Of a stretch of 64,000 nt of DNA, positions 1 to 64,000 are shown piece by piece; within the stretch, counting starts at the first letter, position 1, and each line of letters opens with the position of its first letter. This stretch comes from Sycobia sp. Sy_11 (lineage: Eukaryota; Arthropoda; Insecta; Hymenoptera; Epichrysomallidae): assembly GCA_018907035.1 (NCBI GenBank), contig JACCIC010000274.1:206001-270000 (forward strand), given 5' to 3'. The notes beneath the pieces were generated by a model that had not been told where the DNA came from, did not search any database, and saw only the letters and a program-made list of their open reading frames with translations. A program made the position numbers and the translations under genes.

Positions 1-1595
1 TTTTAATTTATACTGTTCAAATAGATTCACAGCAAGTAGAAATATGAATATCTGTTATGATTTGTTTACTATATACAATATTTTTTTCTTTGAAAAGGAT
101 TTTACTTTGTGCAATTCGAAATCATATTTGCTAGACAACAGAAAATATTATTTTCAATAGATTTTTATAAATTTGAAAGCAACTCTAAGTTATAAACTAA
201 TGATTCGCAATTGGTAATAGTTGAAAAATATATTTTTAGTAGAGTTTTAGAAACAAGTAAACTTTTCAATTGCTAAACTTTCTAACTTTATACTGCTGTT
301 TAATAATTCGGTAATTAAAATATCATTTCTGAGAATTATATTATAAACAAAATTTGAATAAGCTATCTTCTCTCAGATCAAAAATAGAAAAATTGTTAAT
401 GATTGAAAAAAGTGTCGATGTAATTTACCCTTGACTTTCGTTGCTAATTTAACATGATTCGCCATTATTTGAAAGAATAATTAGAGTCATCTTAAATATA
501 TTTAATAAAAAGTAAATTTTTTCAAAATGATTTGATAGTAGAATTAAAAAAACTTACTTTCTAATTACGGCGTAATTATTTAGCAATCAAAGGATAATGT
601 GGTTTTGAACAGTAACTTATAAAAATATATACAAATATATGATAAACTTACTTTTTACTTCTATTAGTTATTTTTTTCTTGGACGGACTATTCCTTTTTC
701 TCTCTTACTCTATCGGTCTGTTATCATACAAAATAAGATTGCAAAGTCCTATAGAGAAGGGATGACAAATGTATTAGATGACATTTCTGTATCGCAAACT
801 TTAATGATATGGTTCCGTTCTGTCAATAGATTTCTGTTTTATAACATATTTCCAACATCCTCTCAGGAATTTCCCTTCAATTTCAAGCTAATAACTGAAT
901 TTAATAAATCTCTCTTACAGATAAGCTTTTTTCATAATTAAGCAATCCGATTAATCTGACTAATTTGACATCTGTGCAATAGACAAGGACGTTGCGAGAA
1001 GTGTGTTCTTTCCATTATTGTTCAAAATTGTTACAAAAAAATAGTCATAACAAACCTGATCTAAAGCCTTACTAGAATATTTCATTATCTTGACATCAAC
1101 ATATTTTCCTAACTTCGAGTATAAGCATTGGTTGCTTGAGTCAGTTACGACATAATTAAATCATTTCGTCTCCATCATTTTACGAGATCGGAGTTCAGAT
1201 AATTATAATATAATAATCAAGAGTACTACATTTAGTCTTACTAATTATAGATGCCATAGTATATGATTATATAATTATTAAACTCTAGTCAAAACTACAC
1301 TGATCCAATGTTAATATATTAATGGCGCTCTTCTTTTTATCAATCCATTAATGTTGTTTTAGTTTATACTTTTTAAAACAAAAAAAATACTGTACCTATT
1401 TATAAATTTGATTGTATTTCGAAAAAGGACATTTCGTTTTGGTAGAAACTAATGAGACTTTCATTTTTTCATATAATTTTTTAAAATATGGCAAAATATA
1501 TTATTTGAGCCATTTGCGGAAAACGTAGTTTCCTACATGAAATATCTTTACGAGTTTGGAGTATTAGTACTAGTTTATATAATTATTAGTGATAC

Positions 1596-1598
<3 letters not shown>
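1..1598. other. AT-rich unique DNA, no gene seen
   Basis: A 100-codon frame at 639-941 has no recognisable domain and typical AT-rich chance composition. Confidence 0.6.

Positions 1599-1635
<37 letters not shown>
1599..1635 (+). repeat. (GA)n microsatellite
   Basis: About 18 GA units. Confidence 0.95.
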
Positions 1636-1641
<6 letters not shown>

Positions 1642-1796
1642 GCAAGCACTTTATAATCTCACGAGCTTTGTAAAGCAAGTTATTTTTTCGTAGGATTTGA
1701 AAAAAAAAACAAAACAAAAATGATTTCAGCAATAAAAATATTAATGTATTATTTTTGTATTTATTTATTGCATTCTTCGTATAGTAGGCTCAATGA

Positions 1797-1798
<2 letters not shown>

Positions 1799-1847
<49 letters not shown>
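1799..1847. repeat. (TA)n microsatellite
   Basis: About 24 units, ending in ACACATGTATACAT. Confidence 0.95.
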
Positions 1848-1852
<5 letters not shown>

Positions 1853-3421
1853 GTATACATCATTCATCTCACGACGCCAGTCACTGAAAATTGATGGCAT
1901 GTATATTGGCTCCATAGAGACAATTTCAATACATATATAATTTTAGCATTCATACACGACACCAGCGCATTCACGATTAGAAAGATAAACTATTTAAGCA
2001 CCGCTGCCTATTTACCGAAAGCGATACTTCATCCCTCGCGCCAATATTTGAAGAAGCGAGATATTTATGGCCCCCATAGGCTTCGAAACATATATATATA
2101 TATATTTAACCACGAATAAAGGACCAGTTGTGCACAATGCCATCGAGGGAAACCGGCCCCGGGTACGGGCTTACCATCCTTTTATCCCCCCTCCCACCCC
2201 ACTCGCTCCGGGAAAATACACGGACGTACGGCCAAAGTGTGGATAGAGAAGGGGCGGCGGCGTCGCCTCGGCCGCGATGAATAAAAAAAAAGTGCTACCC
2301 CCATAAGGCGCGAGGCCTAATCGGACGATTGCGCGCGCCGCAGGATTGCGGTATTATATTTATGTTATATGTTTCGCTAATCCAACGTCGCGTCGTCGTT
2401 GATTTATTATCTGGGAAAAAAAAATCATGTGGGTTTGGCAGTGCGCCCTGCCGCCCCCCCCCCACCTCGCTCTCTTCGCCATTGTCCGTTAGAGGGGGTG
2501 GATGATCGAGCATCAGGATGAAAAAAAATTGTAAAAATACATACGCGCGCGAATTATCAAGCAATGTGAGATTGAGGGAGATATCGCGATCGAGTTTTTG
2601 GAACACATTGATAAGATGGCAAATTTGTCGAATGCGTATCAAATGCATGCGCTTCAAAATAAATGTTTCGGGAATTGTAAAATTTCATTTTAATGAATTA
2701 CTCAACAGAATATTTTGATTAGCCGATTCATTTGAACCATAGGATGTTTGTCAAATGTACACGCTTCAATGAACCTTTCTGGCCGAGAGTTGGGCAATTT
2801 GGTCAGCAATTGTTACATAGAACAGTTAGGTGAGCTGCTGAATTTGAATCGTAAAACATTTATCATTCGAAGTTGACTAATTATTCGTTAGCAGTACCAG
2901 TTTTTTGATTTTCATTAATCTATGGATTTGTGCTCCTTCCCCTTAGGATCATCTTCATTAGGGTTTAAGTATTTCGAGAACTTTGAATTGTTTTAAAATT
3001 TATTTTGTATGAATGAAACTCAATGTCAGTATATGCACTATTAATCTCATCAATTTCTCGTCGAGCAAAGTTCGATCCCTCAAGTTATTGAATTTGTTAA
3101 AAATTTTTTTATTAAAATCGAAACAGCCTTCGGACCTGACCTTCGTCTCATTGCATGTTTACATTTGCTCCATTACTATAACACTCCCATTTTCCAGTAA
3201 TTCATTTCTTTGAATTGCCGCTGAAAGGTATTTTTTTTCCGTATCAAGCGCATGGAGCGGCTCGGTTTTCTTAGAGCGCTTATTTTTCACGCTTATTTTT
3301 ACAGGCCCATTACCGATTGTAAAATCGAGGCCTCGTAAAAAAGAGCAGGAATAGCCAAAGCGCGCCTGTTATTATTTGCGCGCAGAAGTCTCAGCTTTTG
3401 TCCTAGATATATTTATGTATC

Positions 3422-3424
<3 letters not shown>
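1848..3424. other. Unique DNA with a CpG-rich pocket at 2110-2490
   Basis: The pocket holds runs of C (2453-2463) and CGCGCGCC words. TATTTATGGCCCCC at 2064 contains a TTTATGG word of the type bound by Hox or Caudal proteins. No gene structure is visible. Confidence 0.45.

Positions 3425-3468
<44 letters not shown>
3425..3468. repeat. (TA)n microsatellite
   Basis: About 22 units. Confidence 0.95.
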
Positions 3469-3470
<2 letters not shown>

Positions 3471-3601
3471 ACCTATAGCTTTTCCTCTACTTATTATGTA
3501 AATAACATAAAAGAAATTGCAGCCGTCGCGCATAATTTAAATTTAATTAACGACCACTTTCACGGACAGAGCGAAAATAGGCAATTTCTTTCGCATATGT
3601 A

Positions 3602-3604
<3 letters not shown>

Positions 3605-3647
<43 letters not shown>
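3605..3647. repeat. (TA)n microsatellite with GTAT tail
   Basis: About 21 TA units, then GTATGTATGTATATG. Confidence 0.95.
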
Positions 3648-3659
<12 letters not shown>

Positions 3660-3867
3660 ATGTATATATTTTGCCGTCCATGCGCCAAGTCAAATGCAAA
3701 TTAAGTTGAATAACAGTTACCTATACCTGATGACTACGGGCGGAGAATACACTTGCACTTCAACCATATATGTATATATATCGTTCTTCCATTTTCTTTT
3801 CATCTTTGTCTGGATAGATATATGTATATGTATATGTATATACTGGATATGTATATATCTATATATA

Positions 3868-3872
<5 letters not shown>

Positions 3873-3914
<42 letters not shown>
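3873..3914. repeat. (TA)n microsatellite
   Basis: About 21 units, preceded by interrupted TATATG words from 3818. Confidence 0.95.
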
Positions 3915-3918
<4 letters not shown>

Positions 3919-4110
3919 AGGAGCCGTGTGGTTGTCGCTTTCATTATAATACAAGAGCTCAGAGCCCCGCATTATATCTGTCGGCGTCGAGCGCCACTTT
4001 GTTTATCCACGCGTATATGATGCGCATTTTCTCCGGGCCGTGTACCCTTTGCCGCTTATTTGCACAGCCTGGATAAATCGATTTATTAGATCAGAAAAAC
4101 TACCTCTCTC

Positions 4111-4111
<1 letters not shown>

Positions 4112-4158
<47 letters not shown>

Positions 4159-4174
4159 GCGCGCGTGTGTGTCT
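4112..4174. repeat. (TA)n then (CG)(TG)n compound repeat
   Basis: About 23 TA units to 4157, then CGCGCGTGTGTGTCTGTG. Confidence 0.93.
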
Positions 4175-7100
4175 GTGTACACAGAAATTTGTGAAAGTTT
4201 TCAGCGTCCCGTAAAATTTTCTGAAAATTGAACTTACGAAAGCGTATAATGAAGGAGAACAGAATCCCGTTTGAAGGATATGTCGATTATTAGATGGTTG
4301 TTTTGCTTTCCCATGACAGTTTTTGCAGAGCCGCTGTCGACATTAGAATAATATATATTTTGCATTGAACGTGAAGACATCGTGATTTTTACTGATCATT
4401 GGATGAGAAAGGCATAAATGGTTAATAATAGTATTTTGGTCATAAAGAACCATTGCAATTTATTGGACAATTGCATAAAGAAAATGGTATATACGATGTA
4501 GAAGGTTCATCGACAAGAGCATACATCTGTCTGGTCTTTATTAAAATTTTCTGACGAACGCAAGGATGATGATTTTATTTGTTTTATTAAAATATGTAAG
4601 GACACTCAATTTTCGACATAGCGCAGAATAATTATTCTTTAAAGAATATGTAAAGTTGTAAGTCCTGCATCTTTTATGACTTTCACGAGTTGACGATAGA
4701 CAAACTACAAGCTTGAAACAAGGCAGTCGACATTACGGATATAGCGAGTGCATTTTGATGAAACTCATAGTACAATAATTCAAAGCCTCCAATCCATTGT
4801 TGGCGAAATTAAAAAGATAATTTTTTTTTTATCACTGAATATCAAATTATGATTTGTTCTTACGTCGACTGTTGTGAATTAAATTAGTAAATATTTTCAT
4901 CAGTGTTACAGTCTCTATAATATATTAACTAAAATAATGACAGTCAGACTTTACTTGTTTATAATCATCTCCAGTAAAATTTGAAATGGAAATTACTAGT
5001 AAAAAATAAAATTAAACTAAATTAGAAATTAAATAATAAAAATAAAATTATCTATTTATATTAAATTTAAATTATCTATAATTTATGTTGGTAATCTAAT
5101 TAATATTTATCAATTTAATTAACGCGATTAAAACACACATTATACATAAAGTGTGCAGACCAGATAATGTTTAAAACATTTTAGAACGTATAGTAAGTAT
5201 TTCGTGAAAATATATGTAAAGCCGTTCATGAAAGAATGTTCTAGGTAGTTACCGAAGAGTTGAAATAAACAACTTACGTGCGAGCACATTTCTATTGACA
5301 AGAAAATATCTTTAAAACAATCAACTACTATATCTAAATGTAAGAACAGATTAGCAGGCAATACTTCTTATCGTATTCGTCGTTTATCGAATACTTTTGT
5401 AATGTGGCCATTTTTGTTTGTTTTTTTGTTTCCAATTTTCAAACCGCATCCACCGATAGACCAGCGGACTTTTACAGCTGATTCCCTCACGTGACTTAAA
5501 AATATTCGTACGCGATATTCTGCTGTGACTTTAGACCGAGTCGTCTTATACAACGTTCGGATGATTATCATGCGCGATTTTCATTCAATGTTACGTCGTA
5601 TTTCATTGCTTTTTTTCCTCCGAGCCTCGTCGCAATTCGTACGCGCCATTTTCACAATTTCCAGAACGAAAATTTACGAAAAAATCCCCTCGCAATCGCC
5701 AACGCGTCTTACGCATTGACTCGGCGTTGGTTTCCACGTCCGTACCTACTTATGGGCGGATCCGTTATCCGCGGATCGGCAAATGAACGAGCGATGCTCT
5801 TCCAAACAATCCGTTAACGTCGGGGATACGTACAATTGCATAAATAAGGCGCGCGTCTGCGCGTAAAGCCAATCGTCCCTCGAGGGGCTGGGACGTCGTG
5901 GAGAGGTACGTATGATAGATATAGCACGGCTCGGGCCGTTACATTACCGCGGGAAATGGAAATTCTCCCGCTTTTTCGTTGCGATCTGCGATCATATACT
6001 AGCATACGCAGTTGAAGAGCATCAGCCCGGGGGTTGATAATTATATTTGTACATATATATATATATGTATGTATGTATGCGCGCATCTGAAAAGCATGAG
6101 AATCGCCGCCAGACATTGTAGCTGCAAAATGTTTGCGGGTTGTAGATTTCTTCTTAAGTTCGCTCGAAATGGCGAAATTTGGCTATTGTACTTAAGATAG
6201 CAATGCTTACATCGGCATCTTTCATTATTTATTAATTGTCTGTTTCTAATGATGGTTAAATACATAGTGAACTAATAGATTACTAAAGATTTGGGAAAAA
6301 AGTACGACCGATCTCGTTCAGTAAAAATTAATTTTTCTATCTAAAATTTTCTCTTATATCTGTAATAATAATAAAAATACTGAACAAACCTTGTAAAATT
6401 TAAAAATGAGCGTTAGTGAGTATCAATGAATTATTGCAAACGTTGAAAGGAAAAACTTCGAATTATATTTCCATAGAAATAATAAATTTAGATAGTTTGT
6501 ATTTTAAAAAGGTAAGAATTCTTGACGAAAAAGACTGTAACGTGATTTAGAATAGAAGATGAAAATACTTGTAAAGATGTTAAATACTTGTAATTTCATA
6601 ATCGAATAGAAAATCTGTTGAAGTAACTATAACATAATTAGTAACGGCTAATATATAGATCTTCTAGATTACTTTTTTATACATTCTTATTCTTCTTCTT
6701 CTATGATTTTATAATACTTTGATAATAAATGATAACAACAAGACCATTAGTTTCTTGAAAAACTTGTTTCCCTCGCCATGTCCAATAGATTTGAATAAAT
6801 ATTCATATACGTAAGTCATACATGAATCTTCAAATAATGAAGACTTACTATTTTTTATTCTTTTCTCTGTTCAGGAGATGTAAAATTTTATTGATACAAA
6901 ACTTTGCATGTCTTAATACACATGAAGAAAATATAAACTTGGTATATAAGTAAAGTTTATTTTCCCATTCTTTTCAGTGTCCATATATTCTCTATAGAAA
7001 AGAAATCTGGAATTATCTTTCTTACGGAACGATCTTTAATGTTAAAAGTACGCTAGTTTTTCCAGCGTGCAAACGATTATTTTGTTAAACTGTAAGAAAG

Positions 7101-7250
7101 GAGAAGAAAAAAAAGATCGAGTCATCGCATTTAACAAAAATCAGCGTATCGGAAGATCGCCGCTATAAGCAAAAATCAATCGCGATCCGCCCATGTACGA
7201 AGTGATTTTTTTTCAATCGATTAAATGTAGAGGACAGTGCGATCGGGGCG
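4175..7250. other. AT-rich DNA with a GC-balanced pocket at 5690-6010
   Basis: 4880-5120 is almost pure A/T. The pocket contains ATCCGCGGAT at 5767. From 7010 to 7250 many CGAT, ATCG and TTAAC words suggest possible enhancer DNA, without proof. Confidence 0.4.
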
Positions 7251-7835
7251 AACTTTGCATATTTTAGCATAGGCACGCACGCGCCCTTCTCCTTCGGCGT
7301 TCTTAAGCCCCGCGAATCCTGCTCCCTGCCCCGGCACTATCGAAGATTAGAAGCACAAGCGAGGGACCAAAAAAAAAACAAAAAAAACAAAAAAAACAAA
7401 AGAAATAAATAACCAGCCTTACGGTCGGTTGCGCGCGCACGCGAGAGCGGATCCTTATCGTTTTCGACGCCTTCGGCCGATACTCGGCTTTCTTTCATAC
7501 ACTTACGCTCGCGCGCACGCACGCACACGCACGCACACGCACGCACACACACACACACACCCATACACACACGCACCTCGGCCGAGCGCATCCCCGCGAG
7601 GCTACGCGCAGATGGAAATCCTCCCAGCTAGAATCCCACCCCCACGCACGCTCACCGGTGCGTGTACACAGTACTCGCATACAGGTATGCGCGTAGCGCG
7701 TTCTGCCTTTTTATTCGAAGTTCCGTTAGTTCGGGAAAGACTTAGGTGGCGCGCGGTTCGGACGCCGGACAGGGGGGGAGGATACTTCCGCTTCTTCCTC
7801 CTCCCTCCCCAATCGTCGATCTCTTGTTAGCGTTT
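7250..7835. other. CpG-rich pocket
   Basis: Rich in GCGCGC and CACG words, split by the CA repeat. No exon is recognised. Confidence 0.45.
7511..7575 (+). repeat. CA-rich compound repeat
   Basis: ACGCACGCACAC words grading into a pure AC run. The flanks are CpG-rich. Confidence 0.93.
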
Positions 7836-7867
7836 CTATCTATCTATCTATCTATATATATATATAT
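7836..7867 (+). repeat. (TATC)n then (TA)n
   Basis: About five TATC units followed by about seven TA units. Confidence 0.9.
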
Positions 7868-8110
7868 GCTCGAGTAAGAAGCGCGCGTAGTACAGATAAA
7901 GCCTGATTTATTCGGACACGGGCCACTTCGATGAATCGACTGCCGCGCCGCGTGGCTTTATCATCGCGCCTATGAGTGAATTAACCAGGCAGGCTCGGCC
8001 GCTCTTTGTGCTCGAAGGGGCATATACGCCGGCGCGTCGGCTTTAATCCCTTTAGAGAGGGCTCGCGCGACGAATCTGCGAACGGGATAGGCGGTCCTGT
8101 TTGTACGGCG

Positions 8111-8113
<3 letters not shown>

Positions 8114-8176
<63 letters not shown>
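8114..8176 (+). repeat. (TA)n(TG)n compound repeat
   Basis: About 20 TA units to 8153, then about 11 TG units. Confidence 0.95.
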
Positions 8177-9300
8177 ACTATAGTTTTACTGGTAACCGTG
8201 TGTATTTAACGGCAAAATGGTCGAGGTACGGCGAAGTTGATCGTATTGAGATGGATATTCGTGACCCGCAGAACGAAGAGTCTCCAATTGAAACAAGTGA
8301 CATTTGAACGTAATTGAACGAGTTAATTTCATTCAATTTTCATTTATTAATAAATGATTGAACCTTTATTCGGTATGGGAAGACGGACGAATCACTTTAA
8401 AACTTTTTCCGCACCTGAAGAATTTCAGCATTCTAGGGTATTTGTAATATAGGCCGCTGGGTGGAGTTTTTCGTATATTATATCAAAGTATCCATCCTCT
8501 GTTATGAATACTAAGTTTGAAATTACCGTTAATAATAAGTGGGAAATGATACAAGGTCAAATTACAATTCTGGAAGTTTAAATTTTCGTAAGTGTGAAGA
8601 CTTTTTGTCGTGCAGTTGATACCGACATTATTTCCAGCACACAATAAGATTTCTTTTAAATATTTCATTGTTTTCACTCATACGCAATCGTTCGATAATG
8701 ACATTTTTCCGGCTTCTTTGAATTCTGACTGATATTCATTAAGTTAATGTATTCTACTTATAAGAGCAACAAATATCATACGTAGAATCTGAAAAAAAGA
8801 ACCTTAAACTAGGGGTTATTAATTTATTCGATTTTACAACAGATAATAAAATGCCTGGATGAAAAATAGCATTATCTCAATAAAAATAACACATGTCAAT
8901 CAGCACTAATGAAGATCATTAATGAATAAAGAGTCATTTTCAGTTGCATTTATAAAATAATTTTAAACAACATTTTAAAATTTTAGACGTTTGTCTTTAT
9001 ACTTATATATACTGCAGTTTTCGGCGAAAGAATTATGCTGGTTGTCCTGCGCTACGCGTTGTTTTTCGAATGCAAAATCTGAAATCGAGCTTAATACACA
9101 ATGCGCTATTATTCGACTTGAACTTTGTAATGCGCTAATTTCTATCGAAGGAACGGTGACGTCGGTGTACTGCAGATGTTCGTCAGTTCGAACGGGCTCC
9201 CGATTGACAATGTTTCGCTCACTCGCCCGCAATCTTTCGCTCTTCAGCCTTTAGAATTTTGCTCTTTTCAGTTTCTTTCATTTTCGCCCCTTTGCAAAAC
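8177..9300. other. Unique DNA, no feature seen
   Basis: Overlapping 85-87 codon frames on both strands at 8975-9254 have no recognisable domain. Confidence 0.45.
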
Positions 9301-10200
9301 AAGAGGTCCGACGATTATTATCTCCCTCCGTTGCGGTAGGGGGAACGAGCGGCGAACGGGGGGGGGGGTCGGCACTAAAAATCATTATGTCGCCCCTTCC
9401 TAAATCGTCGAATATTAGCCTTCGTCCGATAAACGTGCCGGCGTTAATATTGTTTTACAACCGAAAGCCGCTCGAACAAGGCGATCGTTGCCTCGTTGGC
9501 TCGGCATCGGCTCGCGGGCCGCGGCGCACATTATCCATCAAAACTCCGGCGAGAAAGCGGCGTTCGGCTAGTCAAATAGGCGCGCGTGTATATATATATA
9601 CACACATAGTTACTCACATACATGTATACATGTGTTCAGATACCTAGTCGCACCACCAGAACGTTGACGTCTTTTAACGAAAGTTAATCGTGTGTGTATA
9701 TACATCTTGGCTATATAACGAGTACACTTCATTAGGCGGCACCCAGTACCCCCGTCCTCCGCCCCTCCGAGACTCTATCTGTCTCTCCCTCTTTATCGAA
9801 AGTGAAATTAATCCCCCGATTAATAATAATTGCGCTTATTCCCATACGCGCGTAATGTGCAAACGGGAAAAGTCGGGTTACACGGCGAGGCTGAAAAATT
9901 TTACGTTCTCCCCCGCCCGCCCCCCCTCACCAATCCCTCCGCTCCGCACTCCCGCGATTCTCGCGAACGCCGAGCGAACAAAGTCGGAACGAGTCGCGCG
10001 TCAGGAGGCGCGAGCGCAGCAGCAACGAGCAACGCGCCCCGGCGCGGCGCGGCTCGCGCGCGCATCTTCCCCCCGGGATTGAGAGAGCGATAGAGACGGA
10101 GTAGTGTGTATATGCTTTCTTCTCTCTCTCTCTCTCTCCCTCTCTGACGGTCTCACTCTATCTTGGCAAAAGTAACCCCTGCGGCGATCTACACTCGTGT
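9300..10200. other. CpG-rich pocket
   Basis: High density of CG, including a G run at 9359-9368 and GCGCGGCGCGGCTCGCGCGCGC-like DNA near 10041-10060. It could be a promoter-like island or a GC-rich intronic segment. Long frames on the plus strand have no domain. Confidence 0.45.
10118..10145 (+). repeat. (TC)n microsatellite
   Basis: CT-rich run with one CCC interruption. A second CT-rich stretch follows at 10212-10248. Confidence 0.85.
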
Positions 10201-10354
10201 TCGTTGAGCTGCTTCTCTCTCTCTCTCCCTCTCTTTCTTTTTCTTTCTTCCTACGAGCCGCTAAAAATCCAATTCAATTTGAATATCAAACAATCCACTT
10301 TTACCGGTCCCGACCGCGCGCGAGCGGCGAAATTATAATAATATACTCGCGCTC

Positions 10355-13145
<2,791 letters not shown>

Positions 13146-13206
13146 TTATTATTATTATTATTATCATTATTATTATTATTATTATTATTAAATAATAATA
13201 ATAATA
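13146..13206. repeat. (ATT)n followed by (AAT)n
   Basis: The ATT units switch to AAT near 13190, so the two halves are complementary and could fold into a hairpin. Confidence 0.9.
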
Positions 13207-14572
13207 TCAAGACTAATAAGAAAATTGAAAAACACCTTATTGCCTAATTGATATTGCAGATGAAGAATGAAATTCTAAAAGTAATTATAAGTTAATATAA
13301 ATTTAAACATTTCTTAGTTTAAGACAGTAGTTGTATGTTTACGGGTCCATAAATTCTATGGTGATAGTTAATTAACAATTGAGCTTCTGGCAACATAAAC
13401 ACCTCGCTCAAGGTCATGTAACGAATTTGTTTTGTTGAAACATATTAAGATCGTATCTACATCAATATCATCCATTTATAATATGTTAAAGTACTTTTAT
13501 TTCCACAATATGGTTTGGTTTTGCGTATGAACCAAAAACAGATATAAATTGATTTTAGCCATAATTTAGATATAATTTGATTTTAAATTTATTTTGTAAC
13601 AACATTTTTTTATAAATAAGTAAGCTGATAAATTAACAAAATATCTAGCGATATATATTCAACAACAATTTTTTAAAGAAGATGGAGAAAAAATAAATTT
13701 TAATCGGTCGATAATTGGTCGACTGTTTTGTTGGATATTTCTGATTGTTTCCAAAAAGAGGATATTAATTTATATAACCTTATACTGAGATCTAATTTAA
13801 GTTATATGTAACTGGAAAATTCAATTGGTTCTACTATATAGACAGAAAATTTCTTTTAACGAAAACAATTCGATACAATATAATAGTATGGGCAATTTAC
13901 TTTAGAAGTTTATGCCTAGAAATTATAAACTGGAAAAGAACGTTATTGTTATAGAGGCTAGCAATAAATACATTTCGTCTCGCGCAATTTCGCATTCAAT
14001 TTTCCTGAAATAAATGATTTAACTTTCATTTGAAAGAAATTCAATTCTTTCGGTGGTACGGATGTTAAAATGTTCTACAAAAAATGGTGTCAATGCGCAA
14101 GTCTAAAATCTGTTAATTATGTGACACCTGTGAAATTATGTGCCGCGTAAATTTGAAAACAAAAGTTGACATACTGTATAACAAATTCAGTAGACTAAAA
14201 TATGCTATTAAATGTGCGGGTCGCTATTTAATTGGACAACTTGGTTACAGCATTTCTCATTCAGTTTTCAACGAAAACTTTCAATCTGCCTTTTTGAAGG
14301 CGGCCACCGCACAAGACACGCAGGACTCCCGTAACATCAATCATACTTATAAGAATACAAATAAATGCGCGCGCATCAGAACCGCAAAAACAATTTTCTA
14401 CATTGTTGACACACATATTATAAAATTTACGTCCAATTACCAACGGCACCGAATTACTCGACCAAGCGAAAAACTTCTCCATAATTCACAATAATAAAGT
14501 GTCAAAGTGTTCCAGCGGTGCGCTGCGGACTTGGAAACCGCTTATAATATCCCAAAGAACAAAAATCGAACA

Positions 14573-14576
<4 letters not shown>
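13207..14576. other. AT-rich unique DNA
   Basis: A 118-codon plus frame at 14138-14494 has no recognised homology. Nothing else is seen. Confidence 0.45.

Positions 14577-14637
<61 letters not shown>
14577..14637 (+). repeat. (TC)n microsatellite
   Basis: About 30 TC units, one of the longest pyrimidine tracts here. Confidence 0.97.
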
Positions 14638-14640
<3 letters not shown>

Positions 14641-15670
14641 CTCTTTCTATCTCTATGCCTCTGTCCTTGTCGCATCCTCTCGCGGTCGCAAAAATGCGAC
14701 AGCGACCGCAACGACGAGCCGATGCGACCTCGTCGCGTCTGAGTGGCGAAATGTCCGGACAAGCCGAGCCGCTCGCGCGCTCTTGCAATTTCACTTTTCC
14801 TCTTATTCCCTATTCGTTTATTTTCGTTTCCCGCGCTCTTCGCCTATCCTTCTGTGCGCACTCGAACTTTACGAGCGTCCGAGGCCCCGAGAGACCATCG
14901 GTATAGGAAGAATGAGAGAGATAGCCAGAGAGAGAGAGAGAAGGAGAGAAGGAGAGCACGCCGATGCGGCCACGCGGTAGCGAGAATTACTCCTCGTCCC
15001 CGCGTTCAGGGGATGGGAGGAGGGCAGCCTCTCTGCTACCACTTCTGATGCAATTTCACGTCGGAAATGGGCATTGTTGCGCTCTGATGTACGAGGGGAA
15101 CTTTATGGACTGACACAGTGAAATTAAGCCGATTGTTTGCAAAAAGGGAGCTTTTATGAAGTGCTTGGCTATTACCCACATGGTTGAAGGGTAATGTAAA
15201 TTTTGTACTTGGAGACTAAGCGAGTTGCATGGATAATTGAAGAATTCACAAAACATGCCGTCTATAGTGATCAAATGAAGAAATAGCGTCCGTTCTATGT
15301 TCATAAAAATGTCGAAAATTAATTACGATTTGACAACGAAATCTCAAATAGAAGATAGTGTTGATATTATAGTTAATAAAGGCGAAATAATAGTTGCTAT
15401 TTTATAATTGATTACAAACTGCGATAATAAAATTCTTTACGTGTACGTGTATAAACGCAACTATGTTTGCTGATTTGATCTGGTGGCTCAGTATTCGGTA
15501 CAAAGGTAAAAAAAATCGAGAATATCCACCACCATGTATAGATCAAACGTAAGTCATAATCTACAGATTTGAACTTGTACGTAATTGGGTAATTGTTACT
15601 TATTACATAAGTAGTAGCCTTACATCTTAAGTAAATTCCTTTACCTCCATTCTATCAACACATTGTTCTT
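14638..15670. other. GC-balanced DNA passing into AT-rich DNA upstream of the retroelement fossil
   Basis: Plus-strand frames at 14507-14980 and 14743-15048 are open partly because of the TC and GA tracts. No earlier Jockey domain (endonuclease) could be traced before 15671. Confidence 0.4.
14910..14957 (+). repeat. GA-rich repeat
   Basis: Interrupted GA and GGAGA units. Confidence 0.85.
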
Positions 15671-16165
15671 TTCGCTAGCCTCAGTAAAGTTACTGAAAAC
15701 ATTCTAGTAAATCGCCTGAATGACTCTGTTGAATTTCCTGACTTGATTCCCAATCATGACCTTCAATATAATAAAAGATGCAGCATTTGCCAATAACTTG
15801 TCAGGGTCTTAAAATTTATCACTAATCGTTGGAACAAAATGTACCATACTATCAATGTATCTTTGGATATTCATCGAAAACTTGGACAGAGTATGACACG
15901 AAGGCCATATATAAAAACTGATTAGTCTACATTATCTGAAATTCCTCATGAGAACCATTATATCCTACTACTGAAAGTTATTGCAGCACTTGTTATAAAA
16001 AGAGCATTGTCTGCAGGAATCCCTTAAGATTTCTAACACTTATTACACCTCTTTCTTCACATATCTGCCATTTCCACTATAATGACGATCCTGCACGCAG
16101 GCGACATAACCCATAGCGACACATCAATATTACGCTTTTAAGTAAAATGAATTTTTACATTGTCT
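15671..16165 (+). pseudogene. Jockey-like non-LTR retrotransposon reverse transcriptase fossil
   Basis: One frame reads FASLSKVTENILVNRLND then LIPNHDLQYN, matching the start of the Jockey-type reverse transcriptase palm (LSKVFEKILLNRL...LIP-HQFGF). Next come VSLDIHRKL and, in a shifted frame, DRV-stop-HEG, the remains of the LDISQAFD-VWHEG block with the tryptophan TGG turned into TGA. LSAGIP (about 16012) corresponds to the GVPQGS block and ISTIMTILHAGDITHSDT (about 16073) to IATFADDTAIL; the catalytic FADD has become HAGD. Endonuclease, 5' region and poly(A) end are not visible, so this is an internal fragment. It encoded target-primed reverse transcription and is long dead. Confidence 0.82.
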
Positions 16166-16175
16166 TGGACAATGT
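16157..16175. repeat. Short perfect hairpin beside the retroelement fossil
   Basis: ACATTGTC and its exact reverse complement GACAATGT are separated by TTG. It lies just inside or after the 3' limit of the recognisable reverse transcriptase homology. Confidence 0.8.
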
Positions 16176-16181
16176 ATTGTT

Positions 16182-16238
16182 CTTCTTCCTGAGTTTGACC
16201 TTTTCCTCTTCCTGAGAAACTTCTTCCTGAGTTTGACC
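16182..16238 (+). repeat. 38-bp direct repeat
   Basis: The 19-mer CTTCTTCCTGAGTTTGACC occurs at 16182 and again at 16220. A partial third copy (CTCTTCCTGAG) lies between them at 16206. Confidence 0.9.
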
Positions 16239-17040
16239 ATTTTTTTTCGACATAATTTTAATTAACTCCATAACTTATTTTTTCATAAAAATAAATTTTG
16301 GCAATATTTAAAACAAATTTCTCTGGTAATTGGTCTCAGGTAATACGAAGCCGTCAGAAATAAGGAAGGAACCTTATTATGTTATTTTAATTCAGAAGTA
16401 ACAGAATCATTGTACATCTTATATTTGACTTTCAAACGCAGAAAAGAAGAAAAATGAGTTTATTGCATTATAAGAAAATACAAATGAAACAAAATTTTAT
16501 GTACTTTGAACATTGGCAGGTTCATTATATTTGTGAAAGAGAATCACTTTTCATATTTTTGATGATAGAAATTTCAATGTTATTTTTCTTGGACAAAATG
16601 GAATAGGGAGTGCTACTAAATACATGATCATTTATGTTTCGTAATTAAATTTTTGAATTTCTTACGCTCGCAGCAGATTATGAAATATCTGGACCAAGAA
16701 TATTTTTAGACACTTGGTTTGATTGATAATGATAACAATATAAGAAATTATTAAGAAAAATCGGTAAGAATAATACTTAAGACCGATGTATACAACGAAT
16801 AAGTTGTTACTTCTAATGAATATTTCTACGATTTGTTTCTATCAATTTTTTGTTTCTCTTAATTTATTTCTTTCAATTGCAATTTTCTTTACGTAAAAAT
16901 AACAAGTGTGCAATGGCATACAATAATACAACAATATGCAAAATAATTATACTTGATTTATGTAATATAGCCTGCTGGAAAATCATTCGGAATGACGCTG
17001 AACGAAGTTCAAATAAATCGGCGCCGACCAAGAATTCGTG
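16239..17040. other. AT-rich unique DNA
   Basis: No gene, repeat or transposon homology is recognised. Confidence 0.45.
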
Positions 17041-17960
17041 CTGAACCCAATAAAACAATCTAATAAAGAAATTTGCATCGCACCGTTTGCCGGAGAGAAG
17101 TTTCGCGCAAATCAGCTCCGTTCGCCAACGGCTCGCCGACAGCACGATAAACGTTTGCCGCGCGTCCCGGGGTCCCCTGCGGCGCTTCGGCGCGATCTCC
17201 GAAAAAGGTTCCCGCGCGAACTTTCGCGGCCCGGCCCTCGAGGGCGCTGGGACGCGCGACAGCGAAATTAGGCCTCACGGCTCTCCCGGCGTGGGGCTCG
17301 CGCGCGTCGGCACTCCTTGACTGGCCGCCGAGAAAAGCGGGAAAGTTTCTATTATTAAGCGTTCCGGCTGTTGTTGTCACTGTTGTTATTATTATTAGTC
17401 CCGGGGGACGGATAAACGTAATCGTGGCGCGCCATTTCTGTATATATGTATATGTGCATACGTATCCGTTTTAAGCCCACGCCGCGCGGTTCGACTAAAA
17501 AGACAGCTCGGATGTACAGAGAAGAAGGAGGATCGCGGGCATGCTCGCCGCCGTTAAAACTTGGGACACAAGTCGGTCTCTGTATATATATATATATCCA
17601 TATACGTCTGCGAATCCGGGAGGGAAGCGAGACACACCCCACCTTCCAAAGAGCAATCCTCCCTACTGTCGTACGTTCTCTCTTTCTTCGACAGGTCTTC
17701 GAGGCCTGCCGTTGCGCTCGAGAACGCTGCATTCCGGATGTGCCCTCCCTCCCCCGCCGCCCCTTTGAACAAGAGCAGATCGTAACCTGCGGTCCGTCCA
17801 TGTTTCTATATGTATCTGGTTTAATGCGCGTGGCGGCTTACGCTGCGACGCGCATATATATATATATATATACACGGTCGTTTACATTGTTGTCCGTCCG
17901 GCAATTGCAACGAGGCAGTCATGGTGCGAGTCCCGTCGAAGAGGAAAAGAGAGCGAAAGA
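17040..17960. other. CpG-rich pocket
   Basis: Strongly GC-rich from 17150 to 17300 with overlapping open frames on both strands, as expected from few TA-containing stops. The multiplicity of open frames argues against any single one being coding. Confidence 0.45.
17852..17871. repeat. Short (TA)n
   Basis: About 10 units inside a CpG-rich pocket. A similar short run lies at 17582-17597. Confidence 0.85.
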
Positions 17961-18239
17961 GGCAGGACTCTATAGATAGACGTTCATTATTTGTAAAACC
18001 TGTGGCATACAAGGATGTAAGAAATTGAATAGAACAAACACGCGTATGAAACTTAAGTATAAATTATAAAACGCAAGGTAACAGCTCTACATGATAGACA
18101 AGTATAATGTCAAAGTATGTAAAAGTGCATGGTAAAAATAGGATGTAAGTCGATGCGAAGGTAATATCGCGAACATTTATAAAGTATAGTTCAGAAAGAA
18201 AAAGTACCTAACATTAAGTACAATAAAATATATTGACGA

Positions 18240-18590
18240 TTGAAATATTACACGGATATTACAGTCAAGAGATCCGCGTACTCATATACCGGTCCATATT
18301 CTCCAGTGAGTCGTCCCTTGAAGAAACGCAACGAGAAGAAGATAAAACTGATTTACGAGATTTATAGCGACGGACGTGCGTCGGTCGATCCGAGGACTGT
18401 GGTGAATCGCTTGGTTCGAGCGCCGATCGCAGCCAATTCTCTGAAGGGTCTCCGTAAACTTCACAGGTTTAGTACTAATCTCGTTCGAACTTTTAAGTTC
18501 AAGTTAAGGCTTTCGTGCGTTGTAGCAGTGACGCGTGTCGGCCGCAAATACGATTCATCGATCGGACGATTTAGCGCGAGTATTGGATGA
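18240..18590 (+). other. 116-codon open frame free of repeats, function unknown
   Basis: It is basic throughout (for example LKKRNEKKIKLIYEIYSDGR) with no recognised domain. It is one of the few frames above 100 codons that does not depend on a microsatellite. The first ATG is simply the first in frame. Chance is the likely explanation. Confidence 0.1.
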
Positions 18591-19312
18591 TTTTCCTTGG
18601 TTTTTCCTAAGGGGTATCGTACACTGAGTTTTCGCTTTGGTCATCCCCGACTCGCGGGTATTGGATATTCTGGGCAAATGCCATTCAGATGCAGTAAGTA
18701 TCGACCATGGCGAAAAGTCGCTCCTCGTCCGCCCGTTCATCTATAATATCAGAGTTTTTCCAACCGAGTACTAATATAGCATTAGCGTTCAAATTTTAAA
18801 TTAATTTATAATTACAATTATCATTGGATTTTGGTTAATCTGTATAATATTAGAATGATAACCTTAAAATCTATACAAAAAGTATACTTTCGTCAGTTTA
18901 TGCAGGAAGTATACATTGTTTTTTTATGTTATTTAACGTCGCTCTATTCATGCTTCCAAATATCGGTGCTAATCGGCGACGGAGGTCTACGATGTGTTTG
19001 TAAACAAAGCACATGTAAATTATTACAGCGATGCATCTGTCAATCGACCGAGACCGGGATTTGAACGAAGTATACATTGTTCACAAAATGCTAAACTTCC
19101 AACGCTGATAATAGCGTCAATATTTGAAAAAACCAGTATAGAGAAACGTTAAATAATATTAAAAAAAAAAATTGCCTATTAGATGTAAAATTAACAATAT
19201 GATATAAATTAACAATCAACTTGAGTAAATGAACGATATTCGAAGGAGTTGTCCTTCATCGATGCGGTTTCAAAAACGTGTTCACTTACAACGAAGACAA
19301 AAGAAATGTGAA

Positions 19313-19340
19313 TGAACATAAAATGAACATAAAAACATAA
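19313..19340 (+). repeat. Short tandem duplication
   Basis: AATGAACATAA is directly repeated, followed by related AACAT words. Confidence 0.6.
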
Positions 19341-19560
19341 TCGAACATGAAACTCATAAACAAAAATGTCGTTACAGAGGGCCAAGTTATTATTCCGAAG
19401 AAATCGAAATATAGGTAATTGGTATTTAAATGTCCGATGCTTTGGTTAGGTCAGTTCTATGCCAGAGTGAATCATTGTGGCTTCGGGATAGCGGCGCTGT
19501 TTCTATGGGTTTAAAGCTTATATTTACGTCCATTTCCGTTGCTTCTGCTGACTGAAGGGA

Positions 19561-19670
19561 AGAAAGAGATAGATATAGATAGATGTGGGAGATAGAGAGA
19601 GAGAGAGAGAGAGAGGGGGGGGAGAGAGAGAAAAAGAGAGAGAGAGTCTATGAGAGAAAGAGCAAGAGAC
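19561..19670 (+). repeat. Purine-rich GA, GATA and G-run tract
   Basis: About 110 bp that is largely purine: AGATAGAT, then GA repeats broken by GGGGGGGG at 19615-19622. Confidence 0.9.
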
Positions 19671-20340
19671 AAAATCGCACGCGCCCGCGTACAATCAACT
19701 ACATCTGCACGGAAACACGTCGCCGCGCGATTCGCCGGTACTAGATATCGCCGCGGTCCCGACGCGGCAGGAAAATGACAATGTCGCCGCGGGTGGTCGA
19801 AGCCGGAGAAAGATGAGCTCGCGCTGTATGGCGACGCGGGGACCGCGTTCGCAAGTCGCGCGCGGCCTTTGGATAATTCGCGAAATTCTCGCGCCCCTGC
19901 GCTCCACGCGTCGCGTCGGCGTGAGCGTTGAGGGTAAAATTCCGTTGTTTCAAAAAGAAACGCCGGCCTTTTATCGGATAATCGCCCCGGCCACCGGGAC
20001 GCGAATTCACAACGGTTTTATTTCTATATTAACGCGGCGAGAGTCGCCGTCGTCGCTGTGGGCGCGCGGTCGCGAGAGGTCTGAACCCTCCCCCCCCTCC
20101 CTCCGCCACCCAGCGAGTTACATCGCGATGGTGATTTTCTAATTTTGTATGTTGCTTGAGGCGATAGTCCGCCGTGAGCCGAAAAAACCGTGGGGCGGGG
20201 GGGGGGGTTGATCAAAGAGCAGCGCGGTGACGCGAATTCGGTAGCGGCGACGTTTTCGCGGAAACGCGTCGGACGAGATCTGTTCGTCGGGGCTATCGTT
20301 CGCGGCCGATGGGAGGAGAGAGGGGGAGGGAGATTAAATA
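19671..20340. other. CpG-rich pocket
   Basis: Dense CGCG words, with a G run at 20195-20208 preceded by GGGGC, a possible G-quadruplex. TTTTATCGGATAATCG at 19969 resembles homeodomain or GATA-type target words. Confidence 0.4.
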
Positions 20341-20501
20341 TTGATTATATTATTGAAGTATCATTGATCATACTCCTACCTCTTACGAGCTTTATAATAA
20401 AACGAGGCGATTCGTCGAACTGTCGGAATAACAAAAAAAAAAAAAAGGAACAAAGAACAATCGAATTTCATTGACGCCCATCCAGTAGCGATCGCGATTG
20501 A

Positions 20502-20651
20502 GCCATCGATCGCTCACTCGTGTTAACCGGCGCAGAGACCGTTACCGCCAACACCGATATAATCCGCGCGCAAGGTCGCCAGCGCGGGAGGGAGGAAGGA
20601 GGGAGGGGAGGAGAGCAGCTCCAGGAGGCTGTGCGCCAAGCTGGTGCCCAG
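20502..20651 (+). other. Open frame ending at a splice-donor-like CAG/GTGAAC
   Basis: Fifty codons are open from just after a TGA at 20499 to CAG at 20651, which is followed directly by GTGAAC, an acceptable 5' splice site. The last residues read GGEQLQEAVRQAGAQ, an amphipathic-looking sequence. No clear acceptor lies upstream and the middle is GGA-rich low complexity. It is on the strand opposite to the inferred long-intron gene, and no homologue is recognised. Confidence 0.1.
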
Positions 20652-20736
20652 GTGAACGAGACGGGTTAGCTTCGTTTCCGCCCTCGGTGGAGCAGTTCTT
20701 GCATAACGAGCTGGGTATAGGCGTGCTTGTAAAAAG

Positions 20737-20739
<3 letters not shown>

Positions 20740-20790
<51 letters not shown>
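20740..20790. repeat. (TA)n microsatellite
   Basis: About 25 units. Confidence 0.95.
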
Positions 20791-20793
<3 letters not shown>

Positions 20794-21366
20794 TAATGAA
20801 ACGAGTTTTCTGTTAAATTTATAGATATTTGTGGGTTTTTGTCTGTTCCTTTCACTGTTATCTTAATGGTAGATTAATAAACGATCCAGATTAGATTTGT
20901 CGCGCACCCCATCTCAACGGCACTCCAAACTAGACAGGCTGAAATGTTGCTGAAAGGCAATTTCCATTCGGCTTTTTTTTTTTTAAGGAATGAGATTCTA
21001 ACAGAAGGATAGATAGGGCAACGAGACCCATATACTCGATTTTTTTTCAACAAGTCCGGTAAAGTTTTACGTTGTCGCATTATCATGGAATGATACTTTA
21101 TGGCATCGAGAGTAGTATTGAAATTTTTACGTTGAACGTAGGTTCACGGAGGAGAGAGTGGGGATTATTATAAAATTTTATCAAAATTTATAATCAATCT
21201 ATATTAGGCCAATTGTAATCGCGTTAAGTAGAATGGCAACAAGTTTTTAACGTGTATAAATTTAGCGGAAGCTTCATTGAGAATAATTAAAAAATTATCT
21301 ATAGTATATTCTTGAATGTTATTCCTGGGTCCGATTCGATACGAAAAAACGCATTTTTCATAAAAA

Positions 21367-21369
21367 ATA

Positions 21370-21421
<52 letters not shown>
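21367..21421. repeat. (TA)n microsatellite
   Basis: About 27 units, one ATG interruption near the left end. Confidence 0.95.
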
Positions 21422-21423
<2 letters not shown>

Positions 21424-21594
21424 CTCTCATTAATTTAAGTATAGAGAAGTACGAATATTGAAATAAAAATGTACGAGATTCTCGGAATCGAAGAGCGTCG
21501 GGTATGAAAAGTTGTCAGTGTACAGGCGCGACAAACAGTAGTCACGGTTGGCTCGGATGGGACTGAATCGAACACCCGCCTTGTCCTTCCCAGA

Positions 21595-21598
<4 letters not shown>

Positions 21599-21649
<51 letters not shown>
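21599..21649. repeat. (TA)n microsatellite
   Basis: About 25 units, only 180 bp from the previous tract. Confidence 0.95.
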
Positions 21650-21653
<4 letters not shown>

Positions 21654-21672
21654 TTACAATTCTTAAAAAACA

Positions 21673-21703
21673 GATCTCTTCTCCAAAGCTTTATTAAGGA
21701 TAT
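21673..21703 (+). repeat. Short dispersed repeat, copy A
   Basis: GATCTCTTCTCC followed by CTTTATTAAG. A second copy with a small gap difference lies at 22616, so this may be a remnant of a duplicated or mobile sequence. Confidence 0.55.
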
Positions 21704-22615
21704 TGTACTTCAACAAGTAAAATATTACTTGATGTGCAGAAAGTAAAAAACTATAATTCTTCAGTAAAAATAATTCAGCATTATACTTGCTGAAGTGTAG
21801 TTAGTAAAAAATTGTAATTCCCGTGGGCACGTGAATTGATTTATTGAATTTTTATTAAATGTAGTAGGTGGAATGTTCAAATAAAGATACACGAAATAAT
21901 CTTTTAACATGAACTTTATTTCAAACGAGGATAGAAAAGACGTCTGTTCAAACGAAAGCACAACGCAAAACTCAACTGCAGTACTCGAAATTGAAAACTC
22001 TGCAAGCCCTTGCGAGAAACTTAAAACCTATAAAAACACATCAGGCATCTAGGCAATAAACTCATAAATCATTTGCCGTGCAGGGCAGCAAAGACGCAGA
22101 TCGTAATAAGACCCAGCGGACACATCTGCTCACAGTCCATTCACGATACCGTCCGATATTTAGTTTCAAGTATTTTTTGCTTTATTATTTATAGAAGGCT
22201 AAAATAATCTAACATGATTAAACAAAAGCCTGGAGGTGCACAAAAAACTATTACCATCGTGGTTCGAAACGGTTGCATCATCTGTATTTCGAGATAATAA
22301 CTTATATTTAATATATAGATGTATATAGAGATCTGTATATTTCTATTTAGACAATTAGCAACACTAGCAATACTGCACACACTGGCGACAATAGAAACTT
22401 GCCTCGTCGAGTCAGCGTGGCGTACGGGCCAAGTATACCGGTGTAGAGCCAGTATGCAGAAAAGGGTGTATCTATTCGGTGGGCAAAAAAAATTTATGAT
22501 GTGACTGTATAAAATAATCCGGAGATTCCGAGCTCTGATCTTGCCTGCATTGGGTAGATTTCTGATGATGAGAGAAAATTAAAAAAAAAAAAAAACAAAA
22601 AGATTTTGAAGTCTC

Positions 22616-22643
22616 GATCTCTTCTCCGACTTTATTAAGAATA
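22616..22643 (+). repeat. Short dispersed repeat, copy B
   Basis: It shares GATCTCTTCTCC and CTTTATTAAG with 21673-21703 in the same orientation. It is followed by A-rich DNA. Confidence 0.55.
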
Positions 22644-22959
22644 AAAGAAAAAAAATACATATTATATGTAAACAGAAGGGAAAGACCGGTACGTTATATT
22701 AATATATAATTTATATGTGCTTGAAAACATTTTTAAATATCATTATAATGATATTAATTATAAATATATTATAATACATTTAAGGACAGTGTCGCTTAAA
22801 CAAAAAAGACATAAATATGAAAGGAACAAAGGAACAACAGAAAAATCATAGTCCGTAATGATGGTATTGCTAAAGTTTCGTCACCTAAAGCATTTAATTC
22901 AAGAGGTAACATTAATTCTAAGCAATTTTTACTATTTTTTAAAAATTTTACTACTTGTT

Positions 22960-22982
22960 AAAAAAAAAAAAAAAAAAAAAAA
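22960..22982 (+). repeat. Poly(A) run
   Basis: 23 consecutive A. No retroelement body was recognised upstream. Confidence 0.95.
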
Positions 22983-23450
22983 CTGCTCCATTCAAACCTT
23001 GCATTTGAATGCACAGGCGGAGAATGTTTTCTTTGTCGACAATTGAATGTCTTGGCCAACAGGAACTAGCCCGATTCTGACGTTAATAAGAACGAAAAGT
23101 CACTCTCACGGAGCGACTTCCCGTTCCCAAATTTTTCAGAAGCGCAGGCGTTAAAACTCGTAATTGAGTCCTCGGAACCAGAAAACAAAAAAGTCAAATG
23201 AGCGATCGATCATAGTGACTTTTTTTAAACTGGCGGCAGCAGCAGCATTATTAAGATATCTTTGTTCTGATTGTGCATTATATACGGAATCCAAGGCGTC
23301 AAGATTAATCTTGCTCGCGCGATACAAACTGCATACAAGCACACATAAGTTTCGAAAGGTGCCTGTTTACTCGCGCAATGAGCGGCCGAAAAATGAGGAG
23401 GGTGAGGGGAAATGCCGTGGCAATTGTGTAACGATAAATTACCAGGCCAG

Positions 23451-23455
<5 letters not shown>

Positions 23456-23500
<45 letters not shown>
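23456..23500. repeat. (TA)n microsatellite
   Basis: About 22 units. Confidence 0.95.
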
Positions 23501-23503
<3 letters not shown>

Positions 23504-23760
23504 CAGAAAACACTTAAAGGGGCGTGAGTCATGCATATACTAGCGGACTCCTTATATACGTATATATAAACATACTTTCGCACGTACGTATATATTTATA
23601 CACAAACACTCATTATCGTGCATTCTGCGCGCGTTAATTGATCGGTTCGCGCTACTTTTGTTCCCAATCTATGCCTTATCCGCGAGATAGCCGTCGCTGG
23701 TTATAAAGTCGCGGGCAAATAGAGCCGTGCGTATTTATTATCGATATTACAAAGATCGCT

Positions 23761-23772
23761 GTATATATATAC

Positions 23773-23840
<68 letters not shown>
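23761..23840 (+). repeat. (TA)n(TG)n compound repeat
   Basis: Interrupted TA units to about 23785, then about 27 GT units. Confidence 0.96.
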
Positions 23841-23842
<2 letters not shown>

Positions 23843-23952
23843 TGTACACAATCAATCGCCCCATATCCTCGCGCGATTCTATTAGTTTATATGTATAATC
23901 GAGCAATTAAACACGTGGTTATACGCGACGTCCTATTGCGGGCAACATACGG

Positions 23953-23988
<36 letters not shown>
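23953..23988. repeat. (TA)n microsatellite
   Basis: About 18 units. Confidence 0.95.
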
Positions 23989-23991
<3 letters not shown>

Positions 23992-24229
23992 TATTTATTT
24001 ATTTATATATACCACACTGTAGCCGACGTCCATTTTTAAACGACGTCACACTCGCGCACGATCAGTAAATCCTGCACACATACAATATATAATGGCAATT
24101 GAAAAGCTCGCCCCGACACACTTTGTGCTCGCCCCGGCATCCCGCCGGTTTACATAAACGCAATCGTCAACCCTGACCCCCGCGGCGGCGGCGGCTGCAA
24201 CTCGCGGTATATCCACGCCCTCCTCGTGC

Positions 24230-24235
<6 letters not shown>

Positions 24236-24275
<40 letters not shown>
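24236..24275. repeat. (TA)n microsatellite
   Basis: About 20 units, right after a CpG-rich stretch with GCGGCGGCGGCGG at 24182. Confidence 0.95.
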
Positions 24276-24277
<2 letters not shown>

Positions 24278-25603
24278 ATTTGCAATAATTGCGAAAAGCG
24301 CCGCGCCGCGCGGACAGACTTTATTGCGGCCCATTGGTCGTAATCACGGCGGCTGGCACGATCCCGGCCGATCTGCGAGGGTAAACTGGCATTAATACCA
24401 TCAAACAAGTCTTTACAGTCGGCTTTCTTTCATTTCTTTTATTTTGTCAATTCCGCCGGTCCCGGGTGTACTTTATTCGTTTACGCGTACATAAGATTAT
24501 GGTGTCTTATATAAGCTTGACTTCTCGCCGCGTTGGGCGGGGGATAATGATATAAAGGAAAATACGAAAGTGTCGAACGTACAGATTGTACGATGACGTA
24601 CTAATGGGGCATTATGAGCGTTAATCATGCGTTTTCAATTAATTTGTTACCGTTGCGTAAGTCATGCGAAATCCCGTATTTAGTTTTCAAATCAGTTTCG
24701 TTTCATGACGTAAAGAGATCATTTTGCCTTATGTAAAAATGTTCGGATAAGCTTAAGTATGAACAATGATAAATGAACAATGAAAATAAAGAACGTGTTT
24801 TTTATCATAATTCAGCACTCGAATGAAACTATTGCGGTTGCATTTAGTCGAAGAATGTGTAAACGTAAATTCTTATACAAAGACATACTTTTGTTCACAA
24901 ATTATTTCGATCAAAATTATTCATCAATACGTTTTCTCCAGAAAATAGATTGAATTTGGACATTACATTAAGCGCAATTAAGTAATACGCACTGACATAT
25001 AAGCCCCTTTCTCGTTCAACTAGTTATCAACATTAAGAAAGAGTATTCACCAAAATTATTAAAAACGCTCTAATATCCATAAAAACTTTTCAAAGTCATC
25101 ATTTCAAAGTCTACGCAATTTTCACTTACGATAATTCTTTACGAAAAGAAATCTAATTTGTGCTAATTTTTTAATGATGTAAGTCAGGTGCAATTTTAAA
25201 ATATTTTCATTGAAGCGGCTGACAGAACAACCGGCTAAAAACTTTAGTCGTTCTAATGATTACTTAGAAATTCTTTGAGACCCAATGCTTTTCACTCGAT
25301 CGGTGCAAATTTTTCGTCGAGAGCCCCTCGAAATTAAATTACAACCGTTAGACAAGCAGTTCCAGTGACATACGGCTTACGTTACAGGCCCTGATAAACA
25401 TTTACAATATTTATATTTAACAGTTTATTTTTCGAATAAACAAACACCCGAACGTATTTTTAGCTGTGTAATTAGCATATCGCGTACGCCGAAACGGCCT
25501 GTCGGGCAAAAATGAGAAAATCAAAAATGTACGCGAGGAACGAAATTTGCGAGACCAATCCGATTTAATAGCATTTTGCCGCCTAATTGTATACATACAT
25601 ATA

Positions 25604-25606
<3 letters not shown>
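24276..25606. other. Unique DNA, CpG-rich at 24290-24480 then AT-rich
   Basis: CGCCGCGCCGCGCGG at 24299 marks the CpG-rich part. No gene is seen. Confidence 0.45.

Positions 25607-25649
<43 letters not shown>
25607..25649. repeat. (TA)n microsatellite
   Basis: About 21 units. Confidence 0.95.
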
Positions 25650-25651
<2 letters not shown>

Positions 25652-25808
25652 AACCCTCATCTGTTCACTCGCTCGCAGCGCCTGTATTATAATTTCAGTA
25701 GAATCCGGCTGTGAAAACGGCGACGGCGACCGACGACGCGACATTCGTCACGGGATTTTTCGCTCGTTCCCGCAAGTTTACACGACCCATTACACTCTGT
25801 TTTCGGGT

Positions 25809-25810
<2 letters not shown>

Positions 25811-25846
<36 letters not shown>

Positions 25847-25848
25847 TT
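25811..25848 (+). repeat. (ATT)n microsatellite
   Basis: About 12 ATT units, ending in a short T run. Confidence 0.95.
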
Positions 25849-25900
25849 TCTTTTATTAACTGGCGGCACCGCACCGCGCGCTCCAATAAACTTGCTGTAC

Positions 25901-25906
<6 letters not shown>

Positions 25907-25961
<55 letters not shown>
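25907..25961. repeat. (TA)n microsatellite
   Basis: About 27 units. Confidence 0.95.
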
Positions 25962-25963
<2 letters not shown>

Positions 25964-25999
25964 TAATGTAATCAAGTATAGCTTAACCACTGAAACCGC

Positions 26000-26001
<2 letters not shown>

Positions 26002-26030
<29 letters not shown>
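26002..26030. repeat. (TA)n microsatellite
   Basis: About 14 units, 40 bp from the previous tract. Confidence 0.93.
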
Positions 26031-26034
<4 letters not shown>

Positions 26035-27271
26035 CAGGTACAAAAAGTAAAAAAAGTGCCAGGCCCGCAAGAGAGCGACCTCGCGCCTATTTTTGTTTTT
26101 TTTTGTCCATACACGACGGATTAAATTAAGCGTATAATTATCCATTAGGCTCTAAACGAGTATTCGACGAGGGTTGGAGGGAGCGAAGATTATGGGAAAA
26201 AGGAAGGTCTGAAGATTTCATTTGTACAGTATATCGTATAAACGATATCGTATTCTTTTACTGTTTGTATTTTTGGGTACGATTTATACACTGTTAATTA
26301 ATTTTATTTTTCACTTCAGAAATTTGGTACAGAACGTTAACAATTAAGGAGACTTTTTTGTTTACCATAATGTATACAAAACGGATCTAAATCGATGCAA
26401 TTTTTTTCAATCCGATTTAGCGCAAGTACCTTTTGTTAAATATTTGGTAATTATATAGTGTGATGTATTGTCCTCAATTCGGTGATTGTACTTACGAAGA
26501 TTTTGATTTGAAATTTAAACATACATTTGGGAATTGATTTAGCTTAGATGAAAAATTCCCTTTCAGAGAATACAGCTCGATAGATTGGATGGAAGACTGC
26601 TGATTGTAATTCATGCTTTTTCTAAATATAGAAGAAAAATGCAAATTATTTGAATAGTTTTTCTTTTCAAAAAAAAAAAAAAAACAGTTTTTTTATTAAA
26701 ATAATGTAGAAATGCTATTTATAATATTCTAATTTTCAGTGTTACTATTACTGCGGATACTGATGAAAAATAAAAACGAACACTATTTCTATAGAAATAT
26801 TATCGTAAAGTTGGTTAAAATTACTTTAAGGCGAGTCTTTTCCCGTTCCGTTTCGCAAGAAAGGCGCGCGTTATAATGAAGCGGAAAACAACAAAAAACA
26901 AAAACTTTAAAAAATTAAAACGAGTTTAACAAATGCCTAACTAACCTAGACAAATCGTATAAAATGCAAAGAGTCATGCGTAAAGCTCAGGCGATTAAAT
27001 TTTCTCTTTTCACATTCCTTGCGCAACAAATCATTTTGATTAACCTTTCATTTCCTCTCCGACTACTGCTGCGGATATATATATACATACACACATTGTC
27101 AAATTTTCCAACGAACGTTCGCTCGGACTCCCGAGGTCCAATCGAAAATTGCGCCATTCGACAATGCATTTGCCATCCGCCTCTCGAACCGCGTACTCTG
27201 TTTTTCACCGTCTACCCATCGCAGTTCCATCGGCGAATATTCCTCGATTGTCTCCCACGCACAGCACACAC

Positions 27272-27274
<3 letters not shown>
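26031..27274. other. AT-rich unique DNA
   Basis: An A run lies at 26669-26684. No element or gene is recognised. Confidence 0.45.

Positions 27275-27320
<46 letters not shown>
27275..27320. repeat. (TA)n microsatellite
   Basis: About 23 units. Open frames of up to 215 codons across it (26964-27611) are artefacts of the repeat. Confidence 0.95.
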
Positions 27321-27323
<3 letters not shown>

Positions 27324-27657
27324 ATGGTTTTACCTCTGGGAAATACAAGCACGCGCGTAGTACTCACCCCCTTCTCATTCATCCCCCGCCTCCTGTCCTA
27401 TGGGCCGGGCTCCGTTTTTATTCAGCCTCCCTCCACGCGACGGCGCGCCGAACCGTCCGCGGTCGATTTCACGCGACGTCGGCTCATAAATTATTCCGGG
27501 CGAGTGGGGGGAGGGGGGGGGGATAGCCAGCGCCCCGCGTCGCATCGCCACGGGGGTGGTAGTGTGGCACGGTATATTAATTCATTCCGCGCGAACCGAC
27601 GTCGCTTTTAATTTGCTGGATCTCCATTGTGTATATGCGCGTACAGATGTGCGAGCG

Positions 27658-27677
27658 TGTGTGTGTGTGTGTGTATG
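27658..27677 (+). repeat. Short (GT)n
   Basis: About eight GT units. Confidence 0.85.
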
Positions 27678-28331
27678 TACACGCGCAAATTCGAATTTCA
27701 TCTCGGTTCCAGTTCGACCCATACCACCGCGCTTTTCAACGATAATTTTCAACAAGGCTCGAACTACCGGTATAAACAGAGTGCAAGGTAACGATAATAC
27801 TCAACGATTTTTCCAGAATCGCATTATTCGAGACATGGTCGTACAAATGTTTCAGGATTTCATCGAAGCAAAATTCATGGCCAACTTTGATCTTAAAATA
27901 AAAAAAAAAAATTTAGATTTCGTCATCTTAGATTCAGAAAGAGCGTAAAAGTTCGGCTCTTACACGATCTAACATACGTGCAGTCCGTTCGATCTCTTGG
28001 GACTTACTTTTTATATCCATCGTGTCAATATTCGACCTTCTACCGATCTTGGAAATGAATAAAATTTTTACAACATATGCTCAAACATTATCTGAAATGA
28101 ACATTGCCCGTGCGAGATCATTTTGGTGTCGGCGAAGAAGATGCGTCCGATTGACCTTCTCATAAACGTAGAAGATCCGAACGATCATTGCGCGTGCGAT
28201 ATGCAAACTCGACCGAGAAACATTCGCTTCTTATGAATCCAAGATCAACAATTGGGTTCCTCCAGAATTAAGAAAGAAGCGGCTGATCCGCAAACGACGT
28301 TTCTTTCACCAAATCCCCCGAGTGTTCTGCC

Positions 28332-28349
28332 GGTTTTTTTTTTTTTTTT
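28332..28349 (+). repeat. Poly(T) run
   Basis: About 17 T residues. Confidence 0.9.
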
Positions 28350-29594
28350 CGTACGCATAAGCCATAACCGTAGCCATAAGGTCCTCGTAAGGTTTATTCC
28401 AGCGGTATCGGCGCGTCCGTTACACCCGTCGACCGAGGCGCCCCGGCACTCGGACGATTTAATGTGCGCGCGCAAAAGTCGTTGAAAATTGCGAGCTTCT
28501 AGCGGCCTGCCGCGACTTTCGGCTCGGCCACGGCATTGTTTCTCGCGGCCACGCGATCGCGCGGCGTGCGGTATTTTCGAGAAAATTCGACGGGCGCAAT
28601 TCGACGCGGGTGAATGGGATTAGTCGCGTTACGTATAGAAAATCGGGGCGCTTCCGCGGTTGGCTGCGAGTCTCTTACGCAATAATAATGTACGACAATA
28701 ATGTTGCTGTTCATTCGTTGCGGGATTAAGACGGAAAACGTAGGAAGTATAGCATCCGGCAAGTTAGCACAATTAAAGCTATTCCTTCTTGCGAGGGATG
28801 TCGAACAAATGAAATTCTTGTGTATAATACAGACAGTGATCCGATGAAGATTAGACCTTTGGTTTCAAAGTGTATACATTCATTTCGGAGATCACCTGAT
28901 ACGAAAGTACCCCAGTTAAGGCATGAATTAGACTCCTGTGCTTCATTAATGATCTTCAATAATTTACTTTTCCTTTTCAGTTCCATTCAACAGGAGAGAC
29001 CGCGTATACAATAATAAACCAAATCAAAAACAAATATAGAACAAGATGAATAATATAAAATATATATTTTAAGTATAATAAACAATATATATATATCTAT
29101 CGAACGGCAATTTTGGATCAAACTCAATGAATCAAACTTTATTGGTAACAAGTTAAACAAATTTTTCAACAGATCATTATAATTTTAGGCAAGAGTTAGA
29201 CTTTTGTTTTTAGTATAATGCTATGTTCGAGTTTATAGAATTTTTTTGTAAAAATTTTAAAAAATATAAGAACTTTTCGGGGATACTTTAATAATACTTT
29301 CAATGATACAATATTTTGTTCGATGATTATCTTGACATTACAAAATTCACACCCTCGCAGCCCACCTTAATTAAATTTTAATCAATAATTACGCAGCTCG
29401 CTATATGGCGTAATACGACATAATATATCGCAATAGAACATGAACATCGATTCGCAAACGGGGAGAGAACCTGGACAGATTGACGCACGATGTTTAATTT
29501 CTAAGGGCAAAGGCACGGCAGAACTTGCGCGGAATCCCAGCTGCGGCTACCGCGGATGCGGGAGAGTTGCGCAAGCGCGAGTGCGAGCTTCGAT

Positions 29595-29597
<3 letters not shown>

Positions 29598-29631
<34 letters not shown>
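29598..29631. repeat. (TA)n microsatellite
   Basis: About 17 units. Confidence 0.95.
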
Positions 29632-29634
<3 letters not shown>

Positions 29635-30180
29635 TGTAAAACTGGAGCTCCTGCAAGCGAAAACGTACTCTCGGTGCGGCGTGGCTGGCGGTTTAATTAA
29701 AAGCCAGTTTATACCATTATGCGCAGCTCGCGTCGGCCGCGCGGGGGCCAAGTGCAGCCGGTGCGGAGCGAGGATCGTACGGGGCAGGGGCTTGGCGATT
29801 AATTAAAATTAAGCACGACGGGAGCGCTCCGAGGGATACGAATGGAAAAGTATAAGTTCGCCGGGCTCTGCCTGCTGGTTCTTCGCGTGTATATTTGTGT
29901 GCGGGGCGGGCGGGCGGGGGGTGTGTGTGTGAGGTCAGGGCAGCAGAGAGATAACCCCGCGGCTCGTGCACGATGGCGACACGTCATCGTACGCTCGAGC
30001 GGGGCCTTATTCGCACCCGCTGCGAATGGAACATAACGCGTCCGGTGGGCGCGACTCGCTCCCGCATACATGGCCTCATGAGAGGCAGAATTTTTTCTAA
30101 GAGGCGCCACCGCGCGGCTGCTGTTGCACGAGGCTATGGAACATGCACCGGTTACATATATAGATGCGTATAAATGGATC
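29632..30180. other. CpG-rich pocket
   Basis: GC-rich with GGGCGGGCGGGCGGGGGG-type DNA at 29906-29922. Overlapping frames on both strands have no domains. Confidence 0.45.
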
Positions 30181-30204
30181 GCAATTTATTTGTCTTGTTT
30201 GTTT

Positions 30205-30207
<3 letters not shown>

Positions 30208-30267
<60 letters not shown>
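30208..30267. repeat. (TA)n microsatellite
   Basis: About 30 units, among the longest TA tracts here. Confidence 0.95.
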
Positions 30268-30268
<1 letters not shown>

Positions 30269-31950
30269 CTGGATAATACTTGCGCAGTTTATCCGACATC
30301 TCCTGTTCTACTGACAATAGCGTACTTACAAGTTACATTATTATTGTTTCGATATTAAAAAAAAACAAACTATTTCATGTGTATACATACACACGTTTTA
30401 CATGGTATTGTATTTTTAATATATTAATTAGTAAGGATTTTCACAGTAAATACGATAATAATTCCGAAAAACGTGAAATGATGCAAAAGCTTCAAAATAT
30501 TAAATATACATCACGATATAATTACGAATAAAAATAATTATATTAAAAATGGTAACTATGGAGTAATATTAATCTACCCTATCGATTTCACGCCTGTCAA
30601 ACTTTCAGACTAATGTGCATTTTAACAGCACTTACACATTCTCGTACACAGGAATTCTAAAACGAAAGAATTGAGCGGAAAGAAATGTAGAAATAAAAGA
30701 CCTATAGCCGCCTGTCTCTCAACGCCAGACAGTTTCAATCGCCCAGTGTGCTCTTTGCGAAATTCATGAGTGAAAAAAATCACGGCACCAAGAACTCTAA
30801 GCCTGCCCTCGTCTCAAACACAGGCGAACGCAATAATAATAATGCCCAATCACTATATTGTGTTTATTTAATTGACCAACGTTGTGCGATGCAACGGGGC
30901 TCCTCCACAGATATCGCAATCTCGAAATGGAAGTTGCTCGCGAAGTATATACTGATAGTTAGATGTACTATAATGGAAAAAGTACAATAGTCAAACGATT
31001 GATCGGATATTAATGCATTGGTAAAAATATTTAAAAAAAAAAAAATATTCAAAAAACTATTATCATTTATTTTTCACAAATCTATTTATTCATAGATCAT
31101 TTTTCTATAGCAGTAATAGTCTACTTATATTTAATACCTATGAACGTCGTTCATATAAATAGCTTATGAAAGACCGGATTTTCAATTAAGTAATTTATAA
31201 GAAATTAAATTCTTTTATTTTTTATTTTTGATTTTAGAACATAACGCTTATGAAATAAATAATGAAAAAATAATTTTGGCAATTCTATATAATTGAATTC
31301 GTTTTCGTAGAGAAATTTGAAAGAATATTTGTTTTTTATCTCTAGATTCTCACAGATCTAGACAGATCGCAGAATAATTTTAGGTCAATTATACCGTTCC
31401 TGCGAACGAGCTGTAAGTGTAGTTTTCATTAACTGTATTGATATATTTATATACCATTTCATTGACCATTAAATTTAAAAGAAAATCGCGTATTACACGT
31501 ATAACTTTCTACTTTTTAATTAATCGCTTCTTTCTTAATAAAACGTCTTATACCTATGAGTCATGTGATAATCAAAAATTTGCGTTCCAACAATGTTCGA
31601 TTTTAAAGGTCACTCGAATTCGTTTCTTACCGAGCGAGAAAACGTGTATTATGCTTTAATTAATATTGAATTTCAACAATAACTTAGCAGAAATATCAGT
31701 GAATCGTGTCTTTTATTTAATAAAAATTCCGTACCACGGTGAATATTTAATTTATTCAATTCGGTTTCGAAAATTTTAAGAAGAAGAAAAAATTTCATTG
31801 ACTTTGTTACATACAGTTCATGTCCCTTTGAACGCGCGCCCTTCGTTTCAATGAAATTTATATTCTTATCGAGCCACGAGGAAGGAAACGCCCGGCGCTC
31901 TCATGATGCCGCTTAATCGATGCGCCAGCGTGCGCACCTGACGCTCACTG
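30268..31950. other. AT-rich unique DNA
   Basis: Nothing is recognised. Confidence 0.5.
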
Positions 31951-31974
31951 TCTCTCTCTCTCTCTCTCTCTCTC
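31951..31974 (+). repeat. (TC)n microsatellite
   Basis: About 12 units, followed by a short CA-rich stretch to about 32003. Confidence 0.92.
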
Positions 31975-32190
31975 CAGACGCACCCCCCACACACACATAC
32001 ACATATGTAGCTACTTTCCTTCTGCCATGCGAATGATTTATATTTTATCTCTCATAGATATACCCGAGCCACGCGGCTGTCGGATACGAACTTATGAAGA
32101 GCGCGCGGCTCGCCTCGATGTTATACACGCGTTTCCATCCTATTGATGCGTGCATGATTTATTTTATTACAAATTATTATTTAATGAATC

Positions 32191-32193
<3 letters not shown>

Positions 32194-32238
<45 letters not shown>
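32194..32238. repeat. (TA)n microsatellite
   Basis: About 22 units. Confidence 0.95.
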
Positions 32239-32240
<2 letters not shown>

Positions 32241-32356
32241 CTTATGCATGTATGGGTATGTATGGCTAAGAAAATCGCACTTTCAATGGAGCTTTATGTG
32301 CATACATGTATCCTATTCTTTGGCTATGGTCCGATTTATGTTCAGGAGATTAGATT

Positions 32357-32358
<2 letters not shown>

Positions 32359-32401
<43 letters not shown>
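32359..32401. repeat. (TA)n microsatellite
   Basis: About 21 units. Confidence 0.95.
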
Positions 32402-32403
<2 letters not shown>

Positions 32404-32624
32404 GGGTTATGAAATATCGCTTTGACTGGAATTTCAATTAGCTAATGATTGTAATTCTTGTCGCCTAAACATTATATTATGAGCAAGTTATTATTATTTT
32501 TTGCAATTTTTATTACTATAGCTTTCTCAATTTTTGCTAATAATATGGTTATCTGATTGTATGTATATATATCAGATATTAGTTTTCATTCTGATTATGT
32601 TATAATTCATTTCATAACGCTTTT

Positions 32625-32628
<4 letters not shown>

Positions 32629-32671
<43 letters not shown>
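32629..32671. repeat. (TA)n microsatellite
   Basis: About 21 units. Third of four tracts within 850 bp. Confidence 0.95.
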
Positions 32672-32674
<3 letters not shown>

Positions 32675-32982
32675 CCAATTATGAGAGCAATCGTCAAAGG
32701 AAATATTTAATCTTTCTCGTTCGATTTCAATAATACATACCGAATCAGAAGTTAATTACTTTGGCCGATTTATGACCAAGATTATATTTTTCATATTAAA
32801 ACTACATTGCAGACTGGCTCTCAGTCTTATTAAAAACAGATAAGAGCTGTCAAATAATTTTGATATTAGAAACAGTCCTCCGAAAAAAATATAGCTCACT
32901 TCAGCTCGACTGTTACAAATGTGGGATTAAAATCGTTCAAACTGAAATTTATATACTTATATAACTTTTCGAGTAATTTGAT

Positions 32983-32984
<2 letters not shown>

Positions 32985-33035
<51 letters not shown>
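32985..33035. repeat. (TA)n microsatellite
   Basis: About 25 units. Fourth of the cluster. Confidence 0.95.
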
Positions 33036-33039
<4 letters not shown>

Positions 33040-33302
33040 GTATGAGTAAAAAATTAAAAGTGAGTTATTATATTTACAAATTCTATGTCAATTCCCGTCA
33101 ACTTTTATCTATTACTTTTAAGGATCTTGTGTCAAACATTCAATTTCACAGTTTTATTGAAATTTTTGATTACATGTTTAACTTATCTATATCTGTAATG
33201 CGCGTGTGATTAATTTGAGAAAGAAGGCGCGCGTAGATTTCAAGCGAATGAATGATCAAAGTTAGTCGTTTTAACAAACGCACCTCGGTGAGAGCCGATA
33301 AA

Positions 33303-33363
33303 AAATCAATTTTTATTAATCATCAAATCAATTTTTATTATCAATAAAAAATCAATTTTTATT
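33303..33363 (+). repeat. Three spaced copies of a 16-mer
   Basis: AAATCAATTTTTATTA occurs at 33303 and 33325, and with one end change at 33349, at spacings of 22 and 24 bp. Confidence 0.9.
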
Positions 33364-34168
33364 TTATTAAAATTAATTCTATTACTCTTTATTGAAAATC
33401 ATGAAGATTATCTTGTTGCTCATTAGGATACTGAAATGCTTAAAAAAATGTTTATGTACACGACAACTTGGCTTACGAATGAATGTTAATATTAACAGCA
33501 GTATAAGTAATATTAACCAGTTACTTAACAGTTATAATAATTGTACAGTAATTGGAACGAAAACTCTTGATGATGAACTATTTTCCAATAAAAGAGCTTT
33601 CGAGCTTATTATCGTTTTAAATCGATAGAATATAGACACATTTCGGTCTCAACGTCCTTAAAATCTTTATGTCGTCGCCTCCTCGTTTTCACCTCGATCT
33701 GCGTCGACAATCGTTCCGTAAGACACTCAAGGCATGTCTTACCTTACTTCCGAAACGCGCACTCGACAATCCGATCTGTATTTACAGGAGAGGCAATAAA
33801 TAATTTTCGCATGCAGTCGTATATGCACATGTAAGAACTAATCAAATCCGAGGCCCCCGGGCCGGGGCTCGTGGGTTGTGACTGGCCGCATATATATATA
33901 GTGAACGAAGCAGGAAGTTTCTCTCCGAGCTGCCGTCCAGTACGTAGGGCTACTCTATACCTATATTAACGTCGCGATTTCCGCCACCGGCCGTCGTGCG
34001 CGCGCGCCTGCGCACGGCTGATAAATGTACGCCGGCTTTTCATCTCGGGCGATTTTCTCCTTCGTTCTGTCGATCCCGCATACGGTTTGGCAAAGGCTCG
34101 AGCTGTGCGGTCCCCCCCCATATACGCTATTCAAGGATTAAGAAAGACAGGCGTACTGGGACAGAGGC

Positions 34169-34218
<50 letters not shown>

Positions 34219-35009
34219 GTAGGGCGAGGCGGCATTGATAGATGACGCGTGTCGTTCCCCATAGTGTATTATGTACCTGGATATCGCGCAATTCTCGCTT
34301 CCGATGGGTACAGAACGATTGACGGGTGACCGCGTGGCAGCCGCGTATGTTCCAATTAGGGTTTTATGTATGTGTGTGTATGTGTGTCCATGTTTTCCGT
34401 AAGTTTCGGTATATAATGCGTGCCGGACGTGTAGTCGATATAATGTTATGGTCTCATTGCGGGGACCACTTTTGTTCGCAAATTACGCAGTGACCTGGAA
34501 GGTTGGTCGAATATCGTTGTATTGTATATTAATAAATATTCACTAGGACTGTGCGTTTCCTGTATGTAGATAGTATTATACAAGGTTACTTTAAGATACT
34601 GAAATTTAGAATCTTAATGTTTGAATTAAGGTAGAGACGTTGATAAGCTTTCGATGAACCAGGGACAGAGAATAGAGATTGGCTGGCTCTGATTTAGTAA
34701 TATTCAATTAAAATATCTTATTATTATAATTTTTATCCTTATAATCCTTTTTTTTTGAAAAACCCGGGGATTCAAATATAAATTGTATTACATTCACCTC
34801 GTTATAATTAATGCTTAAAATTATTGGGTTAAAATTAGTGATTAAAATTTCGTCACATTCTACTCCTTAGTGTTGATCAGTTATTGCGATAATGTACGAT
34901 TCTTTGATTATTTTTCAAAACATTGGATCAAAAACAATTTCATGTTTTAATTTGAGATAACGTATTGCTGTTATTTCTCAAGCCAAGCAATAACTTTAAA
35001 AGTGTTTCG
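33364..35009. other. Unique DNA, CpG-rich at 33840-34140
   Basis: GGCCCCCGGGCCGGGGC at 33853 is nearly self-complementary. The missing N-terminal part of the mariner at 35.0 kb could not be traced here. GAAAAACCCGGGGATT at 34757 is a weak candidate for its 5' end. Confidence 0.4.
34170..34214 (+). repeat. (GA)n microsatellite
   Basis: About 22 units. Confidence 0.95.
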
Positions 35010-35900
35010 AAAAATGTTTTCTGACTTTAAACGTGATTGTTGAGACAATAATGATGCAGAATGTAGTGGACGTTCAAATGACTAGGAAGCACCAGAGAAT
35101 ATAAAACAAACCCATAAGATCACTTTGGGTTTATATTGCAACGTTTTTGTGGAAAAGCGGATATCGTATTTGCTAACTGTGGAACAAGCACGTGCCCATG
35201 ATTTTGAGCTGTGTCTAAACTTAACAAATCGGATATTTTTTCGGATCTATATAAGGTAATCGATGGCACACGAATCCATCACTTTACTCCGAAATCAATT
35301 TATCGTCACCTGAGTAAACAGAAAGTAGTGAATCTAGTCAAAATCGCCCGAACGCGCGAGAATTAGCTGGAGATGTTACGGCCTTGATAATTTTAGTATA
35401 TGCGTGGTATAATAGACATGAACTACCTGGAGAAGGAATGTAATGTCACCAGTCAATATTATGTAGCTTTATTGGAGCGTTTGAAGACCGACTTTAAAAT
35501 AAGAACGACCGTCTACGCCGAAGAAAAAAATTGTTGTTTCATCCACATGACGCACCGTGTCAGAAATCAAAACAATGGAAAAATGGTATGAATTAGGCTA
35601 TTCATTTCTATCAATTGCATCAGCATACACCCCATATTCATCAGATTTGACTCTCAGTGAATATTGGCAGTCCGGAGATCTGCGAAAAAAAATCTTCACC
35701 TGTTGGAAATTGGATGCCAACGAAGAGATTATTGCTGAAACCGAGGCCTATTTTAAAGCAAAAGATAAATCGTTCTATAAAAAATGGTACTGAAATATTG
35801 GAATGGTGCTGGAACGATTGTGCTCTATTTATTGGAGATTGTATTCTGATTGTAGAATAAGGCCAATTTTTCGGCCCGAGACTTTTCATCCCATGCGTTA
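35010..35900 (+). pseudogene. Decayed mariner-like transposase and element remnant
   Basis: Scattered stretches in changing frames match an animal mariner transposase in the right order: DNNDAECSGRSND then EAPENIKQTHKIT (35035-35125), LLTVEQARAHDFELCL (about 35172), DGTRIHHFTP with the first catalytic aspartate (35262), GIIDMNYLEK and QYYVALLERLK (35405-35490), HPHDAP (35540), TPYSSDLTLSEYW (35629-35665), then NEEIIAETEAYFKAKDKSFYKK (35720-35787). The third catalytic aspartate is glutamate (35657 region). Stops and at least three frameshifts separate the pieces. The sequence after the C terminus (about 35862-35895, GGCCCGAGACTTTTCATCCC) resembles a mariner 3' end, but no convincing 5' terminal repeat was found. 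It belongs to a different subfamily from the copy at 54.7 kb and is more decayed. Confidence 0.85.
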
Positions 35901-36907
35901 TATTACGAAATAAAAATTAAATTAAAAAAAAAAAATTGACTGAAAATATTATTATATTCCTATAAGTCAGAATTGAATTGTTCTTATGATTATCAATAAC
36001 AGGATGATGTAGGATACTACATACATACTAGTACGATCGTAATTTAATTTTAATGATTTTGAAGAATATTCTTATACGCTGGAGATGTTAATCGTAATAT
36101 TTTTCCAAGTTTAAAAAAAGCATAATTTTCACGTTTCAACTGTTTCAGAATTAAGTTTAGCTCATGAACTGTGACATGAAATTCCGCACCTATTATGTTA
36201 ATGTTCAAAATTTGTTAATTTTTATCGTAGCGCAATTTCACCCGTTGCGTCGCTAGCGCGAACTTTTCATTTCATTTCTACGGTTGAAAATGAAAGTTGG
36301 GAAAATTCTGTTGCCACAAAGACGTCCGTTACGTCGGCTGTCTAATGGCTAACAGTGATGCTACGCAGCTTAACTCCCAGCTGGTGCAGACGTGCTGAGC
36401 TGCGGATCATAGTGCCGCCGACATACCACTGCTGGCTCTATTATTGGTGGAAAAATTAGAAAAAACAAAAATTTAATTGAAGCATCAGATGAGACGATGT
36501 TCAATGATCATCGGCATGATAAGCAAACAATAGAGTTGGAAATGAATACAATTCGAGGGCGCGATGAGAACATTATTTACAGTCGATCAAATAACGAGAT
36601 TTCATTATCATTAATGTCTTCATAACTTGAAATATTTGTATAATTACATCTGTAATTATATGAAATTACGGCATTAAATTTGTCGTCTCGCAATTTCAAT
36701 CATATATACAAATATATACGTAGGCGTAATTTCTTTCTTTTTTGCATTTACTTTCTAAACACCGAAAAATAATGAGTATCTTTGTATTTGCTCGAGTCCA
36801 AAGCGGCCTCGCAAAATATACGTATGTATACGTACTAGCATATATAATTTCGGAGGAACGTTATTACATCGGCGCGATTTCATTAGAAATTCGCAGGCAC
36901 GTATATG

Positions 36908-36908
<1 letters not shown>
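35901..36908. other. Unique DNA, no gene seen
   Basis: 36230-36440 is GC-balanced with GACGTCCGTTACGTCGGC-like words, a possible regulatory segment. Confidence 0.4.

Positions 36909-36956
<48 letters not shown>
36909..36956. repeat. (TA)n microsatellite
   Basis: About 24 units. Confidence 0.95.
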
Positions 36957-36962
<6 letters not shown>

Positions 36963-37323
36963 ATCCCATAGGAATTAAAAGCTTTTATAAATTACTAAAA
37001 TTTCCCCTTCCCTCCGAATGAAATATCTATCCCGGTGAAATGTTCTATGGCCTTGCATGAATCTTGTTCCCGGTGTTTTGTGAGTAGGGGGGGGGGGAGT
37101 TGAAGCTTCTTCTTCTTCATCTTCTTCTTCTTCGAACTATGGCAACATCTGACGCGTCGGTCGTTCGCTGGGGCCGCATGTCCGTATACAAATATGTATA
37201 CCGGTGGCAATCAATTTTCTAAGCAGGTGTATTGAAGATAACGCAGGCAGTGAATCTTCACAGGGCGAGAGCGCAGAACAATGCGCGAAGCGTCCACGAC
37301 ATATAGCCACGTGCACATACACC
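36957..37323. other. Unique DNA with simple-sequence patches
   Basis: A G run at 37088-37099 and CTTCTTCTT-type DNA at 37107-37132. No gene is seen. Confidence 0.4.
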
Positions 37324-37330
37324 CCCGAGG

Positions 37331-37364
<34 letters not shown>

Positions 37365-37371
37365 CTTCGGG
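37324..37371. repeat. (TA)n tract capped by inverted arms
   Basis: CCCGAGGCTT at the left and AAGCTTCGGG at the right are inverted copies with one mismatch, exactly bracketing about 14 TA units. The whole 48 bp is a near-perfect palindrome able to form a cruciform or an RNA hairpin. Confidence 0.9.
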
Positions 37372-37457
37372 AAGACGGGCGCGCTCTTACCTAACGATAT
37401 ATTAATGTCAGTTAATCTTTCGGTGGCATTAACATGTGGACCTCATACACTACATAT

Positions 37458-37468
<11 letters not shown>

Positions 37469-37509
<41 letters not shown>
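37469..37509. repeat. (TA)n microsatellite
   Basis: About 20 units, preceded by CATACATACA. Confidence 0.95.
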
Positions 37510-37511
<2 letters not shown>

Positions 37512-37853
37512 ATCTATAGATTTTTTCGGAGCGCCATTCATATCGAACTAGGCATGTGTATGAACTTTTTTTTTGGAAAGTATATAATGCTATTTTAATC
37601 TGATTGCCGTGGGATTGCAAGCTCCTATTCATATATACACACCCTGACTTTTATATATCCGATATTCAAAAATTACAAAATGAAATCTTAAAACGCTCGC
37701 AAAACTTCGATTGAAATGTACAATAAGAAACGAATGGAAAAAGAAATACGACAGACAGCCTGATTGAACTTAACGCCGGAAACCTCCTTGCGAAATGACC
37801 GTTGAATATCACTGAAATAGAAAATGGAAACTTGTGGCAGAGTAGTTATCTTG

Positions 37854-37855
<2 letters not shown>

Positions 37856-37903
<48 letters not shown>
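37856..37903. repeat. (TA)n microsatellite
   Basis: About 24 units. Confidence 0.95.
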
Positions 37904-37906
<3 letters not shown>

Positions 37907-38280
37907 GCAATCGCGAAAACCTTCGCAAAACATCAAAATCCTATATACTACGCGAAGCGAAGGGGAGGAAAATTAATATGACAACTGATTGAACGTAACA
38001 GCGGAAATCTCCGTTATGTACGGACCGGCGGTTGAATTCGAAAAATATCGAGCCGCCGCTCATATGCACAATGTACATTAACGACGCGGGACTTTCTCTT
38101 TCATTCTCATAATCCCGATACGCCGGCGAGCTCTCCCGCTCGGACCGGCTACGTATGCGCAGGCGGACACGTGTATGAGATTCGCGGGACGGTTCCCTGC
38201 GCGCCGTTATAATGAACGACCCGCGCGGCCAGCGCGCTTTTCGAGAAACCCCCCCGGTGTTATCCAAAACTACTGTACGT

Positions 38281-38284
<4 letters not shown>

Positions 38285-38317
<33 letters not shown>
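38285..38317. repeat. (TA)n microsatellite
   Basis: About 16 units, then CATACATATATACATACG. Confidence 0.94.
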
Positions 38318-38321
<4 letters not shown>

Positions 38322-38479
38322 CATATATACATACGTACATATGAATATTCGTCCGCCGGTGTATCCGCGCATGCTACGTGGCGTTCCGGCGAAAGGAAAA
38401 TCTGCACTACTCGAGCGCGATTAAAGTTACTCGACGGCGTAACTATATATGATCCGCAAGCGCTGATATTCCGGCAGCA

Positions 38480-38480
<1 letters not shown>

Positions 38481-38522
<42 letters not shown>
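38481..38522 (+). repeat. (CGTCGG)n hexanucleotide repeat
   Basis: About seven perfect copies of CGTCGG in a CpG-rich pocket. It would read Arg-Arg, Val-Gly or Ser-Ala by frame, but no gene structure supports translation. Confidence 0.95.
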
Positions 38523-38525
<3 letters not shown>

Positions 38526-38806
38526 ACGGGCAACGGCGCGCGCAGCCGATAACCACCGTCGTCCCCTTCAACGATAACCACGCCGAACGTTTTAATTTCG
38601 CCCCCTCCCCCAATCCCTCACCGCGACCGCCCGCTATCCTTTCGATTTTCATCTATGCGCGCGTGCACGTAGACGGCCGCGCACCTGGCCACGCGCTTTC
38701 TCCAGCGCGCGCGCGGGGCTCCTTCGACAGCTCGTGGAAATTGATATACCGCGAGTCTTTTAATGCCACTGACGCCACTATTCTATCTATCTATAGATGT
38801 ATCTAC

Positions 38807-38807
<1 letters not shown>

Positions 38808-38849
<42 letters not shown>
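38808..38849. repeat. (TA)n microsatellite
   Basis: About 21 units. Confidence 0.95.
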
Positions 38850-38852
<3 letters not shown>

Positions 38853-39091
38853 CTCTGTGTAACCGGGCAATAATAAGCCATAATTCATCATTCGCCGAGC
38901 GATAATTCATCGCGCGGGCGGACGAGAGCGGTCGGAGGGAGCAGTGATAATTAACCGCGGCCCGAAGAAGAATTTCGCGTATATATATCCAGCGTTCGTG
39001 TGTCTCAACCCTTTTTCTTTATACATGTATATACTCACAAATACAGACATACCTATACGTATAACGTACCGCCGACGGGGGGGGGGGATAG

Positions 39092-39114
39092 AACTCGCAG
39101 TAAAACTGCGAGTT
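39092..39114. repeat. Perfect 9-bp stem hairpin
   Basis: AACTCGCAG, loop TAAAA, then CTGCGAGTT. It is followed on the plus strand by TTTCCCG. Eukaryotic context argues against a bacterial-type terminator. Confidence 0.85.
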
Positions 39115-39216
39115 TTCCCGCTATATGCACAGGACACCTCGGGGCTGAATAACGGGTTGTATATATTTCAACTGATGCGTGTGTAGCCGAACGAATTTCG
39201 CACGAGCAAAAGGGAG

Positions 39217-39222
39217 ATAGAA

Positions 39223-39259
<37 letters not shown>

Positions 39260-39270
39260 TGAGAGAGAGA
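39217..39270 (+). repeat. (GA)n microsatellite, interrupted
   Basis: GA units broken by GG and T. Confidence 0.93.
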
Positions 39271-39456
39271 CACGAGCGCATCGTAAATTCTGCCTTGTAT
39301 TCTCTCTGCAGCGACGCGATAGACGGTATCTATACATGTACAGGTAGAATAGTGAAGGAAGCGCGGTGTCTGCGTGTGTGCGCCCGCGCGGATCGGATGA
39401 TCCGGACGGAGGTGGTGGCGGGCGGAAGAAAGAGAGGGATGCGAGAAGTGTGTATG

Positions 39457-39476
39457 TATATATATATATAATATAT

Positions 39477-39518
<42 letters not shown>
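39457..39518. repeat. (TA)n microsatellite with AATA slips
   Basis: About 30 units with two TAATA phase breaks, at about 39470 and 39486. Confidence 0.94.
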
Positions 39519-39524
<6 letters not shown>

Positions 39525-39694
39525 AGAGTCGGCGCAAAGAGTGAGAGTGTGCCCCGCGCGTCCCAGCTGGTCTGCCCGGCGCGAGGGCGGCATCGAGCAA
39601 ACGAAATGCCGGAGCGGTGCGCGGGCGGGAGTCGGGGAAACGACAGGGATGAAAACGTTGAAAGAGCGCGCCGTGCGCCGCCGCCTCGTCGAAA

Positions 39695-39710
39695 GCTTCG
39701 TGCGCGAAGC
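39695..39710. repeat. Perfect 6-bp stem hairpin in GC-rich DNA
   Basis: GCTTCG, loop TGCG, CGAAGC. It sits in a CpG-rich stretch with frequent self-complementary CGCG. Confidence 0.7.
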
Positions 39711-39817
39711 CCGAGCGCGCGCGCTGTTTGTTTTTGAAGTTTTCAAAAACCGAGAGAAGAGCATTAGTAACTTTGCCTCAATGATATGTGTACTCGCTCG
39801 TGCTTTGCTTATGTATG

Positions 39818-39820
<3 letters not shown>

Positions 39821-39881
<61 letters not shown>
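39821..39881 (+). repeat. (CA)n microsatellite
   Basis: About 30 perfect AC units. Confidence 0.97.
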
Positions 39882-39882
<1 letters not shown>

Positions 39883-40224
39883 GCGCTTATGATTTGCGAG
39901 CAATGACTTTTCCTCGAGATTTACATTTTCATAAATGAAAATATTATATTATTTTGAGTTATGTGTTTGCTTTCGTTTAACATGCGCATCTTCGAAAATT
40001 ATTATCTCTTTGAAGTAGTGTGTCTATTTGCAAAAGTCTTATTTTATCATTTCTCTGTTCGTTATCATTGTTGATGAAGTAAGAAATTAATTATCATCAA
40101 TTATATGTATGGAATATAACTGAAACATTAATATATTTTTACCAAAAATGGCGTTTTTATGCATTTAACTTTAATTTTTTTGAATAGATGAAGACGAGAA
40201 GATGATTAATTTTTGTTAAATATA

Positions 40225-40256
40225 TGTGTGTGTGTGTGTGTGTGTGGTGTGTGTGT
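40225..40256 (+). repeat. (GT)n microsatellite
   Basis: About 15 units with one GGT break. Confidence 0.92.
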
Positions 40257-41141
40257 TCTAGTGCATACCATCGAGTTGAAGCTTTATTTCAATTACGGAA
40301 AAAATTGAGAGGCAGATGCAGGAATACTGTTCTCTTTTATCTCGAAGCAGAATCCACAATCAGATGTATCTCCTCTCAAAAATTGTACTTGCCACAATAG
40401 TACACACATCCGAGTATTTTTCACAATATTCAACGAGAATTATTTCAACGACAGTGCATCCGATTATCTTAAGTTGACTAATTCAGTAGTAACTGTCATT
40501 CGAGCACTTCTCCGTCATTTGACAAGGATCGTCCAAAATCGATTAATCACAAAATCACGGATCTTCCTGTGGCTCATCCTTATATCGAGATCTGCGTACT
40601 CGTATCATCGGATCCAGCCGATAAATTCATGAATCTATTAATTAGTCAATATACTCACGAGCTCCAAAAGCGAACAAGTCGCGATTCTCCGTTCTAGAGC
40701 TGCATCCCGACTGCAGGAAAAGCTGTTCGCGTGCGTAGGCATCTTCAATTCTGAAGATCCGCCACCGAATTCTTTGCAACAATGTTAAGTTCGAGAGGTG
40801 GATGTGTTTTTTTTGTTTTTTTTTTATTTTATAGTAGAAGAAGAAAATCCTATTGATAAATAGAAACCCTGTGTTGCAAAGTGAAAAGCATCGAAATGAT
40901 TTGAATCTCCACCCCATAGCCGTTTCTGTTTCTGCGCACTGTAAATATGAATAAGTCACGGTCCCTTCGCGACTCGATGAAAGCTGAAAAAAGTAACGCT
41001 CCTAGGCTTTCATTACTATCGTCCTACAGATAATAATATCATTTCTGTATACCGATTTCGCGTGGTGCTTTTCATTTTCATGGGCAATGAGCCCGGCGGA
41101 CGCTTCAAACGCAGATGCAGCGAGCAAAGGCATCGGCATCG
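40257..41141. other. Unique DNA, no gene seen
   Basis: A minus-strand frame of 105 codons at 40642-40959 includes a poly-Lys/Phe stretch from A/T runs and has no known domain. Confidence 0.4.
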
Positions 41142-41165
41142 ACCCATATATATATATATATGGGT
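41142..41165. repeat. Perfect 24-bp palindrome around (TA)n
   Basis: ACCCA, a short TA run and TGGGT form a perfect palindrome. Confidence 0.85.
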
Positions 41166-43132
41166 ATGTATATATGCATATACGAGAGACGCTGGCATAC
41201 GAACTACGTTGGCAACGTAGTGCTCATGGGAATTGCATGCAAGTGCGACGCGCGGAAGGGCGAGCATTATTCCCGCCGGGACATAAGGGAGCATATAGGT
41301 GGAGGGGGGAGGGGGGGGGGACTTGGCTGTCGCCGAGTTGGATAAAACGGAGCGGGACCCCGTCGGCGCGCCTCCTGCACAGATAGAATTGCGGTTATAA
41401 GGGTTCGGGGAGGAGGAGTTTGGGGGTGGCCGTGAAGCGGAGAGCTTCGTTTCCGAGGATACGCGAGAGCGCGTAAAAAGATTTTTTTTTTTTTTTTTGG
41501 AGCTGACCGCATAATGGGATCTTTTGATGATGCATTAAGACGACGCTTCAGATGATGCTTCCATTGGAAATCTCAAAAAGATCATTAAGGAGAGGGGGGG
41601 GGAGAATGTATTGAGGAGAGATCCGCTTTTAAATGTCAAAAATATGGTACTCTTAAGTTTATTATCATATATAGTAAATTTCTTATTAGTGATCGATGTC
41701 CAAAATGAATACTGTAAAAGTATAGTTTTTTTTTTAAAGTCGCTGTTAAAATGATTTAAAAGTCGACTGAGCCACCTTAAGATTTGTCGTTATCTTATTA
41801 TTTGCCTTATTGTTTTTTGAGTCCTCAATTCATAAGAAAAGATTTCGTTTTTAAGATCTTTCCAACGATTTACTAAGATCTTTAATATTATTACTCAGAT
41901 TTCATCTTATACTTATCCTATCTTATACTTTATTTAAATTATTATGAAAAAACACAAACTTTGAATTCGTCGACAACTACCTTTTTCAGATTTTACACGA
42001 GTATTTTATCTTAAATGCGTATTCATTTTGCTATAAGCTTAGATTTTTATGGTACGTATAATATATATTCATGATCGAAAATATTTTCATATATCAGTTG
42101 AAAGCTGTCCTAATATCTTTGTAAGTCTTTAAAAACCTACAATATTTTTACACATGTTTGAGGTTGAAAAACTCTTAAATTATGTTAAGAGCCTGTATTA
42201 TGAAATTGTTATGCATTGAAATGAAAAAAAAACTAAAAATTTACAAAATAACTATATTTTCTTTATCTTATATCCTTGAGATGTCGAGATAAACTGATGC
42301 AACGTTTCTATGAAACTGTTAGTATTTTTTAATTTGTTATGGGAAGTTGCCGCCGAATTCTATCTAAACAACTTTTTCAATCGCTTCTCTGCTGCCAACT
42401 CGAGAAAGTCCCTCGTCGATTTTCAGAGCAGACATTTATTGCACAGAAATTTGCCCAACTTGGCAAGTTATCAGGGCCACAGAACACGTCGTTTCAATAA
42501 ATGTGACCGCGAACAGTTTGTAATAAAAGTGCTGCTTTTATTATTAAATGATTAATCAAAGTTATAAGTGTTTTCAGTTTTTACGTTAAATAAACATTAA
42601 ATAATTTTCAACATTTTTTTATATTATATTTTCCATAATAAATATATCAGATTTAATGATTCGATATAAACGATGCTTATTATAACTTAATCCAGAACAG
42701 AAATCGTGTTAAAGAAAAACATAATTTTAACATCATCAACGTGCCCTAATATATCGTAAACAATTCCAATTTGCGATCAGCTCGAAAAGGAGCTTCTGCA
42801 GATCGGAATTTTCCTTCACACCGGCGTCGGATCATGTTCCGATTCGTAAAAAATTTCCGTAGATCCGATTCATCGACTACGATCCGTCATCCCCGATGCC
42901 TGCCCGGATAGGAGTAGACAGGAATCTACACGTTCGCGGCCTGTACGCGTCAAATGGACTTAGTTTCGATATTGCAGGAGAAAGTTCCCCGTTCGAATTA
43001 TATATATATAGACGCGCTTTTACGGCTCTACTGCTGGTCTACGTATGGGAGCTATCGCGTCAACGATATAATGATGTTGTCGAGGTCGGCAACACAACTG
43101 TGTGTTTTCCTGTGTGTGCGTGTGAATAAGTA
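41166..43132. other. GC-rich to 41520, then AT-rich unique DNA
   Basis: G-rich plus strand at 41299-41320 may form a quadruplex. A T run lies at 41481-41499 and a further G run at 41594-41603. Confidence 0.4.
42310..42555 (+). other. 81-codon open frame with hydrophobic start
   Basis: It begins MKLLVFFNLLWEVAAEF, which resembles a signal peptide, and ends NKCDREQFVIKVLLLLLND. It is compositionally more balanced than its AT-rich surroundings and contains no repeat. No family is recognised, there is no supporting splice or promoter structure, and an 81-codon frame is expected by chance in a 64-kb window. Confidence 0.1.
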
Positions 43133-43152
43133 AATATATATATATATATATA
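43133..43152. repeat. Short (TA)n
   Basis: About 10 units. Confidence 0.85.
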
Positions 43153-43726
43153 TTCGAGGCGGCGCGCGTCGCGTTCGCGGGGTTGAGACCGACGTTAATT
43201 ATAAATATAATTTATTGCAAATAATTAATTTTCGAGGATCGAGCGAGGCTTTTGGGCCCGCGGAATATAAGTGTATAATTTATTGAATGGCGACTTTGGA
43301 GATTTTATACTTTGATAAAATTATCTAAGAGCATCTTAATGGCCGCGGTTAGGCCGGGTCGCTCGAGCCGCTAACAGGCCATAAAGGACTGCGTAGCGAT
43401 AATATTCTAGATATAGTGGACATCCTCCGACAATAAACATCGATCTTTCGATCTTAATTTATTGCTCTGCATAAATCCGAGACCAATGGCAAATGGTACG
43501 ATGGAGAATGAAAATGTGCGTGTGAGTTATTTAGTAGCGGAAAGAGGAATAAAATGAAGATGAAAAAAAAATGACACTATCAAATGCTTGTCTTATTTCA
43601 CAGTTTTCCTGAAATTTCGAATTTCCTTTTTCGAGAGGATACGCAATTCAATTATACGTCGATAATTACAGACAATGGTATTGCATATTTACTGACTCGG
43701 TAAGGTGAATACCAATTGCAAGCTCG

Positions 43727-43770
<44 letters not shown>

Positions 43771-45943
43771 GTATAATATATAAAATTCTAATAGTTTTTC
43801 ACTTACAAAATGAAACATTTATCTAAAAAAACTGGAATAAAAAAGAGTTACAATTTTCTGCTTTACTGGAAGAATACTTGGGAGGACTGAAATTTACTAT
43901 ATGATTCACATTCTTTAAGTCAAACATCAGAGTATTTTTAAATACGTATTTAGATTAATTCAATAATTCTGTTGAAAATTTATTCTATATGAATATATAT
44001 ATAAAACAATTGAATAAGTAATATTTTTGATCATAAACATTTCTGTGTAGAATGCAATAATATCTCTTTCGTTCCTAATTAATATGACGAAATACAAATA
44101 GAATGAGTAAAGTACATCATTGCCGACAAGCATTAAATAACGATATTATATTACCAAAGAATAATATAAATATTACATTATTCAATAGATATTTCTCACA
44201 ATGCGCATAAATTTCAGGATATCGTTTAAAGAAATCGTTTAGCCGTCATTGTCCTGAAAATATAGATAATGTCCGTTTCATAATGCATTGACACTCGCGC
44301 TTACTACTTGTCCGTTCGGCATTACAAGTGAGTCTCTATCTATGTGTGTGAATAAACTGAGAGAAATAAATTAATTTTTTTCAAATATATGAAAATAAAT
44401 AAACCCATTATGCAGAATCTGATATTCCAGATTAATTATATATTTGTAATTATATATTTTAATAAATTTAAGTACAGGATTAATTTTGGACGAATAGTGC
44501 ATTCCACCATAAACGATATAATTAATTCCGATCGTTGTATTAGTGAAATTATTAGATAATCATATAGATATATTAGATTATAGGCATGTACATAAAATTA
44601 AAAACACTTTATATCTTAAAAAGCGGTTAATATTGAATAGGATTATTTCGTAATATCGCGATTTATGACTTGAAAATGATCTAATTGAAACTGTTGCTAA
44701 GCAGGCGTCGTAAATTAACAATTTTATCGTTAATCGCGCGCGAAAAGGATCAGAACTCAAGAAATGGAAAGGACAAACTTTTTTCCACAGAGATAATAGA
44801 ATGTATTTGCTCGTATTACCCCGTGTCTATTAATATCGATGTGTTATAAATTGACAATTTATAGACTATCAACACGATTGTTGAAAGCTCATGATTAAAT
44901 TCGAGATACGAGTTTTTGTGCCTTGTATTCATCTGATAATTTTTATATCAGGATTTGTTTTAGTTTTTTTCCTGTATTATACTAAAGACTCCCACACGAG
45001 TGTCAACAGTTGGATACAAACAAATTCTGTATTCAAATGTTTTATTACCGACTGCAAAATCGAAAATTTTTAGATTGCCAAGGACATGTTTGAGATAAAA
45101 AGTTCGAATTAAAGTCCGAAAATATTTTTTGAAAACGACACAAAAGATTTGATTTTTAAGGTTAATTTAAGATTTTTTTGAGACTTTTTAAGATAATTAA
45201 TATATTACTGGGTTGAAATTTGATAAAAAATAATAAATTTGAAGAGATTGCATGAAAGTAAAACACCGAGATTTTGATAGGATAATAACAATTTTAATCT
45301 AGTCACTTAAAAATAACTAGCTTACAAAGCTTGCATGTAGTTAACTCTGCTGAAGCGATGGTGATCGCGAGACGCCTGATTGATAATTTCGTAGTATCTA
45401 TGAATAGCTTAAGGTTCGAAATTTCTTGTATATTCGTTCTTGTATCTTTCTACTGTATATCTTTTGTATATCCCTCTCTATATCCTATATATATATATGT
45501 ATATATCTTCCTATCTCTCTGTAAATCTCCCCCCTCCATGCTATTATAATTATAACTACAATCGAATTGCCGTACAGCTCTCCCCAGTTTTGCAAATTTT
45601 GTAAATCGTTTCTCCACACTGAAAGGCTCGGCAAGCAGATAATAAAGCGAAACATATCATTCCAAAAAAAAGTTTTCGGTTTTAATAATTTCGTCGTCCA
45701 GTTTAATACAATTTTTGTACAACGACGCCATATTATTGCTGAAAAATTTCACACAAATGGCACTTTTGTGATGATTATTATCAGATTGAATTTCTTCTAT
45801 TTGTCAATGTCAAATTTAACAATATTTGCAGTGGTCTCAATTTTAAAAGCATGAATTCAAGTAGGAAAAAATTAAGAAGATTAGCTAAAATCTAAATTAT
45901 TTATTATTATCTTTGTATACATGCACAGTGTAGTCTTAGCCAC
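43153..45943. other. Unique DNA with a homeodomain-word-rich start
   Basis: 43180-43450 has clustered AATTA, TTTATTG and GGCCATAAAGG words beside CpG-rich DNA, an enhancer-like texture (inference). The rest, apart from the TA tract at 43730, is AT-rich with no recognised gene. Confidence 0.35.
43730..43770. repeat. (TA)n microsatellite
   Basis: About 20 units. Confidence 0.95.
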
Positions 45944-45998
45944 ACAAACAACACACCACACACACACACACACAACACCACACACACACACACACATA
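45944..45998 (+). repeat. (CA)n microsatellite, interrupted
   Basis: CA units broken by AACA and ACCA. Confidence 0.92.
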
Positions 45999-46232
45999 CA
46001 TAAATTCATGGTTATTAAAGTAATATAATAAAGTATCAATAGTTATTGTGTATTATAGAAATGTTACTATTATTTAAGCGTACTTTATTATTTTGGAAAT
46101 ATCATTATCAACAAAAGAAATATATAGATTGAGAATTTTCTGATTGTCGAGCTGCGATGTGAAATCGAATCAGTCGTTAATACAGTGTGAAAAGGGATAT
46201 ATTATATCTTTTTATATCATATTATTTATATC

Positions 46233-46234
<2 letters not shown>

Positions 46235-46273
<39 letters not shown>
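46235..46273. repeat. (TA)n microsatellite
   Basis: About 19 units. Confidence 0.95.
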
Positions 46274-46276
<3 letters not shown>

Positions 46277-47075
46277 TACATATGGCCGAAGTGTCCAGCG
46301 CACGTACATTTATTCCTAGAAATCTGTGATTAAAGCAGAATGTAATAAGGTGCGAAAATCCATTTTCCTATTATCTATTATCATAAATTAAAGTTATCTA
46401 ATTTTCAAATGAAATTCCAGAATTTATTGATAAAGTAGGTTTTTGTTATCTTATATTATTATATCCATCTCATAATTCGATCATTAATGGGACACGACGC
46501 CTTTAAATCACAACGTAAAAGAAGTATTTGAAACGTGTTATAAATATTACAGTACGTAACAATTATCTTTGCTATAATAAGCGCAGAAACCATTAGCTAT
46601 AAATTTGAAGATTTTTTCATCTATTTAAATCTATTCACTGCTAAATTACTCGAAGCCATCGTCCGAGCCGAGTATAAGCGTCAGATCCACCGACCCCTCA
46701 GCACTGCTCCCGGTATCGCGTAATTCAAATCCGTCCTCCGCCATCCCTAATCCAAAGATGGCCCGTCCCCTTGATAAAGGAGGGGGGGGGACCCGATCTC
46801 GGCCCATCAAGCGATTATCGACGATCAGTCTCGTAGGAGGCCCCATTATCCTATCCACCCCGGCGACGCGTTTTAACGGACGCGAACGCGACGCGTCTCT
46901 CCCGCGTGTACCTTGAAAAACGGTCTATGGGCCATTTTGCGATGGCGCTGTAAATCAAGGCGCGAAACGTCCCCGGGGCGACGCGAAGCCTCGCCGGCGC
47001 AGTGGTCCAGATTATTCGTAGTGCGCACTCACGGCGGGTATACTTCGCGTCTGGACGCGGCGCGTGTATACATAT

Positions 47076-47078
<3 letters not shown>
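46274..47078. other. AT-rich DNA then a CpG-rich pocket at 46650-47060
   Basis: Overlapping frames only, with a G run at 46781-46790. No exon is recognised. Confidence 0.4.
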
Positions 47079-47140
<62 letters not shown>

Positions 47141-47150
47141 TATATATATA
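47079..47150 (+). repeat. (TA)n(TG)n(TA)n compound repeat
   Basis: About 15 TA units, about 15 TG units with one TATG, then five TA units. Confidence 0.95.
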
Positions 47151-50100
47151 CCCGACGAGTCGGTTCGTAAAACATCCGCGAGGGAGTGGAGGGGGGGGGG
47201 TGCGGAGGTGGCTGTCGCACAGGGACTGTCCGTCTTGGGATGGTAGGACCGGGCGAGTAATCGAGGCCTCTGTACGGAGCTGTATACTTGGTCGCTGTGT
47301 TACACGCGCGTGCCGAGCCTCACGCGGACCCCAGGGGGACAGGAGCCGAGGGAGGGGGGGGGAGAAAGCGGATTTTTCATTTCATTTTTTGTATTTCGAA
47401 TTTTGCAATTATTTTATCGGGAAACCGTGGCAATCCGGGCTAAGAGATTATAGATTATAAATCACGTATGTATATGTATAATAGGAATATAAGCCTTTAG
47501 CTGAAAAATCATATGCCAAAATACTAATGCCATTCTAATGATAACAAAATTTTGCAAAACTAATGAGTAAAGTTTAATTAAATAAATATGATATCTATGT
47601 ATGCTTATAACAAAAAGCGTAAAAAATAACTGAACACTATGAATATTCGAACAATAACGCCTCTAACTCTACGATAAATAAATGAAGGCATAGCGGATTT
47701 ATGTGACCAGGGCTCCGATAATTAATTAAAGCAGACGTTATCTACATCGGCGTCGAAAGCTATAAGATTCACATTGTGTCTTGACGTATCTTACGAGAGT
47801 TATAAGATATTAGTCATTAGTAACCTAATATGACTGAAGAAAAACGCACCTGGCGTATTGTTATATGGAGCTGTGTCACAATTTTTCAACAATAATAATT
47901 GACATATTTCATGATTATGGATGGTTATGTTGACAGCAACTATAATCATCGTCAATTCATAGAGGATGTTTCTATTTCTCATCAAAATCGTATAAGTAAA
48001 TTATGGTAAAAATGCAATATGTGTCAATATAACGATATCGTTAGTTTAACGGCTGTCCACTTGGATTAAAAATATGTGTATAACCCATACGTAATTTAAT
48101 CACACACAGCAGTAATGGGGCCAGTTTGTCTCACAGCACTTCTGCTCACGTAATCCTTTATTGCACAGCAATGCATTATCTAAACGATGTTTGACATGTT
48201 GGTTGATCTCCGATATTCATATAAGAATCATGTTATAATAACAATTCGGAAATTATAATTGAAATCACCTGACACCGGAAATAAGGTGTGTTAATCTTTC
48301 AATTTAAATTTCCGCCAACACGGGAGATCGTCAAGATTTCAGTTCCCAGTACATACATGATATACAGCTATTCTATATATATATAGCTACTATATTTTTT
48401 ACCAAACGACTAAATTTGATAATTACTTTAATGTCGAAAGCATCGTCGTTTGGCCTCTCTGTCGGGCCCCCGTGTTCCTTCGCTCCCCTTCTCCCCGCCC
48501 TATGTAAAGAGTTCCGCGATTATTAGTCGATGATTTAAGGCCGGTCGTTAAAGCTCGCGTCCGATTATTTTGCGGAAAGTTTATCGCCGATTGCCACGAA
48601 TTTTGCATGATCATCGATTTTAATTAGTTCGAAATTGGGATCGGCCGCGTGCCTGTTGAGGTGGGATTTTTTTCCTTTGTCGTTTTTTTTTTCTTTCTGA
48701 AATTTCCAATGCAGACGAGTGATTATCTTCGTTGGCTCGAGCGGCTTTGCGAAAAAATAACTTGTCTATTAATCATTCGAATTTTTTCGCGATTTTCTTG
48801 AATTCGCTTCGTGTCAACAGTATCTCGCTCTGATCTGAAGATCGCAAAGTCGGTCCAGCATGAAAATTGACAGCACGGAATAAAAGAGGAACTATTTAAG
48901 TAGTTACGAAAGCGCTCCCTATGCCCAAAAATGATCTTCGCCGATTTCTAGCAGCATCCACAAGTTCTACGCGCGCCTTAAGTACGCGTTTACCTTAAGC
49001 CACCCGACCGTTCGGTTGCAGAACAGCTAAATCGCCGTTTCGGTCGTTTGCGTTAGCTCGAGAGCCAAGACGCTTTTGACCTTAGCCCTTACTCAAGGAT
49101 TGGCTTACGCTTCAGTCAAGATTTCCTTCCTGCCTGCGAAGGAAGCCAGTTCACGAGAGTGTCGCGATATTCTAGATTGTACAATAATATTCTGAAGGTG
49201 GTATATCGCGCTTTATCTATAGTTATATTTTATAACGTTTTGTTTCGTGTCTTTTTTACCATCTTTCCTTTGTCGACGATGTGCAAATAATTGATTCGTA
49301 ATATGAATTTCGAATATATCTTAGAGCGGCGAGGACGACGTTCGTTGAATTGATGAAGATGTTTTTGAATTTAGATTAGACGTGGAAACTTTCTCCCATT
49401 CGATCGCATGCATTTGCAAATCATAATGGAACGTAGAAGAGTCGCGAAAATAATCTTTTGTTCTCTTCAATTATCCCTCAATAATGCAACGACGCTTCGC
49501 CGCAATAAATTATTCAAAGTCGGAATTTCCACTATCCGACCCTATCCAAGCTCTATAAATTCCGCGTTCCCATAGCTCGTTTATAAGCAGTGCCGGTCGC
49601 TAATGAAACGTATTTGACGGAGCGATGGCGCGATGAAGATTTTATTGGAAACGTATTAATATATTATGGTTTATCGTTCTGATAAAATTATGCTCAGTTT
49701 CAAATAAGAAACGCAAAGGTGTAGGAAAAACAAATTAATAACAATTATCGTAGATAATTCGATTCCCTTATACGAATTCTTTGCACTTTATAAAATATAA
49801 TATTTTTATATGCTAAATCAAACAGAATTTTGCTTTACACAAAAAGAACTGTGTCATTTTATTGCCTGGATTCGAAATTATGGTTATTTGGTAATTACAC
49901 TGTGCACTGTAGCATAAATAGGATAAAGGTGCTTCGCTTATAATTCGTCATTGTAATATCTTTATGCATCGACATATATCAGCATAAGAGAGAAAATAAT
50001 GTTGAGACCGTATACAGTAAACTATTAATAGAAATTTCGGTCGATTTTCAAGTTACATGTAAATTTTACAGTTTACACCTAATGGTCGTGCATTATACTA

Positions 50101-50846
50101 GGCAAGGCATAAATATGTACTAAAACTAAGGTATTCAGCACAATCGCCGTATAATAACACACGCTAATATAATGGTAAAATCATAAACAAAGTGAAAGCT
50201 TCTTCGGTTTTACTATTAGTTCTCTGATTTTTCACCTTTTTTTTCTTCTTTTGAATAATTCCGAAAACCGTCTAAAAGTGTTAAGGAAAACGCGATGAAT
50301 TACGAGTAGTTTCCTAAATTTAATAATAACGTATAATGCTGTCTTATAAATAATTGTCAAGCGGGCCGTACGTTTTCGTGAGAATCCAAGTCTGAAACCA
50401 CTATCGTTTTAAGCAATTGTTCAGATAATTTTTCATAAATAAGAGTGTAAGTAGAAGCGATACGTTTATCGGGTAACAGTTTAGTTTCTTTGCTAGAGAA
50501 AAAAATTACCGCCGTATCCGAAGTTATACTCACGTGTACTATGAACGCACGAATTCTCTACTTTTCAATAATCGGACATTCAAAAATTGCGCAGAGCCGT
50601 GGAAAAACCATCGTAATCTCCACTTTTCGACAAACCTTGCTCTGTGTCTCTCCCTCTCCCTTTCTCTTTCTAATCAACGCTATCAACCACATTCAAACTC
50701 ATCTTCCCGCGCATTCTCGGGCGGGGTGTGGGGGGGGGGGTGGCGCACGAGCGCTCGTGCACGCTTCCACCCACAAGGCCAACCGTGCGCATCCAGGCCG
50801 CGGGAGGCTGATGCACAAGCGCGGACGCTGATATAGAGCCTCCCTC
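47151..50846. other. Longest stretch here with no long microsatellite
   Basis: 3.7 kb of mostly unique DNA. 48560-49640 is GC-balanced with many TTCG, CGAAT and TAATGAAA words and no frame above 60 codons, a possible cis-regulatory block (inference). Confidence 0.35.
50745..50760. repeat. Perfect 16-bp palindrome
   Basis: GCACGAGCGCTCGTGC reads the same on both strands with no spacer. It follows a run of about 12 G residues. Confidence 0.9.
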
Positions 50847-50847
50847 T

Positions 50848-50898
<51 letters not shown>

Positions 50899-51104
50899 TC
50901 TTTCGTGACGAAAGCGTCGCGGGCTCTTCGTCCGGCGACGAAGTCGACGACGCGGTGGAGCAAGAGGAGGAGGACGAGGACGATATCTTCCCCCGTGGGA
51001 TTCGGGTCATACGCGTGCTCGCGCACGCGCGAGACACACACACACAAGGAAGAACGAGCTCACTCGAGCTGGTCTCGACCGGTGGGCAGGGGAGGAGGTG
51101 CTGA
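50832..51104 (+). other. Acidic open frame, possible exon or composition artefact
   Basis: One plus-strand frame runs from 50832 to TGA at 51102 with no stop. It first reads the (TC)n tract as Ser-Leu repeats. It then reads DESVAGSSSGDEVDDAV and EQEEEDEDDIFPRGIRVIRV, which looks like a disordered acidic protein segment. The TC tract followed by GACGAAAG at 50913 could serve as a 3' splice site. There is no ATG in this frame, no strong donor in frame, and the opposite strand is open too, so biased GAC/GAG composition alone may explain it. No family is recognised. Confidence 0.15.
50847..50901 (+). repeat. (TC)n microsatellite
   Basis: About 26 units with one GTC break. It lies just upstream of the acidic open frame. 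Confidence 0.96.
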
Positions 51105-51145
51105 GGTATCCATGCATATAGCCCTTCGTACAATAATCGCGGCGC

Positions 51146-51146
<1 letters not shown>

Positions 51147-51189
<43 letters not shown>
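51147..51189. repeat. (TA)n microsatellite
   Basis: About 21 units. Confidence 0.95.
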
Positions 51190-51195
<6 letters not shown>

Positions 51196-51369
51196 CTGTT
51201 GGCAGTAGAGGGCGGTGGGGCAGGAGGAGGAGGGCGACTTGTCGATCGTCGTTGTCGGCGAGCTCTTGGCCGCCGCGCGGGCTGCGGTCTTGTTTACGAG
51301 CATCTCCACTGATCTACTTATACGCTTATATATACTATCGCCCGCGGTATATAGCTTCTCTTGCTTGTT

Positions 51370-51371
<2 letters not shown>

Positions 51372-51433
<62 letters not shown>
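51372..51433 (+). repeat. (AC)n microsatellite
   Basis: About 31 perfect units. Confidence 0.97.
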
Positions 51434-51438
<5 letters not shown>

Positions 51439-51468
51439 CGGTGACCGAGGATGAAGATGTCTCTCTCC

Positions 51469-51469
<1 letters not shown>

Positions 51470-51514
<45 letters not shown>
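51470..51514 (+). repeat. (AG)n microsatellite
   Basis: About 22 units, 36 bp after the AC tract. Confidence 0.96.
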
Positions 51515-51517
<3 letters not shown>

Positions 51518-51629
51518 TAGAATGCTCCACTCTTTCTTTCTTTAGCGATATTATATGCCCAAGTTGTGTGATGGCTGACGAGACTCTTACCGTTCGCATT
51601 AGGTTTTTTTTTTCATTCGTCTGATATAT

Positions 51630-51632
<3 letters not shown>

Positions 51633-51681
<49 letters not shown>
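51633..51681. repeat. (TA)n microsatellite
   Basis: About 24 units. Last of five different tracts within 850 bp. Confidence 0.95.
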
Positions 51682-51685
<4 letters not shown>

Positions 51686-53108
51686 CACATAGTATCACAC
51701 CACTCTCTGTATAAATTGTAACTTGAGATATGCAACTGCATGACATTGATTTTCGGGACTTTTAGCTGAGTTAAAATATCCTATTTGTGAGTTAATTTAA
51801 TCAAGAAGAACGGGAATACAAAATCCTAATAGATTCATGCAAATCGTCGCATGATGATATATTATCAAATCATCAGATGGATATATATTATAAAATTAAC
51901 GATTGATCATTAATAAAAAAAAAAATCTGTTAGATTCATTATTAAAATGGTCCCACTATCGTAGAATACTAATGTAAACACATTCCACGTATCATATTAT
52001 AAATAATTTATTTCGATGATAAGTTTAAGTATTTTTTGTGTGAAAACCTTGTTCAACCTCATAAAAAAAAAAAATTAATAATATTGGACTAAGAGCCGAG
52101 ATCTTTGCTCAGAAAACCAATGTCGCTATACGTTCGACCGCAACTAGCCTAGGGTTATCCTCGTATAGTAAATTTCTTTATGCTACACGTTGGGATAGAA
52201 CAGGTCAAAGCTCTTTATAGTTATATATTGTTTCATAATATTCTATAATGTATCAAGTTCATTTCGATTTGATTAAAAATTTTTTGTTTAACAATAACTG
52301 CTTAGCTCGTGAGCTGAAATGTCAAACGACAAACCAATTTCTGTATTTATTTAATTTTTTCTTCATATACACTTGCTAGTCTCTTTCGTAACGTAATATC
52401 ATATTTCTCTCAACTGAATCAGATCATTTTTTACGTGATAATTTTTTAGGTCCAAGCAATTTTTTTTATAAAAATTAAAATAGCTATCATTTTAAAAATC
52501 AAATAAAAAAAAAATGACAACCTACGATAGGCTTGGTTTTCACCCCGGATTTGCATAAAATCTTCACTTTTTGTGTATTCTAAGGTTTACACATTCTTGC
52601 ACGTGTCGCTTTGCGAGCAATGATTTTTCTTATGGAATTCCTATGGAAATTTATTAAAAATTGGCACCGATTGATAAGGTGCGAAGCATATCTGAATTTC
52701 GATAACTACAATTATGATTTTTACACTCATTAATATATATAGTCCAGATTTGGCGAATGAACTTCCTGAAAAAAAACTAATTCACTGTCTGACAAACTTA
52801 CCGTTGTCCGTCGTATATTGGTGCACAGTAAAAAAAGGATTGAAATAAGACACTATCCGTTCTTCATTAAACATATGACCAATAATTTTCGACAACTTCG
52901 GATCATTTAAACCGCAATATAAATACATACAATTTATGCTATAATTATCATATTAATCTAAAAGGCATTTATCATAGGCAAAAATTTCCATCCGCTCGGT
53001 TGGACCGATCTGAACAGGCTGCCTATCCAGTTGTCTCTGCTACATATGCACCGATTTCAATTCCATAATTCCAAATAATCCGTTTCGTGATTTAATAACG
53101 TATCTATA

Positions 53109-53110
<2 letters not shown>
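51682..53110. other. AT-rich unique DNA
   Basis: No gene or element is recognised. A donor-like ACG/GTAAGTTTG on the minus strand at 52796-52806 lacks a partner acceptor. Confidence 0.4.

Positions 53111-53175
<65 letters not shown>
53111..53175. repeat. (TA)n microsatellite
   Basis: About 32 units bounded by ATGCATATA and TATATGCAT, so the ends extend the palindrome. Confidence 0.96.
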
Positions 53176-53178
<3 letters not shown>

Positions 53179-53368
53179 TGCATACATACAAGCTGGAGTG
53201 ATTTACGAAATGTCGAAAGCCATTATAGGAACGCACGACCGATGGTATAATAACGCCCGGATCACCTGCCCGAGCCATTATTTACCCCGCCTGGCCGGCG
53301 CGTTTCGTGTAATTCCACACCGCTTTTGCAGTCCCCGTGCAAAGCCGGAACCTCATAATCTGGATGCC

Positions 53369-53370
<2 letters not shown>

Positions 53371-53417
<47 letters not shown>
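53371..53417 (+). repeat. (TC)n microsatellite
   Basis: About 23 units. Confidence 0.96.
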
Positions 53418-53419
<2 letters not shown>

Positions 53420-53609
53420 GTATATATATATGCGGTTCAAGAGTAATTTCGTGATCGTAGGTGTGCGCGATTCTCTTGCGTATGTATGTATAAATGATAT
53501 AGTTTGTCTCTGCGGGCCGGTAAATTTGGTTGTCTGCTTCCTGGTGCCTAATATATTATGATGCATATATATGCATATATAAATCTATATAAATATATAT
53601 CTATATACT

Positions 53610-53615
53610 GTGTAG

Positions 53616-53669
<54 letters not shown>

Positions 53670-53683
53670 GTATATAACTGCAC
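53610..53683. repeat. (TA)n tract capped by inverted arms
   Basis: GTGTAGTTATAT (53610) and ATATAACTGCAC (ending 53683) are inverted with one mismatch and flank about 26 TA units, giving a 74-bp near-palindrome about 250 bp from the ratchet site. Confidence 0.88.
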
Positions 53684-53886
53684 GGGTAACAACAACCAAT
53701 GCGCTCTGCCCGTCGACTTTCGAGCTTCATGGGTCGCGGCGACGTTTTATCCGATCTGCCGCGGAATACGGAAAGTATAATCAAGGAGGCGCGCGCGCAT
53801 TAAACCACGATGAAAGCTCGGGCTGCCGCTCGACCTTGTTAAGTATCTTTCGGCGGTGTATCGGAAGACTGCCGGTTATAACTTAC

Positions 53887-53970
53887 GTGACACGGCCAAG
53901 GTGCTGTGGGCTCTGCCGATAATTTCCGCATTAACTTACCTGTAACAAGAAAGAGAGAGAAGAAAAAATT
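53887..53970 (-). promoter_or_regulatory. Recursive splice site (ratchet point), zero-length exon
   Basis: Read on the minus strand, a run of about 25 mostly pyrimidine bases (53943-53968) leads to TTACAG, followed directly by GTAAGTTAA, with the AG/GT junction between 53940 and 53939. A complete 3' splice site is thus fused to a complete 5' splice site. This matches ratchet points described in long Drosophila introns, where the intron is removed in steps and the donor is rebuilt after each step. A further donor, GTAAGTTAT, starts at 53886, so 53887-53939 could act as a 53-nt recursive-splicing exon. The splice signals are seen directly. Use in vivo, and the minus-strand host gene with a very long intron, are inferred. 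A chance match is possible but unlikely, because both halves are close to consensus. Confidence 0.68.
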
Positions 53971-54618
53971 ATACAAGCGTAATTATGGGGAGCGTCGAGT
54001 ATTGCCGATGCGTGCACACGGCGCGTATGAAATAATAAAACTTTTTAATTGAACAATTTAAAGCGTTATATATATTGGGGACCGTTAAGCCGATATTACG
54101 CTGACCTTCGCGCGCGTACGTGTACGGTCTTTAATTTCAATGAGCCGCGTGTATCATTCGAATAATTCTGGATTACTCGGTAATGGAAAAGAAACTTTTA
54201 TTTACGTAAGAATTACGTGAAGGGGATAATAAGCCTAACAATATTAACTAAATCTTATATGTCAGCGTAAAGTATTTTTTCTCGTTTGGATGTAGAAAAT
54301 GATATTGTCTATAAAGATTCAATCTGAATTATTCAACAACTTTAGTTCTCTTATAATTTCGAATAGAGCTGACCTAACTATTTACAATTTATACGTATCA
54401 TTTTCTGAAGTCGTTGTGCAAAGTTTTATCACAATTCACTTTCCGGATTTATCATGGTCGATAGTTACCTATTCTTTTATTGTTATTTTTATAAAAATAT
54501 CTATTGCAAACAAGGGCTATAAAAATTCTTTAACCTTTACATAATGCATGGATTTTAATTTGAGTATCTTGTTTAATGAGCTTTTTCTACCTCTTTATTT
54601 AAAAAGATTTTTCAATCC

Positions 54619-54619
<1 letters not shown>
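53971..54619. other. Unique DNA between ratchet site and mariner
   Basis: On the minus strand this is immediately upstream of the ratchet acceptor and would carry its branch point, for example within the AATTACGCTTGTATAAT region near 53966-53982. An 81-codon plus frame at 54299 has no domain. Confidence 0.35.

Positions 54620-54669
<50 letters not shown>
54620..54669. repeat. (TA)n microsatellite
   Basis: About 24 units, ending 27 bp before the mariner left end. Confidence 0.95.
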
Positions 54670-54673
<4 letters not shown>

Positions 54674-54696
54674 TTAAAAGAAATACAAGGTTAATA

Positions 54697-55921
54697 TTAG
54701 GTTCTCAAATATCTCTCTTCCGACTTTTTGTCTTATGAATTTCGCGGCTCTGTACAAAGCGCTACAGAGCTCGTTTCTGGCAATACTATACATTATTTGA
54801 AAGGTCTTGCCATAACGTACAAAACAACGCTATGCATGGTTAGTTTGGATATTGCGTTCAAAAGTTATAGACGTGTAAACATGGAATTCACTAACACCGA
54901 AATTCGCGCTATTTTAAAGTTTTCCTTCGTCAAAGGCAAATCCGCTAGAGAAACGTTCCGTGAGATTAATTTTCGATGATTCAGAGCTGGTGAAAATGAC
55001 ACCATGTATAAGCCAGCCGGCGGAAGACCTGTGAAGACGAATACCGATCGGATCATGGAATTTATCGAGTTAGATCGGCATGTGGCATCTCTTAAGATCG
55101 CCCAGGACATAAGACTTAGTCAACCAAACCAATTTAAACCATCTGCAGAAGGCTGCATACAAAAATGCTTGACGTTTGGGTAATGCTTGATTTGATGCAC
55201 AAAAAACCTTCTGGACCGAATCAACGCCTGCGTTGCGCTGCTGAAACGGAACGAACTCGACCCATTTTTGAAGCGGGTGGTGACTGGCGACAAAAAATGG
55301 ATCACATACGACAATATCAAGCGAAAACGGTCGTGGTCCAAGGCCGGTGGATGGTCCCAAACAGTGGTCAAGCCGGCATTGACGGCTAAGAAGGTTTTGC
55401 TGTGTGTTTGGTGGGATTGGAAGGGAATCATCCACTATGAGCTGTTCCAATATGGCCAGACGCTTAATTCTACCATCTACTGGGAACAACTGTACCGCTT
55501 GAAGCAGACTATCGACCAGAAGCGTCCACAATTGGCCAACAGAAAGGGTGTAGTGTCCCACCAGGATAACGCCAGACCACACAATTCGTTGATGATCGGT
55601 CAGAAGCTAAGGAAGATCGAGGTTTTATCGGATCCGCCATATAACCTGGACATAGTGCCAAGTGATTACCACCTGTTCCTGTCCATGTCGTACGCCCTTG
55701 GTGGTGTAAAGTTGGATTCAAAAGAGGCTTGTGAAAAGTGGCTGTCCGAGTTCTTCGCAAATAAGGGGAGGGGTTTCTACGAGAAGGGTATTATGAAGTT
55801 GCCATGCAGATGGAAACAGATTATCGAACAAAACGGGGCATATTAGAAGTAAATACGGACACTTTTTTTAAAGCATTGAGTGAAGAGCAAAAAAGCGGTA
55901 GGGAGATATTTGACAACCTAA
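54697..55921 (+). mobile_element. mariner DNA transposon, both ends present, inactive
   Basis: The left end begins TTAGGTTCTCAAATATCTC and the right end, on the minus strand, begins TTAGGTTGTCAAATATCTC. About 28 bp of inverted repeat can be aligned with about three mismatches. TA at 54695-54696 fits the mariner target duplication; the right copy is TG, so it has mutated. The total of 1225 bp is slightly shorter than the usual 1.25-1.3 kb because of internal deletions. The element sits about 750 bp from the putative ratchet point and directly follows a (TA)n tract, a natural target for TA-specific insertion. Confidence 0.93.
54881..55849 (+). pseudogene. mariner transposase pseudogene (DD34D family)
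   Basis: This would have encoded the nuclear cut-and-paste transposase of the surrounding mariner. The start is the ATG opening MEFTNTEIRAILKFSF, the N-terminal DNA-binding domain. The frame stops at 54977 (TGA), where a CGA arginine codon before FRAGEND probably decayed at a CpG; part of the helix-turn-helix region just before it is missing. Between about 55120 and 55210 the homology hops through all three frames (QTNLNHLQ, then LDVWV, then NLLDRI), so there are several indels. The C-terminal catalytic half is open to the TAG at 55847. Its aspartates are in VTGD (55289), HQDN (55565) and VPSD (55664). Only 32 residues separate the last two, not the family's 34, and the usual GDEKW reads GDKKW. 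It cannot make a working enzyme. Confidence 0.93.
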
Positions 55922-56025
55922 TGTTAAAAAAAATTCACATTGAATTAATACAACTTTAAATATTATAAGCTCGCGCATCAAGCTGTTAATCAAATATGAG
56001 CATCATGTGTAATAATTTGATAATA

Positions 56026-56054
56026 TATGTAACATTAATATGTAACATTAATAT
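56026..56054 (+). repeat. 15-bp tandem duplication
   Basis: TATGTAACATTAATA is present twice head to tail, about 110 bp after the right end of the mariner. Confidence 0.8.
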
Positions 56055-56616
56055 CAACTTAACGTAAATAGTAAAAGGCACGTCATGACAGACGAGATTA
56101 AAAGAACATTCACATGTTTAAAGCGAAATTGATCACATCGATACGTTAACATTAAGTTTAGTAGTAAGATACATCATATACACATTAATAAACGTAGATA
56201 TAAAAGTTTTCACAAAATATTTTCTAATTATAAATTCAAACAGTGTGTTGGAAAAAAGTTGAATATTTGATATGAAACTTTTTCTTATGTTTAGAAATTA
56301 TTGACATCTAGGTTTCTATTTAAACGTCAAAATTATATATAGAGACAGAGAGGCAGGGCAACGAAGACGGAGATACCGTACGAGAGAATCGGCCGCAAGT
56401 GCCTGCGCGCATTTTCACACAGTTCGCCCCTCTGTACGCGTACGTATGTGCGCAATAGTAACGGCTAGGCGAGACGAGCGTTCCTCTGGTCCTCCTCCCT
56501 CCGCGCAAGGGCCGGCAGGACCGTCGCCCCCCGAGCGGGGTGTTCTCGCGAGCGATCACATTGTTCCCGCTGCAACGGCGACGAGCGTCCTCGTGACGGG
56601 CATTAGAGAAGAATAC

Positions 56617-56623
<7 letters not shown>

Positions 56624-56661
<38 letters not shown>
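56624..56661. repeat. (TA)n microsatellite
   Basis: About 18 units. Confidence 0.95.
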
Positions 56662-56664
<3 letters not shown>

Positions 56665-58163
56665 ACGCGAGGGAGAGGGAGAGCCATGCTCGGACGCGCG
56701 CTGGCAGCGTGACCCAGTGCCGGGGCTGCGCGAACGCGCACGATTATTTTTCCCTTTCCCGCGCCGCATGCGGCTGGGCATACTTCTGCAGGGACAGCCC
56801 CCCTCCCCGGCTGGTCAAGTGATTTATTCTGTGATCGCGAACTTTTGTATATTACTCCCCCCCCAAACCCCTTGCCCGGGGCGAGGGGAGTCGGACGGGG
56901 CGGGTTGGCGTGGGCGCAGTGAAGAGAATCGAGAGTTAGATTCCTTCCGATGCGCGAGATCGCGTCGGAATAGCTTTTGGCTGTTGCTTAACTAACGATA
57001 GATTGGCGGAGAAGTTTGCCTCATTGTATCGTTCAGTCTGTCCTATATATATTGTTCATGGTGTCAGGCACATAAGGATATTAGATGAACTATTTATGTT
57101 GTTGATGGACATCTTTTAAGTTGTTAGCAACTGAAGAGGAATTTGTAAAATTAGCTTAATAATTGAGGTTTCGAAAACATGTCATTCGTTCCTGAAGATT
57201 CATACAATTCCTCAACAATCGTGCAATTAGGAACTCAAGTCGTTTGCATTTTAAAAACTCATCCGACGCAAATCGATTTCCAGGTTCCCTATAATGGTAA
57301 TTTTTTATCATCCCGAAGTTTCAATAAACTTTTTTTCAATACATCAATATTCATAGATCAAAATAACGTGTGCTATAAAAGCAATCGACAGCACCTCTGT
57401 CCATAATGTCCAACTACTGTGACGGAAATAACTTTGTTTTTTTTTTTATTTTCGCCAAGCTCAGAAATACGTAAAAGTATCTTTCATACTTTGAGAAAAC
57501 TGGTTCCGTAGGAGCAGACATTTGCTACGTGACTTTTCAACGACTCGTGCCTTCATCGATAAAATATCAATAAATTGATGGATTTATTAATAGCTCCATA
57601 TAATTTTATCATGGACTACACCATAAAATGATCTTACAACGGCTCCCATCTCTATCTATCTTTCTCGCTCTCCCGGCTGTCTGCGTATATATACTTCCAC
57701 AGCTTGGACAGTACTTATATAAGCTCCGCGGGGGGGGGGGGCAGAGAACAATATAGTTCGTAAACGAAAGTGAGTTTTTAGCATCGCTCCCATACGCGGA
57801 CGGGAAGTATATCTAGCGGCCTCTCGCGCATAAAGGATCGAAAATTTACGATGCGTTTTGCGCAGCGGTGCCCGATGCCCCCCTCCCCCTCGAAAACCCC
57901 CCGTCGATGACGCGATATTTGTTGCACTTTCTAAAGAAATTTAAACATCTTTTTCGTCTTAACGTTCGAGCGCATCTCCCCCACCTACGCGAGGTAAGGA
58001 AAGTTCAACGTGTTATCTCTCGCGCAGTTCGCAATTTGTCTGGGAATGCCCCCCTCCCCCCACAGCGATCTCGGCGTCGAGCTTACCGTCGTCTTTCAAC
58101 GCTCCTCAACGATCCCGAACGAGCCAGCCACGAATCTTTCGCGATCTCGTGGAAAATATCGCG

Positions 58164-58191
58164 CGCCGCCGCCGCCGCCGCCGCCGCCGCC
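58164..58191 (+). repeat. (GCC)n trinucleotide repeat
   Basis: About nine GCC copies. All six frames around it are open for a while, giving alanine, proline or arginine runs, an effect of composition. Confidence 0.95.
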
Positions 58192-59769
58192 TCGTCGCGG
58201 GTCCTCGCCGGTCGGGCTTTCGAAATTTCAATTTCGCGACAATATATCGGGGCGTCCGTGCGACAGCGCGCCGGGTAAATGTACGCCGAAGCGCGTAAAT
58301 TAGGCGCTCGGCGAAGTCGCGCATTCGGATAAATCGCGATTGTAATTAGCGTCGACGGGACGACGAAACCCGCGCTCGGTCGGGCGCGTCGACTTATCGT
58401 GGCGCAAAGTTCCAAAACCGTTATCCAATTTGAATGATTCGCATCCGGGCAATCTGGCGAATTACGATGGATAATGGAGCTACAACGCGTCTAGGTCGAA
58501 TAAATCGGAATTTTTTGTATTGTTAGTATATATATATATATATATATACGGACGAGCGTAATTATTTAATTATACGCGCAGATTTTCTTCACGAAATATC
58601 ATAAAGCAGTCCGCGGTATGAGTTCCCGTGCAAATGCCTGCGGGGAGATGGAGGCAGGTTCCGGATAGTATAATATTACTAAGGACCCGACAGAGATACG
58701 ACCTTCGACTGAACTTTACGATAGGGTGCGTGTAATACCAACGCGGAGGGGGGGGGGGGTAACTGCTCTAGAAAGCTAGATTACATGCCTGACGACGGTC
58801 GATCAGTTGTAGTGTATGATATGCAAGCCCACGGGATTATTTATGTACATGATCGGTACGTAGTTTACACGGGTTGTTAATCGAATCGCTACTTTTGACA
58901 CACAGCGTTGTAGTTCTTCAGATTAGTAATGCTATAAGAATAAATGTTCTTGTTTTTTGTTTTATAATTTACACTACAATAACATCAAACACTTCATGCA
59001 ATAACCCTTTTAATTCGTCTGCAGTTGCGTGTGATTTATGATCTAATAATTCTAGTATTAATTAATTAGAATTCATAGGAATTAGGTATTATTGTTTAAC
59101 TTAGTTCTAACTTGTACGAATATTACACCAAATTATGCGGTTGATTTAATCGATGCGTTGAGCTTATACAAGTCTGCTGTTCTCTTATCCCTCTGTCAAG
59201 AATGATAATGTTTTATATCATTTCAATAATTGATATCACCGCACAGAAAATTGCATATCATTTCGATGAAATGTTACTTTCTGCGTGACTTCCGTTGTAA
59301 CGATTGAACTGTGCGCTGATGCTATTGTCTTCCAATTTATTATCAATTTTCATTTTTATTTGATAATTGACACGTTTCATTATTACAGTATGTAGATGGA
59401 GTTTTTAAATGGATTATTGCTTAATTTTGGCATCAGAGCTTTGGCATGAATTCAATGTAAGTAAAACATGAATGTCATTGACTCAGTCTTACTTGCTTAT
59501 TTTATGTGCCTTCGACATTTTAGATTTAAAGAGTTTGTTGAGTTTTGAGATCCTTAAATTGTGCCACAATGTAAACTTCAATTCTCAATTGTACAGTAAC
59601 AACTGTACCAAACATAATAATTTATGTATGAAGCAATTGCATTTTGAATACTGTCGTCAGGAGTTAAGAAGAAGAATATAACAATATTTCTGCATCATAA
59701 TATTTCACTGTAAAGCTCAGCCTCACAATTAAAAGCTTCACTATCAAGTTTTACATTTTATCACCCTTT

Positions 59770-59772
<3 letters not shown>
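58192..59772. other. CpG-rich to 58440, then mostly unique AT-rich DNA
   Basis: A G run lies at 58748-58759. No gene is seen. Confidence 0.4.
58527..58548. repeat. Short (TA)n
   Basis: About 11 units. Confidence 0.88.

Positions 59773-59831
<59 letters not shown>
59773..59831. repeat. (TA)n microsatellite
   Basis: About 29 units. Confidence 0.95.
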
Positions 59832-59835
<4 letters not shown>

Positions 59836-60280
59836 CATTCGATTTTCCACGATTCATCGATCTATCTAGCCAGCATTAACGTACGACGACTCGATTCTCG
59901 CATATCGATTTTCATATAAAGACACATACACACACATAGACAGACATAAAAAATATAGGCATTCAGACGCTCACGCCCGTGAGCGCAAAAACGCGCGCAA
60001 CAGCCGAGGCGCGAGAGGCTCGTGTATTTTCTCTCTTTCCCGGCATTCAGGTTTTACATGCGCGCGGCCATCATTCAAAATTCACGATGTCGATCGCTGG
60101 GAGATAAGGCGGTACAAACACATACACGTATATGCGTAGTGCCGGCGCGTGCTAAGGAATATATGATGAAAGCGCCCCGTGAGAGGCGGCGGGCGAGTCA
60201 TACGCGCGGGGTTCCATAAATACGGGGAACAAATGTACAGGCGCAGTTTTACACGGGATCGAACTGCTGTTCGACGTCTG

Positions 60281-60335
<55 letters not shown>

Positions 60336-60824
60336 TATAGAGGTACAACTCGATGGACACAGTGGCGGTGCTTGGATACCGGGGCGCCGAATGATGATAT
60401 CAGATACGAAGCAACTGAGAATTCGTCCTTACGGTGAGGAGAAGGAGAAGGGGAGAGTAGAAGGGAGAGAAACGAGTCTTTTGAGCGCGCACGAAGAAGA
60501 AGCCGAATGAAACCGTTGATTTTTTGCTTTTTTAATTTTTTTCTTTTTCGTCGAGAGGTGATGGAAGCAGGAAGTTTACACGTCGAATGAGGGCACGCGC
60601 AATGTTTTATTCTTCATATTAAGGATAACTCTACTGCCCAATGCCTTGGTAAATATTTCCAATTGTAAATATATTCTAAGTATTTAGCCGATCCAAATGG
60701 ATTGTTTAGATAGTAAGCAGAATTGGTCACGAGGTGTCTGACAATGCTGGTGCCATATATAATTGACTATTCTTCTGTTATGACTAGGCCAGTTGAAGAA
60801 AAAAATTAAACATTTTTATAAGCA
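59832..60824. other. Mixed unique DNA before the third mariner fossil
   Basis: A plus-strand acceptor-like tract (TTTTCTCTCTTTCCCGGCATTCAG) ends at 60049, with no donor-bounded exon after it. Confidence 0.35.
60289..60333. repeat. (TA)n microsatellite
   Basis: About 22 units. Confidence 0.95.
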
Positions 60825-61566
60825 ATGGAAAAGCATAAACTTAGAGCAGTTATTGAACACTTAAATTTGACAGATTAGATATATTCAGTTGATGGTAAAT
60901 CTAGACCTGTACTTGCAACAGTTTATAATTGATTAGATGAATTGAAACGTGGATGTATATGAACAGTAGATTAGCATAGATGATGATGTCTCGTAGAAAT
61001 GAATACATTCTAAAATTCTAGACTTTATCAACGACATACGCGATAACTACGTGATCGCTTTTAGGGCTGTTGGAGCGCATGTGTTCTTAGCTAAGCGATT
61101 TTCTATCTGTAGATGAAACCGGATACACGATTAGAACAATGGATTATCATAGGCGAATAAGCTTTCAGTAAGGCAATGACGGTGAAATTAGATTGAACAG
61201 ATATGGTTCCTGTATTTTTGGATGGAATTGTCCTCGTTGACTGTTGAAAAGGGATGAATAATCAGTGACTAGTATTATGAACGATTGTGGAATTCACTAA
61301 ATGAGAGGAAAAGACGAATATTGTTCTCATTTGAAGACGAACGAATTACTTCAAGATATTTGACGAATGCACGTATGCACAGTTTGGAGTTTTTTTTTAT
61401 GTGTGTGTGTGTGGGTGTGTGCGTGCGTTATCTTATTGTCAAATTTTGAACAATGTTTCAATGGACATCGATTTACGCTAAATGAGAAGGTCATCAAAAT
61501 GTTAACAAAAATGTATCTTTTGAGAAAGTATCATAATAGTAATTTTTTGAAATATAGTAAAGATTG
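60825..61566 (+). pseudogene. Highly decayed mariner-like transposase remnant
   Basis: It opens with MEKHKLRAVIEHLNL at 60825, a typical mariner N terminus, then ATVYN-LDELKRG (about 60919) with stop codons replacing expected residues. SVDETGYT (about 61105) fits the first catalytic block. MVPVFLDGIVLVDC (about 61203), the strand after it, is mostly open. Near the end FNGHRFTLNEKVI (about 61460) matches the family's KRF-NEEVI segment. Numerous stops and frame changes, plus a GT-rich repeat at 61397-61424 where the second catalytic region should be, show a dead copy. No terminal repeats were recognised, so both limits are approximate. Confidence 0.7.
61397..61424 (+). repeat. (GT)n, imperfect
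   Basis: GT units with GGT and GCGT breaks, inside the third mariner fossil. Confidence 0.9.
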
Positions 61567-62663
61567 ACTGATAAAGATAAAAGTACTTTTTCGAAAGACT
61601 TACGAATCATTCTCCGCAGTCTATAACGATTAATTTTGATTCTGAAAATATCTTTTATTATAATTCTGCGCAAATTGATTTAATCCTTGCTTTGTGCTTA
61701 TCGTCGACATAATACGACATGTTGAATCCATTACGTACGATTCTAAAATCAGTAGTTCGTTTTAACAATTCGCATTGTTGTAGCTTTAAATGGAATTACG
61801 TAAATTATTTTTCGCGATATTCTATCTATATAGCATGTGCGCTCGAATAACCGACCGAATCGCAACTGTACATCTGCTCGCAGTATTTATGGGCATCGGA
61901 TAAATAGCGAGAAAACCTTGATTAATGCCGCCTCGATGCTTTCGACCTTTAGTTCGCATTACGGCAAATTGCTGAAAAATGAAGCAATAAATTTAATTTG
62001 GAGCACGCAAAATCTGGGCTTTCTCATCGTCGATATATCGCGGGGCTCGATCGTCGCGAACTCCGTAACCCCGCCTGGCGCCGATAAATGTCGATCGATC
62101 GCTCCCGAGCGACTCGCGGAACGGTGTCGTCGACTTATGCAACGGCAGCGATCGAAATTATCAAAGCGTGTAGAGCGGGATTCGAGGTACGTAACGAGGG
62201 CAAAACTTCCGCACCGACGGCCCGCATTGTCGGCCTTTTATTATTATTATTATTTTTTTTTTCCTATACACACGGCATGCGCTAACGCGACCGAGCCCGC
62301 GAGTTCTGTATTATATCTATCGATATACGTGTAGCGACACGGAGCGCGCCGATGGCCGTTAATGACGATAACGGCGAATCGCGGGGGCGATCGTGACGAT
62401 TCGTCTCTTTGACGACGAGTCCGCGGCGCGCAGCCCACGGGATAAGAGCGTACTTGCTCTCTCCCCCGGCCGCCGTCCGTCGAAGGAAAGGAAAGGTTGC
62501 GGAGCCGTTGCAGAAGGAGCGTTAGAGGCCCCCTCGAGACGAACAATCGACAGATGTAACTGTTACGGCCGCGACGCTCGCATCCTCCGGGCGCCCGGCC
62601 GATGACGCGAGTCATTAATTACCGGAAACGTGACCTGGGAGAGCCCGGGTTCGCGATTATCCG
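61567..62663. other. AT-rich then CpG-rich pocket at 62020-62640
   Basis: A 165-codon plus frame at 61837-62334 crosses a (TTA)n/poly(T) patch (62240-62263) and has no recognised domain. Confidence 0.4.

Positions 62664-62689
<26 letters not shown>
62664..62689 (+). repeat. (TC)n microsatellite
   Basis: About 12 units. Confidence 0.92.
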
Positions 62690-62694
<5 letters not shown>

Positions 62695-62872
62695 GGCTGT
62701 CTTATTATCTATTTCTCTCCCTCGGCCCTCGGACTGTCTCTCTGATGCTGCCGATCACGATTATCACGGATCTAGAAGGAGGTGGACGTTTTCGTCCATG
62801 GAGACCACATTTGCGATTCGTACCCCGCGAGTGCCTCGGGTCTCTATCACTTTCTCCCGGCTCACAGAGAGC

Positions 62873-62875
<3 letters not shown>

Positions 62876-62922
<47 letters not shown>
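62876..62922. repeat. (TA)n microsatellite
   Basis: About 23 units, followed by a purine-rich GGA stretch (62945-62985). Confidence 0.95.
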
Positions 62923-62925
<3 letters not shown>

Positions 62926-63123
62926 CGGGACGAGACAGATATAAGGGGAGAAAGAGGAGGAGGTGGAGGTGGAGGAGTAGGAGGGACGGATAGAAATCTC
63001 TGCTCTCGATTCATACGGTCTGACTTGTGATTTCGCTTAGCAGCTATTTATGCACGTCCTTCTCTTTGTCCGTTCGACCCTGACTGTGACGGGGGAAAAA
63101 ATATCCAGGAAAATTTTGAGATG

Positions 63124-63126
<3 letters not shown>

Positions 63127-63187
<61 letters not shown>
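63127..63187 (+). repeat. (GA)n microsatellite
   Basis: About 29 units with one TGA break. Confidence 0.96.
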
Positions 63188-63303
63188 CGAGCAATTTATG
63201 CACACCCCGAGAAATCGATACTTTCAAACTTCGACAGGGAAAAATCAATTTCTTTTTGTGTGGCATATTGTAAACGTTTTTATAATCAGACTGACTCTAT
63301 CTA

Positions 63304-63305
<2 letters not shown>

Positions 63306-63348
<43 letters not shown>
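63306..63348. repeat. (TA)n then (CATA)n
   Basis: About 21 TA units, then CATACATACATATATACATA. Confidence 0.95.
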
Positions 63349-63352
<4 letters not shown>

Positions 63353-64000
63353 CATACATATATACATATATTGTTTAACATAATCATTCTGTTTAGATTT
63401 TATTAATATTAATGTGGGAAAATTGCAACTACAAAAAACCGTTATAGATATTCGAAAATTAGTTTTTCGACATTTCTCGATACCTTCAAGTTGATTGAAA
63501 AAAACTGAAGTCGAGATAAAACGAATGAAATAGCGCCACTTTCGAATCAAAACGAACATTTTCACACAAAATTATAAAAAGAATGTTTACATAATTTTCA
63601 TATATATTAGCCCGTATTACTTAATTTAATATTTTTCTAATTGATGTATTATCATTTGTACATCTGCGTCACAGAGATTCGGACGAATTGCCCGCACCTA
63701 CATTAGAATTTTCTATGTGAAACAAATTCGAATTATATACTTGTATTTTCAATAATAATGCGGCAAGTACGTCTAATACGATTCTTATCTGATTAGCAGA
63801 CATATTTCGGAGCGTTTCGTAACGGCGATAAACTGAGGTCACGCGATAATCCGTCGTTAATCGGAGCAGTAAATATCGTCAGTATCAAAATAGAGATGGA
63901 CTAAGTGGATATTATCCGAATCTGGATATGCAGAATTCCACAACATAGATCGAGTCGGTCCAGTATTCCAATTTAAAAAAAATCGTGATTTTTTCCTCTT
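63349..64000. other. AT-rich unique DNA at the window end
   Basis: No gene is seen. Confidence 0.45.

Follow-up and report, generated by a model that had tools for sequence, protein, structure and literature searches.

A candidate minus-strand intronic ratchet point with a predicted 53-nt cryptic RS-exon in a 64-kb stretch of probably arthropod DNA

Introduction

Intronic ratchet points were reportedly described in Drosophila by Burnette in 2005 and by Duff in 2015. According to the accessible text of PMC8605326, the fly spliceosome begins by recognising a short cryptic exon located at the ratchet point, after which the upstream exon is joined and a donor is rebuilt that outcompetes the donor of this RS-exon, and the RS-exon leaves with the remaining intron. 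In the same excerpts, the RS-exon of flies measures about 50 nt, is in general out of frame and generally has the weaker of the two donors. In the available part of PMC6110457, 63% of the fly introns above 40 kb carry a high-confidence recursive site, and the recursive segments typically measure 9-15 kb. RNA-based maps of ratchet points are described for flies, humans and mice in the accessible literature (PMC6110457 and PMC8605326 among the sources), and other insects are covered by a motif survey, the excerpted text of which gives 0.484 RP-sites per 100 kb for large bee introns vs 0.122 on the complementary strand (PMC2773006). A search of the literature on recursive splicing in Apis mellifera and ants found no experimental map for the Hymenoptera in the accessible portions of the papers retrieved, PMC8553928 included.

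The site that is analysed here lies on the minus strand of a 64-kb stretch of DNA, which is referred to as the window. As in the Drosophila ratchet points and their RS-exons, as far as the available text of Pai 2018 (PMC6110457) and PMC8605326 describes them, an acceptor and a donor are juxtaposed and both are strong, a candidate RS-exon of about 50 nt is followed by a downstream donor, and no convincing coding exon was found around the site. It differs from the fly sites in being a prediction from sequence and in being the single site of this quality in 64 kb; moreover, whereas the RS-exon donor of flies is the weaker one as a rule, the relative strength of the two donors here depends on the upstream exon. 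The Ubx microexons m1 and m2, as presented in the excerpts of PMC8605326, also open with a regenerated donor and are of similar length (51 nt vs 53 nt here), but the 53 nt of the present candidate do not preserve the frame. The vertebrate RS-exons (Sibley 2015 and Blazquez 2018, as summarised in the accessible part of PMC8605326) share the order of acceptor, regenerated donor and exon donor; however, they are mostly expressed exons, whereas the present one is predicted to be skipped.

Results

The features of the locus, numbered by their position in the window, are:

53982-53985, minus strand: candidate branch-point TAAT, starting at -46 from the junction (sequence)
53968-53971, minus strand: candidate branch-point TAAT, starting at -32 from the junction (sequence)
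53944-53968, minus strand: polypyrimidine tract of the putative recursive 3' splice site, with 18 of 20 pyrimidines and AG-free to -103 (sequence)
53940-53941, minus strand: AG of the putative recursive 3' splice site (sequence and scores)
53931-53939, minus strand: regenerated 5' splice site GTAAGTTAA, the putative ratchet-point donor (sequence; CAGGTAAGT unique in the window)
53887-53939, minus strand: predicted cryptic RS-exon of 53 nt, with a GC content of 0.53 and one open frame out of three (sequence and scores)
53878-53886, minus strand: predicted RS-exon donor CAC/GTAAGTTAT, the first eight intronic bases of which equal those of the ratchet donor (sequence and scores)
54624-55922, plus strand: Mariner-family DNA transposon with a frame-broken transposase (Pfam, relatives, second copy)

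The acceptor AG occupies 53941-53940 and the GT starts at 53939, which places the junction at 53940/53939 with zero bases between them, and the minus-strand sequence across it is TTTTTTCTTCTCTCTCTTTCTTGTTACAG/GTAAGTTAATGC. Judged by sequence and scores, a strong 3' splice site thus abuts a strong 5' splice site. The preliminary description had reported a pyrimidine-rich tract, TTACAG and the donor in direct succession, and all of these were found on the minus strand at 53970-53931, where a tract of 25 nt leads through TTACAG into GTAAGTTAA. Its statement that nothing separates the acceptor from the donor is accurate for the junction itself, but a second donor 53 nt downstream had been overlooked. 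It had also called this the only match of such quality, with which our results agree: three YAG/GTRAG sites occur on both strands of the window, and this is the only one with a tract, having 18 pyrimidines in the 20 positions from -23 to -4 of the acceptor compared with 9 and 10 in the other two. The sequence CAGGTAAGT occurs once in the window when both strands are considered. The nearest AG that lies 5' of the junction AG is at -103, so that AG is absent from about 100 nt; within this stretch, TAAT motifs begin at -46 and -32. The local RNA fold at the site was not unusual (z -0.12).

Splice sites were scored using approximate insect matrices. Under these matrices, the combined acceptor/donor score was 22.21 of a possible 26.07, the runner-up in the window reached 14.04 and the best combined site across 200,200 bases from this assembly reached 16.30. 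The ratchet donor was the best in the window (13.67 out of a maximum of 13.85, with its own CAG counted), and the acceptor (12.46 of 16.14) ranked third on its own strand and fifth on both strands. The site remained first in all 60 of the 60 random perturbations of the matrices. The next four combined sites, which were at 35426, 57984, 35309 and 48268 (all minus strand), were rejected because their donors were weak (2.6 to 5.2 out of a maximum of 9.9), and there was no second ratchet site of such quality in the 53.9 kb downstream. An exact 24-base pattern had 0 matches in viral contigs, which has no bearing on the conservation of the site in insects.

The site could also be a product of chance, i.e., a pyrimidine-rich stretch that ends in CAG and is followed by GTAAGT in non-functional DNA. 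When the acceptors and donors of the window were paired randomly, which is a null that retains its CT microsatellites, 0.0017 sites with at least this score were expected per window on both strands. A matrix-free estimate that was based on the pyrimidine count and the AG-free distance gave 0.0005-0.0127 per window for GTAAGT or GTRAGT, and Markov simulations of orders 1-5, with 40 million bases each, produced one match in total, at order 4. On the other hand, dinucleotide repeats, including those of CT, abound in the window, and the perturbed matrices increased the chance expectation to a median of 0.010 and, in the worst of the 60, to 0.21. Looser motif patterns were close to the chance level (2 vs 0.67 expected and 3 vs 1.62 expected); because they were not enriched in the window, the whole case rests on a single high-quality site. 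In an arthropod genome of ~300 Mb (an assumed size), several sites that score this high would arise by chance at 0.0017 per 64 kb. Nevertheless, an expectation of 0.0005-0.013 per window under nulls that retain the microsatellites, together with a separate donor at +53 that has a probability of about 0.02-0.03, albeit at a threshold that was picked after the donor had been seen, makes a chance origin unlikely.

This second donor, CAC/GTAAGTTAT, scored 8.94 and was the sole other donor with a score above 4 within 300 nt. About 0.027 donors of such strength (at least 8.94) would be expected in 150 nt. In 264 kb, which comprised the window and 200 kb of the same assembly, 6 of the 257 acceptors with a score of at least 9 had a donor of at least 8.9 at 20-150 nt downstream, this site included; the donor cut was placed after the fact, just below 8.94. 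The pair at 53939-53887 was third by summed score among these six. The top-ranked one, L009:6495 (minus strand, same assembly), is an 88-nt stretch with an acceptor of 12.6 and a donor of 10.2 that looks like a real exon. A further pseudo-exon of 97 nt with a good acceptor and donor was observed in the window at 748-652 (minus strand; summed score 18.8). Among the open-frame pseudo-exons of the window, the present one scored 21.4 and three others scored 17.2-18.2. With a donor at 53886, the site has a predicted short cryptic exon of about 50 nt and a downstream donor, as in fly ratchet points; it would therefore be a ratchet point accompanied by an RS-exon, not a bare zero-nucleotide exon.

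The predicted RS-exon is not a multiple of three in length; two of its frames meet TAA immediately, and one is open (GT plus 17 codons). Its GC content was 0.53, compared with 0.42 in the 170 nt upstream and 0.54 in the 100 nt downstream; as the downstream flank is equally GC-rich, composition is no argument for the RS-exon. These properties also bear on whether the 53 nt are a conventional alternative or coding exon that is normally kept in the mRNA like the expressed Ubx microexons. The open frame would suit such an exon, as would the fact that the advantage of the ratchet donor hinges on the upstream exon, but the length is not divisible by three, two of the frames stop at the outset, an open run of 17 codons often arises by chance (about 0.44 per frame by our own estimate) and the GC content is not distinctive, which makes a conventional exon highly improbable. 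It is just as hard to believe that CAG/GTAAGT, although a perfect match to U1, merely closes a non-coding exon as its ordinary 5' splice site, with a pyrimidine tract at the exon end by accident and no ratchet involved. Several of the best combined sites of the background loci are indeed strong donors with poor tracts, but here the 25 nt on the upstream side make a good acceptor, about 100 nt are AG-free, which is unneeded at exon ends, and the donor 53 nt further on would be left unexplained.

The window has 461 stop-free stretches of at least 45 codons in which 40 or more residues are unmasked, and exons of a host gene were searched for among these. The Pfam scan covered the 362 that retain 48 or more unmasked residues, so that 99 of the 461 and all of the shorter stretches lay outside the scan and short exons can be missed. 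At an E value of 0.01 or better, Transposase_1 (1.4e-21) and HTH_48 of Mos1 (0.0051) stood out, and the other matches were weak (7, 4 and 1 further families in three scan batches, with some names recurring). On the minus strand, Atrophin-1 (best 8.5e-06) and SR-25 (6.3e-05) were rejected as they were below the curated cut-off of Pfam, and so were the matches to DUF3915, IMUP, WLS-like_TM and DUF92. These six of the seven families in the first, minus-strand batch were traced to five stretches, several of which were repeat-coded, and none of the traced matches except for the mariner was above the curated cut-off. The tracing covered this first batch; the weak match of the third batch was again to DUF3915. 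A weak zf-C2H2_11 match (E 0.0027) was also observed among the minus-strand stretches; its source was absent from 30 re-examined stretches, and a pattern search revealed no convincing finger. The follow-up of 10 other stretches yielded no host gene. Hence, with the weak zinc-finger match set aside, no convincing protein-domain exon was found in the 362 scanned stretches besides the decayed mariner, and the preliminary description of the window as being without exons stands within the reach of these scans. No RNA families at the gathering cut-off and no tRNA were found in the window.

The mariner starts about 0.7 kb away from the ratchet site; with respect to the proposed transcript, it is on the upstream side and in antisense orientation. 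Its transposase match, Transposase_1, covers 55196-55843 on the plus strand, and a second copy in the same assembly (L015) is 80.5% identical over 1392 aligned bases. Of its 378 relatives, 120 were listed, and the named ones were mostly arthropods (bees, a sawfly, ants, wasps, flies, moths, an earwig, copepods, spiders and a scorpion), with two from a bat. The closest named relatives among the matches listed suggest an arthropod setting for the window. As mariners move between species, an arthropod source is likely, and a placement in the Hymenoptera would be no more than a guess. At E 0.001, the 1-kb region around the ratchet site matched nowhere else in the window. At E 1e-20, the window had four matches to the 200 kb from its assembly, none of which covered the ratchet site. 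Short dispersed repeats were observed at 4838-4967, matching L003 and L017 (80-82%), and at 18910-19065, matching L014 (77%). TA, CA and GA dinucleotide repeats are dense, with 82 tandem-repeat rows in 64 kb, some of them overlapping, and many are perfect across 40-60 bases, e.g., those at 53101-53175, 53565-53676 and 51373-51433.

Discussion

Taken with a probability of roughly three in four (about 0.76), the site is a genuine intronic ratchet point with a frame-shifting cryptic RS-exon, located in an intron of a minus-strand gene that is probably from an arthropod. Assuming that about half of real sites have a second donor, its presence here would raise the odds roughly twentyfold. From the sequence, we infer that the site is used and that the window is part of a giant intron, the host gene of which is encoded on the minus strand.

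In the mechanism that we propose, the 53-nt exon at 53939-53887 would be recognised through its strong acceptor and the donor at 53886. Joining of the upstream exon to 53939 would then rebuild the donor GTAAGTTAA at the junction, and the rebuilt ratchet donor would compete with the donor of the RS-exon. Both donors open with the same eight intronic bases, GTAAGTTA; because these octamers are identical, the choice between the donors should turn mainly on the exonic bases. The exonic side of the RS-exon donor is CAC, with C at -1. The ratchet donor scores 13.67 vs 8.94 for the RS-exon donor, but this holds only when its own CAG is in front, and since the first splice swaps the CAG for the end of the upstream exon, the ranking is conditional on that exon. 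Upstream exons usually end in G. With such an ending, the ratchet donor should win, the RS-exon would be discarded and the intron would be removed stepwise. As the 53 nt shift the frame and two of the frames stop at once, the RS-exon in a coding context should be either skipped or a poison exon.

The density of ratchet sites in other insects is also of relevance here. The sense and complementary densities in the bee, as given in the available part of PMC2773006, indicate that a site picked randomly from bee-like DNA at the threshold of that survey would count as a weak call; the expectations that we computed make the present site rarer than that threshold implies. A single site per 64 kb is closer to the bee density of PMC2773006 than to the fly density of PMC6110457. 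The lack of a further site in the 53.9 kb downstream contrasts with the 9-15 kb of typical fly segments but is unremarkable at the bee density.

Judging from its layout, the site is probably one more ratchet point of the fly type. If it were confirmed together with its RS-exon, the fly arrangement would be extended to another lineage, and a direct demonstration outside of flies and vertebrates would be of some value. The identical donor octamers would make the locus a clean test case for donor competition. It is conceivable, although decidedly improbable, that the last bases of the upstream exon decide the outcome, so that alternative first exons with or without a final G would toggle the inclusion of a 53-nt poison exon. 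If this were true, promoter choice would be coupled to gene output through the skipping or inclusion of the poison exon.
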